A stretch of 64,000 bases of DNA from Corynebacterium marinum DSM 44953 (GTDB lineage Bacteria; Actinomycetota; Actinomycetes; Mycobacteriales; Mycobacteriaceae). Shown piece by piece: positions 1-64,000 of this stretch (position 1 is the stretch's first letter; each line of letters begins with the position of its first letter). The stretch is taken from assembly GCF_000835165.1 (NCBI RefSeq), contig NZ_CP007790.1, forward strand, positions 2,232,001 through 2,296,000. The letters are read 5' to 3'. The position numbers and the translations under genes are program-made. A model generated the notes under the pieces. It saw nothing but the letters and a program-made list of their open reading frames with translations, did no database searches and was not told the origin of the DNA.

Positions 1-2
1 TC

Positions 3-812
3 GTCGCCGGTTCCGGGGACACCCGCGGCCTGTTCAACCTGCCGGCCGAGGGCGGGTTGAACATCCGGGTGGTCGCCGTGTTCGCGGCAGCCTGGTTCGG
101 CGTCTTCGCCCTGCCGGTCCTCTTCCGGGTTCCGGAGATCTCCCCCTCCGGCGCGCAGACGGAGTCCTTCCGGGAGTCCTACCGGCGCCTGTTCCGCGAC
201 CTGAAGAGCCTGTGGAGCCAGGACCGCAACTCGGTGTTCTTCCTCATCTCCTCCGCCGTGTTCCGCGACGGGCTGGCCGGGGTGTTCACCTTCGGGGCGA
301 TCCTCGCGGTGAGCGTCTACGGCCTCAGCGCCGGCGACGTCCTGCTCTTCGGCGTGGCCGCCAACGTCACCGCCGCCCTCGGCGCTCTGGCCGGCGGCTG
401 GCTCGACGACCGGACGGGCCCCAAACCGGTGATCCTCGGCTCCCTGGGCATCATGATCGCCGTCGGGGTGACCCTGCTCTTCGTGCAGGGGCCGGTGGGA
501 TTCTGGATCTTCGGCCTCATCCTGTGCACCTTCGTGGGTCCGGCGCAGTCGGCCGCACGCTCCTTCCTCTCGCGTGTCGCACCCGAGAACCGGGAGGGCC
601 AGATGTTCGGCCTCTACGCCACCACCGGCCGGGCCGTCTCCTGGCTCGCGCCGGTCGCCTTCGCCGCCTCCGTGTTCCTCGGCGGCGGGGACGACCGCTA
701 CGGAATTCTGGGCATCGTCGCCGTCCTGGCCGTCGGCGCCCTACTGCTGCTCCGTGTCAGCGATCCGGCGCGGGGCCGCCGCGCGGCGGAGACAGGCAGA
801 GTGGAGTCATGA
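3..812 (+). CDS. MFS transporter, UMF1/Atg22-like, 5' end outside the window
   Basis: The reading frame is open from the first bases, so only the C-terminal 269 residues are present and the start lies upstream. About six hydrophobic segments are visible. A glycine-rich stretch followed by LDDRTGPKPV looks like the cytoplasmic loop of major facilitator carriers. The overall pattern fits the UMF1/Atg22-like branch. The substrate cannot be read from sequence. The stop codon overlaps the next gene's start (ATGA), so the two are probably translated together. Confidence 0.75.
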   Translation, partial: VAGSGDTRGLFNLPAEGGLNIRVVAVFAAAWFGVFALPVLFRVPEISPSGAQTESFRESYRRLFRDLKSLWSQDRNSVFFLISSAVFRDGLAGVFTFGAILAVSVYGLSAGDVLLFGVAANVTAALGALAGGWLDDRTGPKPVILGSLGIMIAVGVTLLFVQGPVGFWIFGLILCTFVGPAQSAARSFLSRVAPENREGQMFGLYATTGRAVSWLAPVAFAASVFLGGGDDRYGILGIVAVLAVGALLLLRVSDPARGRRAAETGRVES

Positions 813-1306
813 ACGTCACCGAACTGATCCAGGACATGGCCTCCCGCCCCGTGGCGGCGGCCGAACAACTGCCCCGGTTGAGCGCCGCGCAGCTCAACGC
901 CCACCCCGGGAACCACCCCAACTCCATCGCCTGGCTGCTGTGGCACAGCGGCCGCGAGGTCGACGTCCAGCTCTCCCACCTCAGCGGCCGCCCGGAACTC
1001 TGGGCGGACTTCCGGGAGAGCTTCGGCCTGGGCGAGGTGGGGGACACCCTCGGCTACGGCCACGACGAGGATGAGGCGGGGGAGGTCGTCGTCGAGGACC
1101 AGGAGCTGCTCACCGATTACCTCCGGGCCACGCTCGAGGCACTGAGCGGCTATGCCGCCGGGCTCCGCGCAAAGGAGCTTTCCGAGGTCATCGACCACAG
1201 CTGGGAGCCGGCCGTCACCCGCGGGGTGCGGCTGGTCTCCATCATCGACGACGCCGCCCAGCACGTGGGCCAAGCGGCATACGCCGCGGGAATACTCACC
1301 CGCTGA
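809..1306 (+). CDS. DinB/DUF664-like four-helix protein
   Basis: This 165-residue protein is translationally coupled to the transporter before it (ATGA overlap). It has the features of the DinB-like superfamily: an N-terminal helix, the motif IAWLLWHSGREVD with a conserved His, and a C-terminal IIDDAAQHVGQAAYAAG segment holding another His. In this superfamily such histidines bind a divalent metal, and many actinobacterial members use mycothiol. The reaction is unknown. A detoxification or thiol-transfer role is inference. Confidence 0.7.
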   Translation: MNVTELIQDMASRPVAAAEQLPRLSAAQLNAHPGNHPNSIAWLLWHSGREVDVQLSHLSGRPELWADFRESFGLGEVGDTLGYGHDEDEAGEVVVEDQELLTDYLRATLEALSGYAAGLRAKELSEVIDHSWEPAVTRGVRLVSIIDDAAQHVGQAAYAAGILTR

Positions 1307-1325
1307 GCCGGACCAGGTCCAGCCG

Positions 1326-2297
1326 CTACACGTCGCGGGCGATGAGCTCCTCGAGCGGCGTCGCGGAGATGAGGTACGGCGCGACCTCGAGCACTGTGTA
1401 GGCGCCCGACTGGCCGGCTTCGCGCATGCGGTGGGCCGCACGGGCGTAGGCCAACGCCACAGCACCGGTGAAGTCGGGGTTGCGCTCCAGCTCGAGGGTG
1501 TACTCGATCGACTGGGTGTAGCCGCCCGTGTCGCCCGCGGTGATCACGTGGCCGCCGTGCGGCATGCCGGTGTGTTCTGCGTCGAAGGTGGCCTCGTCGA
1601 TGAAGTTGACCTCGACCTCGTAGCCGACGAAGTAGTCGGGCATGGTGCGGATCTCGTTCTCGATCCGCTCCTGGTCCGACTCTTCGCAGACCACGAAACA
1701 GCGGCGCAGGTGGGTCTGCTTGCCGGTCAGGCCCTCGGCCTCGCCCTTGCGCGCCTTCTCCAGGGCGTCCGGGGAGGGGATGGTGTACTGGACGGCCTTG
1801 CGCACGCCGTCGATGCGGCGCAGTGCATCCGAGTGCCCCTGGGACAGGCCCGGCCCCCAGAAGGTGTTCTGGCTGCCGCCCGGCAGGAGCGCCTGGCCGA
1901 TGGTGCGGTTGAGGGAGAACATGCCCGGATCCCAGCCGGTGGAGACGATGGCGACGGTGCCGTTCTCCTTGGCCGTCTTGTCCATCTCGGCGCGGTGGCG
2001 CGGGACGTCGCGGTGGTTGTCGTAGGTGTCCACCGTATTGGCGTGGCGGATGAACTCCGGGGCCTGCTCGGGGATGTCGGTGGCGGAGCCGAGGCAGAGC
2101 ACGGCGACGTCGAAAAGCTCCGTGTGCCCGGCGAAGTCCGCGACGGGCAGCACCGGGGTGTCCGGGTCGAGGGTGTCCAGGCTGTCGCGGCGCGAGAACA
2201 CTCCCGCAAGCTGCATGTCCGGCTGCTGACCGATGAGCTTCTCCACGGACCTGCCGAGGTTGCCGTATCCGACGATTGCCACCCTGATATCTGCCAT
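1326..2297 (-). CDS. ddh: meso-diaminopimelate D-dehydrogenase
   Basis: This 323-residue NADP-dependent enzyme reductively aminates L-2-amino-6-oxopimelate (from tetrahydrodipicolinate) to meso-diaminopimelate in a single step, the short branch of lysine and peptidoglycan-precursor synthesis typical of Corynebacterium. The N-terminal Rossmann motif GYGNLG and the segments VDTYDNHRD, STGWDPGMFS, FWGPGLSQGHSDALRR and TGMPHGGHVIT match the C. glutamicum enzyme closely, and length is as expected. Translation starts at ATG 2297. It lies convergent to the DinB-like gene and near thrE, the order I recall from C. glutamicum. Confidence 0.97.
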   Translation of the reverse strand: MADIRVAIVGYGNLGRSVEKLIGQQPDMQLAGVFSRRDSLDTLDPDTPVLPVADFAGHTELFDVAVLCLGSATDIPEQAPEFIRHANTVDTYDNHRDVPRHRAEMDKTAKENGTVAIVSTGWDPGMFSLNRTIGQALLPGGSQNTFWGPGLSQGHSDALRRIDGVRKAVQYTIPSPDALEKARKGEAEGLTGKQTHLRRCFVVCEESDQERIENEIRTMPDYFVGYEVEVNFIDEATFDAEHTGMPHGGHVITAGDTGGYTQSIEYTLELERNPDFTGAVALAYARAAHRMREAGQSGAYTVLEVAPYLISATPLEELIARDV

Positions 2298-2366
2298 GTG
2301 CGCTCCTTAGTGAAGGGTCGGGAAATGTCGCACGCCATTCTACGGGGCGCGGGAGCATCCCCCGCA

Positions 2367-2399
2367 GAAACCGCGTGGGCGGGCGGCCTGCCCACGCGG
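2367..2399 (-). terminator. Intrinsic terminator after the DUF4185 gene
   Basis: A perfect 10-bp inverted repeat (2371-2380 with 2390-2399) lies just downstream of the minus-strand gene ending at 2413. In the minus direction it is followed by a short T run. Confidence 0.55.
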
Positions 2400-2412
2400 C
2401 CCGGCACTGCGT

Positions 2413-3762
2413 CTACGGGGTCGCACCCTCCAGGGGAATGACGGTGAGGCCGGCCAGCGCGTCTGCTGCCCCCTCCGGGGAGAGCTGGGCGGCCGACCCG
2501 CCGTCGAGCGGCGTGACCTCGACCTGGAGGACATCCTGGTTGCCGACGTCCGGGGACTGCGGCTCCTCCGTGAGAGCGCGGGTGCGCATCGGGGACACGG
2601 CATCCTCCGGCGTGATGCCGAAGAATTTGTCCAGGCCCTTCACGTTGAACTGGGTGGACATGTAGCGGCTGTTGTCGCGGGTGTTCCACTGTGAGACCAC
2701 CAGATCCATGTTCGCCAGCGTGGAGCCGGGGACGATGTAACCGCCGTAGAGCTGGGTGAAATTGCTCGCGTCCTGGGTGGACCCCCAGCCGCCGGTGCCG
2801 GCGACGACCACGTTGGCGGGGGCGATCTCGTTCCAGTCGCGGGCGATCTCGGGGGAGATGCGCACCTCGATGGCCATGGTCTCGGCGTTGAACATGCTCA
2901 GCACCCAGTGCCCCTCGATGTAGCGCAATGACATCTCCCCGGCGCGGACGGCGTCGCTGAGAACCGGCGTGTAGGCGGTGCCCCACGTGCCGGAGCCGTC
3001 CCGGTTCAGGGAGTAGTGCTCCCACGCCGCGGTGTCATCGATGTCCGCGGGGAGGAAGCGGGAGAGGTAGACGTCGCTGAGCCGGTTGAACTGCGAGGAC
3101 ATGACATAGACGTAACCGTCGGGCCCCAGCTCCCAGGTGATGAGGTTGCCCATGCCGCCCATGTAGTCCTTCGACGTCGTGCCCAGGGTCTCCCAGGTCC
3201 GGCCCTGGTCCCCGGACATCCAGATCTCGGTGCTCAGGACGTTGCCGACGCCCTCGTTCCACATGCCCTGCAGGTAGAGGACGCCGTCGATGTTGATCAC
3301 GTCCGAGGGCAGCATCGTCAGGCCGCGGTTATTGTGCTCGTAGTCGATCAGCTGCTCGACCACCTCGCCCTCGTTGAGCGGGCGCAGGATGTTGACGGTG
3401 CCGTCCGCTTCGTACACGGCGACAACCCCCACCGGGCTCATCCACTCGCCCTCGCCGAATCCCGGGCCGCGGAAGGAGTCGCCGAAAATGATGGCGAACT
3501 CCTTCCCGGTCCCGATGTACGCCATGACGCCGAGGTCGCCGAGCAGTACCCCGAGGCTTTCGGAGATACCGGGACCCAGCAGATCGCCGACCAGTGCCAC
3601 ATCCAGCCCCTCGGAGGGTCCGTCCGCCCGGGGCGCGGTCTGTGAGCCGGAGGAACCGGAGGAACCGGAAGAGCTCTGGGCCAGAACCGGAGTGGACAAC
3701 ATGATGCTGCAGACGACCGCGCCGGTGACGGTGAACGCAATGGTGGAGAGGGACTTCCGCAC
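2413..3762 (-). CDS. Secreted DUF4185 domain protein
   Basis: This roughly 449-residue protein begins, from GTG 3762, with a Sec-type signal peptide: KS, a hydrophobic core, then an ALA-like cleavage site before a Ser/Gly-rich linker. The mature part resembles DUF4185, a predicted beta-propeller fold found in exported actinobacterial proteins, with repeated GDSF-like and W-containing blades. An upstream ATG at 3798 would put 12 charged residues before the signal, so the GTG is preferred, although its ribosome site is weak. Function is unknown. A glycan or cell-wall binding role would be inference from the fold. Confidence 0.75.
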   Translation of the reverse strand: MRKSLSTIAFTVTGAVVCSIMLSTPVLAQSSSGSSGSSGSQTAPRADGPSEGLDVALVGDLLGPGISESLGVLLGDLGVMAYIGTGKEFAIIFGDSFRGPGFGEGEWMSPVGVVAVYEADGTVNILRPLNEGEVVEQLIDYEHNNRGLTMLPSDVINIDGVLYLQGMWNEGVGNVLSTEIWMSGDQGRTWETLGTTSKDYMGGMGNLITWELGPDGYVYVMSSQFNRLSDVYLSRFLPADIDDTAAWEHYSLNRDGSGTWGTAYTPVLSDAVRAGEMSLRYIEGHWVLSMFNAETMAIEVRISPEIARDWNEIAPANVVVAGTGGWGSTQDASNFTQLYGGYIVPGSTLANMDLVVSQWNTRDNSRYMSTQFNVKGLDKFFGITPEDAVSPMRTRALTEEPQSPDVGNQDVLQVEVTPLDGGSAAQLSPEGAADALAGLTVIPLEGATP

Positions 3763-4065
3763 GACAATCTCATTTCTGGATTCGGTCCACCCGCACATCG
3801 ACGCAGGTGGGAGGGCCGAGCGGTGAGTTTAGTCCAGTGGAGGAGGCCCGAAGAGGTGATCGACCTTCCGGTCGATGCCCGCCACCCCCGCGGGCGTCGA
3901 CCGGACGCATTGTCCACCAACCCGACATCGGCTGACCCGGTCAGTTCCCCCGTGATCTACCCGCAGCTGCGGAACACCGCTTTCCGCCACGACGTCCCGC
4001 CCCCGGCCGAGCCCTCCCGGTTCCATGAGCTCCTGACAGGAAGGATCCTCGTACGGCCCAGCAGC

Positions 4066-4500
4066 TCACGCCGAGGGGTTGCGGATCACCTCTCGACGAA
4101 TGGCCTCGAAGGCGCCCGCAGAAACCGCATTCACCACCCAGTACGGCCAGGGCAGGGCAGGTATCAGTCCCAGGACCCAGGCCTGCGCCCACCGCAGTGA
4201 CCCGGACACCCGACGGCCGCGCAGCAGTTGGTAGGCGACAGCCGCCTGAAAGGCAGCCGAGCCGAGGACAACGGCAGGGGCCACCGGTACCAGGGCGCCG
4301 AGGACCGGCCGGTAGGGCGGCAACCAGGTGTTGTCACGCAGCCACTGCAGGAAATCGGGGGCGATGCGCACCGTGTGCACCGTGTTCAAAACAGCCATGC
4401 TCCCGAAATACACCCCTACGGCTCGGGCGCCGATCCTCCACGCCCGGCCGGAAACTCGTGGAGCCGTGCGGTGTCGTATCCGTCGCGAAGTGGTGTCCAT
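4066..4500 (-). CDS. Small membrane protein of unknown function
   Basis: This 144-residue protein has an Arg-rich N-terminus and about three hydrophobic segments (residues near 28-45, 70-95, 105-128). ATG 4500 is chosen because AGGAG sits 8 nt upstream. A TTG two codons earlier is too close to that site. I do not recognise a family beyond a DoxX/DUF4345-like look, which is uncertain. Confidence 0.6.
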   Translation of the reverse strand: MDTTSRRIRHRTAPRVSGRAWRIGARAVGVYFGSMAVLNTVHTVRIAPDFLQWLRDNTWLPPYRPVLGALVPVAPAVVLGSAAFQAAVAYQLLRGRRVSGSLRWAQAWVLGLIPALPWPYWVVNAVSAGAFEAIRREVIRNPSA

Positions 4501-4846
4501 GATCAATTCTCCTGGGGTGGTAGTCGATGGACGTCCAGACAGATGACCGAAGTGTGACCCGGATCATTCTTCCATCCATTCTGCCCGATGCGGAACCCCG
4601 AGGAGGGACAGTCTCCTGATACTCGGTCAAGGTCCCTGCCAGCTTGTCCCCACCGCCTGGAATCCCATGAATTCGTGGATGCCTTGTGCGCATGACAGTC
4701 CGGGGATCCCGCATAACCCCTACCTTCGCCCAGAGCACCCGCTCAGTCGAGTGCTGGGAGCGCGCCGTACGGTGCGCGGCGAACGCCAGGACACTGCCGA
4801 TGAGCGAGGTGACCCCCACCGGGGAATCTACGTTGACCTCCTGAGC
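4501..4846. other. Gene-poor stretch upstream of the small membrane protein
   Basis: I see no convincing gene here. On the minus strand a frame from about 4819 gives a short hydrophobic then basic peptide that soon becomes non-coding in composition, which could be the remnant of a decayed gene. The right edge is the tRNA-Thr terminator. Confidence 0.4.
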
Positions 4847-4873
4847 AAAAATCCCCGGGCCGATGGCCCGGGG
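4847..4873 (-). terminator. Intrinsic terminator of tRNA-Thr
   Basis: A 9-bp GC-only stem (4853-4861 with 4865-4873), a 3-nt loop, and a five-T run in the minus direction lie 9 nt downstream of the tRNA 3' end. Confidence 0.85.
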
Positions 4874-4881
4874 AGTGTAAG

Positions 4882-4954
4882 AGCTGGAGACGAGACTTGA
4901 ACTCGCAACCTACGGTTTACAAGACCGTTGCGCTACCGATTGCGCCACTCCAGC
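4882..4954 (-). tRNA. tRNA-Thr (anticodon TGT)
   Basis: Read on the minus strand, the 73-nt sequence folds as a full cloverleaf. It has a 7-bp acceptor stem GCTGGAG/CTCCAGC, D arm GCGC/GCGC, anticodon arm ACGGT-CTTGTAA-ACCGT with anticodon TGT, and T arm GCGAG-TTCAAGT-CTCGT. No CCA is encoded. It decodes ACA threonine codons. It sits head-to-head with thrE, whose frame would run back through the tRNA if the first available start were used. Confidence 0.95.
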
Positions 4955-5043
4955 AGGGGCGGGAACGTGGTCCCCGTCCGCCTGAAATCGTACCCGAGGG
5001 GGCGGGTGTGTCAGAAACCGCCCGGGCGACTAGGGTGGCGCCC

Positions 5044-6549
5044 GTGTCCTCCCTGTTAGACAGCCTGAGATCGACGTTCACCGCGTCGGGGCGCATCGCC
5101 ACGATCGATGCCGCCAAGGCCGCGCCGCCGCCGTCCCCGCTCGCCCCCGTCGATCTGACCGATCAGGCGCAGGTGGCGGCGGTGATGGACATCGCGGCCC
5201 GGATCGGTGACATTCTCCTGTCCTCCGGCACGTCGAATTCGGACACCAGGGCGCAGATCCATGCGGTGACGTCCGCCTACGGTCTGCACTACTGCCACGT
5301 CGACATCACGATGAACACCATCACGATCTTCACCACGATCGGAACCACCCGGAAAACGCCGGTGAACGTGTTCCGGGTGGTGCGCCGGATGACCACCGAC
5401 TTCTCCCGGCTCTCCGAGGTCGACCGGCTGATCCGGTCCATCCAGGCGGGTGCGACGCCGCCCGAGGTGGCCGAGAACATTCTCGACGACCTGTCCGCCA
5501 AGCCCACGGCCTACGGCATCTGGACGGCGATCATGGGCTGGGGCCTGTTGGGCGGATCCGTGGCCGGCCTGCTGGGTGGCGGGGCCCTGGTGATCATCAC
5601 GGCGTTTCTGACCGCGGTGCTCATCATGACGCTGAACACGTGGCTGGACCGCAAGGGTCTGCCCTATTTCTTCCAGAACATGTTCGGCGGGATCATCGCC
5701 ACGCTGCCGGCCGCGATCATCTACAACCTGGCCGCCGACGTCGGCGTGCGGATCTCGCCCGGCCAGGTCATCGCCTCTGGCATCATCGTGCTGCTGGCCG
5801 GCCTGACCCTGGTGCAGTCGCTGCAGGACGGGATCACGGGGGCACCGGTGACGGCGTCGGCGCGCTTCTTCGAGGCACTGTTGTTCACGGGCGCCATCGT
5901 GGCCGGCGTGGGTGTCGGCATCCAGGTCTCCGTGTTGATCGGGGTGCCGCTGCCTCCGCTGGAGATCATCCCCACCTCGGGGTTCACCACGTCCACCGTC
6001 CGGGTGGTGTGCGGCGGGCTGGCGGCCGCGGGATTCGCCATCGCCTGCTACGCAGAGTGGTCGTCGGTGTTCATCTCGGGGCTGAGCGCGCTGGCCGGGT
6101 CCGCCTTCTATTATTTCCTGCTGGTTCCCGTCGGTGTCGGGCCGGTGATCGGTGCGTCGCTGTCCGCGGTCGTCATCGGCCTGGCGGGCGGTCTGCTCGC
6201 CCGCCGTTTTCTCATCCCTCCGCTGATCACCGCAATCGCCGGCATCACCCCCTTTCTTCCCGGTCTGACGGTCTACCGCGGCATGCACTCGATGATGAAC
6301 GAGCAGACCCTGCTCGGTTTCACCAGCATCGTCGTCGCCCTGGCCACCGCCGGGGGCCTGGCCGCGGGCGTGGTGCTGGGCGAATGGGTGGCCCGCCGGC
6401 TGCGCCGCCCGCCGCCCCTGAATCCCTACCGTTATTTCCGCGCCGCCCGCCGCAACACTTTCCAGCAGATGGCCCGGCAGAAGGCTGCGGCGCGGCGGGC
6501 CCAATCCGAGCGTCCGCGCGGGCGGGTGCGGAAATTCCCGCGCCAGTAG
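5044..6549 (+). CDS. thrE: Threonine/serine exporter ThrE
   Basis: This inner-membrane exporter of L-threonine and L-serine has about 501 residues, with a soluble N-terminal ThrE domain (DUF1212-type) followed by about ten membrane segments. The segments IDAAKAAPPPSPLAP, LLSSGTSNSDT, VDRLIRSIQAGATPPEVAE, LQDGITGAPVTASARFFE and FLIPPLITAIAGITP are near-identical to the C. glutamicum transporter. GTG 5044 is chosen because it reproduces that protein's N-terminus. The frame is open back to 4897, but a start there would lie inside the tRNA. The C-terminus is Arg-rich. Confidence 0.95.
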   Translation: MSSLLDSLRSTFTASGRIATIDAAKAAPPPSPLAPVDLTDQAQVAAVMDIAARIGDILLSSGTSNSDTRAQIHAVTSAYGLHYCHVDITMNTITIFTTIGTTRKTPVNVFRVVRRMTTDFSRLSEVDRLIRSIQAGATPPEVAENILDDLSAKPTAYGIWTAIMGWGLLGGSVAGLLGGGALVIITAFLTAVLIMTLNTWLDRKGLPYFFQNMFGGIIATLPAAIIYNLAADVGVRISPGQVIASGIIVLLAGLTLVQSLQDGITGAPVTASARFFEALLFTGAIVAGVGVGIQVSVLIGVPLPPLEIIPTSGFTTSTVRVVCGGLAAAGFAIACYAEWSSVFISGLSALAGSAFYYFLLVPVGVGPVIGASLSAVVIGLAGGLLARRFLIPPLITAIAGITPFLPGLTVYRGMHSMMNEQTLLGFTSIVVALATAGGLAAGVVLGEWVARRLRRPPPLNPYRYFRAARRNTFQQMARQKAAARRAQSERPRGRVRKFPRQ

Positions 6550-6601
6550 CGTAGAATCAACAATCTACTGCGCCCTGACCACCACTTTCTCAGGAGGATA
6601 T

Positions 6602-6919
6602 GTGCCGCCGAAGGTCACTGATACCCGCCCCACCCCCGAAGCTCTGCATGCTGTGGAGGAGGAGACCGCCGCCTCCGCCCGCCGGATCGTCGCCACGTAC
6701 TCGCAGGACTTCCTGGACGGCGTGACCCTCATGTGCATGCTCGGCGTGGAACCGAAGGGCCTGGTCTACAAGAAGGTCGCCGCCGAGCTGGAGGACGCGG
6801 AGCCGAACGTGGCGAAGCGGACCCGCAAGAAGGCCACCAAGAAGGCCCCCGCCAAGAAGGCCCCCGCCAAGAAGACGACGAAGAAAACCACCGCCAAGAA
6901 GACGGCCAAGAAGGTCTAA
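6602..6919 (+). CDS. Small protein with Lys/Ala-rich histone-like tail
   Basis: This 105-residue protein starts at GTG 6602, with AGGAGG about 5 nt upstream. Residues 1-70 form an acidic helical domain containing ATYSQDFLDGVTLMCMLGVE. Residues 75-105 are repeats of KKAPA, KKTT and KKTAKK, like the H1-type tails of mycobacterial HupB, which bind nucleic acid. It lies between thrE and otsA, where C. glutamicum also has a small uncharacterised gene. DNA or RNA binding is inference from the tail only. Confidence 0.8.
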   Translation: MPPKVTDTRPTPEALHAVEEETAASARRIVATYSQDFLDGVTLMCMLGVEPKGLVYKKVAAELEDAEPNVAKRTRKKATKKAPAKKAPAKKTTKKTTAKKTAKKV

Positions 6920-6928
6920 GCGTCAGGC

Positions 6929-8340
<1,412 letters not shown>

Positions 8341-8344
<4 letters not shown>

Positions 8345-8814
8345 GGCGGCCGCTGTCCGCAGCTGCTGCCGGGCTGGCCGCCGCGTTGCTGCTGGCCGGC
8401 TGCGCCGTAGAACCCACCGCCGATGTCGTGGGCTCGTCGTGGCTGGTCACCGACATCTGGACCACCCCGGGCGAACCCTCCGCGCTACCTGACGGCGCCG
8501 CCGGCCTCGCCCGGCTGGCCTTCGGCGAACGCTCGGTGTCCGGGTACACCGGTTGTGCCCCGCTCCAGGGCACCGTCCACTTCACCGGCGAGGGTGCGGG
8601 GACCGGCGTGGAGAACGCCCGCACCCTCACCGTCGACCGCCTCGAGGTCGGGGAGACCGAGGAGAACTGCCACGCGGCCTGGTCCCACGGGCAGTTGACC
8701 GAACTGATCGAGCCCGGCGCGGTGTTCGACGTCCGACACGATGACCGCGCCCTCGTGCTGACGCTGCGCACCGACGCCGTCGACCGCCCCGCGATCGGCC
8801 TCGCCGCCATGTAG
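8341..8814 (+). CDS. META-like lipoprotein between otsA and otsB
   Basis: From GTG 8341 (overlapping the otsA stop) this 157-residue protein begins with a lipoprotein signal, [13 protein letters not shown] then the lipobox LLAGC. The mature part starts with [11 protein letters not shown] and contains [19 protein letters not shown], a pattern like META/HslJ domains that commonly follow a lipobox in corynebacteria. It is an envelope lipoprotein translationally coupled to trehalose synthesis. Its role is unknown. The later Cys residues may pair. Confidence 0.8.
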
Positions 8815-8839
8815 GGGTCGGCCCATCTAGAGTGGGCCC

Positions 8840-10159
8840 ATGAGCATCACGCCAGCCGCCCTCGCCCGCCTCGTGGACGCCGAGAAACTGCTCGTCGTCT
8901 CCGACTTCGACGGAACCCTCGCGGGCTTCTCCCCCGACATCTACGCCGTTCCCGTCAACCTGGATTCGGTCGCCGCGCTGACCCGGCTCGCCGGCCTGCC
9001 GGACACCCACGTCGCGTTGCTGACCGGCCGCCACCTGGAGGGTCTGGCCCGGGTGTGCCCGCTGCGGGACCCGGTGGTCCTGGCGGGATCGCACGGTTCC
9101 GAGTCCGCAGAGCACGCGGTGGCGCTCACCGGCGAAATGCGCGCGAAGCTCGACGCCGTCGAGGAGCAGCTCGCCGAGTTCGCCTCCCATCCGCAGACCT
9201 ACATCGAGTTCAAGCCCTTCCAGCGGGTGGCGCACGCCGCGGCGCTCGCCTCGACCGACCAGGCGACGGCTGACGCGCTGCTCGAGGCGGTGATGTCCGT
9301 GGAGGTGCCGGGCGTCCGTGTGACCCGCGGCAAGAACATCGTCGAGTTCTCGGTCAGCGACGCCACCAAGGGCACCTGGCTCGCCGCGGAGATCGCCCGC
9401 GTGCAGCCCACCGTCGCGCTGTTCATCGGCGACGACGCCACCGACGAGGACGGCTTCCGTGTCCTGCGCGCAGGCGACGTCGGCGTCAAGGTCGGCGCGG
9501 GCAATACCGCGGCGGGCGAACGCGTCGCCGATATCCCGGCCGTCGCGGAGCTGCTCACCTCGCTCGCCGACGGCCGAGCCGCCCGCCTCGGCCTGCCCCG
9601 CCCCGTCGCCGAGCGCTTCGAGGCCGTCGCCGCCGGATTCTCCGCCGAGGTCCACCGCGTGCACGACTGGTCGGCCGCGACCCCGTGCGAGGGGTGGTCC
9701 GCCCGGGACATCGTCAACCACCTGCTCACCTGGTACCCGGCCAACCTGCGCGACGCGGGCATCGATCTGGCGTTCACCGCCGACCTCCAGGCCGACCCCG
9801 CCGGCGCCTGGTTCGAGTTCGTCTCCGCGGTCCGCGGGGTCCTCGCGGATCCGGCGCGTGCCGACGCCGTGTTCACCGCCGGGCCCGACGAGGGCGGGAC
9901 CGTGGCCCGTGCCACCGCCGGGTTCCTCCTGCCCGACATCTTCATGCACACCTGGGATCTGGCCCGCTCGCAGGGGCGGGACGTCGAGCTCGACGCCGAT
10001 TACGCCGCCCGCAACCTCGCCGGGATGGAATCCGTGGGCGACGCCCTGCAGGACTCCGGCAGGTTCGGCCCGCCGGTGCCCGTACCCGCCGATCAGCCCG
10101 CCGGCATCCGCCTCATGGCCTACGCCGGAAGGGACCCGGGTTTCGGCCTGCGGGCCTAA
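8840..10159 (+). CDS. otsB: Trehalose-6-phosphatase OtsB fused to a TIGR03086-like domain
   Basis: Residues 1-245 are a HAD-family trehalose-6-phosphate phosphatase: the nucleophile motif SDFDGTLAGF, LTGRHLEGL, GSHGSE and the late acidic motif GDDATDEDGF are all present. Residues 250-439 form a second complete domain of the TIGR03086/mycothiol maleylpyruvate-isomerase-like type. It has a W-x-A-x-P-C-x-G-W-S-x-R-D block, a His in VNHLL, FMHTWDLARSQG, and a C-terminal FGPPVPVP...GRDPGF block. OtsB alone is normally about 250 residues, so this is a gene fusion in one uninterrupted frame. A TAGAGT box 6 nt before ATG 8840 suggests a leaderless mRNA. Confidence 0.92.
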   Translation: MSITPAALARLVDAEKLLVVSDFDGTLAGFSPDIYAVPVNLDSVAALTRLAGLPDTHVALLTGRHLEGLARVCPLRDPVVLAGSHGSESAEHAVALTGEMRAKLDAVEEQLAEFASHPQTYIEFKPFQRVAHAAALASTDQATADALLEAVMSVEVPGVRVTRGKNIVEFSVSDATKGTWLAAEIARVQPTVALFIGDDATDEDGFRVLRAGDVGVKVGAGNTAAGERVADIPAVAELLTSLADGRAARLGLPRPVAERFEAVAAGFSAEVHRVHDWSAATPCEGWSARDIVNHLLTWYPANLRDAGIDLAFTADLQADPAGAWFEFVSAVRGVLADPARADAVFTAGPDEGGTVARATAGFLLPDIFMHTWDLARSQGRDVELDADYAARNLAGMESVGDALQDSGRFGPPVPVPADQPAGIRLMAYAGRDPGFGLRA

Positions 10160-10168
10160 ACTCGGGGC

Positions 10169-10330
10169 ATGAGCATCCGCGCTCTCGCCGCCAGCGCCCT
10201 CGTGGTGTCAGCTCTGCTGCTGCAGGGCTGCTCCTCGGCAGTCTCCCCCGTCGACACCTGGGGAGACGGCGACATCCTCCATGTCCACGACGCCGGCGGG
10301 CGCGAACCGGGAACCCTCCGGCGAAACTAA
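10169..10330 (+). CDS. Tiny lipoprotein, 53 residues
   Basis: A 54-codon frame from ATG 10169 encodes a basic start (MSIRALAAS), a hydrophobic core and the lipobox LLLQGC, then about 33 residues beginning SSAVSPVDTWGDGD. A TAAACT box lies 6 nt before the ATG, as in other leaderless genes here. The stop overlaps by 4 nt the end of the convergent HdeD-like gene. The mature part is very short, so it may be a truncated relative of larger corynebacterial lipoproteins rather than a complete one. Confidence 0.6.
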   Translation: MSIRALAASALVVSALLLQGCSSAVSPVDTWGDGDILHVHDAGGREPGTLRRN

Positions 10331-10878
10331 GACGCCGCCCCGCCGGCCTCCTTCACCGCCGTCCGACGGGCGATACCCGCGCCGAGGATGAAGACGCCCC
10401 AGAGGATCGCGCACACGCCCAACCACTTGCTCACCGCCAGGGCCGCGGTGCCGGGGTTGGCGATGAAGATGACTCCGGCGGTGACGAAGAGGATGCCGCC
10501 GAGCAGCAGCAGCCACCGCGATGTCTCCCGCTGCTGGGAGAAGGCCGAGACCAGCTCGGACGCGCCCTTGGCGAGGAGCCAGACACCCAGAATCCAGGCG
10601 AGGGCGATCCCGCTGTCGAGCGGGCGGAAGATGGTCAACAGGCCGGCGGCGATACCGATGGCGGCGATGACGATGAGGAACACCCGGGAGTCCCGGTTCC
10701 GGGGGCGCAGTCCGGCCGCGAGGGCCAGGAGGCCGTCCACCAGCGCGTACCACCCCCAGATGAGCACCAGGGTCAGGATGGTGAGACCTGGCCATGCGAC
10801 GGCGACGACTCCGACGGCGATGGCCAGCAGACCGGAGACAATGAGGACAGTGGACGAACGGCGGGCGAAATCAAGCAT
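10327..10878 (-). CDS. HdeD/DUF308-family membrane protein
   Basis: This 183-residue protein has six predicted membrane helices in a repeated pattern (for example IVSGLLAIAVGVVAVAWPG and LLLLGGILFVTAGVIFIANP). It carries the paired 'W-x-x-P' loops typical of HdeD-like proteins, some of which are linked to acid stress. The function here is not known. It is monocistronic and convergent with the tiny lipoprotein. Confidence 0.8.
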   Translation of the reverse strand: MLDFARRSSTVLIVSGLLAIAVGVVAVAWPGLTILTLVLIWGWYALVDGLLALAAGLRPRNRDSRVFLIVIAAIGIAAGLLTIFRPLDSGIALAWILGVWLLAKGASELVSAFSQQRETSRWLLLLGGILFVTAGVIFIANPGTAALAVSKWLGVCAILWGVFILGAGIARRTAVKEAGGAAS

Positions 10879-10938
10879 CGTGCCTATCCTTGCTGCTCAG
10901 AAGAGTTGAGGCTGTCGGCACTGATGCTACTCCGGCGG

Positions 10939-12039
10939 TCAGCGCCCCGGGGGCGCGATGGTGGTGCCCGCGTGGAAGGAAGTGTCCAGGATCTCGCGCG
11001 GCGGCGGGCCGGCCGGGGGCTGGTCCGCCAGGTGTGCGTCGAGAAGCGAGAGGAGCATCCTGCCCGCCGCGGCACCCTTGGCGCGGTTCGGCTGGAGGAC
11101 GGTGCTCAGGCCCATGATGAGGGCGTTGCGGATGCCGTCGAAACCCGTCACGGACAACTCCCGCGGGACGGCGATACCCTGGTCCCGGGCGTATTCGAGC
11201 ACACCCAGCGCCATCGAGTCGGTGGTGCACAGCACGGCCGTGACGTCGGGGTGGGTGGTGAGCATCTCCCGGGCGGCGGACAGGCAGTTGGCGTGGTCGT
11301 TGATGTGCCTGGTGATCACGGGCACGCACTCCGTCGCGATGCCGGCCGCCCCGAACTCCTCCAACGCCCCGAGAACACGGTCGCGCTGCACGTGCAGGGC
11401 CGCCCCGGGCAGGACGGCCGGGTCGACGGGGCCGTCGTGGCGGTCGCGTTCCAGACGGATCGCGAGGATGCCGATGCGGCGGTGGCCCGCCTCAACGAGG
11501 GCGCGGGCGGCGGGCCGGATGGCGGCGCGGTCGTCGATCCCCACGAACGGCAGGTCGATGACGTCCTTCGGCTGATCGCACACCACCAGCGGCAGCCCCC
11601 GGGCGCGCGCCGCCGCGAGGTGCGGGTCCGACTGCGCCACCGAATACACCACCACCCCGTCGACGGCGGCGCGCCCCACCAGGGCGGAGGCGTCCGTTTC
11701 CGAGGGACCCGCCGGGATGAGCGTCAACGAGGACTCCGACCCGGATGTCGCCTCCGCCATGCCCGCCAGGAAGTCCACCGACGCGGCGTCCTCGAAGGCG
11801 TAGGTCAGATGCTCGGTGAGCAGCACCCCGATGGACCCGGCCCGGCGGGTCCGCAGGGACCTGGCCATGGGGTCCGGCCCCGGGTAACCGCGCGCCGCGG
11901 CGGCCGCGAGGATCCGCTCCCGCAGCTGCGCCGACAGCTGGTCCGGGTGGTTGTACGCGTTCGACACCGTCGTCCGCGACACCCCCAGCTCGGCGGCGAG
12001 CGAGGCGAGAGTCCCGCGGCCGCGGGCACGTTTGACCAT
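10939..12039 (-). CDS. ipsA: LacI-family transcriptional regulator, probable IpsA
   Basis: From ATG 12039 this is a 366-residue regulator. The N-terminal helix-turn-helix and hinge (TLASLAAELGVSRTTVSNAYNHP) is followed by a periplasmic-binding-protein-like effector domain ending in TTIAPPG. Its place directly downstream of otsB matches C. glutamicum cg2910, which I recall as IpsA, the inositol-sensing activator of ino1 and so of mycothiol and inositol-lipid synthesis. The gene name rests on synteny plus family. The family call itself is firm. It is divergent from the esterase gene with only 40 bp between them. Confidence 0.8.
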   Translation of the reverse strand: MVKRARGRGTLASLAAELGVSRTTVSNAYNHPDQLSAQLRERILAAAAARGYPGPDPMARSLRTRRAGSIGVLLTEHLTYAFEDAASVDFLAGMAEATSGSESSLTLIPAGPSETDASALVGRAAVDGVVVYSVAQSDPHLAAARARGLPLVVCDQPKDVIDLPFVGIDDRAAIRPAARALVEAGHRRIGILAIRLERDRHDGPVDPAVLPGAALHVQRDRVLGALEEFGAAGIATECVPVITRHINDHANCLSAAREMLTTHPDVTAVLCTTDSMALGVLEYARDQGIAVPRELSVTGFDGIRNALIMGLSTVLQPNRAKGAAAGRMLLSLLDAHLADQPPAGPPPREILDTSFHAGTTIAPPGR

Positions 12040-12079
12040 GCCCCCAAAGTAGCAGGAGGGTGCGGCTACACTATGCGTC

Positions 12080-12940
12080 GTGAGAATCCAGCAGCCGTAC
12101 ACCTCCGAAAGAGTCGTCCTGCGCCATCAGGGGCGCGACCGGACCTTCGTCGTGGTCACCCCCGACGACCTGCCCGCGAACCCGCCCGCGCTGCTCTACT
12201 TCCACGGCTCCCTGCAGAACGGCAACGTCGCCCGCAACTTCACCGGCCGCATCTTCGACGACATGGCGGCCCGGGCAGGGGTGGTACTCGCCTACCCGGA
12301 CGGCGTCGACAGGCATTTCAACGACACCCGCCTGCGCCTCCGGGAGAAGACCCGCGAGCTGGGGGTCGACGACGTGGGATTCACCCGCGCGATCGTCGAC
12401 TGGCTGGGCGAGCACCGCGGCGTCGACACGTCCCGCGTGCACGCCTGCGGCTACTCCAACGGCGGCCAGATGGTGATGCGCCTGCTCCACGACGCCCCCG
12501 GTCTCCTCGCCGGCGCCGCCACCTTCGCCGCCACCATGCCGGCGAAGGGCAACCGCGTCGACGGACTCGGCGAAGCCGACACGCCCACCCCCTACCTGGC
12601 GATGCACGGCACGGCCGACCACATCGTCAAGTACGACGGGGGTGTCGCCGGGCTCGACGACGCGCATTCCCGCGGCGTGCTCGTCTCCGCCTTTGAATCC
12701 GCGCGCTATTTCGCGGCGACCAACGGCCTCGACGATTCCGACCACAAGGCCGTGGCCGGCCCAGAGGGCGTCACCGTCGACCGGTGGTCCCGCGAGGGGG
12801 TGCCCACGGTCGAGCTGTGGAGCATCGAGGGCATGGGGCATGTCGTTCCCACCCCGAAGCAGCTGCCGGCCAGCATCGGCCCGGGCACCGACTCGGTCGT
12901 CGCCTCGGACGTGCTGGCACGATTCTTCGGCTGGGAGTGA
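12080..12940 (+). CDS. LpqC/PHB-depolymerase-like esterase
   Basis: This 286-residue alpha/beta hydrolase has an oxyanion segment LLYFHGSLQNG, the nucleophile elbow GYSNGGQ (Ser about residue 134), an Asp in the MHGTADHIV strand, and a His in IEGMGHVVP, forming a plausible triad. It lacks a signal peptide, so it would act in the cytoplasm. The substrate is unknown. GTG 12080 is preceded by TACACT with a 7-nt gap, pointing to leaderless translation. It shares the 40-bp intergenic space with the LacI regulator and may be controlled by it. Confidence 0.8.
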   Translation: MRIQQPYTSERVVLRHQGRDRTFVVVTPDDLPANPPALLYFHGSLQNGNVARNFTGRIFDDMAARAGVVLAYPDGVDRHFNDTRLRLREKTRELGVDDVGFTRAIVDWLGEHRGVDTSRVHACGYSNGGQMVMRLLHDAPGLLAGAATFAATMPAKGNRVDGLGEADTPTPYLAMHGTADHIVKYDGGVAGLDDAHSRGVLVSAFESARYFAATNGLDDSDHKAVAGPEGVTVDRWSREGVPTVELWSIEGMGHVVPTPKQLPASIGPGTDSVVASDVLARFFGWE

Positions 12941-13077
12941 GGGCGTTGCCGGAGGCGTGACCCTCCGCCGCACTGACACGGGGGTCCGGATCCGGCCCCG
13001 ACCGGCGCGGAGGTCCACCCTGCGGCGGGTTTTCCGCCGGGACGCTGGGCCGCCGGGCCCCTGAAGGCCCGGCTCCG

Positions 13078-14040
13078 CTAGCTCCCCGCCGCCCCGAGCA
13101 CGCCGGCGGCGCGGCGCTGGCGGGCGAACTCGGAGAGCACCACACCGGCGGCGACCGAGGCGTTGAGCGATTCGACCCAGCCGATCATCGGCACGGACAT
13201 GATGACGTCGCAGTTCTCGCGGACCAGCCGGGAGATGCCCTTGCCCTCGGAGCCGACGACGATGACCACCGGCTCGGCGCCGCCGTCGTAGGTGTCCAGG
13301 GTGTGCTCGCCGCCGGCGTCGAGGCCGACGACCTGGTAACCGTTGCGCTTGAACTCCTGGATGGTGCGGGTCAGGTTGGTCTCGCGGGCGACGGGCAGCC
13401 GGGCGGCGGTACCGGCGGAAGTGCGCCAGGTGACGCCCGTGATGCCGGCGGAGCGGCGCTCGGGGATGACCACGCCGTGCCCGCCGAAGGCAGCGACGGA
13501 ACGGATGACCGCGCCGAGGTTGCGCGGGTCCGTGATGTTGTCCAGGACGACGAACATGCCGGGTTCGCCGGTCCCGGCCACCGAGGAGATCAGGGAGTGC
13601 ACGTCGGTGTACTTGAACGGCGGGATCTGCAGGCCCAGTCCCTGGTGCATGCCGTTGCCGGTCATCTTGTCCAGCTCGAAGCGGGAGATCTCGGTGATGG
13701 TGATGCCGCGGGTGGTGGCCATCTGGACGGCCTCGGAGAGGCGGTCGTCGGCGCCCGTGCCCTCGGCGACGTACAGCGTGGTGGCGGGCACCTTCGCGTG
13801 GAGGCACTCGATGACGGGGTTGCGCCCGACGACGAGCTCGAACGTGTTCTCCTTGACGTGGCGCCCGGAGGACCGGCGCTCCGCCACCTTCTTGCGCTTG
13901 TGGGCGGCGTGGTACTCGCGGTCCTCCGCCTTGGGGGTGGGCCCCTTGCCCTTCAGTCCGCGGCGGACCTGCCCGCCGGAGCCTTTGACGGCGCCCTTTT
14001 TGTTGGTTTTCCGCGTCCCGGGTCGTCCCTGGTTCGTCAT
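13078..14040 (-). CDS. rlmB: 23S rRNA (guanosine-2'-O)-methyltransferase, RlmB-like
   Basis: This 320-residue SPOUT methyltransferase uses SAM. A Lys/Gly-rich N-terminal extension of about 65 residues precedes the substrate-binding domain ([11 protein letters not shown]). The three SPOUT motifs follow: [28 protein letters not shown] and [19 protein letters not shown]. It is expected to methylate G2251 of 23S rRNA. It lies 13 nt downstream of cysS, an arrangement conserved in mycobacteria. Confidence 0.92.
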
Positions 14041-14053
14041 GTCTTTTCAGTCC

Positions 14054-15448
<1,395 letters not shown>

Positions 15449-15503
15449 GGCCTTCAGTCTAGACGAGGCCGGCAGCACCGATCACCGCCGATCACCGGGC
15501 TGG

Positions 15504-16298
15504 TCACGCACGCGGCCGACCGTCGACGCCCATCCACTCCGGGCGCGCGGCGTCCATGTGGCGGTAGTACTCCGCGTCCTTCAGCCCGGCGGCGGCCGCC
15601 TCGTCGACGATGATGGTGGCGTGCCGGTGAAGTTGGAGCACCGAGGCCGGGCAGGACGCAGACAGCGGGCCCTCCACCATCTTCGCGACGGCGTCGGCCT
15701 TGCCCGCGCCGGTGGCCAGCAGCAGCGCGTGGCCGGACCGCAGGATCGTGCCCAGACCCTGGGTGATGGCGTGGGTGGGGACCTCATCGGGGGAGTCGAA
15801 GAAACGGGCGTTGTCGACGACGGTCTGCGGGTGCAGGGTTTCCACCCGGGTCAGGGCGTTCAGGGCGCTCGCCGGTTCATTGAAGCCGATGTGGCCGTTG
15901 GTGCCCACGCCGAGCAGCTGGACGTCGATGCCGCCGGCGTCGGCGATGGCCTGCTCGTAGCGCTGCGCGGCCTCCCACGGCCGGGGGTCCATGGCGTCGG
16001 GGCTGTGGACGTTGCGGTCGGCGATGTTGATGTGGGAGGTGAACTCCGTGCGGATCGTGTGGTGGTAGCTCTGCACGTGCTCCGGCGGCAGACCCAGATA
16101 CTCGTCCAGGCAGAAGGCCGTGCAACCGGAGAAGTCCAGGGCGCCGGCCTCCTGCCGCGCGATGAGCTCGCGGTACGTCGCCAGCGGGGTGGAACCGGTG
16201 GCCAGGCCGATGACGGCGCCGTCCTTTACGTATGAGCCGATGATGTCGGCCGCGGTGCGGGCGACGTCATCCACGCCCGCCCGAATGAGAATGTCCAT
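15504..16298 (-). CDS. nagB: Glucosamine-6-phosphate deaminase
   Basis: This 264-residue enzyme converts glucosamine-6-phosphate to fructose-6-phosphate and ammonia, the entry of amino sugars into glycolysis. Motifs include IGLATGSTPLATY, CTAFCLDEYLGL (catalytic Asp region), GVGTNGHIGFNEP and AITQGLGTIL. ATG 16298 starts the conserved MDILIRAG. There is no nagA or nag transporter beside it, so it looks inserted between ispF and cysS rather than part of a nag operon. Confidence 0.95.
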   Translation of the reverse strand: MDILIRAGVDDVARTAADIIGSYVKDGAVIGLATGSTPLATYRELIARQEAGALDFSGCTAFCLDEYLGLPPEHVQSYHHTIRTEFTSHINIADRNVHSPDAMDPRPWEAAQRYEQAIADAGGIDVQLLGVGTNGHIGFNEPASALNALTRVETLHPQTVVDNARFFDSPDEVPTHAITQGLGTILRSGHALLLATGAGKADAVAKMVEGPLSASCPASVLQLHRHATIIVDEAAAAGLKDAEYYRHMDAARPEWMGVDGRPRA

Positions 16299-16411
16299 GA
16301 CCAACACCCTATTCCCCCGCGCCCCGGACAGAAGCTCTCCCCCGCGGCCGGGTTCGGCCACAGGGCACCCCCGGGCCACCCAAGGGGGCAGATTGCGTCG
16401 GGCGGCGGCGG

Positions 16412-16894
16412 TCAGGCCCGCCAGACCACGGCCGTCGCCACGGCGGCGCGGCCCTCTTCCCGGCCGGTGAAGCCCATGTGGTCGGTGGTCGTCGCCGCCA
16501 CGGACACCGGCGCCCCGAGAATCCCGGAGAGCACCTGCTCCGCCTCGGCGCGGCGCGGCCCCATCTTCGGGGACTGGCCCACGAGCTGGGCGGCGGCGTT
16601 GCCGATCACGAAGCCCTCCGCCTCGACCGCCTCCCGCGCCTCGCGCAGCAACTGGGCACCGGAGACCCCGTCGTACTTCTTCTGCCCCACCCCGACCAGA
16701 ACGCCGAGATCACCGAGCTGGGCGGCGGAGAGGAGGGCGTCGACCAGCGCGTGGGCGACGACGTCGCCGTCGGAGTGCCCCTCGCAGCCGTCCGCGTCCT
16801 CGAAGAGGAGGCCCGCGATCCAGCACGGCTTGCCCGCCTCGATCTGGTGCGCGTCGGTGGCGACGCCGACGCGCGGGATGATCATGTCAGTCAC
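16412..16894 (-). CDS. ispF: 2-C-methyl-D-erythritol 2,4-cyclodiphosphate synthase
   Basis: This 160-residue zinc enzyme of the MEP isoprenoid pathway cyclises the CDP-methylerythritol phosphate intermediate with loss of CMP. The metal ligands are in DAHQIE, and [17 protein letters not shown] and [14 protein letters not shown] are intact. The start is taken as GTG 16894, which overlaps the end of ispD by 8 nt and has a GAGG site upstream. ATG 16885 is possible and would remove three residues. It is translationally coupled to ispD, the enzyme two steps earlier. Confidence 0.95.
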
Positions 16895-17627
16895 CGGGTA
16901 CCTCGAAAATTGTCGGTTCGGCCTCGTCCGTGATGGTGCGGGCCAGGGTCATGTCGATGGGGGTGGTCACCTTGAAGGCCATGGGGTCGCCCTGGACCGT
17001 GACCACGGGGACGCCCTGCCACTCCAGCAGGGACGCGTCGTCCGTGGCGGTGAAACCGGGGTCTGCGGCGGCGAAGTAGGCCTCGTTGGCGGCGCGCAGC
17101 TCGCGCAGCCGGAAGCCCTGCGGGGTCTGCACCGCACGCAGGGAGGACCGGTCCGGGGTACCCGCCACCACGTCGCCGTCGACCTGCTTGACGGTGTCGG
17201 GCACCGGGACGACCGGGACCACGCCGGGCGCGCCCTCGAGCACGCGGCGGGCGACGCGCGCGATCATGCCCGGCGGGGTCAACGCGCGGGCGGCGTCGTG
17301 GATGAGCACCACCGCGTCCTCGTCGGTGATGGTCCGCAGCCCCGCCCACACACTGTCGGCGCGTTCCCCGCCGCCGAGGGTGAGCTGGACGGGGACGCCG
17401 GTCACCGCGGCGTCGAGAAGCCCGGTCTGGCCGAGCATCTCCTCCGCGTAAGCTTCCATGTCGGGGCTGACCAGCACGATGATCTCGTCGACCACCGAGG
17501 AGTTGATCATCGCGGCGACCGATCTCTCCAGCAGGGAGCGGCCGCGCAGCCGCACGAACGCCTTCGGCACGGACGCCCCCAGCCGCGTGCCCCGCCCGGC
17601 GGCGGCGACGAGCGCGATCACCCTCAC
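16887..17627 (-). CDS. ispD: 2-C-methyl-D-erythritol 4-phosphate cytidylyltransferase
   Basis: This 246-residue MEP-pathway enzyme forms CDP-methylerythritol from CTP and MEP. It begins at GTG 17627 with the nucleotide-binding motif [13 protein letters not shown], with GGAGA upstream. [19 protein letters not shown] and QTPQGFRL are characteristic. It starts 16 nt after carD and overlaps ispF, so carD-ispD-ispF is probably one transcript, as in mycobacteria. Confidence 0.95.
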
Positions 17628-17643
17628 GGCAGCCGTCTCCCGC

Positions 17644-18225
17644 CTACTGGTCGTCGTCTTCGTCGTCGAAGGTGAGGTCGTCCAGGTCGACGTCGATGTC
17701 GCCGTCCTCGGCGTTCTCCGGCGCATCCTCGGGGTCGACCTCGATGTACGCCTCGATCTTGCCGAGGAACTCGTCCGCCTTCTTCTCGTCGACGGTGTCC
17801 GCCAGCGCGAGCTCGCCGACGAGGATCTGCCGGGCCTTGCCCATCATCCGCTTCTCGCCGGCGGACAGGCCGCGGTCCTGGTCGCGGCGCCACAGGTCGC
17901 GGACCACTTCGGCGACCTTGTTCACGTCACCGGAGGCCAGCCGCTCCTGGTTCGCCTTATAGCGGCGGGACCAGTTGCCCGCTTCTTCCACATCCGTCTC
18001 GCGCAGCACTCCGAAGACCTTCTGCAGGCCCTCCTCGCCGACGACGTCGCGGACGCCGACGATCTCGGAGTTCTTGATCGGGACACGGACAATCAGGTCA
18101 GACTGGTTGATCTGCAGAACCAGATACTCCAGTTCTTCCCCTCCCATCACACGCTTCTCGATGTCAGCGATCACGGCAGCGCCGTGATGCGGATAGACAA
18201 CGACGTCTCCGACCTTGAAATTCAT
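17644..18225 (-). CDS. carD: CarD-family RNA polymerase-binding regulator
   Basis: This 193-residue global regulator stabilises open promoter complexes. The N-terminal RNAP-interaction domain starts [19 protein letters not shown], and the helical DNA-binding part carries the expected basic NWSRRYKAN region. The last 30 residues are strongly acidic (Asp/Glu tail). ATG 18225 has a strong GAGGAG site. It is divergent from lpqE. Confidence 0.95.
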
Positions 18226-18266
18226 TCCCACTCCTCTGGTGCGATTGGCAGCGCACTGGACATCGG

Positions 18267-18272
18267 ATTCTA
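18267..18272 (-). promoter_or_regulatory. -10 box of the carD promoter
   Basis: TAGAAT on the minus strand lies about 42 nt before the carD ATG, leaving room for a leader with a ribosome site. No clear -35 is seen, as is common in this group. Confidence 0.5.
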
Positions 18273-18431
18273 TCACGTCACCCACCAGCGCTAATGGGCG
18301 CCACGCCCCCACCCCCGCTTCCCCCCGCTTCCGGCGGCCGGTTCGCCGGGAACTGTGTGCCGGGGGACACGAGAGACTAAGGTAAGCTGCTGAAACAGCA
18401 TCATGAACTTGAACTGATGGAGGACACCCCC

Positions 18432-18998
18432 GTGAAGTCCCTGAAGTCGGCCGCCCGTCGCGGCGGCATCATCTCCGCCGCCGCTCTGTCTGCGCTGGCA
18501 CTGGCGTCCTGCTCTGCAGGCCAGGTAACCCAGACCGCCTCGCAGGTCGCCGCCGTTAACGGCGCGGAGGGCAACACCGAGGACGGTACCGTGGCTGTCC
18601 GCGATGTCACCGTCGTGGTGGACGACCAGGGCGAGGCCGCCCTGAAGTTCACCGCCATCAACCAGGACGCCACCATGACGGAGCACACGCTCGAGTCCGT
18701 CGAGGTCGACGGAACCCCGGTCGAGGTCGACTCCGCCACCCTGCGCCGCGACTGCGTCCTCGTCGCCGACTCCGCCGCGGGGCTGGAGGTCACCCCCCGC
18801 TCGGAGAACACCGGCTGCATCGAGTACGCCGAAACCTCCCTCCCCAACCAGGACTTCGCCTACGGCGGCAACCTCCCGGTGACCTTCACCTTCGACTCTG
18901 GTGAGATCACCGTCAACGCCACTGTCTCCGCGCAGCAGCTGCCGGCCGGCACGTTCCACCGTGAGCCGGAGACGGCGAACGACTACACCGCCAACTAG
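18432..18998 (+). CDS. lpqE: LpqE-like lipoprotein
   Basis: From GTG 18432 (GGAGG 8 nt upstream) the protein has 188 residues. A basic N-terminus, a hydrophobic core and the lipobox ALASC are followed by an immunoglobulin-like beta domain with a Cys pair (RRDCVLV and TGCIEY). Position between carD and radA matches mycobacterial lpqE (Rv3584). Its biochemical role is not established. ATG 18417 is an alternative but would put the ribosome site inside the gene. Confidence 0.8.
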
Positions 18999-19014
18999 CC
19001 GCACCTGTTGGCCG

Positions 19015-19049
19015 ACGTCCACGCTCCCCACCCGGGGGCGCGGACGTTT
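19015..19049 (+). terminator. Candidate terminator after lpqE
   Basis: A near-perfect 10-bp stem (19015-19024 with 19038-19047, one mismatch) is followed by TTT. It sits between the lpqE stop and the radA -10 box. Confidence 0.45.
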
Positions 19050-19069
19050 CGCGTTCTAAGGTGGTCCCC

Positions 19070-20482
19070 ATGGCGCGCAAACCCCGATCCGTCCACACCT
19101 GCTCCGAATGCGGGTACTCCTCCCCCAAGTGGCTCGGCCGCTGCCCGGAATGCGGCTCCTGGGGAACGCTGGTCGAATCCGCGGCCGGCCCGAAGGCCGG
19201 CGCCGCCGCTTCCGCGGCGGTGTCCGGAGCGGTGCCGCAGGGTCTGACCCCGGCGACCCCGGCCACCCCGATCACCCGGATCAGCGCGACCGCCGCCACG
19301 TCCGTGCCCTCCGGCATCGGGGAACTCGACCGGGTCCTGGGTTCCGGCGTGGTGCCCGGGTCGGTGGTGCTCATGGCCGGTGAGCCGGGCGTGGGCAAGT
19401 CGACGCTGCTGCTGGAGGTTGCCAGCCGCTGGGCGTCGCAGCCGGCGGCGGACGGGGCCGGGACGCGTAAGGCGCTGTACGTCACCGCGGAGGAGTCCGC
19501 CGGCCAGGTCCGCGTCCGCGCCGAGCGCACAGACGCGCTGAAAGACACCCTGTACCTGGCCGCCGAGGCCAACCTGGACGTGGTGTTCGGGCACGTGGAA
19601 CAGCTCAAGCCCTCCCTGTTGATCGTCGACTCGGTCCAGACCATGCACGCCCCGGGCGTCGAGGGGGTCGCGGGTGGTGTGGCCCAGTCCCGCGCCGTCA
19701 CCGCTGCGCTGACCACCCTGGCCAAGACCTCCGGCATCCCCGTCCTGCTGGTCGGCCACGTGACCAAGGACGGCAACGTCGCCGGCCCCCGGGTGCTCGA
19801 GCACCTGGTGGACGTGGTGCTCCACTTCGAGGGCGACCGGCAGTCCTCCCTGCGTATGCTGCGCGGCATCAAGAACCGCTTCGGCGCCACCGACGAGGTG
19901 GGCTGTTTCGAGCAGACCGCCGACGGCATCCGGGAGGTGCCGGACCCGTCGGGGCTGTTCCTCTCGCACCGCGGGCGCACGCCCGACGGCTCCGCCGTGA
20001 CCGTCGCCATGGACGGCGTGCGCCCGCTGCTCGCCGAGGTGCAGGCCCTGACCGTGGACCCGGTGGCCAAGAATCCCCGCCGCGTGGTCACCGGCCTGGA
20101 CACCAACCGAGTGCCCATGGTGCTCGCCGTGCTGCAGGCCCGCGCGGGCGAGCGCACCAACGAGAAGGACGCCTACGTGGCCACCGTCGGCGGCGTGCGC
20201 ATCATGGAGACCGCCACCGACCTCGCCGTCGCCCTGGCCACCTGGTCCTCCCTGCACGAGCAGCCGCTGCCGGAGAAGACCGTCGTCATCGGCGAGGTGG
20301 GGTTGGCCGGTGAGCTGCGCCGGGTCCCCAACCTGGGCCGCCGTCTGGCGGAGGCCGCCCGGTTGGGGTACGAATACGCCGTCGTCCCCGAGGGGGAGAC
20401 CCTGGATGTGCCCGGCATGCGGGTGGCGCAGGCGGGCACTCTCCGGGAGGCCATCGGCCTGGTTTCTCCCCGGCGCGGGTAA
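19070..20482 (+). CDS. radA: DNA repair protein RadA
   Basis: This 470-residue RecA-related branch-migration ATPase assists recombination repair. An N-terminal four-cysteine zinc ribbon (CSECGYSSPKWLGRCPECGSW) leads to Walker A GEPGVGKST at about 104-112, the KNRFG motif at about 268-272, and a Lon-like C-terminal domain (DLAVALATWSS, GEVGLAGELR). ATG 19070 is 7 nt after a TAAGGT box. It forms a pair with disA downstream, a conserved partnership. Confidence 0.96.
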   Translation: MARKPRSVHTCSECGYSSPKWLGRCPECGSWGTLVESAAGPKAGAAASAAVSGAVPQGLTPATPATPITRISATAATSVPSGIGELDRVLGSGVVPGSVVLMAGEPGVGKSTLLLEVASRWASQPAADGAGTRKALYVTAEESAGQVRVRAERTDALKDTLYLAAEANLDVVFGHVEQLKPSLLIVDSVQTMHAPGVEGVAGGVAQSRAVTAALTTLAKTSGIPVLLVGHVTKDGNVAGPRVLEHLVDVVLHFEGDRQSSLRMLRGIKNRFGATDEVGCFEQTADGIREVPDPSGLFLSHRGRTPDGSAVTVAMDGVRPLLAEVQALTVDPVAKNPRRVVTGLDTNRVPMVLAVLQARAGERTNEKDAYVATVGGVRIMETATDLAVALATWSSLHEQPLPEKTVVIGEVGLAGELRRVPNLGRRLAEAARLGYEYAVVPEGETLDVPGMRVAQAGTLREAIGLVSPRRG

Positions 20483-20531
20483 GGGAACTCCCTCTCCTGC
20501 CTCATCAACCACAGGAGTAGAATCGTTCCCC

Positions 20532-21599
20532 ATGACTGCTCTCCCCAGCTCCCCCGCGCCCGCCACCCTGCGGGAGACCCTCCAGCACCTGGCCCCCGGC
20601 ACCGAGCTGCGCGACGGACTCGACCGGATCGTGCGGGGCCGCACGGGCGCTCTCATCGTCATCGGCGACGGCCCAGAGGTCATCGACCTGTACGACGGCG
20701 GCATCGAGTTCGACGTGCCCTTCGCACCGACCCGGCTGCGGGAGCTGTGCAAGATGGACGGCGCGGTCATCCTCTCCGACGACGCTTCCCGCATCAGGCG
20801 CGCGAACGTGCAGGTGGTGCCCTCGCCGAGCTTCTCGACGTCGGAAAGCGGGACCCGCCACCGTTCCGCCGAACGCACCGCGCTGCAGTCGGGGCGGCCG
20901 GTGATCGCCGTGAGCCAGTCGATGAACGTGATCACCCTGTATGTCGAAGGGCAGCGCTACGTGCTGGACAGCCCGGCGACGATCCTCACGCGCGCGAACC
21001 AGGCGCTCGGCACGCTGGAGCGCTACCGCTCACGCCTGGACCATGCGAATCAGCGCCTGTTCGTCTCGGAGGTCAACAACTACGCCACGGTCGCCGACGT
21101 GGTGGCGGTGATGCAGCGGGAGCTGCTGGTCAAGCGGGTCGGCATTGAACTCGACCAGAACGTCCTCGAACTGGGCACCGACGGACGCCAGCTCAACCTC
21201 CAGCTCACCGAGCTGCGCGGCGACAACGACCGCCAGATCGACCTGCTCATCCGCGACTACCTGGTGGCCGAGGGTCCGCCCTCCGACGAGGACGTGCGGG
21301 AGGCGACCCTGGCGCTCGACGCGCTCGCCGACGCCGACCTGCTCAAGCCCGCCAACGTCGCCCGGATCCTGGGACTGCCGGCGACGGAGGAGTCGCTGAC
21401 GCAGTGGATCGTGCCGCGCGGCTACCGGGTGCTCAGCCGGGTGCCGCGGGTGCAGATGTTCCTCAAGCACAAGATCATCACCGCGCTGGGCGATGTGAAG
21501 GCCCTGCTGGCGGCGACGGAGGAGGAACTGGCGGAGATCGACAACGTGGGTTCCCTGTGGGCCCGCCACGTGCACGAGGGGCTGACCAGGCTGAACTAA
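20532..21599 (+). CDS. disA: Diadenylate cyclase / DNA integrity scanning protein DisA
   Basis: This 355-residue protein makes cyclic di-AMP from two ATP and scans DNA for branched structures. The DAC domain carries the signature DGA (76-78) and RHR (109-111) motifs. A helical spine and a C-terminal helix-hairpin-helix DNA-binding domain (IITALGDVKALLAATEEELAEI) follow. TAGAAT lies 8 nt before the ATG, so it can be transcribed separately from radA as a leaderless mRNA. Confidence 0.96.
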   Translation: MTALPSSPAPATLRETLQHLAPGTELRDGLDRIVRGRTGALIVIGDGPEVIDLYDGGIEFDVPFAPTRLRELCKMDGAVILSDDASRIRRANVQVVPSPSFSTSESGTRHRSAERTALQSGRPVIAVSQSMNVITLYVEGQRYVLDSPATILTRANQALGTLERYRSRLDHANQRLFVSEVNNYATVADVVAVMQRELLVKRVGIELDQNVLELGTDGRQLNLQLTELRGDNDRQIDLLIRDYLVAEGPPSDEDVREATLALDALADADLLKPANVARILGLPATEESLTQWIVPRGYRVLSRVPRVQMFLKHKIITALGDVKALLAATEEELAEIDNVGSLWARHVHEGLTRLN

Positions 21600-22289
21600 C
21601 TAGCCCAGGTTGAAGGTGTGCGCGTCGGAGGGGTTGTCCCCGATGACGGCGTGGACGAAGAAGGAGCCGGTGCCCACATCCTCGCGGTTGGAGCACTGGC
21701 CGGGCTGGGAGCCGAGCCGCGACCAGACCGCCTGGAAGCGGCGCTCATCGCCGGCGCTGAAGGTCTCCTCGCCGGTGAGGATGGAGGGGAAGCAGTCGGT
21801 GTCCGCCCAGACGCGCGCGTTGGACTCCAGGTTGTAGACCTCGAAGCGCAGCTCGTCCTCGTCGAGGTTGATCTCGCAGTCGACGTCCGTGGGGTTGGTC
21901 ACCGTCATGTAGAAGGTGGGCTGTACGCCGGCACCGTAGGAGGGCCGGTCGGAGGAGGCCACGATCCGCAGATCGCCCAGCCCACAACTGTCCTTGGCCT
22001 CGGCCCGCGGCTCCTCGCTCTCCGACGCCTCGGTGCTCTCGGGGGCCTCCGTCTCCGATGTCTCGGGCGCCGCGCTGGTTGAGCTCCTGACCTCGGAGGT
22101 CACGGCCGCGGCGGCGGTGGCGGTGGACGTGGGTGTCGGCGTCGGGGCGGTTTCCTCGCCGCCCCCGCCGGCCACGGCCACCAGCCCCCAGACCAGCAGC
22201 CCGACGAGCACGAGGATGCCCACGGCTGCGGCCACGCGGCGGCGGACGTAGATCTCTTCGGGGAGTCGGCGGGGGCTACGGTTGCTCAC
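21600..22289 (-). CDS. Membrane-anchored secreted protein (Rv3587c-like)
   Basis: A 229-residue protein with a short basic cytoplasmic N-terminus, one membrane helix (about residues 20-42), a 55-residue Thr/Ala/Glu/Ser-rich linker, and an extracellular beta domain beginning CGLGDLRIVASSDRPSYG. The start is taken as GTG 22289 because TAGAGT is exactly 7 nt upstream. A GTG nine bases earlier overlaps that box. Synteny matches mycobacterial Rv3587c between disA and the carbonic anhydrase. Function is unknown. Confidence 0.8.
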   Translation of the reverse strand: MSNRSPRRLPEEIYVRRRVAAAVGILVLVGLLVWGLVAVAGGGGEETAPTPTPTSTATAAAAVTSEVRSSTSAAPETSETEAPESTEASESEEPRAEAKDSCGLGDLRIVASSDRPSYGAGVQPTFYMTVTNPTDVDCEINLDEDELRFEVYNLESNARVWADTDCFPSILTGEETFSAGDERRFQAVWSRLGSQPGQCSNREDVGTGSFFVHAVIGDNPSDAHTFNLG

Positions 22290-22352
22290 GCCCTCCACTC
22301 TAATTCGCGTGGTCCGGGGCGGGTGGCAACCTGCAGTCCCCCGCGTGTCCTG

Positions 22353-22976
22353 CTACTCGACGCCGTCGGCGATGACGTGCTCGACGGAGCCGTCGGAAAG
22401 CTTGTAGCGCAGGCCGACGATGCCGCAGCTGCCCTCGGCGATGCCGTCGCGCAGCGGGGCGAGGCGGTGCTTGATCTGCACGACCGTCTCGATGATGTGC
22501 TGCCGTTCGAAGTCGTCGCTGGAGTTCATCCCCCGGGCGCGCGCCTCGAGGATGGAGGGGGCGACCTTCTCGATGAGGATGCGTTCCAGACCGTTGGGGA
22601 TCGTCCCCCCGGACAGGGCCTCCGCTGTGGCGGCGACCGCGCCGCAGGATTCGTGCCCCATGACCACGACCAGTTCCACGCCGAGAGACTTGATGGCGTA
22701 CTCGAGGGAGCCGAGGACGCTGGGGTCGAGGATCTCGCCGGCTGTGCGGACGACGAAGAGGTCGCCCAGGCCGACGTCGAAGATCATCTCGACGGGGACG
22801 CGGGAATCGGAACAGGAGAGGACCGCCGCGCGGGGGTACTGTCCGTCGCGCAGCTCAGTGCGGCGGACGATGTCCTGGTTGGGGCGTTCCTGCTGCTGGA
22901 GGACGAACCGTTGGTTTCCGGCCTGCAGCGCATCCCAGACTGCCTGGGGTTCCTTTGCGACATCTTTCAGGGGCAT
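22353..22976 (-). CDS. Beta-class carbonic anhydrase
   Basis: This 207-residue zinc enzyme interconverts CO2 and bicarbonate. The zinc ligands are Cys55 in SCSDSRVP, His108 and Cys111 in MGHESCGAV. Asp57 and Arg59 form the catalytic dyad. This places it in the same group as mycobacterial CanB, which sits at the same locus. It is divergent from mutY with 38 bp between the starts. Confidence 0.95.
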   Translation of the reverse strand: MPLKDVAKEPQAVWDALQAGNQRFVLQQQERPNQDIVRRTELRDGQYPRAAVLSCSDSRVPVEMIFDVGLGDLFVVRTAGEILDPSVLGSLEYAIKSLGVELVVVMGHESCGAVAATAEALSGGTIPNGLERILIEKVAPSILEARARGMNSSDDFERQHIIETVVQIKHRLAPLRDGIAEGSCGIVGLRYKLSDGSVEHVIADGVE

Positions 22977-23014
22977 GACCGCAATTGTCGCACGCCAGCC
23001 TAAACTCGACCAAC

Positions 23015-23881
23015 ATGTTCGTCTCCCCCCTGCTGACCTGGTTCGACCGCAATGAACGCCCGCTGGCCTGGCGGCATCCTGACACCGGCGCCTGGGGCAT
23101 CCTGCTCAGCGAGGTCATGAGCCAGCAGACCCCGGTCGCCCGCGTGGAACCAGTGTGGCGGGAGTGGATGGCCCGGTGGCCGGACCCGGCGTCGTTCGCT
23201 CGGGCCTCCCCAGACGAGGTGCTGCGCGCGTGGGGCAAGCTGGGCTATCCGCGCCGCGCCCTGCGGCTGCTGGACTGCGCCGGGCAGATCGTGTCGCGTC
23301 ACGACGGCCGAGTCCCCGACGACGTCGAGCAGCTCCTCGCCCTGCCCGGCATCGGCGACTACACGGCGCGGGCCGTGGCGTGTTTCGCGTACGGGAAGAA
23401 TGTACCGGTCGTCGACACGAACGTGCGCCGGGTGCACCGCCGGGCAGTGGAGGGGCGCTTTCTGGCGGGGGCGGCGTCGAAAAGCGAGCTGGCGGCGGGG
23501 GCGGAGCTCTTGCCCGGGGACGGCCGCGGACCGCGGTTCTCCGCCGCGCTGATGGAACTCGGCGCGCTGGTGTGCACGGCGGCCTCACCGGCGTGCGGCG
23601 AATGTCCGCTGCGTGCCGGGTGCGCCTGGGTGGCTGCCGGCAGCCCCCGACCGAGCCCGGAGGAACTGGCGAAGAAGAAGGTGCAGAAGTTCGTCGGCAC
23701 CGATCGCCAGGTGCGCGGGCTGATCATGGACGTGCTGCGCGCCAACGACGCGGCGGTGCCGCAGTCGGCCATCGACGTGGTGTGGCCCGACGGGGCGCAA
23801 CGCTCACGCGCCCTGCACTCGTTGCTCGAGGACGGGCTGGCGGAACAGGACGGACGGGGTTACTTCCACCTGCCGCGGTAG
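23015..23881 (+). CDS. mutY: A/G-specific adenine glycosylase MutY
   Basis: This 288-residue glycosylase removes adenine mispaired with 8-oxoguanine. It has the catalytic Glu33 (SEVMSQQT), the helix-hairpin-helix LPGIGDYTARAV, an Asp in VPVVDTNVRRVHRR, and the [4Fe-4S] ligands in the C-x6-C-x2-C-x5-C arrangement near residues 189-205. The C-terminal part is short, as in other actinobacterial MutY. ATG 23015 is preceded by TAAACT with an 8-nt gap. Its last 22 bases overlap the convergent DUF4236 gene. Confidence 0.94.
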   Translation: MFVSPLLTWFDRNERPLAWRHPDTGAWGILLSEVMSQQTPVARVEPVWREWMARWPDPASFARASPDEVLRAWGKLGYPRRALRLLDCAGQIVSRHDGRVPDDVEQLLALPGIGDYTARAVACFAYGKNVPVVDTNVRRVHRRAVEGRFLAGAASKSELAAGAELLPGDGRGPRFSAALMELGALVCTAASPACGECPLRAGCAWVAAGSPRPSPEELAKKKVQKFVGTDRQVRGLIMDVLRANDAAVPQSAIDVVWPDGAQRSRALHSLLEDGLAEQDGRGYFHLPR

Positions 23882-24030
23882 TTCAGGCCGCCGGGCAGGT
23901 TCACCCAGAGGCCGCCGCGGCTGTTGATGGTCACCGGGCCGACCCGGGTGGAGGCGGACGCGCCGGACCCCGAGAGATTCAGCCAGCTGTTTTTGCCCAG
24001 CTTCTTTCGCTTGCGGAACGTGATACCCAT
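23860..24030 (-). CDS. DUF4236 miniprotein, 56 residues
   Basis: A 57-codon frame from ATG 24030 to TAA 23860 encodes MGITFRKRKKLGKNSWLNLS followed by SGSGASASTRVGPVTIN and a Gly-rich end with LPGGLNYRG. This is the DUF4236 pattern: a basic FRK start, LNLS-SG, then a glycine-rich beta repeat. AGGAGA is 9 nt upstream and TATACT (24075-24080) gives a -10 box. Function is unknown. It overlaps the end of mutY by 22 bp on the opposite strand. Confidence 0.85.
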   Translation of the reverse strand: MGITFRKRKKLGKNSWLNLSGSGASASTRVGPVTINSRGGLWVNLPGGLNYRGRWK

Positions 24031-24074
24031 GTGCCGGTCTCCTGTCTGGTCACTGTGCTGCGGCTTCTCCGCCG

Positions 24075-24080
24075 AGTATA
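24075..24080 (-). promoter_or_regulatory. -10 box of the DUF4236 gene
   Basis: A near-consensus TATACT on the minus strand, 45 nt before the start codon. The leader between them contains the AGGAGA ribosome site. Confidence 0.5.
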
Positions 24081-24154
24081 GGAGGAGTGACGGGGTCTCA
24101 GCCCTCCCGCAGCACCCCCAGGATCTCGGCTCCGGCAGGAAGGCGCTGCACGTC

Positions 24155-25329
24155 TCAGAACACCACGGTGAGGAGGATCAGCGTGCCGGGGATGATCAGG
24201 AAGATCAGGAGCATCCAGCCCAGCACGTAGAGTTTGTTCTCCGTTGCCAGCCGCGCCAGGATGTCCGCCCCCTCCGGCGGAAGCCGCCGCAGCCAGGGGA
24301 CCAGCAGGATCAACGCAGCGGCCAGCAGATTGTAGAACAGGTGGACCAGGGCGGCGCCGAGAGCCGCCCGCGCCTCGATGCCGGTGAAACCGAAGGCCGC
24401 GATGAGCGCCGTCAGAGTAGTGCCGATGTTGGCGCCGACCACGAAGTAGAAGATCTGCCGCAGGCTGAACTTGCCTGTGGCCGCGAACGGCACCGCCAGC
24501 GAAGTCGTGGTGGTCGAGGACTGGACCAGCATGGTCACCACCGTCCCGGAGAGCACCCCCGACCACGCGCCCCGGCCCAGGGCGGTGGCGAAGATCTTCT
24601 CCGCGGTGCCCACCAGCAGCTGCTTGAGCATCTTGCTGATGAGCGTGATCACCGCGAGGATCATCACCACACCCACCGCCACCAGGGTGATGCCGCCGGC
24701 CACCTCGCCGAGCGGCGAGGCCGCGCCTTCCAGCAGGACCACCCCCGGCCTGGTGAGGTAGCCGACCGCGGCACCCGCGGCCTCGAAACCTCTTCCCGCC
24801 GGTCCCACGTCCTCCCCCGCGATCCTGGCGGACGCCCAGGCGGAGAGCCTTTCCAGCGGGGAGAACAACAGCTCCAGCGGGAAGAAGATCGCCACGGAGA
24901 GCAGGTTGTACATGTCGTGCACGCTGGCGGCGGCGAAACCCCGGCGAAACATGACCTTGTCTTTGGCCATGCCCAACGCGACGAACGACGACTCATCGTG
25001 GTACCCACGTTCGCTCCGAACAGGATGGGGACGGCGATCCCGATGGGCAGCCCGCCGGCCGCCATGCCCACCGTGATCGAGGTGGTGGTCGTGGAGGACT
25101 GGGTGAGCACCGTCGCCAGGACGCCGATCATGAGGCCGATGAAAGGGTTCTCCGCGAACTGGAACAACTGTTCCGCCCGGCCACCGGAGGCGGTGCGGAA
25201 ACCTGAGCCGATGGCCCCGACCGCGGTGATGAGCACCCCCACCGCCAGGACGACGACCGTCCAGTCGACCGCCGTCTTCGTGGCGCCGCTCAGCCGGAGG
25301 AAACCGAGCGGGTAGCTCTCGTCCTTCAC
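24155..25329 (-). pseudogene. nptA: Na+/phosphate symporter (NptA/PNaS family), frameshifted
   Basis: Two overlapping frames encode one Na/Pi cotransporter. The first, from about GTG 25329, carries repeat 1 with LTQSSTTTTS and ILFGANVGTT, then turns to nonsense. The second, ending at 24155, resumes with SFVALGMAKDKVMFRRGFAAASVHD and carries repeat 2 with LVQSSTTTTS and VVGANIGTT. The two join if one base is restored near 24985-24996, just after the first GANVGTT. Both inverted QSS repeats that form the transport path are otherwise intact, so the loss is recent or a sequencing error. The exact start is uncertain. Confidence 0.85.
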
Positions 25330-25512
25330 GGCCGTGGACCGGCGGTCGGGGAAATGCTCACGGGTCTGCGCCTGCGATTCACAATCGGTGCCGTGGGCAC
25401 GCCGACTTCTCAAGTCGCGGACGTTCAACCAACGGCAGGCCCACCCGGTGACCGGAGTTCCTGCGCAACAGAAACCGTCGCGACCTGGGGAAATCTTAAC
25501 ACGCAGAAAGCC

Positions 25513-25560
25513 GGCCGCCCTCCCCTCTTCCGGCTGGAACCGGGGGAAGGGAGGGTGGCC
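25513..25560 (-). terminator. Inverted repeat downstream of clpC
   Basis: A 12-bp stem (25513-25524 with 25549-25560, one G-T pair) lies 20 nt after the clpC stop. On the minus strand it is followed by a weak T-rich stretch. Confidence 0.45.
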
Positions 25561-25579
25561 GACGGCGGACCCTGTGACG

Positions 25580-28300
25580 TTAGCGCTGGGGCTGCGAGCT
25601 CCCCGCGCCTGCGGGACCCTCGTCGAGACCCTCAGTGAACAGGTCGTCGGTGATCTCGGGGACATCCGGGACATCCGCGGCTATGGTGTCCGCTTCGACG
25701 TCGCGCACAGCCTCAGCGGCCTCCGGAGACATCTCCGAGAAAGTTCCCTCGGGCAGCGGCTTCGGGCGCGGGGTGAAGGTGAAAGTGGCGCTGTCGGTGT
25801 CCTTCGACTCCCCGTCCCAGCCGTCGACGTCGACCGTGACGATCTCGCCGGCACCGAGCTCGCCGAAGAGGATCTTCTCGGACATGGTGTCCTCGATCTC
25901 GCGCTGGATGGTGCGGCGCAGCGGGCGGGCGCCGAGCACCGGATCGAAACCGCGCTGGGCCAGGAGAGCCTTGGCCTTGTCGGTGAGCTCGATACCCATG
26001 TCCTTGGCTGCCAGGGCCTTCGCCACGCGGTCGATGAGCAGTTCGACCATCTGGACGATCTGGTCGCGGGTCAGCTGGTGGAAGACCACGATCTCGTCGA
26101 TACGGTTGAGGAACTCCGGCCGGAAGTGCTTCTTCAGCTCGTCGTTGACCTTGTTCTTCATCCGGTCGTACTGCGCGACGGAGTCCGTCTCATTGCTGCC
26201 GGTGAAGCCCATGCCCACGGCCTTCGAAATATCCTGGGTGCCCAGGTTCGAGGTGAAGATGATCACCGTGTTCTTGAAATCGACGACACGGCCCTGGCCG
26301 TCGGTGAGACGGCCGTCCTCGAGAACCTGGAGGAGCGTGTTGTAGATCTCCTTGTGCGCCTTCTCGATCTCGTCGAAGAGCACGACGGAGAACGGCTTGC
26401 GACGGACCTTCTCGGTGAGCTGGCCGCCCTCCTCGTAGCCGACGTACCCGGGGGGAGCGCCGAAGAGGCGCGACGCGGTGAAGCGGTCGTGGAACTCGCC
26501 CATGTCGATCTGGATCAGGGAGTCCTCGTCGCCGAAGAGGAAGGCCGCGAGAGCCTTCGACAGCTCCGTCTTACCCACTCCGGACGGGCCGGCGAAGATA
26601 AAGGAGCCGGAGGGGCGCTTCGGGTCCTTCAGCCCGGCACGGGTGCGGCGGATCGCACGCGAGACAGCCTTGACCGCCTCGTCCTGGCCGATGATCCGCT
26701 TGTGCAGCTCATCTTCCATACGCAGCAGTCGGGAGGACTCCTCCTCCGTCAACTTGAACACCGGGATGCCGGTCCAGGCGCCCAGGACCTCGGCGATCTG
26801 CTCCTCGCCGACCTCCGCGATCTCCTCGAGATCGCCGGAGCGCCACTGCTTCTCCTTCGCGGAGCGCTCCTCGCCCAGCTTGCGCTCCTTGTCGCGCAGG
26901 CCGGCGGCCTTCTCGAAGTCCTGCGCGTCGATCGCCGCCTCCTTCTCGCGGCGGACGTCGGCGATGCGCTCGTCGATCTCGCGCAGACCCTCCGGGGCGG
27001 TCATGCGCTTGATGCGCATGCGGGCGCCGGCCTCATCGATGAGGTCGACTGCCTTGTCCGGCAGGAAACGGTCGTTGATGTAGCGGTCGGAGAGGTTCGC
27101 GGCGGCGACCAGCGCACCGTCGGTGATGGAGACGCGGTGGTGCGCCTCGTAACGGTCGCGCAGACCCTTGAGAATCTCGATCGTCAGCTCGACGGAGGGC
27201 TCCGGCACCTGGACGGGCTGGAAACGTCGCTCCAGGGCGGCGTCCTTCTCGATGTGCTTGCGGTACTCGTCCAGCGTGGTGGCGCCGATGGTCTGCAGTT
27301 CGCCGCGGGCCAGCTTCGGCTTGAGCAGCGAGGCCGCGTCGATCGCGCCCTCGGCCGCGCCCGCACCGACCAGGGTGTGGATCTCGTCGATGAACAGGAT
27401 GATGTCGCCGCGCTGGTTGATCTCCTTGAGCACCTTCTTCAGGCGCTCCTCGAAGTCGCCGCGGTAACGGGAACCTGCCACCAGCGAACCCAGATCCAGG
27501 GAGTAGACCTGCTTGTCCTTGAGGGTCTCCGGCACCTTACCGTTGACGATGTCCAGGGCCAGGCCCTCGACAACCGCCGTCTTGCCCACACCGGGCTCGC
27601 CGATGAGGACCGGGTTGTTCTTGGTTCGACGCGAGAGCACCTGCATGATGCGCTCGATTTCCTTCTCGCGGCCGACGACCGGGTCGAGCTTGCCGTCCTT
27701 CGCCGCCTGGGTGAGGTTCCGGCCGAACTGATCGAGCACGAGCGAGCTGGAACGGTCGCCGGGTCCGCCCTGGCCGGCGCCTCCCCGGGCCGCACCGGTG
27801 CCGGCGCCGACCGGGCCTGCGCCCGCCTCGGGGGTGGACTCCGGGTTCGCGCCCTGCCCGCCCTCGTAACCGGAGAGCAGCTGGATGACCTGCTGACGCA
27901 CGCGCGGCAGGTCGGCGCCCAGCTTCACCAGGACCTGGGCTGCGACGCCCTCGCCCTCACGGATGAGGCCGAGCAGCAGGAACTCGGTGCCGATGTACTT
28001 GTGCCCCATCTGCAGGCCCTCCCGGAGCGAGAGCTCCAGGACCTTCTTGGCGCGCGGGGTGAAGGGGATGTGGCCGGTGTGCGGCTGAGTGCCGTGACCG
28101 ATGATCTCCTCAACCTCCTGGCGCACGGCGTCCAGCGAAATGCCCATGGACTCCAGAGCCTTCGCCGCCACACCCTCGCCCTCATGGATGAGGCCGAGCA
28201 GGATGTGCTCGGTGCCGATGTAATTGTGGTTGAGCAGCCGCGCTTCCTCCTGCGCCAGCACGATGACGCGGCGTGCACGATCGGTGAACCGTTCAAACAT
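25580..28300 (-). CDS. clpC: ATP-dependent Clp protease ATPase subunit ClpC
   Basis: This 906-residue Hsp100 unfoldase feeds substrates to ClpP. It starts at ATG 28300 ([14 protein letters not shown]) with AGGGG upstream. Two Clp-N repeats (residues 1-140) precede AAA+ domain 1 with Walker A GEPGVGKT at 234-241, a UVR-type coiled coil ([13 protein letters not shown]), and AAA+ domain 2 with GPSGVGKT and the [11 protein letters not shown]alker B. The C-terminus is acidic and Pro/Gly-rich. Confidence 0.97.
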
Positions 28301-28336
28301 GTCGTTACCCCTGTCTTTTGTGCCTAACTTGTCATC

Positions 28337-28384
28337 CACTCTAACGCGCGGGAGTAGCAAACTATTTGCACTCTTCCGTTTCCC
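28337..28384 (-). promoter_or_regulatory. clpC promoter region: sigma-H-like and housekeeping boxes
   Basis: On the minus strand GGGAA (28380-28384) and GTT (28360-28362) are 17 nt apart, which fits the GGAA-N16-20-GTT pattern of corynebacterial sigma-H promoters. Closer to the gene is a TAGAGT -10 box (28337-28342). Stress induction of clpC by SigH is known in C. glutamicum. Confidence 0.55.
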
Positions 28385-28433
28385 GTGCCATCACTGGGCT
28401 GTATTCGCAGGTCACGGGCATGTACGCCTTTAG

Positions 28434-31354
<2,921 letters not shown>

Positions 31355-31391
31355 GCTGAAACCTTCCGGGCGGGCCTGAACAAAGAGGTTC

Positions 31392-31397
31392 ACTCTA
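31392..31397 (-). promoter_or_regulatory. -10 box of the MFS efflux gene
   Basis: TAGAGT on the minus strand gives a predicted transcription start near 31385, about 30 nt before the preferred TTG start and its ribosome site. Confidence 0.45.
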
Positions 31398-31498
31398 GCG
31401 CCACCACCGCGAACATTCCACTTGGCCTGACCGGGACTCCCGGAAACCGTGCCTGACCTGACCGGTCGACCCGGAAGGCTGAGCCCGGAATCGGCGTT

Positions 31499-31550
31499 GG
31501 GGTGGACCCCGGGCCCGATATCGATGAATATCGGGGCCGGGGTCCACCCC
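31499..31550. repeat. Long inverted repeat (23-bp stem)
   Basis: Bases 31499-31521 pair with 31528-31550 with a single mismatch around a 6-nt loop. It lies between the lysS 3' end and the MFS promoter, both on the minus strand. There is no T run on either side, so a simple intrinsic terminator is not obvious. Confidence 0.85.
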
Positions 31551-31646
31551 ACGGAGGATTCAGCGCGGCCCTCAACCGGCTCGGCTGAGCGGGCTGCGCC
31601 GATGGCCCACGACGTGATGGCCGGGTTTAACGCACCCCGCCGGAGG

Positions 31647-33239
31647 TTATTTCTGTTCCGGCTTGACCAGCGGGAAGAGGACGGTCTCGCGGATGCCCAG
31701 GCCGGTCAGGGCCATGAGGAGGCGGTCGACGCCCATGCCGCAACCGGCGGTCGGGGGCATGCCCTGCTCCATGGCGGCGAGGAACTCCTCGTCGAGGACC
31801 ATCGCCTCATCGTCGCCGCCGGCGGCGAGGCGGGCCTGATCGGCGAAGCGCTCGCGCTGGATGACCGGGTCGACGAGCTCGGAGTAGCCGGTGGCCAGCT
31901 CGAAGCCGCGGACATAGAGGTCCCACTTCTCGGTCAGGCCGGGCTTGGAACGGTGCTGGCGGGTGAGCGGGGATGTCTCCACGGGGAAGTCCTTGACGAA
32001 GATCGGGCCCTGGAGCCGGTCCTCGCAGAGCAGCTCCCAGATCTCCTCGACGAGCTTGCCGTGGCCCCAGCCGCCGTCCGAGGGGACGCCGAGGCCGACG
32101 ACGTCGGCAAGCTCTTTGAGTTCCTCGACGGTCGAGTCGACGGTGACCTCGGGCTGGCCCGGGAACTTCTTCTGCAGCTCCTCGTTGAGGGAGGGGTACA
32201 TCTCGATGACGGGCCACTCGCCGCCGAGGTCGAACTCGGTGCCGTCGGCCCAGGTCACGGTGGTGGAGCCGAAGACCTCCAGGGCGATGGCCTGCACGAG
32301 GCCGCGGATCATGTTGGCGCCGTCGATGTAGTCGCCCCAGGCCTGGTAGGTCTCCAGCATGGCGAACTCGGGGCTGTGGGTGGAGTCGCTGCCCTCGTTG
32401 CGGAAGTTGCGGTTGACCTCGAAGACCCGCTCCAGGCCGCCGACGACGGCGCGCTTGAGGAAGAGCTCCGGCGCGATGCGGAGGTAGAGGTCCAGGTCGA
32501 AGGCGTTGGAGTGGGTGATGAAGGGCCGTGCCGCGGCGCCGCCGTGGAGGGTCTGGAGCATCGGGGTCTCGATCTCGTAGAACCCCTCGGACTCGAGGTG
32601 GTTGCGCAGTGCGCGCATCACCTTGATCCGGGTGATGGCGGCGTTGCGGGCCTGCTCGCGCATGATCAGGTCGGTGTAGCGCTGGCGGACGCGGGTGTCC
32701 TCGCTCAGGTCGGCGAAGGCGACGGGCAGCGGGCGCAGGGCCTTGGCCGCCATCTGCCAGGTGGTGGCCATGACGGAGAGCTCGCCACGTCGGGAAGCGA
32801 TGACCTTGCCCCGCACGGACACGAAGTCGCCGAGGTCGACGTCTGCCTTCCAGGAGTCGAGCGCCTCCTGGCCGACCTCCGCGAGGGAGAGCATGGCCTG
32901 CAGCTGGGTGCCGTCTCCGGCCTGGAGGGTGGCGAAGCAGAGCTTGCCGGTGTTGCGCATGAAGATCAGGCGGCCGGTGACGGCGACCTCGACGTCGGTC
33001 TCCGCGCCGGGGGCAAGGTAGGTGACGTCCTCGGCCTGCTCAGGTTCCTCCCCCTCGGCGAGGACGACGAACTTCTCGCGCAGCTCACGCAGGGAGATCG
33101 TGCGGTCGACGGTGACGGGGTAGGGCTCGACGCCGGATTCGAGCAGACGGGCACGCTTCTCGCGGCGGATGCGCAGCTGCTCGGGAAGGTCGGTGCCGGA
33201 ATCTGCCTTGTTTGCCTGGGATTTCTTCTGCTCGCTCAC
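31647..33239 (-). CDS. lysS: Lysyl-tRNA synthetase, class II
   Basis: This roughly 530-residue enzyme charges tRNA-Lys. It has an N-terminal OB-fold anticodon domain (about residues 45-165) and a catalytic domain with class II motif 2 [14 protein letters not shown] and motif 3 [13 protein letters not shown]. The start GTG 33239 is supported by a TATCCT -10 box whose predicted start point falls at the codon. GTG 33245 is a close alternative. A Lys/Gln-rich 20-residue tail precedes the conserved [15 protein letters not shown]. Confidence 0.95.
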
Positions 33240-33327
33240 GGTCACCAAGGATAGTCCACGGTGCCCCCTACTGCGGAAACGGGCCGTCGGGGAAGATAAG
33301 GGGCGGGACAGGTGGGACACTTGCCCC

Positions 33328-33834
33328 ATGGACTCCCCCACTTTCGACGCCGTCGTCACCGCCGTAGTCGGCCTGCTGCTCGCCGTCGGCGTCACCGGCA
33401 CGATCATCCCGATCCTGCCCGGCTCGATCCTGACGGTGGCCGCCCTCCTCGCCTGGGCCTGGCTGATCGGCAGCACCGCATCATGGACGGCCGGCCTCAT
33501 CGGTGCGGCGCTGGCCCTGATCGGCATGAGCGCCTCCCTGGTGCTGACCGGGCGCAAGATGCGCGCGCACAGGATCCCCAACGGGCCGGTGCTGGTCGGC
33601 GTCGCGGTGGGCGTCGCCGGAATGTTCATCGTCCCGGTGGTCGGGCTCTTCCTGGGATTCGCCCTCGGCCTGCTGCTCGCCGAGTTCGCCCGGCGGCGCG
33701 ATCTCGCCGCCGCCTGGCGCTCGTCCCTGGAAGCCATGAAATCCATGGGCCTGGGGATGCTGCTCGAATTCGCCTGCGCGTCGCTGGCCGCGTTCGTGTT
33801 CGCCGTGGGGGCCCTCATCCACTTCTCCGGATGA
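33328..33834 (+). CDS. DUF456 membrane protein
   Basis: From ATG 33328 a 168-residue protein with about five hydrophobic helices. [20 protein letters not shown] and [21 protein letters not shown] match the DUF456 pattern, where a Pro-Gly pair follows the first helix. Its role is unknown. It is divergent from lysS. A 10-bp hairpin spans its stop codon. Confidence 0.85.
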
Positions 33835-33838
33835 GGGC
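33811..33838. terminator. Hairpin spanning the DUF456 stop codon, between convergent genes
   Basis: A perfect 10-bp stem (33811-33820 with 33829-33838) encloses the stop region of the DUF456 gene and ends 8 nt before the end of hmp. It could terminate both directions, but T runs are absent. Confidence 0.4.
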
Positions 33839-33845
33839 CTGCGAA

Positions 33846-35027
33846 CTAGCCCAGGAGCCAGTCGTTCGGGCTGAACAGCTCGAAGTGCACGGACTTCGGC
33901 GCCTTGTCGTCGGGCAGGTTCGCCAGGTCGTCGCGGACGGCCTGGAGGAAGCCGTTGCCGCCGCAGAGGTAGACGTCCGCGCCGCGGAGGTCGTGCTTCG
34001 CGACGTCGACAAGCACTCCCTCGGTGCGGTAGCAGGCCTCGGCCGTCACGTTGGGCAGCTTCTCCAGCAGGGTGGTGGTGTGCGCGCGCTGGGCGTGCAG
34101 CGCCTCGGAGTCGTCGGCGTGCAGGTAGAGCGTCGGGCGTCCGGAGCCGGTGCGGGCGAGGTAGCTGAGCATGCCGACCATCGGGGTGGAGCCGATGCCG
34201 GAGGAGACCAGGACCAGGGGGTTCTCGTCCTCGGCGTTCTTCAGGACCAGGTCGCCGGCGGCCAGGGTGGCCTGGATGGTGTCGCCGACGTTGACCTTCT
34301 CGCGCAGGTGGGTCGAGACCTCGCCCTCGGTCTCCACGGCGATGGTGTAGCGGCCCGGTTCCTGGGCGATGATCGAGTACTGGCGCAGCTGGCGCGCGCC
34401 GTCCTCGAGGATGACGCCGATGGAGGTGTACTGGCCCGGCAGGGGCTGGCTGAGCTCGCCCTCGAGGACGTAGACGGTCACCTGGTCGGAGACGGCGTCC
34501 TTCTCCACGACGGTGACGTCGCGGAAGACATCGCCCGGCTCGACGCCGTCGGAGGCGTAGAGCTCCTTCTCGAAGGTGATGAGCACGTCGGCCATGATCC
34601 AGTAGACCTCGCTCCAGGCCGCGGCGACCTCTGCGGTGACGACGTCCGCTCCGAGCACCTCGACGATCGCGGCGAAGAGGTTCTCGTAGACGACCTGGTA
34701 CTGGTCCTCGGTGATGCCGAGCGAGACGTGCTTGTGGCCGATGCGCTTGAGCAGGTCCACCGGGTCCGGGGCGTCCGGGTTGACCAGCATGGAGGCGAAC
34801 GTGGCCACAGAGGCGGCCAGTGCCTTCTGCTGCTCGCCGGACTTCTGGTTGCCGCGGTTGAAGGTGTTGGCCAGCAGCTCGGGATGCTTGCCGAACATGG
34901 TGCGGTAGAAGGTTGTGGCGATGGTCCCGATGTTCTCGCCGACGGCCGGCAGGGTGGCCTTGATGATCTCCTCGTTCTCCGGCTTGAGGTGGCGGTTGCG
35001 GGAGGTGGGCTCGGTGGTGACGAACAA
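33846..35027 (-). CDS. hmp: Flavohemoglobin (nitric oxide dioxygenase)
   Basis: This 393-residue protein converts NO plus O2 to nitrate using heme, FAD and NAD(P)H. The globin domain has TFNRGNQKSGEQQKALA and the proximal His in RIGHKHVSLGI. The FAD-binding beta-barrel has RQYSI, and the NAD domain has SSGIGSTPMVGML and YLCGGNGF. Translation appears to start at TTG 35027, with TAGGAG 9 nt upstream. The AT-rich 200-bp region before it probably carries the NO- or nitrate-responsive control. Confidence 0.94.
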   Translation of the reverse strand: MFVTTEPTSRNRHLKPENEEIIKATLPAVGENIGTIATTFYRTMFGKHPELLANTFNRGNQKSGEQQKALAASVATFASMLVNPDAPDPVDLLKRIGHKHVSLGITEDQYQVVYENLFAAIVEVLGADVVTAEVAAAWSEVYWIMADVLITFEKELYASDGVEPGDVFRDVTVVEKDAVSDQVTVYVLEGELSQPLPGQYTSIGVILEDGARQLRQYSIIAQEPGRYTIAVETEGEVSTHLREKVNVGDTIQATLAAGDLVLKNAEDENPLVLVSSGIGSTPMVGMLSYLARTGSGRPTLYLHADDSEALHAQRAHTTTLLEKLPNVTAEACYRTEGVLVDVAKHDLRGADVYLCGGNGFLQAVRDDLANLPDDKAPKSVHFELFSPNDWLLG

Positions 35028-35232
35028 GTGGTCTCACTCCTAAGGAGGTGGGCAGTGGCGGTCTGCCACGATATTACACAGTTAAACCCGTACTTATTCA
35101 ACCCTTGCCCGAATTTTTTCCCGAGTTATTTTGAGTTAACCAACACTTCTTCTAGATATCACCATCGGGACACCCGGCATCCTTAAGGTCCCTTCAGTCT
35201 CAATCGATATTTCTCAGACTCCGGAGGACACC

Positions 35233-37323
35233 ATGACCCTGAAGGGTCTCAATCTTTTCAGCAGCAAGTTCACCTCTTCCCGCAGCTCCGTCACCTGCAC
35301 CTACAAGTGCGGCAACGCCTGCTTCGGGGAGTGCGAGAACAAGTCGGACAACCCCTACTTCGGCGACATGATGTCCCGCCGCTCCGCCCTCAAGGCCGGC
35401 AGCCTCACCGTCCTCACCGTCGGCGGCGGCGCCGCGATGGCCTCCCTCGCCCCCGCGGCGGCAGCGGCGCCCTTCGGTTCCTCCGCACTCCCGGGCTCCT
35501 CCTCCCGGAACGCGGCACCGGCTTCCGTCAAGGGCATGCAGTTCGCGCCGGTGGCCCCCAACGAGCGGGACGAGGTCGTCATCCCGGCCGGGTACCAGCA
35601 GTCCGTACTCATCGCCTGGGGAGATCCGGTCATCGAGGGCGCCGAAGAATTCGACATCAACAACCAGACCGCCGCACAGGCCGAGAAGCAGTTCGGCTTC
35701 AACAACGACTTCGCCGGACTGCTCGATCACCCCACCGACCCCGACCGCATGGTCTACGTGGCCTCCCACGAGTACACCACCGAGCCGCACATGCACCCGG
35801 GGTACGACTCCGACAACCCGACCGAGGAGCAGGTGAAGATCGGCTGGGCCAACCACGGCCTGACCGTCCTCGAGGTGTCCAAGGACGCCCGCACCGGCGA
35901 GCTCAGGCGCGAGTTCGGCGACCTCAACCGCCGCATCACCGCCACCTCCCCCTTCAAGCTGGTCGGCCCGGCCGCCGGCTCCGAGTACGTGAAGACCTCC
36001 GCCGACAGGAAGGGCGAGACCGTCCTGGGCACCCTCAACAACTGCGCCGGCGGCGTCACCCCCTGGGGCACCATCCTCTCGGGCGAGGAGAACTTCGACC
36101 AGTACTTCGCCCACTCCGCCTCGGTCACCGACGAGCGAGTCAAGACCTCCCTCGACCGCCTGGGCATCCCGAAGGGCGAGTCGGGCCGCAAGTGGGAGCG
36201 TTTCGACGCCCGTTTCGACGTCTCCCAGGAGCCGAACGAGGTCAACCGCTTCGGCTACATCGTCGAGCTCAACCCCTTCGACGCCACCTCCACCCCGGTC
36301 AAGCACACCGCCCTGGGCCGCTTCAAGCACGAGGCCGGCAACATCCATGTCACCGGCGACGGCACCGTGGTCTGCTACTCCGGCGACGACGCCCGCTTCG
36401 AGTACCTCTACAAGTTCGTCTCCTCCCGCAAGATGATCGACGGCGACATCGATCACAACCTGACCATCCTGGACCACGGCACCCTGTACGTCGCCGTGAT
36501 GGAGGGCAACTCCCCGCAGCACGAGTTCGACGGCTCCGGCCTGCTCCCCTCCGACGGCGCCTTCGACGGTTCCGGCCGCTGGGAGCCGCTGCTCAGCGTC
36601 GACGAGAAGGGCAAGGCGAAGTCCCACGTCGAGGGCTTCAGTGCTGAAGAGGTGGCCATCTTCACCCGCGAGGCCGCCGACGCCAAGGGCGCCACCAAGA
36701 TGGACCGCCCCGAGGACGTCGAGGCGTCCCCGGTCACCGGCAAGGTCTACATGGCCCTGACCAACAACAAGTACCGCGGCGCGGCCGAGGAGAGCCACCG
36801 CCAGAACTGGGAGGACGTCACCGAGTACGCGCCGGTCAAGGAGAACAAGAACGGCCTCGTCATGGAGCTCGACGACGAGCACGCAGGCACGAGCTTCACG
36901 TGGAACCTCATCCTCGTCTGCGGCGAACCGGAGGAGGCCTACACCTACTTCGGCGGCTTCGACAAGACCAAGGTCTCCCCGATCTCCTGCCCGGACAACC
37001 TGGCGTTCGACGAGTACGGCAACCTGTGGGTCTCCACCGACGGCAACGCCCTGGGCTCCAACGACGGCCTCTACGCACTGACCGTCGAAGGCCCGAACCG
37101 CGGCGAGCTCAAGTGCTTCCTCACCGTGCCCTACGCGGCCGAGACCTGCGGCCCGATCGTCGACAAACAGCGCGTCATCGTCAACGTCCAGCACCCGGGG
37201 GAGGCGGACGGCGCATCCGTCGCCAACCCGGCGTCCAACTGGCCGGAGGGCGGCAACTCCAACCCGCGCCCGGCTGCGGTCGTGGTGTGGAAGGCCAACG
37301 GCGGCGAGATCGGCGTCGAGTAG
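35233..37323 (+). CDS. PhoX-family alkaline phosphatase, Tat-exported
   Basis: A 696-residue DUF839/PhoX protein. A twin-arginine signal (SRRSALKAG, then a hydrophobic stretch ending AAAAAP) lies at residues 48-80, preceded by an unusual 45-residue region with three cysteines (CTYKCGNACFGEC). The mature part has PhoX features including NNCAGGVTPWGTILSGEEN, GRFKHEAGN and a CPDNLAFDEYGNLW blade. PhoX enzymes are calcium- and iron-dependent phosphatases that release phosphate outside the cell. GGAGG precedes the ATG, and an intrinsic terminator follows. Confidence 0.9.
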   Translation: MTLKGLNLFSSKFTSSRSSVTCTYKCGNACFGECENKSDNPYFGDMMSRRSALKAGSLTVLTVGGGAAMASLAPAAAAAPFGSSALPGSSSRNAAPASVKGMQFAPVAPNERDEVVIPAGYQQSVLIAWGDPVIEGAEEFDINNQTAAQAEKQFGFNNDFAGLLDHPTDPDRMVYVASHEYTTEPHMHPGYDSDNPTEEQVKIGWANHGLTVLEVSKDARTGELRREFGDLNRRITATSPFKLVGPAAGSEYVKTSADRKGETVLGTLNNCAGGVTPWGTILSGEENFDQYFAHSASVTDERVKTSLDRLGIPKGESGRKWERFDARFDVSQEPNEVNRFGYIVELNPFDATSTPVKHTALGRFKHEAGNIHVTGDGTVVCYSGDDARFEYLYKFVSSRKMIDGDIDHNLTILDHGTLYVAVMEGNSPQHEFDGSGLLPSDGAFDGSGRWEPLLSVDEKGKAKSHVEGFSAEEVAIFTREAADAKGATKMDRPEDVEASPVTGKVYMALTNNKYRGAAEESHRQNWEDVTEYAPVKENKNGLVMELDDEHAGTSFTWNLILVCGEPEEAYTYFGGFDKTKVSPISCPDNLAFDEYGNLWVSTDGNALGSNDGLYALTVEGPNRGELKCFLTVPYAAETCGPIVDKQRVIVNVQHPGEADGASVANPASNWPEGGNSNPRPAAVVVWKANGGEIGVE

Positions 37324-37336
37324 CGGCACCTGAACG

Positions 37337-37374
37337 AACCCCCGGCGGCAGCGGACGGCGCCCCGGGGGTTTTT
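37337..37374 (+). terminator. Intrinsic terminator after the PhoX gene
   Basis: A 9-bp stem (37337-37345 with 37363-37371) is followed by a five-T run, 14 nt after the stop codon. Confidence 0.85.
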
Positions 37375-37437
37375 CATCCCCGCCACGAGGGGCCCGGCCC
37401 CCTTCCCGAACTCCGGGTTTTCCCGGAGCAAAACAAG

Positions 37438-37469
37438 TGGTACTACCAGTCATTTGGTGGTCTGTACCA
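37438..37469 (+). promoter_or_regulatory. Candidate GntR/LldR-type operators upstream of cstA
   Basis: Two imperfect palindromes, TGGTACTACCA (37438-37448) and TGGTCTGTACCA (37458-37469), lie about 105 nt before cstA. The outer arms also form an 8-bp inverted repeat. The first fits the TNGTNNNACNA operator I recall for C. glutamicum LldR, a lactate-sensing GntR regulator. Confidence 0.5.
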
Positions 37470-37572
37470 CTGGATATGGCAAAATAAGGGACGCAACACA
37501 ATCACCGGCGGCCGATGACCCTTCCCACGCGGGAGCCCTCAGGGCCGCCCCTAGCCAATTAAGGGACGCTCC

Positions 37573-39303
37573 ATGAACTCACTGATCCTGGTTGTGATCG
37601 GCGTCGGCATGATGATCGGCGGCTACCTGCTGTACTCCCGTTTCCTCGGGAGCAAGGTGTACCAGCTGTCCGGAAACTACCGCACCCCCGCCCACACGAT
37701 GAACGACGGCGTGGACTACGTCCCCACCAACAAGTTCGTCCTCTGGGGCCACCACTTCACCTCCGTCGCAGGTGCCGCACCCATCGTCGGCCCGGCCGTC
37801 GCGGTGATCTGGGGCTGGTTCCCCGCATTCCTCTGGGTGACCATCGGCACCGTCTTCATCGCCGGCATGCACGACTTCGGCGCCCTGTGGGCGTCCCAGC
37901 GGCACAAGGGGCAGTCGATCGGCACCTTGTCCGGCCGCTACATCGGCGCGCGCGGGCGCAACCTCTTCCTCATCGTCATCTTCCTGCTGCTGCTCATGGT
38001 CGTCGCCGCTTTCGCGGTGGTCATCTCCGGCCTGCTGGTCTCCACGCCGACGGCGGTCATCCCGACCTGGGGCGCGATCATCGTAGCGCTGTTCATCGGC
38101 CAGGCCATCTACCGTTTCAAGTGGAGCCTGCCGCTGGTCTCCGTCGTCGGCGTCGTCGCGCTGTACGCCCTCATGATCATCGGCGACCGTTTCCCCGTCG
38201 TCCTCCCGGACTCCATCCTCGGCCTGTCCCCCAACGCCTTCTGGATCATCGTCCTGTTCATCTACGGCGGCATCGCCTCCCTGCTGCCGGTGTGGGTGCT
38301 GCTGCAGCCGCGCGACTACATCAACGGCCTTCAGCTGTTCGTCGGCCTGGGTATTCTCTACGGTTCCTTCCTGGTCACCGCCCCGACGCTGGTCGCCCCG
38401 GCGATCAACACCAACGTGCCTGAGGGCACGCCCTCGATGTTCCCGCTGCTCTTCGTCACCATCGCCTGCGGCGCGATCTCCGGTTTCCACGGCATCGTCT
38501 CCTCCGGCACCTCCGCCAAGCAGCTGGACAAGGAGACCGACTCCCGCTTCGTCGGCTACTTCGGCGCCGTCGGCGAGGGCCTGCTGGCGCTCGGCACGAT
38601 CATCGCCACCACCGCCGGTTTCCGCACCCTTGCCGACTGGGAGGCCATCTACACCGCCTTCAACCAGGGCGGCGTCAACGCCTTCGTCGCCGGCGGCGGA
38701 AGCCTCATCAACGAGGGCCTCGGCATCCCCACCTCCCTGTCCGCCACCATCCTGGCGACCATGGCCGTGCTCTTCGCCGCCACCACCATGGACACCGGTG
38801 TGCGTCTGCAGCGCTTCGTCGTCCAGGAGATCGGCGAGATCGTCGGCGTGAAGCTCAACGCGCTGGTGGCCACGGCCATCGTCATCGTCGTCGCCCTGGG
38901 CCTGACCTTCTCCGCCGGCGGCGACGGATCAGGCGGCATGCTCATCTGGCCGCTGTTCGGCACCACCAACCAGCTCATGGCGGCGCTGACCCTGTCGATC
39001 ATCGCGGTGATCCTCACCCGCCTGCGCCGCCCCACCTGGCCGGTGCTCATCCCGCTGGTGTTCGTGCTCGTGATGTCCCTGTGGGCCGCCGTGGTTCAGC
39101 TGCAGTCCTTCTGGGACGCGCAGAACTGGCTGCTGCTGGCCATCGACGTGGTCATCCTCATCTCCGCCATCTGGGTCACGGTCGAGGCGTTCGCCGCCAT
39201 GCGCCGCGCCCGCACCGAACCGGCCGTCGTCTGGTCCGACGACGACACCGACGCCCCGGCACCGGCCGTCGCCGGTACCGGCACCGCCGACCAGAAGCTG
39301 TGA
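37573..39303 (+). CDS. cstA: CstA-family carbon starvation / pyruvate carrier
   Basis: This 576-residue protein has about 15 membrane helices. It carries the CstA signature region (DYVPTNKFVLWGHHFTSVAGAAPIVGPA), MHDFGALWASQRH, SGFHGIVSSGTSAKQ and FGTTNQLMAALTL. Characterised CstA/BtsT members import pyruvate with protons and some have been linked to peptide use. This is the shorter form, well under the roughly 700 residues of E. coli CstA. Two genes follow within 10 nt, forming a tight operon. The 200-bp upstream region carries GntR-like palindromes. Confidence 0.92.
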   Translation: MNSLILVVIGVGMMIGGYLLYSRFLGSKVYQLSGNYRTPAHTMNDGVDYVPTNKFVLWGHHFTSVAGAAPIVGPAVAVIWGWFPAFLWVTIGTVFIAGMHDFGALWASQRHKGQSIGTLSGRYIGARGRNLFLIVIFLLLLMVVAAFAVVISGLLVSTPTAVIPTWGAIIVALFIGQAIYRFKWSLPLVSVVGVVALYALMIIGDRFPVVLPDSILGLSPNAFWIIVLFIYGGIASLLPVWVLLQPRDYINGLQLFVGLGILYGSFLVTAPTLVAPAINTNVPEGTPSMFPLLFVTIACGAISGFHGIVSSGTSAKQLDKETDSRFVGYFGAVGEGLLALGTIIATTAGFRTLADWEAIYTAFNQGGVNAFVAGGGSLINEGLGIPTSLSATILATMAVLFAATTMDTGVRLQRFVVQEIGEIVGVKLNALVATAIVIVVALGLTFSAGGDGSGGMLIWPLFGTTNQLMAALTLSIIAVILTRLRRPTWPVLIPLVFVLVMSLWAAVVQLQSFWDAQNWLLLAIDVVILISAIWVTVEAFAAMRRARTEPAVVWSDDDTDAPAPAVAGTGTADQKL

Positions 39304-39307
39304 CGCC

Positions 39308-39571
39308 GTGAGCCTCCGGGACAGGCTGAAGGCCTTCACCGACGGGTTGACGGAGTTCTACGCCGGCCCGTACCGGGCGACCTTCATCAAAGCCCGCCAG
39401 CAGGAGGACGACCTCTTCATGATGCTGGTCCTCTCGGAGGCTCTCGGCGTGCCCAACCCCGCCAGCTACTACACACTCGAACTGCTCCCGATCGTCTACG
39501 AGGACTTCCACGCCTGGCACCGCCGCATGGGCATGGAACATTCACCCCTGGAGAACATCCAATGCTGCTAG
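39308..39571 (+). CDS. Small protein with C-terminal Cys-Cys (cory-CC-star type)
   Basis: An 87-residue soluble protein from GTG 39308, 4 nt after cstA. It is rich in aromatic residues (TEFYAGPYRATFIKARQQED, NPASYYTLELLPIVYEDFHAWH) and ends in NIQCC. This matches what I recall of a small corynebacterial family named for its terminal Cys-Cys. CstA genes elsewhere are often followed by a different small protein of the YbdD/DUF466 type, so this may be its counterpart. The Cys-Cys codons lie inside the overlap with the ATPase gene that follows. Confidence 0.85.
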   Translation: MSLRDRLKAFTDGLTEFYAGPYRATFIKARQQEDDLFMMLVLSEALGVPNPASYYTLELLPIVYEDFHAWHRRMGMEHSPLENIQCC

Positions 39572-40521
39572 ATCTCGTCGATTCCACCCGCATCATCTTC
39601 TTCGGGGGCAAGGGCGGCGTGGGTAAGACGACCGTCGCTTCGGCCACCGCCACCGCGCTCGCCGCGGCCGGGCGCAGCGTCCTCCTCGTCTCCACCGACC
39701 CCGCCCACAACCTGGGGCACCTGTGGGACCGGCGGATCGGGGACCGGGTGACCACCGTCCGGGAGAACCTCGACGTCCTCGAGCTCGACCCAGCCGAAAC
39801 CACCCGGGCCCACCTCAAGGCCGTCGGCCACACCATGCGCAGGATGATGCCCGAGCACCTCCACAGCGAGGTGACCCGGCATCTGGAGCTCTCCGCCCAG
39901 TCCCCCGGCACACACGAGGCGGCGGTCCTGGAGCGCATCGCCGAGATCGTCGAGGGATCCGGGGACTACGACCACGTCATCTTCGACACCGCCCCCTCCG
40001 GCCACACCTCCCGCCTCATGGCGCTGCCGGAGCTCATGGCCGCCTGGACCGACGGTCTCCTCGACCGCCGCGACAAGTCCGAGCACCTCTCCGCCGTGGT
40101 CCGGGGTCTGTCCCCGACCGGCCGGGACCGGGTGGCGGCCGCCGAAGACCCCGTGGACCGCCGCAACCAGGAGCTGCGTTCCGTCCTGCTGAAACGCCGG
40201 CAGCGCTTCACCCACCTGCGCGACGTGCTCACCGACCCCGCGCAGTGCGTCTTCTTCATCGTGCTCACCGCCGAACGGCTGCCCGTCCTGGAAACCCGCG
40301 AGTTCCACGACGAACTCCGCACCTCCGGGGTGCGCATCGGCGGCCTGGTGGTCAACCGCCGCTCCCCCGCGGACCAGGGCGAGTTCCTTGCCGGCCGCCG
40401 CGTCCTCGAAGAGGAGGCCCTCGCCGGCCTGCTTCTCGACGTCCCCGTCATCCAGCTGCCCCTCCTGGCCACGGAGGTCACGGGCCTGGCAGGCGTCGAG
40501 GCCTTCGCCGAGCTTCTCTGA
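39562..40521 (+). CDS. ArsA/Get3-like anion-transporting ATPase family protein
   Basis: A 319-residue P-loop ATPase with the deviant Walker A GGKGGVGKTT at 15-24, switch I STDPAHNLG, and the switch II-type motif FDTAPSGHTSRLM, all diagnostic of ArsA/Get3. It has one ATPase domain, so it would act as a dimer. No ars genes are nearby. Family members either energise metalloid export or chaperone membrane-protein tails. Coupling to the CstA carrier and the Cys-Cys protein (10-nt overlap) suggests work on one of those. That is inference. Confidence 0.88.
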   Translation: MLLDLVDSTRIIFFGGKGGVGKTTVASATATALAAAGRSVLLVSTDPAHNLGHLWDRRIGDRVTTVRENLDVLELDPAETTRAHLKAVGHTMRRMMPEHLHSEVTRHLELSAQSPGTHEAAVLERIAEIVEGSGDYDHVIFDTAPSGHTSRLMALPELMAAWTDGLLDRRDKSEHLSAVVRGLSPTGRDRVAAAEDPVDRRNQELRSVLLKRRQRFTHLRDVLTDPAQCVFFIVLTAERLPVLETREFHDELRTSGVRIGGLVVNRRSPADQGEFLAGRRVLEEEALAGLLLDVPVIQLPLLATEVTGLAGVEAFAELL

Positions 40522-40541
40522 GGCCGGGTCGGCAGGTCGAT

Positions 40542-40588
40542 AAAGACGGGCCGTCGTCAGATGTCACATCCGACGACGGCCCGTCTTT
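40542..40588. terminator. Bidirectional terminator between the ArsA-like gene and panC
   Basis: A 17-bp stem (40542-40558 with 40572-40588) with an extra inner stem is flanked by AAA and TTTT, so it can end transcripts from both convergent operons. Confidence 0.85.
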
Positions 40589-40626
40589 TCATTCATGCAG
40601 CTCAGGGCGTTATGGACTTGGTCGCG

Positions 40627-40642
40627 GCGTCACATGTGACGC
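40627..40642. repeat. Perfect 16-bp palindrome downstream of panC
   Basis: GCGTCACATGTGACGC is fully self-complementary. It lies between the bidirectional terminator and the panC stop. It could be a second hairpin at the operon end or a protein site. Confidence 0.6.
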
Positions 40643-40661
40643 TGCATCGTCTCTCCTGCCC

Positions 40662-41468
40662 CTACCCCTCGATGTTGCGGAAGCCGATGCCCAGCGGCAG
40701 GCCGACGTTGTCGATGAGCCGCACGCCTCCGACGTCGGCCGACAGCAGCAGCCGCGCGTCCCCGGTCTCGGGGGCATCGCCGAGGTCCAGACCGCGGAGC
40801 TCGAGGTAGTCCACCGCCACGCCCGCGGTGTCCAGGACGCTCCGGGCGACTTCGAGGACGGCGGCGGCTCCGTGCTCGGCGGCGTGAGCGCCGGCGGTCA
40901 GCGCGGCGGACAGCGCCATGGCCTGGTCCCGGGCGGACTCCTCGACGCCCGCGTTGCGCAGGGAGACCGCCAGACCGTCGGGCATGCGGACGGTGGGTAC
41001 GCCGTGGAGCTTGACCGGCAGGTGCAGATCGGTGATGGCGGCCTGGAGGGCGCGCATCTGCTCGTAGTCCTTCTCGCCGACCACCACGTCGGAGGGGCCC
41101 ACCAGGTTGATCAGGGTCAGTTCGAGGGTGAGGCGGCGGGCCACGTCCCCGACCGGTTCGAGGTCGAGATCGACGGGCTGGACCAGGGTGCGCAGGCCGC
41201 GAGGCCACAGGGAGTCCTGGTCGTAACGGAAGACGGCGTCGACGCCCTCGGCCGCGAAATCACCGGGAATCTCCTCCCCCGCCCAGGCGACGACAACCAC
41301 GCCCCGCGGAAGGCGCCGGGCGGCGCGCACCAGCGCGATGTGTCCGGCATGCAGTCCGGCACCGAGGGGGACGAGTGCGACCGGGCGGCCGCTTTTGCGC
41401 ATGGCGCGGGCCAGCACGGCGATCTGCTCGGACCCGAACTCGGTGGCCTGACCTGGTGTGAAGCTCAA
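40662..41468 (-). CDS. panC: Pantothenate synthetase
   Basis: This 268-residue enzyme ligates pantoate and beta-alanine, using ATP, to make pantothenate for coenzyme A. The nucleotidyl-transferase signature LVPLGAGLHAGHIALVRAAR (HxGH) and DVVVGEKDYEQ are present, and PTVRMPDGLAVSLRN fits the pantoate site, though several positions deviate from typical PanC (the usual PTMG is PLGA). The TTG start at 41468 has AGGAG upstream and overlaps the previous gene by 4 nt. It is the last gene of the folate operon, as in mycobacteria. Confidence 0.85.
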   Translation of the reverse strand: MSFTPGQATEFGSEQIAVLARAMRKSGRPVALVPLGAGLHAGHIALVRAARRLPRGVVVVAWAGEEIPGDFAAEGVDAVFRYDQDSLWPRGLRTLVQPVDLDLEPVGDVARRLTLELTLINLVGPSDVVVGEKDYEQMRALQAAITDLHLPVKLHGVPTVRMPDGLAVSLRNAGVEESARDQAMALSAALTAGAHAAEHGAAAVLEVARSVLDTAGVAVDYLELRGLDLGDAPETGDARLLLSADVGGVRLIDNVGLPLGIGFRNIEG

Positions 41469-42169
41469 AGTTTCTCCTCTTGAATGGCCCAGAGCTCTGC
41501 GTCCTGGTTGTACTGGGTCTCGGCGACGCGCCGGGATGCCTGCCGGAAGGCGCGCGCCTGGCCGGGGTTGTCGATTGCCGCCCACTGGGCGCGCAGAGAC
41601 GCGACGTCGGGAAGCCGGCGCAGGGTGCCCGAAGCGTCGGCGACGTCGGCGGCCTCCTGGGCATCGCCGAGGACGTCGGAAAGCAGACGCACGGCATCCT
41701 GCCGGAGGGTGTGCACGACCTGGAGGTAGGTGACGGCCGCGCCGAGGCGGAGCCGGTCGGCGTCGGTGAAGTGGAGGGCGCTGGCCCCCATTTCACCGAT
41801 GATGAGGTCCGCGATCGTCTCCCCGACCTCGTCGACCGTGGTCACGGCCCACCGCCGGGGGCTGAGGGGTCCCAGCGCGATCACGACTGCGCCGGTCACC
41901 TCGAGGGGGTCCATGATCTGCACGCCGTGGGCGAGCGAGGTGTGGACGAAGATCTGGCCGCGCCGCGCCCGGTCCGCGAGCCTCTCGACGGCCGCCTCCA
42001 GCAACGGCTCACGCACCTCCAGGATCACCATGTCGAGGTCTTCCACGCTCGGTGGATCCGGGTCGTAGTCGAGGTAGCTGACGTCGTGGCCGACCTGCGC
42101 GAGCTGGTCGGGCAGGGGCGACAGGCGCGAGTCGCCGTAGACGCCGACCCGCATGCGGGGAGCCTGCAC
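41465..42169 (-). CDS. Rossmann-fold/DUF2520-like protein (Rv3603c-like)
   Basis: A 234-residue protein from GTG 42169, with GAGGAG 5 nt upstream. An N-terminal dinucleotide-binding fold (RVGVYGDSRLSPLPDQLAQ) is followed by a helical C-terminal part, the layout of Rossmann-like/DUF2520 proteins. It always accompanies panC in mycobacteria and corynebacteria. Its reaction is unknown. A ketopantoate-reductase-like role has been suspected from context, which is inference. Confidence 0.75.
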   Translation of the reverse strand: MQAPRMRVGVYGDSRLSPLPDQLAQVGHDVSYLDYDPDPPSVEDLDMVILEVREPLLEAAVERLADRARRGQIFVHTSLAHGVQIMDPLEVTGAVVIALGPLSPRRWAVTTVDEVGETIADLIIGEMGASALHFTDADRLRLGAAVTYLQVVHTLRQDAVRLLSDVLGDAQEAADVADASGTLRRLPDVASLRAQWAAIDNPGQARAFRQASRRVAETQYNQDAELWAIQEEKL

Positions 42170-42171
42170 TG

Positions 42172-43080
42172 CTACTCCTCGTCGTCGCGGGAACGGGCCA
42201 GCAGTTCGGCCACGGAGACGCCTCCGGTGTTCTCGTCGCGACGACGGCGGCCGCGGCGCGCCTCCGCCTCTGCTTCGGTCTCCTCCTCGACGACCGGCTG
42301 GGCCTCGGCCGAGTGCTTCCTCGTGCCGCCCTCGTCCCACTTGACGGCCTGGAAGGAACCGGTGTCGAAGACGCGGGTCTCCTCCACATCATTGTCCGCG
42401 TCCCCGCGCCGGGCCTTCTCCGCGATGAGGTCTGCCAGGGGGTTGGCCTGCGGGCGGGTCGGCTGCTGGCCGAGCATCCCGGCGATGGCATCCGGGGAGG
42501 GCGCCCCGGAGATACGGCCGTCGGTCTTGGGCGGGGCGGCGGGCTCCGGGACCTCGGACTCCGCGGGTTCATCGAACTCATCGAACTCATCGGAGTCGTC
42601 GGGGTCGGACAACGTGACGCGCTCAAGCTCCATGATGCGGCGGGCCTCCGCGTGCAGGGCGGCGGGCTCGTACTCGAACTCACGGCCAGCCAGTTCCTCC
42701 AGCTGGGCGCGGATGCCGGCGAGCTCCCGCTGGATGTCCTTGAGGACCTCCGAATCCCGTTCGTGCTGCTTGTCGCGCAGCTCCAGGGCGCGGGAATCCG
42801 CGCGGGCCTCGCGCTCGGCGGAGGCACGGGCAACCTCGACGTCGTGAAGCTCGGAATGGTGGGAGAGCTCACGCCGGGCCGTCTCCGCGTCCCGGCGGTA
42901 ACGGAACACCAGGAAGAAGCCGAGGATCGCCGCCCACAGGGCGGCGAGCAGGGCTAGTTTGAGCGCGCCGGCGCTGTCCGTGAACAGCATGACGATACTC
43001 GCGATGAAGGCGAGGACGATCAGCACGACCAGCATCACCTGACCGCGATCCACACCACCTGACGTCTGCTCCTCAATCAT
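42172..43080 (-). CDS. Membrane protein with coiled coil (Rv3604c-like)
   Basis: This 302-residue protein has two adjacent membrane helices near residues 12-55, a long charged helix rich in Glu/Arg (about 60-130) that should form a coiled coil, and a disordered acidic then Arg-rich C-terminus. ATG 43080 is 7 nt after a TAGAGT box (43088-43093) that lies inside the end of the DUF3180 gene, so the panC end of the operon has its own leaderless promoter. Function is unknown. Confidence 0.75.
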   Translation of the reverse strand: MIEEQTSGGVDRGQVMLVVLIVLAFIASIVMLFTDSAGALKLALLAALWAAILGFFLVFRYRRDAETARRELSHHSELHDVEVARASAEREARADSRALELRDKQHERDSEVLKDIQRELAGIRAQLEELAGREFEYEPAALHAEARRIMELERVTLSDPDDSDEFDEFDEPAESEVPEPAAPPKTDGRISGAPSPDAIAGMLGQQPTRPQANPLADLIAEKARRGDADNDVEETRVFDTGSFQAVKWDEGGTRKHSAEAQPVVEEETEAEAEARRGRRRRDENTGGVSVAELLARSRDDEE

Positions 43081-43087
43081 GGACTCC

Positions 43088-43093
43088 ACTCTA
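43088..43093 (-). promoter_or_regulatory. Internal -10 box in the folate operon
   Basis: TAGAGT on the minus strand, exactly 7 nt before ATG 43080, just downstream of (and overlapping by 3 nt) the DUF3180 stop codon. Confidence 0.55.
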
Positions 43094-43558
43094 TCCAACT
43101 GGTTCCCCCTCGGCGGGCGGCGGTGTCTCGCAGTGTCGTTCGAGATAGAGGCCGGAGGCCGACATGGCGGCTCCGCCCAGGACGCAGGCCAGCACACCGG
43201 GCAGGTCGTCGGCGGCCGCGACCAGCTCGCCCAGCCGGGGCACGATGTACGTGGCGACGCCCAGGTAGCCACCGCCAATGATCGCGCCCGTCCACGCTGA
43301 TGCCTTGCCGATCACCAGGAACAGCGCCGCCGTCAGCGGGTTGAGCTGGCTGCGGTCCTGGCCGATCCGGCCGTCGGCCAGACGGTCCCGGACCCGCCAC
43401 GCGAGGACGAGGCACACCGCAGCAGTCAGCCAGAGGGTGAGGGACACGCTGACGGGGATGGTGCTCATCGAGCCGTAGAACCGCCAGGTGAGGATCGCCG
43501 CGACGGCGGCCGTGAAACCGCCGGCGGCGACCAGCCCGATGATCGGTGTGCGCTGCAT
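43091..43558 (-). CDS. DUF3180 membrane protein (Rv3605c-like)
   Basis: A 155-residue protein with four hydrophobic helices. Features are MQRTPIIGLVAAGGFTAAV, a TLWLTAAVCLVLAWRVRDR segment, and NPLTAALFLVIGKASAWTGAIIGG, which match DUF3180. It starts 2 nt after the folK stop, so translation is coupled. Function is unknown. It is conserved next to folK in mycolate-containing bacteria. Confidence 0.85.
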   Translation of the reverse strand: MQRTPIIGLVAAGGFTAAVAAILTWRFYGSMSTIPVSVSLTLWLTAAVCLVLAWRVRDRLADGRIGQDRSQLNPLTAALFLVIGKASAWTGAIIGGGYLGVATYIVPRLGELVAAADDLPGVLACVLGGAAMSASGLYLERHCETPPPAEGEPVG

Positions 43559-43560
43559 GC

Positions 43561-44046
43561 CTACAGTGTCCCAGCCTCGACGATTCCCGCCACTTCGGCA
43601 GGGTCGAGCCGGGCGAGGAGATCCGCGACGGGAACGCCGCCCAGGGTTGCGGCGGGGTCCGCCGCGAGCCAGGGCACGAGCACGAACGCCCGCTGGTGGG
43701 CGAAGGGGTGCGGGAGGGTGAGCACCGGGTCGTCCGAGGTCAGCTCTCCGCCGTCGTCGACGGCCACCACGTCGACGTCGAGGGTGCGCGGCCCCCAGCG
43801 GCGTTCCCGGACGCGTTCGGCGGCGTCCTCCAGCCGCTGGCCGCGCCGCAGAAGTTCCAGCGGGGTGGATTCGACGTCGACGATGAGCACGGCGTTGAGG
43901 AACTCGCCCTGGTCGGTCACCCCCCACGGCGGGGTGGAGTACACCGGGGACGCGGCGACGATCTCCCCGCGGAACTCCTCGGCGACCCCCCGGAGCAGGC
44001 TCCACCGGTCGGCGAGGTTGGAGCCGAGGGACAACACGGCGCGCAT
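43561..44046 (-). CDS. folK: 2-amino-4-hydroxy-6-hydroxymethyldihydropteridine pyrophosphokinase
   Basis: A 161-residue folate-pathway enzyme that transfers pyrophosphate from ATP to hydroxymethyl-dihydropterin. LSLGSNLADR at the N-terminus, RWGPRTLDVDVV and LPHPFAHQRAFVLVP are the HPPK signatures. Its ATG overlaps the folB stop by one base (TGATG). Confidence 0.95.
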   Translation of the reverse strand: MRAVLSLGSNLADRWSLLRGVAEEFRGEIVAASPVYSTPPWGVTDQGEFLNAVLIVDVESTPLELLRRGQRLEDAAERVRERRWGPRTLDVDVVAVDDGGELTSDDPVLTLPHPFAHQRAFVLVPWLAADPAATLGGVPVADLLARLDPAEVAGIVEAGTL

Positions 44047-44435
44047 CAGGCGTTCCTGAACTGGGCCTGGGAGCGGCGCGAGCGGCGTGCGACCACGGCG
44101 ACGTCGGCGAAGGTGTGCGGGATGGGCGCCTCGGGCTTGTGGATGGTCACCTCCACGGCGTGCAGCAGCCCGTGGGCGGCCATCGCGCGGTCGGCGATCT
44201 CGACGGCGACCGTCTCGATGAGGTCGCGGGGCTCGCCCTGCACGACCGACACGGCCAGGTCGGCGAGTTCGCCGTAGTTGACGGTCAACGCCAGGTCGTC
44301 GGTGGCGGCCGCCCCGGCGACGTCCAGCCAGCAGGTGACGTCCACGATGAAGGTCTGCCCGTCGCGCTTCTCGTGGGGGAAGACCCCGTGGTAACCGAAG
44401 CATTCCAGGCCGCGGAGTTCGATGCGGTCAGCCAC
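44046..44435 (-). CDS. folB: Dihydroneopterin aldolase
   Basis: A 129-residue enzyme that cleaves dihydroneopterin to hydroxymethyl-dihydropterin. The start is GTG 44435, giving [20 protein letters not shown] and a G-rich ribosome site 5 nt upstream. A GTG two codons earlier is less likely. NYGELAD and [11 protein letters not shown] complete the active site. It overlaps the folP stop by 8 nt. Confidence 0.94.
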
Positions 44436-45291
44436 GGGCACCCCCCGGGGCGCCGCCGGCGTTCCAGGCCGCGGCGACGTCGACGGCGTCGCGGGAGACG
44501 GGCACGTTGTGCACGCGCACTCCCCACGCCCCCATCTGGGCGGAGATCGCGGTGACTGCCGCGGTGGCGGGGTCAGCGTCGGCGGGCGCTCCCTGCAGTC
44601 CCCGGCCGGTGCGCACGGCGGCGAGGAAACGCTTCCGCGAGGCGCCGACCAGCACGGGGAATTCCCCGGCGAGGAAGGTGGGCAGCGCGTGGAGCAGGGC
44701 CCAGTTATCCTCCCGCGACTTGGCGAAGCCCAGCCCCGGGTCCAGCACGATGTTCCCGCGCACGACTCCGGCGGCCAGGGCGTTGTCCACGAGCTGACCG
44801 AGGCTCTCGTGGACGTCGCGCACCACGTCGCCGCCGTGCTCGGCCCGCCCGGCGGCGTCTCCGAACTGGACGGTGCGCCAGTGCATGAGGCACACCGGCA
44901 GGTCGGTGTCAGCCATGACGCGGTACATCTCCCGGTCCGCGAGGCCGCCGGAGACGTCGTTGATCATGGCGACGCCCGCCTCGGCGGCGGCCGCCGCGAC
45001 GGAGGCGCGCATGGTGTCCACCGAGGTGGGGATGCCCTCCTGCGCCAGGGCGCGGATGACGGGGGCGACGCGGGCGGCCTCGACCTCGGCGTCGACACGC
45101 GTCGCCCCGGGGCGGGTGGACTCGCCGCCGACGTCGATCATGTCGGCGCCCTGCGCCGCCAGCTCACGGCCGTGGGCGACGGCGGCGTCGACGTCGAGCC
45201 ACTGCCCGCCGTCAGAGAAGGAATCCTCCGTCACGTTGACGATGCCCATCACCAGGCACCGGCCCGGCACGGTCAGATCGTTCACCCGCAT
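44428..45291 (-). CDS. folP: Dihydropteroate synthase
   Basis: A 287-residue TIM-barrel enzyme joining p-aminobenzoate to the pterin pyrophosphate, and the sulfonamide target. [46 protein letters not shown] and VGASRKRFL are intact. ATG 45291 has AGGGGA upstream and is 10 nt after folE. Confidence 0.96.
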
Positions 45292-45301
45292 ACTGATCCC
45301 C

Positions 45302-45874
45302 CTATCCCCGGATGAGGCTGAGGACCTCGGCGCGGGAGGCGGCGTTGGTCTTGAAGCCGCCGCGCACCGCGGAGGTGGTGGTCGTCGACCCCGGCTTGCG
45401 GATGCCGCGCATCGCCATGCACAGGTGCTCGCACTCGATGACCACGATGACGGCCTGCGCGCCGAGCGTCTCCACCAGCGCATCCGCGACCTGGGAGGTC
45501 AGGCGCTCCTGGACCTGCGGGCGCTTCGCGTACATGTCGGCCAGCCTGGCCAGCTTGGACAGACCCGTGACATGGCCCTCCTTGCCCGGGATGTAGCCGA
45601 TGTGCGCCTTGCCGTAGAAGGGCACGAGGTGGTGCTCGCACGTGGAGTAGATCGGGATGTCGCGCACCAGCACCAGCTCCTGGTGGTCCTCGGCGAAGGT
45701 GCGGTGCAGCACCTCGGTCGGGTCGCAGTGCAGCCCGGCGAAGATCTCGCGGTAGGACCGCGCCACCCGGGCCGGGGTGTCCTTGAGCCCCTCGCGGTCG
45801 GGGTCCTCGCCCACCGCGATGAGCAGTTCCCGCACGGCGGCCTCTGCCCGCTCCTGGTCAAAGAAATTGCTCAA
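45302..45874 (-). CDS. folE: GTP cyclohydrolase I
   Basis: A 190-residue enzyme opening folate synthesis by converting GTP to dihydroneopterin triphosphate. The zinc ligands Cys and His in [10 protein letters not shown] and the Cys in [11 protein letters not shown] are present, as is the [16 protein letters not shown] substrate loop. It begins at TTG 45874, only 2 nt after the ftsH stop, with GGAG 8 nt upstream inside ftsH. Confidence 0.96.
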
Positions 45875-45876
45875 AT

Positions 45877-48303
45877 CTACTGCTCCTTAGGAAACTGGGT
45901 GGTGTCGGTGCCCTCCGGCGAGGCGATCTCGTCGGCCCCGGGTTGCGGCCGTTCGCTCGGCGGGTCCTGCTTGTCGACGCCCGTGTTCTCCGGCTGCTCG
46001 TGGGCCGGCAGGCGGAAACCGATGACCTCGGTGGGGGTGTCGGGTGCCTCCGGCGTGTCCGGCGCAGCCGGGGTGTCCGGCGCGGCCGGGGGCTGCCCCG
46101 TGCCGTAGTTCTTCATGCCCGGGTGCTCGCCGCCCGCCGCGTAGGGATTGTCCTTCGGCGTCCAGCCGGGCACGGTCCAGTCCGCCGGCGGCGGGGTGCC
46201 GCCGTAGCGCGGGGCGGGCACGGAAGCCGGGGCCGGGACGGCGGCGTCGGTGCCGGAATCCGCCGCGTCCGGGGCCGCCAGGGATGACCCCGCGACGGCG
46301 AGCTCGGTCTGCCGCTTCTCGCGGGCCTGACGGGTCGCCTCGAGGAGGGAGAACCGCTTCGGCGGCTCCTCGCCGCGCTCGATGGCCAGCTCCACCGGCG
46401 TCTTCACCGGCTCGCGGCCGGCCTGACGGGGGAAACGGTCATCCTGGCCGGGGAAGATCTCCAGGGCCTCGCGCGGTTCGATGCCCTCGAAGAGGACCTC
46501 CAGGTCGGGCCGGCGCAGGGTCTCCTTCTCCAGGAGCTTCTCCGCCAGGATGTCCAGGTAGCCGCGGTGCTCGGCGAGGATGTCGTAGGCCTGGCGGTGG
46601 GCGGCGTCGAGAAGCATGTGCAGCTCCTCGTCGATCTTGGCCGCCACGGCCGGGGAGTAGTCCAGGGTGCCGCCGCCGGGGCGGCCGGTGAAGGGATCGC
46701 CCTGCTCCTCGCCGTACTTGACGGTGCCCAGGCTCGGCGACATGCCGTACTCGGTGAGCATGGCGCGCGCGATCTTGGTGGCCTGCTCGATGTCGGCGGA
46801 GGCGCCGGTGGTCGGCTCGCCGAACACCAGCTCCTCGGCGGCGCGGCCGCCCATGGCGAACACGAGGCGGGCGAAGAGCTCGTCCCGGTTGTACATGCCG
46901 CGGTCGTCCTCCTGCGAGGTCATGGCGTGGCCGCCGGTGCGGCCGCGGGCGAGGATGGTGACCTTGTACACCCGCTCGATGTCCTTGAGCGCCCAGGCGG
47001 CCAGAGTGTGCCCTCCCTCGTGGTAGGCGGTGACCTTCTTCTCCTTCTCGGAGATGACCTTGCCCTCCCGGCGCGGGCCGCCGATGACACGGTCGGTCGC
47101 CTCCTCGAGCGCGTCCGCCGTGATGACGGTGCCGCCGATGCGGGCGGTGAGCAGCGCCGCCTCGTTGAGGACGTTGGCCAGGTCCGCGCCCGACATGCCG
47201 GCGGTGCGCTTGGCCAGGGACTTCAGGTCGGCGTCGGGGCCGAAGGGCTTGCCCTTCGAGTGGACCTCGAGGATCTTCTCGCGGCCCTTGAGGTCCGGGT
47301 TGGTCACCGGGATCTGGCGGTCGAAGCGGCCCGGTCGCAGCAGCGCCGGGTCGAGGATGTCGGGGCGGTTGGTGGCGGCCATGAGGATGACGCCCTCGCG
47401 GTCGCCGAAACCGTCCATCTCCACCAGCAGCTGGTTGAGGGTCTGCTCCCGCTCGTCGTGGCCGCCGCCCATGCCGGAGCCGCGCTGCCGGCCGACGGCG
47501 TCGATCTCGTCGACGAAGATGATGCAGGGGCTGTTCTCCTTGGCCTGCTTGAACAGGTCGCGTACGCGGGAGGCGCCGACACCGACGAACATTTCCACGA
47601 AGTCGGAACCGGAGATGGAGTAGAACGGCACGCCGGCCTCGCCGGCGACGGCGCGGGCGAGCAGGGTCTTGCCCGTGCCGGGCGGGCCGTAGAGCAGCAC
47701 GCCGCGCGGGATCTTCGCGCCGAGGGCGTGGTACCGGCTGGGGTCCTGGAGGAAGTCCTTGATCTCGTCGAGCTCCGCGACCGCCTCGTCGGCGCCGGCT
47801 ACGTCGGCGAAGGTGTTCGTCGGCATGTCCTTGGTCAACTGCTTGGCCTTGGAGCCGCCGAAGCCGAACATCCCGCCTCCGCCCTGCATGCGGGACATGA
47901 AGAAGAAGAGCAGGCCGAAGAGCAGCAGCATGGGCAGCAGGAAGCTGAACATGCTCATGAGGAAGCTGTCCTGCGTGACCTTCGTGGTGTAGTTCTCGGC
48001 ACCGGAGGACTGCACTGCGTCGAAGATCTGCGGGGAGGTCCGCGCCGGGTACTGGGCGATGATCTCCTCGACGCCCTCGCGTTCCTCGTAGGTGATCGGT
48101 TCGCGCAGCTCAACGCGGATCCGCTGCTCGCGGTCGTCGATCTGCACTTCCCGGGCGTTCTGGTCCGCGAGCTGCTCCATGACGACGGAGGTGTCCACGT
48201 CCTGGTAGCCGCGGGTGTCGTCGGTGAGGAGGGTGAACGCGAAAAGGGTGACCAGGGCCACTGTGGCGATGAGCCCGATCTGGAGGATTCTCTTGTTGCT
48301 CAT
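45877..48303 (-). CDS. ftsH: Membrane AAA+ zinc protease FtsH
   Basis: An 808-residue inner-membrane protease for quality control. There are membrane helices at about 8-26 and 116-136 with an extracytoplasmic domain between, Walker A GPPGTGKT at 206-213, Walker [11 protein letters not shown], the second region of homology around 311-330, and the zinc motif HEGGH at 428-432. The C-terminal 150 residues are an unusual Pro/Ala/Glu-rich tail with repeated APDTP units, longer than in E. coli FtsH (about 644 residues). It heads the folate operon. Confidence 0.96.
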
Positions 48304-48448
48304 GAGTGCGACCGCCGAAGGGCAGACTCGTCAGCCTGCCTTCGCGACCATTGCCTTTCGTGTGCGGTTCCGACCTGGAGGGCGTCTATTACGTACTGGC
48401 ATCAACGGTCGGGGCGCGGGATTCGTTCCCTCCGCCCGCCGGCCGCCG

Positions 48449-49042
48449 TTAGTTCGAGGTGTACACGCGCGGGTGCAGGGTGCCCACGTAGGGCAGGTCG
48501 CGGTAGCGCTCGGTGTAGTCCAGGCCGTAGCCGATGACGAACTCGTTGGGGATGTCGAAGCCGACGTCGAAAAGCGCGATGTCCGCCTTGACCACCTCGG
48601 GCTTGCGCAGGAGGGTGATCACCTCCAGCGTCCTCGGGTTGCGTGCCTTGAGGTTGCGCATGAGCCAGGACAGGGTCAGGCCGGAATCGATGATGTCCTC
48701 GACGATGAGGACGTCGCGGCCCTCGATCTCGCGGTCGAGGTCCTTGAGGATGCGGACCACCCCCGAGGACGTGGTGGAGTTGCCGTAGGAGGACACCGCC
48801 ATGAACTCCATCTCCGAGGGGATCGACAGCGCGCGGGCGAAGTCGGTGAGGAAGAACACCGCACCCTTGAGCACACACACCAGGATCAGCTCATCCTCGG
48901 CGTCACGGTAGGTCTCGGAGACCCTGTCGGCGAGTTCCTGGATGCGGGCGGCCAGCTTCTCCTCGCTGATCAGCACCGCCTCAACGTCCTCGCCGTAACG
49001 GTTTGCGGGGACGTTGAAGTCTTTGTCATCGTGCACGCTCAT
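48449..49042 (-). CDS. hpt: Hypoxanthine phosphoribosyltransferase
   Basis: A 197-residue purine-salvage enzyme making IMP or GMP from [20 protein letters not shown] and the PRPP loop [17 protein letters not shown] are diagnostic. ATG 49042 is preferred over the ATG one codon earlier because AGGAAAGG is too close to the first. The ribosome site lies at the end of tilS, so the two are coupled. Confidence 0.95.
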
Positions 49043-49052
49043 CATGCCTTTC

Positions 49053-49958
49053 CTAGCCGGCCGGGAATAACGCCAGTCTGCCACTTACTCTCCGGACTTC
49101 CAACCTTCCGGTGGCGGTCCGCCCGACCGCCACCCCGCCCTGTCCCCGCCAGTCGGTGCACAGGGCCTCGATCGCGCTTATCGACGCCCCCGTGACCCCC
49201 ACCTCCCGCTCCCGCAGCCACGCCGCGATCCGCCGACGCCGCAGCGGCCCCGCCTGGGCGGCGAGTTCCCCGCAGTCGTCGGTCGGGGGGCCGGCGAGCT
49301 CCTCGAGCAGCGCGTTGTCGGCTGCCACCCGGTCGGCCGCCTGCGCCAGCGGTTCCACCGCGTCCCCGCCGATCAGTTCACCCAGCCGGGGGATGAGCTG
49401 CCGGCGCACGGCCACGCGGCGGAAGGCCGGGTCGAGGTTGTGGGGGTCGTGCCAGGGCTCCAGGCCCAGCTCCGCGCATGCCCCGAGGGTGTCCGTGCGG
49501 CGGACCGTGAGGAAGGGCCGCACCAGCCGCCCGGTGCGCGGGGCCATGCCGGAGGGGTTGCCGCGCAGCGCCCCCAGCAGCAGGGTCTCGGCCTGGTCGT
49601 CGCGGGTGTGGGCCACCCAGACCTCCCCGTCATCTTCGAGGAGTGCGGCGTAGCGGGCCTGACGGGCGGCGGCCTCGAGGCTGCCCGAGCGTTCGACGGC
49701 GACGGTGCGCACCTGGGCGCCGGCGCCGAGCTGCTCCGCCTGCGCGCGGGCCTGCTCCGCGACCTGCGCCGAACCGGACTGGAGCTGATGGTCCACCACC
49801 ACCGCCCGGACTACCTGGCCTTCCGCGACCGCGGCGGCCAGCAACGCCAGAGAATCCGCCCCGCCGGACAGTCCCACGGTGACCGCTCCGGGGCGGAGGA
49901 AGGGGCGCACGGCCACCCGGCACGCCAGAAAGTGCGGGCTGACGCGGGGGTACCGCAC
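49053..49958 (-). CDS. tilS: tRNA(Ile)-lysidine synthase TilS
   Basis: A 301-residue PP-loop ATPase that modifies the CAU-anticodon tRNA-Ile so that it reads AUA. The P-loop [33 protein letters not shown] and RNP-type [10 protein letters not shown] are present. It starts at GTG 49958, one base after the dacB stop. Length is short, as in other actinobacteria that lack the C-terminal domain. Confidence 0.94.
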
Positions 49959-49959
49959 G

Positions 49960-51237
49960 TCAGGAATCCCGGATGGCGGAGGCGAAACGGTCCAGCGCCG
50001 CCCGCGCCGCCAGGATGTCCGAACCGTTGGACAGCAGTGCGAAGGAGTAGACCCGGCCCGAATCCGCGGTGACCACGCCCGCCAGCGCCGAGGTCCCGGT
50101 CAGCGTCCCGGTCTTGGCCCGGACCCAGCCGCGCCCGGGGAGATCCTGGTAGCGGTCGGTGAGGGTGCCGGAGCCGCCGGCGACCGGCAGGGTCGCGAGC
50201 AGATGGCGGAGCGGGGTGTCGGAGGCGGCGTCGTGGAGCACGTCGTCGAGCACCCGGGGCGGGATGAGGTTGTAGGTGGACAGTCCCGAGTTGTCCGCGA
50301 GGGTGACACCCGTGATATCGAAGCCGTGCCCGGTGAGCACGTCGAGGGTGGACTGGGTGGCCGCGGATGCAGAGCCGGGTTGGCCGCGGTGGACGGCGAG
50401 TTCATGGCCGACGGCCTCGGCCATCACGTTGTCGGACCAGATCATCATGGATTCGAGGCGGTCGATGAGCGGCGGCGACTGGGTGGCGGCGAGCACCTGC
50501 GCGTCGGCGGGAGCGGGGCCCAGGCCGACGGTGGCGGCGCCGACCCGGTCCGCGAGCGCGCGGGCGACGTCGAGGGCCGGGGTGTGGGAGCGGGGGACGT
50601 CCCCCTCTGTGCCGCCGATCCGCGCGCCGTGGAGCATGGCGGGTTCCAGCGGGGCGATGTATCCGGCGTCGACGTCCGCGGGGTCCCAACCGGGCATGAA
50701 CGGGTCGCCGTCCCAGACGGAGGTGTCGATGGTCACCTGGTCCGCGGTTCCGATCTCCTCGGCGAGGCGGTCGAGCTGTTCCTCCGTCAGCCATACGTCG
50801 CCGGCGGCGCGGATGACCACGGTGCCGGGGGTGTTCCCCGCCACCACCTCGGTGGTGATGACGTCGTCGGGCCCCAGCTCGAGGATGGCCGCGGCGGCGG
50901 TGAGGATCTTTGTCGCGCTGGCCGGGCGCAGGGGGGCGCCGGAGTCCAGGTCCCACACGGTTTCGCCGGTGACGGTGTCGGTCACCCGGCCGTGGAGGGT
51001 TCCCAGTGCGGGGTCGTCGGCGAGCGTTGACAGGGCGGTAGCCAGGGCGGCGTTGTCCACCCCCGCCTCGGCCTCCGCGGGCACGAGCGCCGGCGACGGG
51101 GCCCGGACCGCGTAGGCCGGGCCGTGGGTGAGGTCGTCGTAGTGCTGCTGCACCAGGACGCCGAGCCCCGCCACGCCGGCGACCGCGGCCGCGACCACAC
51201 CGGCAGTCACCGACCACCACAGCTTCTTTCCGCTCAT
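49960..51237 (-). CDS. dacB: D-alanyl-D-alanine carboxypeptidase/endopeptidase (PBP4, DacB)
   Basis: A 425-residue peptidase trimming peptidoglycan cross-links. A membrane anchor or signal lies at residues 7-30. The penicillin-binding triad is SATK (107-110), SDN (268-270) and KTG (375-377), all in the expected order. It would act outside the membrane. It is divergent from ppa and leads the dacB-tilS-hpt group. Confidence 0.95.
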   Translation of the reverse strand: MSGKKLWWSVTAGVVAAAVAGVAGLGVLVQQHYDDLTHGPAYAVRAPSPALVPAEAEAGVDNAALATALSTLADDPALGTLHGRVTDTVTGETVWDLDSGAPLRPASATKILTAAAAILELGPDDVITTEVVAGNTPGTVVIRAAGDVWLTEEQLDRLAEEIGTADQVTIDTSVWDGDPFMPGWDPADVDAGYIAPLEPAMLHGARIGGTEGDVPRSHTPALDVARALADRVGAATVGLGPAPADAQVLAATQSPPLIDRLESMMIWSDNVMAEAVGHELAVHRGQPGSASAATQSTLDVLTGHGFDITGVTLADNSGLSTYNLIPPRVLDDVLHDAASDTPLRHLLATLPVAGGSGTLTDRYQDLPGRGWVRAKTGTLTGTSALAGVVTADSGRVYSFALLSNGSDILAARAALDRFASAIRDS

Positions 51238-51339
51238 TCTCCACAGGGTAGCGCCCCGGCGGCCCGGCCCGGAGGTCGCCGGGTGGGCCCGGTGCCCGGG
51301 GGCGTGCCGGGTGTTCGGCGAAACGGGGGGCGGCGACGG

Positions 51340-51345
51340 TAAGAT
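51340..51345 (+). promoter_or_regulatory. -10 box of ppa
   Basis: TAAGAT lies 42 nt before the ppa start. The leader carries a GAAGGAG ribosome site. Confidence 0.5.
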
Positions 51346-51387
51346 GAGGTGCGATTCCCCGCCTTATTCCACTGAAGGAGACACTCC

Positions 51388-51939
51388 ATGCAGGTTGAAG
51401 TCATCGTCGAGATCCCGAAGGGCTCCCGCAACAAGTACGAGGTCGACCACGAGACGGGACGGGTCTTCCTCGACCGCTACCTGTTCACCCCGATGGCGTA
51501 CCCGGCGGACTACGGCTTCATCGAGCACACCCTGGGCGAGGACGGCGACCCGATGGACGCCCTGGTCATCTCCCCCGAGCCGGTGTACCCAGGTGTGGTG
51601 GTCTCGGCCCGCATCGTCGGCGTGTTCAAGATGACCGACGAGGCCGGCGGCGACGACAAGCTGCTCTGCGTCATCGACGACCCGCGTTTCGAACAGTTCC
51701 AGGAGCTCGAGGACATCTCCTCCTTCACCCGCGACGAGATCGAGCACTTCTTCGTCCACTACAAGGATCTGGAACCGAACAAGGAGGTCACCGGTTCCGG
51801 CTGGGGCGGCCGCGAGGAGGCCGTGCGCATCCTCGACGAGTCCATCGAGCGCTACAAGCAGGTGGGCACCAACACCCGCGAGGGCCTCGAGGAGGAGAAG
51901 GACGCGGAGAGCGACGTCGAGAAGAAGCTCGCCGAGTAA
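51388..51939 (+). CDS. ppa: Inorganic pyrophosphatase, family I
   Basis: A 183-residue magnesium enzyme hydrolysing pyrophosphate. [16 protein letters not shown], the signature [10 protein letters not shown] and the [11 protein letters not shown] segment are present. It is about 20 residues longer than the usual 160, with a Glu/Lys-rich C-terminal tail from about residue 160. A strong terminator follows. Confidence 0.96.
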
Positions 51940-51964
51940 TCAGGCGCGGAACTTCCACGTCACT

Positions 51965-52028
51965 CCGCGGGCAGCCGGGGAGAGGACCCCTCATCGGGGT
52001 TCATCTCCGGGCTGGCCGCGGTTTTTCT
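51965..52028 (+). terminator. Large terminator after ppa, overlapping the convergent gene
   Basis: An extended imperfect hairpin (outer arms 51965-51970 with 52016-52021, with further pairing inward) is followed by five Ts. It covers the last codons of the minus-strand gene ending at 52001. Confidence 0.75.
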
Positions 52029-52402
52029 TCGCCCGGCCCCGGCCGGCCCACCGCCACCGAGGCGATGAGCCCGACGATCAGCAGCCACACCCCGACCGCC
52101 AGAACCAGAATGGCGGGCACATGTCCGGGAGAGGCGAGCAACCACACCAACCCCGCGGCGGAACCCGCGGCGCCGACCGCAGTCAGCCAGCGGGGGACCG
52201 CCACCGCCCGGCGGCGCAGCACCCAGGCGAGCGTGGTCACCGCGGCGACCGGAACGATCAGCACCGCGATGGTCACCAGCGCCAGGCCCAGACGGATCCC
52301 GAGCCACACCAGCCCCCCGCCCGCCACGCCGGTCACCACAGCCGTCAACCAGAGACGGCCGGCGATCATGCCGGTGAGACGGCGTAGCTCGACCGGGTTC
52401 AT
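52001..52402 (-). CDS. Small membrane protein, four helices
   Basis: A 133-residue protein with four hydrophobic segments (about 17-36, 38-62, 72-90, 95-115), an Arg-rich loop and a basic tail. I do not recognise the family. It is convergent to ppa and divergent from the rhodanese gene with 35 bp between the starts. Confidence 0.65.
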   Translation of the reverse strand: MNPVELRRLTGMIAGRLWLTAVVTGVAGGGLVWLGIRLGLALVTIAVLIVPVAAVTTLAWVLRRRAVAVPRWLTAVGAAGSAAGLVWLLASPGHVPAILVLAVGVWLLIVGLIASVAVGRPGPGEEKPRPARR

Positions 52403-52437
52403 GCATTCCAGTGTGGCACGGGAGTACCATCACCCCC

Positions 52438-52731
52438 ATGAAGACAGTGAATGTAAATGAGGTGCCGTCCGACGCCCAGCTCATCGATGTCCGGGAGGCG
52501 GACGAATACGCCGACGTCCACGCCGCCAACGCGAAGCTCATCGCCCTCTCGGAGTTCACCTCCCGGGTGGGGGAGCTGGACATCGACCGCGACATCTACA
52601 TCATCTGCCGTTCCGGCAACCGTTCCGGCCAGGCCTGCGAGTACCTGGAGCAGGCCCACGGCATCGACGCCATCAACGTCGCCGGCGGCACGATGGCCTG
52701 GGTCGACGCCGACCTTCCCGTGGAGAAATAA
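52438..52731 (+). CDS. Single-domain rhodanese (sulfurtransferase)
   Basis: A 97-residue protein with the rhodanese core: LIDVREADEYADVHA near the start and the active-site loop CRSGNRSGQA with its catalytic Cys about residue 60. It would move sulfane sulfur between thiols in the cytoplasm. TACCAT is exactly 7 nt before ATG 52438, so it is likely leaderless. Confidence 0.92.
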   Translation: MKTVNVNEVPSDAQLIDVREADEYADVHAANAKLIALSEFTSRVGELDIDRDIYIICRSGNRSGQACEYLEQAHGIDAINVAGGTMAWVDADLPVEK

Positions 52732-52790
52732 ATAGTGGGAATAAACCCATGATTTAACTTCGCCACGGTGGGTGGCCTAAGGTTGATGGC

Positions 52791-53315
52791 ATGTCACAAA
52801 AGAAAGCCACCCCCACCGTGGAGGTCGCCGCCGCCACCGGCGTTCCCCTGACCCTGCTCGAATCGCCGAGCTTCCAGATAGAGCGCCTGCGCCGACGCAC
52901 CCGCGAGCAGGTGGAATCCGCCCTGTCCACCCGCGACACGACGCTGCGCGAGTACTGGGTGCTCACCTGTCTCGCCGACCGGGACGCGGCCTCGCAGACC
53001 GCCCTGTCGGAGACCCTGGCCATCGACGCCTCCGACATGGTGCGGCTGATCGACGGTCTGGAGGAGAAGGGCTGGGCGCAGCGCGAGCGGGACCCCAAGG
53101 ACCGCCGCCGCCAGATCGTCACCACCACCAAGGCGGGCCGCAAGGCTCAGACCGAGTTGGCGGACATGGTCGCCGAGGCGGAGTCCCTCGCGCTCGACGA
53201 ATCCACCGGCAAGCAGCTCAAGCACCTGCGCAAGCTCACCCAGGCGGTGCTCACGACGGAATCGGTCGACCCCTGCCCGGATGCGCCGGACGACCCCGTA
53301 GCGAAGGGCGCCTAG
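52791..53315 (+). CDS. MarR-family transcriptional regulator
   Basis: A 174-residue winged-helix regulator. The helix-turn-helix is SQTALSETLAIDASDMVRLIDGLEEKG and the wing is RDPKDRRRQIVTTTKAG, both typical of MarR. It begins with an extra 30-residue leader rich in Thr/Val. It lies 5 nt upstream of the Pls-type synthetase and probably controls it. Confidence 0.9.
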   Translation: MSQKKATPTVEVAAATGVPLTLLESPSFQIERLRRRTREQVESALSTRDTTLREYWVLTCLADRDAASQTALSETLAIDASDMVRLIDGLEEKGWAQRERDPKDRRRQIVTTTKAGRKAQTELADMVAEAESLALDESTGKQLKHLRKLTQAVLTTESVDPCPDAPDDPVAKGA

Positions 53316-53320
53316 AACGC

Positions 53321-56300
53321 ATGTCGCTGCACAATGTTCCCCGCCAGTTCCTCCGCGCCGCGGAGGCCCCCGCGAAGCGCACGCTCTACGACATTCTCGC
53401 GTCCACCGCCGCCGAGAACCCCGAGGCGGCCGCCATCGACGACGGCGAGATCCTCACCTACGCAGAGCTGATGGACGAGGTCCACGCGCTCGCCTCCGAG
53501 CTGCACGCCAACGGCATCCGCCGGGGCGACCGCATCGGCATCCGGATGACCTCCGGCAGCCGCGACCTCTACATCGCGATCCTCGCCACCATCGCCGCCG
53601 GCGCGGCCTACGTGCCGGTGGACGCCGATGACCCGGAGGAGCGCGCCGAGATGGTGTTCTCCGAGGGGAAGATCAACGGCGTCTTCACCGACGAGGGTTT
53701 CCGTATGCTCGCCCCGCGAGCGGGCGGCGACAAGCACCGCCCGCAGCTGGCCGACACCGCCTGGATCATCTTCACATCCGGCTCGACCGGTAAACCGAAG
53801 GGCGTGGCCGTCAGCCACCGCTCCGCGGCCGCGTTCGTCGACGCCGAGGCCCAGCTCTTCCTGGTCAACTCCCCCGGCGGCCCGCTCGGCCCGGAGGACC
53901 GCGTCCTCGCGGGCCTTTCCGTCGCGTTCGACGCGAGCTGCGAGGAGATGTGGCTGGCGTGGCGCCACGGCGCCTGCCTGGTGCCCGCCCCCCGCAGCCT
54001 CGTGCGCTCCGGCATGGACCTCGGCCCGTGGCTCATCCGCCGCGACATCACCGTGGTCTCCACCGTCCCCACCCTGGCCGGCCTCTGGCCAGCCGAGGCC
54101 CTGGACAACATCCGCCTGCTCATCGTGGGCGGCGAAGCCTGCTCCCAGGAGCTCGTCGAGCGTCTGGCCACCGAGGACCGCGAGATGTGGAACACCTACG
54201 GCCCGACCGAGGCTACCGTCGTCGCCTCCGCGACCCGGCTGCGCCCGGACCGCCCGGTGGGCATCGGCCTGCCGCTGGCTGGTTGGGACCTGCTCGTCGT
54301 CGACGAGCAGGAACGCCCGGTCGAGGTCGGCCAGGTCGGCGAGCTGGTGATCGGCGGCGTCGGCCTGGCCCGCTACCTGGACCCGGAAAAAGACGCCGAG
54401 AAATACGCGCCCATGCCCACCGTCGGCTGGCCGCGCGCCTACCGTTCCGGCGACCACGTGCGCCTGGAGGAGGACGGACTGTATTTCATCGGCCGCGTCG
54501 ACGACCAGGTGAAGATCGGCGGCCGCCGCATCGAGCTCGGCGAGGTGGAGGCGAACGTCGCCGCCCTGCCGAACGTGTACAACTCCGCCGTCGCCGTGCA
54601 GAAAACCGGCGCGAACCAGTCGGTGCTGGTCGGCTACGTCTCCCTGGACGACCCGGAGGCGGGTTTCGACCATCAGGCCGCCCACGAGCGCCTCGCCGAG
54701 ACCATGCCCGCCGCTCTCGTCCCGCGCATCTGCGTGATGGAGGAGCTGCCCATCCGCACCTCGGGCAAGGTCGACAAGAAGGCCCTGCCCTGGCCCCTGC
54801 CGGGCGTGGGCGTGGAGGCCACCGACCTCAACCCCACCGAAACATGGCTCGCCGAGCTGTGGGTGGACGTCCTGGGCACGTCCGTCGCCGATGCCGACGC
54901 CGATTTCTTCACCCTCGGCGGCACGTCGCTCGCCGCCGCGACGCTGGTGGGACGCATCCGCCAGCAGGTCCCCACCGTCGCGGTCCGCGACCTCTACGAC
55001 CACCCGCGCCTGGGTTCCCTGGCCGAGGCCGTCGAATCCATCGCTGAGAAATCAGGCGTCTCGCTTTCCGACGCCACCCCCGTCGAACCCCGCGAGGTTA
55101 ACCCGGTGGCCACGGGCACGCGCCTGGCCCAGCTGCTCATCCAGGTGCCGATGATGACGCTGCAGGCCACCACCTGGCTGGGCTGGATCCTGCTGGGTGG
55201 CAACCTCGCGCACCTGGCGGGTGTGGAGTGGGCGGTGCACACCTCCTGGTGGCTCGTCGCGTTCCTGCTCGTGGTCTTCGGTTCCCCCATCGGCCGTCTG
55301 CCGCTGGGCGGCCTGGGCGCCCGCCTGCTCACCGCCGGTATCGCCCCCGGCCAGTACCGCCGCGGCGGCGCCACGCACCTGCGTATCTGGGCCGCCGAGC
55401 GCTGGGTGGACGCCTCCGGTTCGCAGTCGATCTCGGGTGCCACATGGGTCAACTACTACGCGCGTTCCCTCGGCGTGAAGATCGGCAAGGGGGTGGACCT
55501 GCATTCCCTGCCCCCGGTCACCGGCCTGCTCACGCTCGGTGCGCACTCCGCCGTCGAACCCGAGGTCGACATGTCCGGCTACTGGGTCGACGGCGACATC
55601 GTGCGCGTCGGCACCATCGAGATCGGCCCCGAGGCCCGCATCGGCGCCCGCTCCACCCTGTTGCCGGGCACGGTCATCGGCGCGGACGCCCACATCGAGG
55701 CAGGTTCCACTGTCACCGGCGACCGCCCCGTCAAACCCGGTTCCCGCTGGTCGGGTTCCCCCGCGGAGAAGGTCGGCCGCTCCAAGCACCGTTTCCCCGA
55801 CGAATACCCTCCGCGCCGCACCCGCTGGGTGCCCATTTACGGGCTGACCTCCGTGCTGCTCAGTCTGCAGCCCCTCGCCGCCATCGCGCTCGGCGCCCTG
55901 GTTGTTCTCGGGCTGGTCGACTACACCGCCGGCAACCCGTTGCTGGGCGGCCTGCTGTTCGCCCCGCTGGGCGGGCTGGTGGCGTTCGGTTTCTACATGG
56001 CGGCCACCTGGCTGGGCGTGCGCCTGCTGTCCATCGGCCTGAAACCGGGTGTGATCCCGGTGCGTTCCTTCCACGGCTGGCAGCTGTGGACCATCGAGCG
56101 GCTGATGGACGACGCCCGCACCTACCTCTTCCCCCTCTACGCCGGCCAGCTCACCTCCGTGTGGCTGCGCAGCCTGGGCGCAAAAATCGGCCGCGACGTG
56201 GAGATCTCCACCGCCGTGATGGTGCCCAAGCTCACCGAGATCCGCGACGGCGCCTTCCTCGCCGACGACACCCTCGTCGGCGGTTACGAGCTCGGCGGCG

Positions 56301-57214
56301 GTTGGATGCTCACCGGTGAGACCCGCGTGGGCAAGCGCAGCTTCGTCGGCAACTCCGGCATCACCAGCCCCGGCCGCAAGCTGCCGAAGAACTCCCTCGT
56401 GGCGGTGCTGTCTTCGACGCCGAAGAAGGCCAAGGCCAACACCAACTGGTGGGGTTCCCCGCCGGAGCGCATGCGCCGCGTGCAGGTGGGCGCCGACGGC
56501 GGCGAGACCCTCACCTACAGCCCCGGCACGAAGGTGAAGATCTTCCGGGGTTTCATCGAGACGATGCGCATGCTCGCGCCGATGACCTCGGCCATGCTGC
56601 TGGCGGGGGTCGTCGGCACGCTCTACTGGCTGACCGTCAACGTCGGCGTCTGGGCCGCGTGGCTCGCCGGCGGCGTCACCCTCATGGCGGCGGGGCTGCT
56701 GGCCATGGTCGTCACCGTACTGGTGAAGTGGTTCTGCGTCGGAAAGCACCGCCCCGGCGACCACCCGCTGTGGAGCGAGTTCGTGTGGCTCAACGAGCTG
56801 CAGGACGCCTTCGTCGAGACCGTCGCCGGGCCGTGGTTCCTCATCCCGAGCCTGGGCACCGGCGAGCTCAACGTCGCGCTGCGGGCCCTCGGCGCGAAGA
56901 TCGGCCGGGGCGCGTGGATCGACTCCTACTGGTTCCCCGAAACGGACCTGTGCGTCGTCGGCCGCGGCGCGACCGTCGGCCCGGGCACCGTCGTGCAGAC
57001 GCACCTCTTCCAGGATCGCGTCATGAGCCTCGACTACGTCACGATCGCCGAGGGCGCCACGCTGGCCGCCCACTCGGTGGCGCTGCCGGCGGCCACGCTC
57101 GGCGCGGGCGCCACCGTCGGACCGGGCTCGCTGGTCATGCGCGGCGACCAGGTGCCCGCCAACACCGTGTGGCAGGGCAACCCGATCGAGCCGTGGACGG
57201 GCACGGCGTCATAG
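53321..57214 (+). CDS. Pls/PosA-type nonribosomal peptide synthetase
   Basis: A 1297-residue membrane synthetase. The adenylation domain (about 30-510) has FTSGSTGKPKGVAVSH, NTYGPTEAT, YRSGDHVRLEEDG and the catalytic Lys in TSGKVDKKAL. A carrier domain has its phosphopantetheine Ser at about 536 (LGGTSLAAA). Three membrane regions (near 607-657, 843-907, 1083-1140) then alternate with three left-handed beta-helix, acyltransferase-like domains. There is no condensation or thioesterase domain. This is the architecture of epsilon-poly-L-lysine synthetase. My reading of the specificity residues is D-A-E-S-I-G-T-V-V-K, whose Glu would suit a cationic amino acid. The product is unproven. Confidence 0.88.
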   Translation: MSLHNVPRQFLRAAEAPAKRTLYDILASTAAENPEAAAIDDGEILTYAELMDEVHALASELHANGIRRGDRIGIRMTSGSRDLYIAILATIAAGAAYVPVDADDPEERAEMVFSEGKINGVFTDEGFRMLAPRAGGDKHRPQLADTAWIIFTSGSTGKPKGVAVSHRSAAAFVDAEAQLFLVNSPGGPLGPEDRVLAGLSVAFDASCEEMWLAWRHGACLVPAPRSLVRSGMDLGPWLIRRDITVVSTVPTLAGLWPAEALDNIRLLIVGGEACSQELVERLATEDREMWNTYGPTEATVVASATRLRPDRPVGIGLPLAGWDLLVVDEQERPVEVGQVGELVIGGVGLARYLDPEKDAEKYAPMPTVGWPRAYRSGDHVRLEEDGLYFIGRVDDQVKIGGRRIELGEVEANVAALPNVYNSAVAVQKTGANQSVLVGYVSLDDPEAGFDHQAAHERLAETMPAALVPRICVMEELPIRTSGKVDKKALPWPLPGVGVEATDLNPTETWLAELWVDVLGTSVADADADFFTLGGTSLAAATLVGRIRQQVPTVAVRDLYDHPRLGSLAEAVESIAEKSGVSLSDATPVEPREVNPVATGTRLAQLLIQVPMMTLQATTWLGWILLGGNLAHLAGVEWAVHTSWWLVAFLLVVFGSPIGRLPLGGLGARLLTAGIAPGQYRRGGATHLRIWAAERWVDASGSQSISGATWVNYYARSLGVKIGKGVDLHSLPPVTGLLTLGAHSAVEPEVDMSGYWVDGDIVRVGTIEIGPEARIGARSTLLPGTVIGADAHIEAGSTVTGDRPVKPGSRWSGSPAEKVGRSKHRFPDEYPPRRTRWVPIYGLTSVLLSLQPLAAIALGALVVLGLVDYTAGNPLLGGLLFAPLGGLVAFGFYMAATWLGVRLLSIGLKPGVIPVRSFHGWQLWTIERLMDDARTYLFPLYAGQLTSVWLRSLGAKIGRDVEISTAVMVPKLTEIRDGAFLADDTLVGGYELGGGWMLTGETRVGKRSFVGNSGITSPGRKLPKNSLVAVLSSTPKKAKANTNWWGSPPERMRRVQVGADGGETLTYSPGTKVKIFRGFIETMRMLAPMTSAMLLAGVVGTLYWLTVNVGVWAAWLAGGVTLMAAGLLAMVVTVLVKWFCVGKHRPGDHPLWSEFVWLNELQDAFVETVAGPWFLIPSLGTGELNVALRALGAKIGRGAWIDSYWFPETDLCVVGRGATVGPGTVVQTHLFQDRVMSLDYVTIAEGATLAAHSVALPAATLGAGATVGPGSLVMRGDQVPANTVWQGNPIEPWTGTAS

Positions 57215-57239
57215 GAGGCCGCCCGGCGTTCCTTCTTCC

Positions 57240-57270
57240 GGCCCGCACCAGTCAGCGACTGGCACGGGCC
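57240..57270 (+). terminator. Candidate terminator after the Pls-type gene
   Basis: A 14-nt-per-arm hairpin with a 2-nt internal mismatch, 25 nt after the stop codon. The T run is short and displaced. Confidence 0.45.
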
Positions 57271-57370
57271 GCCACATTTTCCGGGCTTTCCGTCGGTGCT
57301 GAGGCCTGGGGGTGGCGGCACCACCGCGCACATCGAACCATGCGGGCGGACGGACGGCTAGGAATAGAAC

Positions 57371-57405
57371 GGACCCGCCCTGCCCGGACGGGGGAGGGCG
57401 GGTCC
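57371..57405 (-). terminator. Terminator after ppk2
   Basis: A perfect 11-bp stem (57371-57381 with 57395-57405) lies 25 nt past the ppk2 stop on the minus strand. The tract beyond is only moderately T-rich. Confidence 0.5.
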
Positions 57406-57429
57406 CGATGCTGACCTGGCTGATGGGGG

Positions 57430-58329
57430 TCAGTCGCCGATCTGGTCGCGGCCGCGCAGGACGATGAGCGGGTCCGGAGTGCCGACCACCTCATGGTCCT
57501 TGTTGGTGTACTCGAACTTCGACAGAATGTAACGCATGGCGTTGATGCGCGCGCGCTTCTTGTCGTTCGACTTGATGGTCACCCAGGGGGACTCGTCGGT
57601 GTCGGTGTAGCGGAACTGCTCCTCCTTGGCGCGGGTGTAGTCGTCCCACTTGTCCAGGGACGCCAGGTCCATCGGCGAGAGCTTCCACTGGCGCACCGGG
57701 TCGACCTGACGGATGGCGAATCGGGTGCGCTGCTCCTTCCGGGTCACGGAGAACCAGAACTTGGTCAGGGAGATGCCCGAACCCAGGAGCATGTTCTCCA
57801 GCATCGGAACCTCACGGAGGAACTCGGCGTGCTGGGACTCTGTGCAGAAACCCATGACCCGTTCGACGCCCGAGCGGTTGTACCAGGAGCGGTCGAAGAA
57901 GATGATCTCGCCTGCGGAGGGAAAATGCGCGATATAACGCTGGAAATACCAGGAGGTGGACTCCCGCGGGGAGGGCTTCTCCAGGGCGACGGTGCGGGCG
58001 CCACGGGGGTTGAGGTGCTCGTTGAAACGCTTGATGCTGCCCCCCTTGCCAGCGGCGTCACGGCCCTCAAAGAGGATGATGTGGCGCTGACCGGTTTCCT
58101 TGGTCCAGTTCTGCCACTTCAGCAGCTCTATCTGGAGTGAGCGCTTCGTCTTCTCGTACTCCTCGCGCGTCATCCGCTCCTCGTACGGGTAGTTCTCGCG
58201 CCACGTCTCAATCGGAGTGCCGTCCGGGCGGAGGAGAACCGGGTCGTCCTCGTCGGAATCGTCGACGATGTACCCCTCGGTCTTCGCCAGGTCGATGACG
58301 GGAAGTTCGTCGTCCTTATGGTCAGCCAT
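57430..58329 (-). CDS. ppk2: Polyphosphate kinase 2
   Basis: A 299-residue PPK2-family kinase interconverting polyphosphate and nucleotides. It has Walker A FEGRDAAGKGGSI, the lid region NPRGARTVALEKPS, and Walker B FFDRSWYNRSGVERVMGF, then the C-terminal KLSPMDL. It begins at ATG 58329, exactly 7 nt after TAGACT, so it is leaderless. Placement next to porA/porH/groEL2 is as in C. glutamicum. Confidence 0.95.
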   Translation of the reverse strand: MADHKDDELPVIDLAKTEGYIVDDSDEDDPVLLRPDGTPIETWRENYPYEERMTREEYEKTKRSLQIELLKWQNWTKETGQRHIILFEGRDAAGKGGSIKRFNEHLNPRGARTVALEKPSPRESTSWYFQRYIAHFPSAGEIIFFDRSWYNRSGVERVMGFCTESQHAEFLREVPMLENMLLGSGISLTKFWFSVTRKEQRTRFAIRQVDPVRQWKLSPMDLASLDKWDDYTRAKEEQFRYTDTDESPWVTIKSNDKKRARINAMRYILSKFEYTNKDHEVVGTPDPLIVLRGRDQIGD

Positions 58330-58336
58330 GCCGATC

Positions 58337-58342
58337 AGTCTA
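58337..58342 (-). promoter_or_regulatory. -10 box of ppk2
   Basis: TAGACT on the minus strand, 7 nt before the ATG, giving a predicted transcription start at or next to the initiation codon. Confidence 0.6.
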
Positions 58343-58428
58343 GCCACTGACTTCCCGGGGAGCGCGACGAACCCGTGCGTGACCCGCGACTCCCCTGTCC
58401 CCACGAATCCGCCCGGACCCGGAAACGC

Positions 58429-58456
58429 AAAAACTCCGATCCTTGCGGATCGGAGT
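58429..58456 (-). terminator. Intrinsic terminator after porA
   Basis: A perfect 10-bp stem (58433-58442 with 58447-58456), a 4-nt loop and a five-T run in the minus direction. Confidence 0.9.
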
Positions 58457-58487
58457 CTTCAGTGACCGCGCAGGCGGCCGGAGGCTC

Positions 58488-58589
58488 TTAGGAAGCCAGG
58501 CCGATCAGGTCGGCGATGGCGCCGGCGATGTCAGCCAGCGGACCCAGAACGTTGACGAGGACAGAGCCCAGGGAGGAAAGTTCAGCCAT
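58488..58589 (-). CDS. porA: PorA-like miniporin, 33 residues
   Basis: A 34-codon frame from ATG 58589 (AGGAG 6 nt upstream) encodes a short amphipathic helix ending AGAIADLIGLAS, very close to the C-terminus of C. glutamicum PorA (45 residues). In that species PorA and PorH together form the cation channel of the outer mycolate membrane, both carrying mycolate esters on serine. There is no signal peptide, as is normal for this family. The N-terminal portion is about 12 residues shorter than PorA. It follows porH in the same transcript. Confidence 0.82.
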   Translation of the reverse strand: MAELSSLGSVLVNVLGPLADIAGAIADLIGLAS

Positions 58590-58636
58590 TGTGTACTCCT
58601 AGTACTAGTGAAGTGAAGAAAAACTCGGATGGGGGT

Positions 58637-58658
58637 GCCGGGGCCGTCAGACCCCGGC
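58637..58658 (-). repeat. Intercistronic hairpin between porH and porA
   Basis: A 7-bp GC stem (58637-58643 with 58652-58658) in the porH-porA spacer, without an adjacent T run. It may set the relative amounts of the two mRNAs by processing or partial termination. Confidence 0.5.
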
Positions 58659-58677
58659 GAGACTCAGGAGAGTCTTA

Positions 58678-58944
58678 TTAGGCCTCGAGGTCAGCCTCAG
58701 CCTTGACGGAGGAACCCTCGAACTCGGAGGAGGACTCGGAGGACTCGAACTCGGAGGAGGAGTCGCCCTTGGGGCCGTTCTCGCCCTCAACGGAGCTCTC
58801 GTAGGAGGACAGCTGATCCAGGGTACCGCCGTCGACGTCACCCTCGCCGCCGAAGAGCTTGACGATTGCCTTGAAGATGTCCTCGATTGCGCCGCCGAAG
58901 GTGGCGAAGTTGTCGAGCTGATCCTGGATGAAGGAAAGATCCAT
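58678..58944 (-). CDS. porH: PorH-like miniporin with acidic Ser/Glu tail
   Basis: An 88-residue protein from ATG 58944 (AGGAGA upstream). Residues 1-45 (MDLSFIQDQLDNFATFGGAI...) match PorH of C. glutamicum, which starts MDLSLLKETLGNYETFGGNI. Unlike that 57-residue protein it continues with about 40 residues of Ser/Glu-rich sequence, including a repeated SSSEFE unit, ending KAEADLEA. It is the partner of PorA in the outer-membrane channel. The tail's role is unknown. Confidence 0.85.
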   Translation of the reverse strand: MDLSFIQDQLDNFATFGGAIEDIFKAIVKLFGGEGDVDGGTLDQLSSYESSVEGENGPKGDSSSEFESSESSSEFEGSSVKAEADLEA

Positions 58945-59025
58945 GAATTTTTCTCCTTGAGTGCGCCAGCAGAAGCCGGCTGTGAGTTTCCAGTTGACTG
59001 ACACCCTCAGGGCGTCACAGGGAGC

Positions 59026-59054
59026 TATTCTGCCATACCTTCCCACCCCGTCAA
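59026..59054 (-). promoter_or_regulatory. Candidate porH-porA promoter
   Basis: On the minus strand a -35 TTGACG (59049-59054) is 17 nt from AGAATA (59026-59031), giving a leader of about 75 nt. The strong -35 fits an abundant porin. Confidence 0.5.
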
Positions 59055-59282
59055 GTGGTCAAATGCAGCCTGCGGCAGATATTCTCCCGTGGCCCGAAAG
59101 TTACCATCTGTGCGGATCGTCACAATACCCGCAGGCAGGAGACGGTGAACTGCGAAAAGCCATGATCACGGGTGAATAACACGTGAACTAACCGTTAATC
59201 CTGTAACGGCCCTCCGTCCAAGTCCGATCTTGGCGCCGCGGGCAAAAAACCGCCCCCGCCGACCACCCCCGGAAAGGGGGAA

Positions 59283-59322
59283 ATGCCGCCCCCTCCCCCT
59301 GAGAGGGGGCTGGGGACGGCAT
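59283..59322 (-). terminator. Terminator hairpin after groEL2
   Basis: Arms 59283-59288 and 59317-59322 close a GC-rich imperfect hairpin about 25 nt past the groEL2 stop. A TTT and then further C/G-rich sequence with a six-T run follow in the minus direction. Confidence 0.55.
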
Positions 59323-59347
59323 GAAAATGAGCGGCGAAAGCTGAGGG

Positions 59348-61087
<1,740 letters not shown>

Positions 61088-61110
61088 TCACCCGCTGAAG
61101 TCATCGTTTC

Positions 61111-61136
61111 TGGCACTCGAATGAATCGAGTGCTAG
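61111..61136. promoter_or_regulatory. CIRCE operator 1 (HrcA site)
   Basis: GGCACTC (61112-61118), a 9-nt spacer and GAGTGCTA (61128-61135) match the CIRCE inverted repeat with one change in the left arm. Confidence 0.85.
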
Positions 61137-61145
61137 TTCCCTTTT

Positions 61146-61172
61146 CTAGCACTCGCAGCGGTCGAGTGCAAG
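61146..61172. promoter_or_regulatory. CIRCE operator 2 (HrcA site)
   Basis: TAGCACTC (61147-61154), a 9-nt spacer and GAGTGCAA (61164-61171) match the CIRCE consensus. Its centre is 35 bp from the first element and it ends 35 nt before the divergent peptidase gene. Confidence 0.88.
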
Positions 61173-61207
61173 GCATCCGGCACCGGGCCTCGGTAACGTG
61201 GGGCGGC

Positions 61208-62575
61208 ATGAGTCTCCCCGTCGATGCCACCACGCACTCAACCCACCTCGAAGGCCAGCGCGAGCGGATCTTCTCCGACCTCTCCACCCTGGTGGCCTTC
61301 AACTCCGTCCACGCCGAGCCCGGCTGCGAGGCCGACTACGCCTCGGCCGCCGCCTGGGTCGAGGAAGCTCTCGCCGAGCTCGGCCTCGACACCACCGCCC
61401 ACCTCACCGCTGACGGCTCCACCGCGGTGATCGGGCGTCGAGAAGCAGCGGAGGGTATGCCCACCGTCCTCCTCTACTCCCACTTCGACATCGTCCCCGC
61501 CGGCGATCCCGCCCGCTGGACCTCTGACCCGTTCACGCTGACCGAGCGCGCGGGCCGCTGGTACGGCCGCGGCGCCGCCGACTGCAAGGGCAACCTGGTC
61601 ATGCACCTCGCGGCCCTGCGCGCGGTGGAGGCCTCCGGCGGCACCCGCCTGGGCATCATCGTCCTGGTCGAAGGTTCCGAGGAGCGCGGCGGCGCCGGCC
61701 TGGAGGCGCTGCTCCAGGAGGACCCCGAGCTTTTCCGGGCCGACGCGATCCTCATCGCCGACTCCGGCAACGCCGCGGTGGGGGTGCCCACCCTGACCAC
61801 CATGCTGCGCGGCGGCGCGCAGGTCACGGTCACCGTCGACACCCTTGAATCTCCGCTGCACTCCGGCCAGTACGGCGGCGCCGCCCCCGACGCCGTCGCA
61901 GCCCTGGTCCGCATCCTCGACTCCCTGCGCGACAAACACGGCCGCACCGTCATCGACGACGTGGCCAACGACGGCGCATGGGGCGGAGACCCGTACACGA
62001 AGGAGGACTTCCGGCGCGACGCCGGCATCCTCGACGGCGTGGCCATCATGGGCACCGACGCCGACGAGCCCGCCGACATGGTGTGGGCTCGTCCCGCCGT
62101 CACCGTCACGGGTTTCACCTCGACCCCCGTCGCCGAGGCCGTCAACGCCGTGCCCGCCACCGCCGCCGCGCAGCTCAACCTGCGGGTGCCCCCGGGGATG
62201 GACACCGTGGAGGTGGTGGAGAAGCTCGAGAAGCACCTCAGGTCCCGCACCCCCTGGGGCGCCCACGTGGACGTGCAGATCGGCGACATCAGCAACCCCT
62301 TCGCCACCGACGTCGGCGGCCCCGCCCTCACCGCGCTCGGGGACAGCCTCGCCGCCGCCTATGGCGCAGACCAGACCGCGACCGTGGGCTCCGGCGGATC
62401 CATCCCGCTCACCCTCGCCCTCCAGGAGCAGTTCCCCGCCGCCGAAATCGCCGTCTACGGCGTGGAGGAGCCGCAGTCGACGATCCACTCCCCCGACGAA
62501 TCTGTGGATCCCACCGAAATTATCTGCATCGCCGCGGCCGAGGCCGCGTTCCTGCAGGCCTGGGAAGGAAAATAG
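61208..62575 (+). CDS. M20-family metallopeptidase (dipeptidase-like)
   Basis: A 455-residue di-zinc peptidase. YSHFDIVPAG provides the first zinc His and Asp. GRGAADCKGN has the bridging Asp, VEGSEERGG the catalytic Glu pair, and the final His lies in IHSPDESVD. A dimerisation domain is inserted between. It would cleave dipeptides or N-acyl amino acids in the cytoplasm. ATG 61208 is 8 nt after TAACGT, so it is leaderless. The close CIRCE site may also affect it. Confidence 0.9.
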   Translation: MSLPVDATTHSTHLEGQRERIFSDLSTLVAFNSVHAEPGCEADYASAAAWVEEALAELGLDTTAHLTADGSTAVIGRREAAEGMPTVLLYSHFDIVPAGDPARWTSDPFTLTERAGRWYGRGAADCKGNLVMHLAALRAVEASGGTRLGIIVLVEGSEERGGAGLEALLQEDPELFRADAILIADSGNAAVGVPTLTTMLRGGAQVTVTVDTLESPLHSGQYGGAAPDAVAALVRILDSLRDKHGRTVIDDVANDGAWGGDPYTKEDFRRDAGILDGVAIMGTDADEPADMVWARPAVTVTGFTSTPVAEAVNAVPATAAAQLNLRVPPGMDTVEVVEKLEKHLRSRTPWGAHVDVQIGDISNPFATDVGGPALTALGDSLAAAYGADQTATVGSGGSIPLTLALQEQFPAAEIAVYGVEEPQSTIHSPDESVDPTEIICIAAAEAAFLQAWEGK

Positions 62576-62606
62576 TGCGGGGTTGTGTTATCGACGCGAC
62601 AGGGGT

Positions 62607-62612
62607 TACCCT
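62607..62612 (+). promoter_or_regulatory. -10 box for the leader RNA
   Basis: TACCCT lies 6 nt before GTG 62619, so transcription should start at or beside that codon. Confidence 0.55.
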
Positions 62613-62618
62613 GTCGGT

Positions 62619-62678
62619 GTGACGTACAACATTTCTCTTCAGCGAGTAGCCGAGGCTACACACCCCAGTGCGGGCTAG
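62619..62678 (+). CDS. Leaderless upstream ORF, 19 residues
   Basis: GTG 62619 opens a 20-codon frame ending at TAG 62676-62678. It encodes MTYNISLQRVAEATHPSAG. Several codons (CTT, CGA, GTA, ATT) are rare in neighbouring genes, which fits sequence fixed by RNA folding. The frame covers the 5' arm of the closing helix, the second hairpin and part of the third. Whether it is translated is not shown by sequence alone. Confidence 0.45.
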   Translation: MTYNISLQRVAEATHPSAG

Positions 62679-62778
62679 GGACTAGCTCCCCGCACCTGGG
62701 GTAGTAGTCCTTAAGCCACACACCGCTGAAGAGCCGGTCCACTCAACCACAACTTCCTTCCCGAAGATACGAGGACCG
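62635..62778 (+). promoter_or_regulatory. Structured leader RNA upstream of the LeuA-domain gene
   Basis: Helix 1 is a perfect 10 bp (62635-62644 with 62724-62733). It encloses hairpin 2 (62646-62650 with 62655-62659, tetraloop) and a long hairpin 3 (62663-62668 with 62696-62701 and 62669-62674 with 62689-62694). GGACTA in the apical region (62679-62684) is complementary to TAGTCC at 62705-62710, a possible pseudoknot. A separate helix (62735-62740 with 62773-62778) covers part of the GAGGA ribosome site. I do not recognise it as a known riboswitch class. Confidence 0.65.
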
Positions 62779-62783
62779 TCACC

Positions 62784-63302
62784 ATGTTCCACACCACAGC
62801 TCCCGCCACCGTCACCACCCGCACTTCCGCCGACACCGAGCAGGATCCCTTCAGTTCCCGCTTCGGCGCAGACCACCGTCTGCCCCGCGGACTGCGCGAT
62901 GAAGCAGCCGGCATGTCCTGGCCGCTGTTCACCGCCACCTACGCCCCGGCCGCCGACATCCGTGTCACCGGCCTGGAGGCCACCCGCGGACGCGGCGGCA
63001 AGCAGCACTACACCGCCGAGCTGACCCACACCTCGAAGACCACGCAGCCGGTCACCGAGACGCGCGAGATCACCGCCATGGGCCCCGCCTCCGCGGTCTC
63101 CCACCTGCTCGCAGACTCCGGCCGCCACGTCGAGATCCTCTCCTTCCACCAGGCCGAGCTCTTCGAGGCGACCGTCACCTTCGTCAAGGTCGCCCACCAG
63201 CACAACGAGAACCGCCGTTCGTGGGCCATCGGTTTCGGCCCCACCCCGGAATCCTCCATCGCATCGGCACTGGCCTCCGGCGCGCAGCGCATCTACGGCT
63301 GA
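62784..63302 (+). CDS. Stand-alone LeuA allosteric (dimer) domain protein
   Basis: A 172-residue protein. Residues 45-172 resemble the C-terminal leucine-binding regulatory domain of 2-isopropylmalate synthase: a beta strand pair, GPASAVSHLLADSGRHVEIL, an ATVTFVKV strand, then WAIGFG and SSIASALASGAQRIY. The catalytic TIM barrel is absent, and the first 45 residues look disordered. It might sense leucine or a related acid and partner with LeuA, which is inference. It is preceded by the structured leader and followed by a strong terminator. Confidence 0.72.
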   Translation: MFHTTAPATVTTRTSADTEQDPFSSRFGADHRLPRGLRDEAAGMSWPLFTATYAPAADIRVTGLEATRGRGGKQHYTAELTHTSKTTQPVTETREITAMGPASAVSHLLADSGRHVEILSFHQAELFEATVTFVKVAHQHNENRRSWAIGFGPTPESSIASALASGAQRIYG

Positions 63303-63687
63303 ACCCCCGCGGAGTGAGCGCGCCCCCATCCTCCCCCGAGTACCTCTCAAGGGCGGAACCTGACACCAGGTTCCGCCCTTTCCCTTTTTCCCGCCACGAA
63401 AGCAGCGTATGGGAATAAACACATAAATAGGGCCCCTCCCGGGAATGTGGCAGAACCATATATAACAGTCATCAGTTACACTGGTTCCTCGTTGGCCGCG
63501 CCGTCTTCGACGCCGCCTTTAATCTTGGGTGTTTCTCAGTGCTCTCGTCTACCCGCCACCACACCCGGCGGGGATTCGCGGGGAAGCTACTGCCGCTGGG
63601 GGCAGCACGCACGTTGGCGACGACAACAGCGGAACGCGGTTCTCGCCTTGTCCTGCCCGCCCACCAGCGAAGGGGAACCACGCAGAC
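63303..63687 (+). other. Intergenic region and long leader of mrpA
   Basis: No gene is seen. After the terminator at 63351-63389 there is an AT-rich stretch with a possible -10 TACACT (63475-63480), then about 200 nt with several small GC hairpins before the mrpA start. The composition suggests a structured leader, but I cannot assign a class. Confidence 0.4.
63351..63389 (+). terminator. Intrinsic terminator after the LeuA-domain gene
   Basis: A perfect 12-bp stem (63351-63362 with 63367-63378), a 4-nt loop, and TTTCCCTTTTT. Confidence 0.92.
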
Positions 63688-64000
63688 GTGCTGTTACTTC
63701 TCGCCGCTCTGACCATCGCCGCCCTGGTAGCCCCCCTGCTCATCCGCACAGTCGGCCGAGCGGCCTTCGCACTACTCGCCCTCGTGCCGGCCGCCGGATT
63801 CTTCTGGGTGCTGTCCCTGTTCGCCGGCGGGACGTTCGCCGACGACGGAGCGCTGTTCTTCACCATGGAGTGGATGCCGGCGGCCCACCTGAATCTGGAG
63901 TTCCGGCTCGACTCCCTGGCCGGGCTGTTCAGCCTGATCATCCTGGGCGTCGGCGCCCTGGTCCTGTTCTACTGCTGGGGCTATTTCGACTCGAACCCCC
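63688..64000 (+). CDS. mrpA: Na+/H+ antiporter subunit A (MrpA/MnhA), 3' end outside the window
   Basis: The first 104 codons from GTG 63688 encode two or three membrane helices, then HLNLEFRLDSLAGLFSLIILGVGALVLFY and CWGYF. The 'F-R-x-D-x-L-x-x-x-F' turn and following helix are typical of the start of MrpA/NuoL-like subunits. Mrp complexes expel sodium in exchange for protons. The remaining subunits would lie downstream. AAGGGG is about 11 nt upstream of the start. Confidence 0.85.
   Translation, partial: MLLLLAALTIAALVAPLLIRTVGRAAFALLALVPAAGFFWVLSLFAGGTFADDGALFFTMEWMPAAHLNLEFRLDSLAGLFSLIILGVGALVLFYCWGYFDSNP

Follow-up and report, generated by a model that had tools for sequence, protein, structure and literature searches.

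A probable translational attenuator akin to the LEU element upstream of a stand-alone LeuA regulatory domain in Corynebacterium marinum

The stretch of DNA analysed here (the window) comprises 64,000 nucleotides of Corynebacterium marinum DSM 44953 (contig NZ_CP007790.1, positions 2,232,001 to 2,296,000). Towards its end, the gene for a 172-aa protein is preceded by a 19-codon open reading frame, which a check on the sequence places from GTG 62619 to TAG 62676-62678 on the + strand and whose stop codon ends 105 nt before the gene. The leader RNA folds far better than its shuffles (-75.5 kcal/mol, z -5.9, equalled by 0/200). The features of the locus are these:

62607-62612, + strand: probable -10 hexamer TACCCT, ending 6 nt before the leader GTG, conserved in position
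62619-62678, + strand: putative leaderless leader ORF, 19 codons and TAG, product MTYNISLQRVAEATHPSAG, from the sequence and from rule-based finding in relatives
62635-62644, + strand: 5' strand of the closing helix P1, a perfect 10 bp with 62724-62733
62646-62648, + strand: valine codon GTA, the proposed control codon, from the GTA bias of genus and family leaders
62654-62659, + strand: 5' strand of the P3 extension, GGCUAC, pairing with 62704-62709
62663-62674, + strand: 5' strand of the long hairpin P3, with covariation in relatives
62679-62688, + strand: strand A (GGACUAGCUC), apical loop immediately 3' of the leader stop codon, with A:C covariation
62689-62701, + strand: 3' strand of P3, with covariation in relatives
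62704-62709, + strand: 3' strand of the P3 extension, GUAGUC, with covariation in relatives
62724-62733, + strand: 3' strand of P1, its last three bases overlapping strand C
62731-62740, + strand: strand C (GAGCCGGUCC), partner of A or, via its last six bases, of D
62771-62778, + strand: Shine-Dalgarno (SD) sequence GAGGA (62771-62775) and strand D, GGACCG (62773-62778), by the match CGGUCC:GGACCG
62784-63302, + strand: gene for the 172-aa protein, predicted to consist of the LeuA linker and regulatory domain and to lack the catalytic barrel

The assignment of the 172-aa protein draws on its predicted fold, which is that of the solved C-terminal region of LeuA; in the profile alignment, the region after the GP motif is a few residues shorter. 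Searches of Pfam (including LeuA_dimer, PF08502) and NCBIfam placed no family over its cut-off on the window protein, and phmmer with that single sequence found no match in the PDB, where a profile reached M. tuberculosis LeuA only at E 0.03. LeuA_dimer PF08502 did pass its curated cut-off in two of four scanned homologues from other genera. A profile of the stand-alone protein has matches in 191/201 genomes of the family, in 27/31 genera, the weaker of which may be leuA itself; among the matches listed, the open frames span 157-321 aa with two exceptions (531 and 447). Among the public names given to homologues are acetyl-CoA acetyltransferase, 2-isopropylmalate synthase and hypothetical protein, despite their predicted lack of a catalytic barrel. 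According to excerpts of PMC11057210, leucine inhibits alpha-IPMS through this regulatory domain, and it is at alpha-IPMS that the route to leucine splits off from the pathway shared with valine.

Within Corynebacterium, the protein has a match in 153/242 genomes, and the upstream regions of 110 of these 153, our own genome included, were taken for comparison. A covariance model, R1, was built on 36 aligned sequences and comprises P1, P3 and the P3 extension. Run genome-wide, R1 finds the element in 135/242 genomes, with one match each; 36 of the 135 had supplied model sequences and 99 had not. Where the place of the gene is listed, the element precedes it on the same strand in 133/133 genomes, at a distance of 22-490 nt (median 143), the two further R1-positive genomes having no listed place, and R1 detects no element in 17/150 genomes with the listed gene. 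C. marinum itself has a single strong copy, at E 2.2e-24, and one further, weak match at E 0.15. On the upstream regions themselves R1 matches 95/98 (the exceptions being L057, L086 and L116), a figure that flatters the model because loci without a confident match had been excluded, so that 133/150 is the fairer one. Of the 98 sources one is the window, which stands in for L008, and the rest are 97 of the 109 remaining genus loci; the 12 left out were near-duplicates (L010, L045, L064, L066, L068, L088, L113) or gave no confident R1 match (L058, L090, L098, L117 and L099, the last from a genome with no match anywhere). R1 returned no match at E 1 on the leuA loci or on L003-L006. The original prediction had seen no known riboswitch family here, and Rfam 15 agrees: at gathering score it gave no riboswitch, T-box or leader match, with only a tRNA across the window, and 62560-62830 drew only a chance miRNA model (E 3.3). 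No Rfam leader family was found on ten leuA and bridging loci either.

The leader ORF recurs with the element. Anchored on the model, a rule finds an ORF with its stop in or adjoining the apical region for 91/95 genus elements, the stop beginning 0 to 16 nt into that region, and none in 4/95 (L074, L084, L111, L112); it replaced an earlier rule-based search that had found no leader in 17/110 loci. A hexamer of the form TANNNT begins 12-14 nt before the leader start in 77/90 distinct genus leaders, against 0-7/90 in shifted controls, and the family gives 52 TANNNT hits at -13 to -16 among 54 leaders. None of GGAG, AGGA and GAGG occurs before the leader start in either set (0/90 and 0/54; L197 and L170 were left out of the family promoter and SD counts). 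From the -10 box we infer that transcription starts at or adjoining GTG 62619, and the leader is probably translated and leaderless, as had been predicted; the conserved hexamer position speaks against a transcription start 3' of the folded region. The family leader rule mis-picked L170 and L005 and found no leader for L197; L170 was set by hand for the codon counts. In 3/55 family leaders the stop sits in the 5' arm of the hairpin instead. The leaders of L199, L203 and L205, from other genera, read MTCLLVVAHP and MQRLLVVHP and end in that arm, not in the loop.

Covariation was counted on 91 distinct genus rows. The alignment was fitted to the nested helices of R1, so the counts lean towards those helices: P3 is paired in 94.6% of cells with both-side changes in 11/12 pairs, the GGCUAC:GUAGUC extension in 97.0% with both-side changes in 4/6, and P1, whose register shifts among relatives, in 61.4% with both-side changes in all 7 modelled pairs. 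The pairing of A with C is absent from R1, and it too is formed in 92.8% of cells, with both-side changes in 6/10 pairs; in the window 9/10 pairs form. Over the whole structure, 28/35 pairs and 343 cells have both-side changes, against 20.0 and 123.7 in shuffles, with 0/500 reaching either value, and sliding the partners by one to three columns lowers pairing from 88.1% to 30-47%. The compensatory base changes that were looked for in related genomes are hence present.

The A:C pairing was also considered alone. It has 46 both-side cells against 17.1 in shuffles (0/500 reach) and 6 both-side pairs against 3.6 (12/500 reach), while the number of its further pair types is not above shuffles (272/500 reach). 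Relatives rewrite the pairing in other letters, as in GGACUGACUC/GAGUCGGUCC, ACCGACUC/GAGUCGGU, CCGGUUC/GGACCGG, GGACCAACC/GGUUGGUCC and GGACUGGC/GCCAGUCC. Duplex energies in the genus (n 90) are -16.5 kcal/mol for an element's own A:C, -15.1 with a swapped partner and -11.5 when shuffled, the own pairing being better than the swap mean in 64/90, a modest control. For the family (n 51) the values are -15.0, -13.3 and -10.5 kcal/mol, with the own pairing better in 41; this set leaves out L197, L170, L005, L199, L203 and L205 and the duplicates L003, L004 and L006.

Much of the fold drawn by eye in the original prediction is borne out. Its closing helix is indeed a perfect 10 bp on the sequence, and its pairing of GGACT with GGTCC at 62736-62740 is complementary and amounts to five bases of the better supported 62679-62688 with 62731-62740. 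Both hairpins of its three-way junction are present, one with a CGAG tetraloop (62646-62659) and the long one (62663-62701), but the first competes with the conserved GGCUAC:GUAGUC helix, which makes a fixed junction doubtful. A pseudoknot proposed between 62679-62684 and 62705-62710 is complementary in the window and finds little support in relatives, where its paired-cell percentage is at shuffle level (216/500 reach) and its first pair forms in 2/25 sequences; in its favour is a covariation score that only 5/500 shuffles reach, coming from one pair. We also note a conserved run at 62708-62713 (UCGUUA, UCGCUA, UCGGUA, UCCUUA), which starts in GUAGUC and in many genus elements stays unpaired beyond it, and for which no pairing partner was found.

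Strand C has a second possible partner. Its end, CGGUCC at 62735-62740, is complementary over 6 bp to GGACCG at 62773-62778, which overlaps the SD. The C strand contains CGGTCC in 63/95 genus elements and lacks it in 32/95; GGACCG follows within 330 nt downstream in 49/63 of the CGGTCC elements, and is found in the 330 nt upstream in 5/75. Strand C also pairs with the 22 nt before the start codon better than shuffles do (mean z -1.7 in the genus, n 89, and -2.1 in the family, n 51). Sequence matching of this kind supports C:D pairing, and with it the predicted switch that hides or opens the ribosome site, in which C could pair with A or with the SD-overlapping D. When the window's leader is folded with a ribosome occupying the stop codon, C:D has a probability of 0.89 and the SD is 0.15 unpaired; barring C, and C only, from pairing raises the unpaired SD to 0.46, against 0.15-0.18. 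With a ribosome at the valine codon, the program, which cannot score the pseudoknot, still favours C:D (P 0.85), so that the ON state would depend on the pseudoknot. The region 62540-62800 holds 0 terminator-like sites, which makes translation control the simplest reading; the intrinsic terminator that marks the leader of a classical transcription attenuator is thus missing here. At L057:444-526 and L058:444-526, the gene and complementary C and D strands are present with no recognisable leader hairpin, and a GTG is followed by a stop one codon later, so the switch seems lost or simplified there.

We suggest that these parts form an attenuator of translation related to the LEU element, sensing translation of a leaderless leader at its valine codon and controlling the stand-alone LeuA regulatory domain, a reading we hold to be probable. 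Comparative support stands behind its leader ORF, fixed promoter distance and stop position, and behind helices P3, the P3 extension and A:C; which way it responds, and that valine is its signal, we infer. The P1 5' strand ends at 62644, directly before the valine codon, and the P1 3' strand ends 37 nt before the SD. When Val-tRNA is short, a ribosome would stall at the valine codon 62646 and cover the P1 5' strand, P3 would stay, and A would pair with C, so that C could not hide the SD region D and the gene would be translated (ON). When valine is plentiful, the ribosome would reach the stop codon at 62676 and, with a footprint reaching some 15 nt beyond the P site, cover A up to 62688; with A masked, C would be left to D, and translation would be off (OFF).

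The kinship with the LEU element deserves closer comparison. Seliverstov et al. (2005; PMC1262725) described the leuA leaders under that name and left the mechanism open; they favoured a protein ligand and noted that leader mutations of Streptomyces leuA did not fit classical attenuation. Like the element they described, ours has a leader ORF with branched-chain codons and a pseudoknot with a base stem; the hairpin and the pseudoknot with a downstream strand correspond here to P3 and the covarying A:C, and at the leuA loci, too, the leader stop falls within or beside the loop of a hairpin whose apical strand pairs downstream. A model built from 18 leuA leaders only, R2, moreover recognises leaders of the stand-alone gene in other genera, matching 56/56 upstream regions from 24 genera outside Corynebacterium (46 at full length and 10 in part, with E values of at most 0.003 for a search space of 77 kb). 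Genome-wide, with stricter filters and E 0.01, R2 gave two or three matches in 41/61 family genomes, one in 18 and none in 2. In contrast, it matched 0/13 of the Corynebacterium elements tried, the window's included (E 1 at the window locus), and these carry the GGCUAC:GUAGUC extension; for this genus the link to the LEU element hence rests on the same gene and on shared anatomy. Our element also differs in having a Val GTA in place of the leucine run, in its target, which is a stand-alone LeuA regulatory domain and not leuA, and in that the SD is matched by strand C and not directly by the control codons. The leuA gene of C. marinum itself lies elsewhere and has its own LEU-type leader, MFYRANLLLLRRGGSQVH, with a 15-bp A:C pair (L040:2125-2261, minus strand).

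Other systems resemble ours in part. From what is available of PMC10272879, the ilvB-II motif and the ilvBNC uORF attenuators of Corynebacterium share a short leader ORF with many branched-chain codons and alternative pairings, but act through an intrinsic terminator, whereas our competing strand matches a ribosome site. The M. tuberculosis ilvB1 attenuator, to go by passages of PMC13236596, also reads branched-chain codons and has a ribosome at the stop codon mask a strand and decide the fold, but it attenuates transcription of an enzyme operon and does not govern translation of a regulator. The leaderless cysteine uORFs of mycobacteria are likewise amino-acid-rich uORFs before metabolic genes; they concern cysteine and other genes, and the sections of PMC4633059 at hand mention no pseudoknotted hairpin. 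Among the best matches in the open-licence PMC literature there was no report of a stand-alone LeuA domain under a valine leader, nor of a mechanism for the LEU element after 2005.

The case for valine is made by comparing the two kinds of leader. The leader in the window contains a single Leu codon, CTT, and a single Val codon, GTA, and no run. In the stand-alone-gene leaders of other genera, GTA occurs in 55/55, and valine is the only branched-chain residue that every family leader contains, Leu being absent from 9 and Ile from 30 of the 55 (L197 and the duplicates L003-L006 were left out of these counts). The leuA leaders, from loci in 25 of 41 genomes, have GTA in 0/25, and its absence was not a selection criterion; leucine in 25/25 there is itself a product of selection, since the leaders were picked by a pattern that asked for Leu, but all 18 leuA leaders of the order that a Leu-independent rule gives carry at least three consecutive Leu before the hairpin. 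In stand-alone leaders, such as LVVHRRSGV, RVVSRRSGA and LVVTGRNGA, valine adjoins the hairpin where leuA, with LLLSRRDGV, has its leucine run. Among the 91 genus leaders taken at their shortest start, 90 contain Val, 85 Leu and 69 Ile; in L031, the sole leader without Val, a longer start adds one. Of 138 Val codons in these leaders 111 are GTA, against 1/86 in 14 downstream genes (Fisher p 4e-36, an overstatement, since the leaders are related); groEL of the window uses GTA for 0/53.

Codon choice may in part reflect RNA pairing, which may fix the third base, since in 41/51 family leaders (with L197, L170, L199, L203 and L205 left out) the best duplex between the control region and the 34 nt 3' of the hairpin pairs all three bases of a GTA. 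The change of amino acid from leucine to valine is not accounted for by third-base pairing. The Arg codon before the valine (62643-62645) is CGA in 64/67 R-V pairs of genus leaders, which pairing may explain.

The same attenuator might instead sense leucine, or the branched-chain amino acids generally. Leu codons in 85/91 genus and 46/55 family leaders would fit a general branched-chain response, and the ilvB1 attenuator of M. tuberculosis is described, in those passages of PMC13236596, as reading a mixed LVVI run. That leucine and isoleucine can each be missing from family leaders, and that valine takes the place by the hairpin where the GTA-free leuA leaders keep their leucine run, makes this reading rather unlikely to us. 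That the RNA binds a metabolite as a riboswitch, or a protein, with the ORF playing an incidental or secondary part, appears improbable: the partnerless UCGUUA-type run and the protein ligand favoured for the LEU element (PMC1262725) would suit it, but an aptamer has no need of a conserved leader ORF, start-to-promoter distance and stop position, and no Rfam class matches. The original prediction of a translation-sensing control element is hence upheld, while a metabolite aptamer as the likelier reading finds little support; the prediction did not include the kinship with the LEU element, valine as the likely control codon or a LeuA-like protein without a catalytic barrel. That the nascent chain itself arrests the ribosome, as the similar ending R-V-A-x-A-T-x-P of many genus leaders could suggest, is very improbable, given that the paired bases GGCUAC and CCCC code for the stretch that is similar, that the intervening codon varies (Tyr, Asn, His and Asp among others), that some leaders, such as MISTLKRVAHPGGGAD, drop A-x-A-T, and that the peptide differs outside the genus.

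If the valine-sensing attenuator is the correct reading, we may ask what its product does. Speculatively, the barrel-less protein would act on LeuA and thereby, under valine scarcity, direct 2-ketoisovalerate to valine and away from leucine. We put forward, tentatively and as a possibility we do not favour strongly, that across the family a leuA-type leader together with the 3' part of leuA makes up a separate regulatory gene with Val in place of Leu at its control codons, and that valine-short cells make free LeuA regulatory domains that pair with LeuA, curbing leucine synthesis and sparing 2-ketoisovalerate.

We note that this relative of the LEU element supplies many sequences whose compensatory changes separate the competing helices, and it suggests a concrete translational switch. 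The specificity of an amino-acid attenuator looks different between two related leaders of one genome, and the locus offers a clue to what a widespread protein listed as acetyl-CoA acetyltransferase or hypothetical protein does, with possible relevance to valine and leucine production in Corynebacterium. If true, the proposal would amount to cross-pathway control at a metabolic branch point, exerted by an attenuator retuned to another codon together with a paralogue that lacks catalytic activity.
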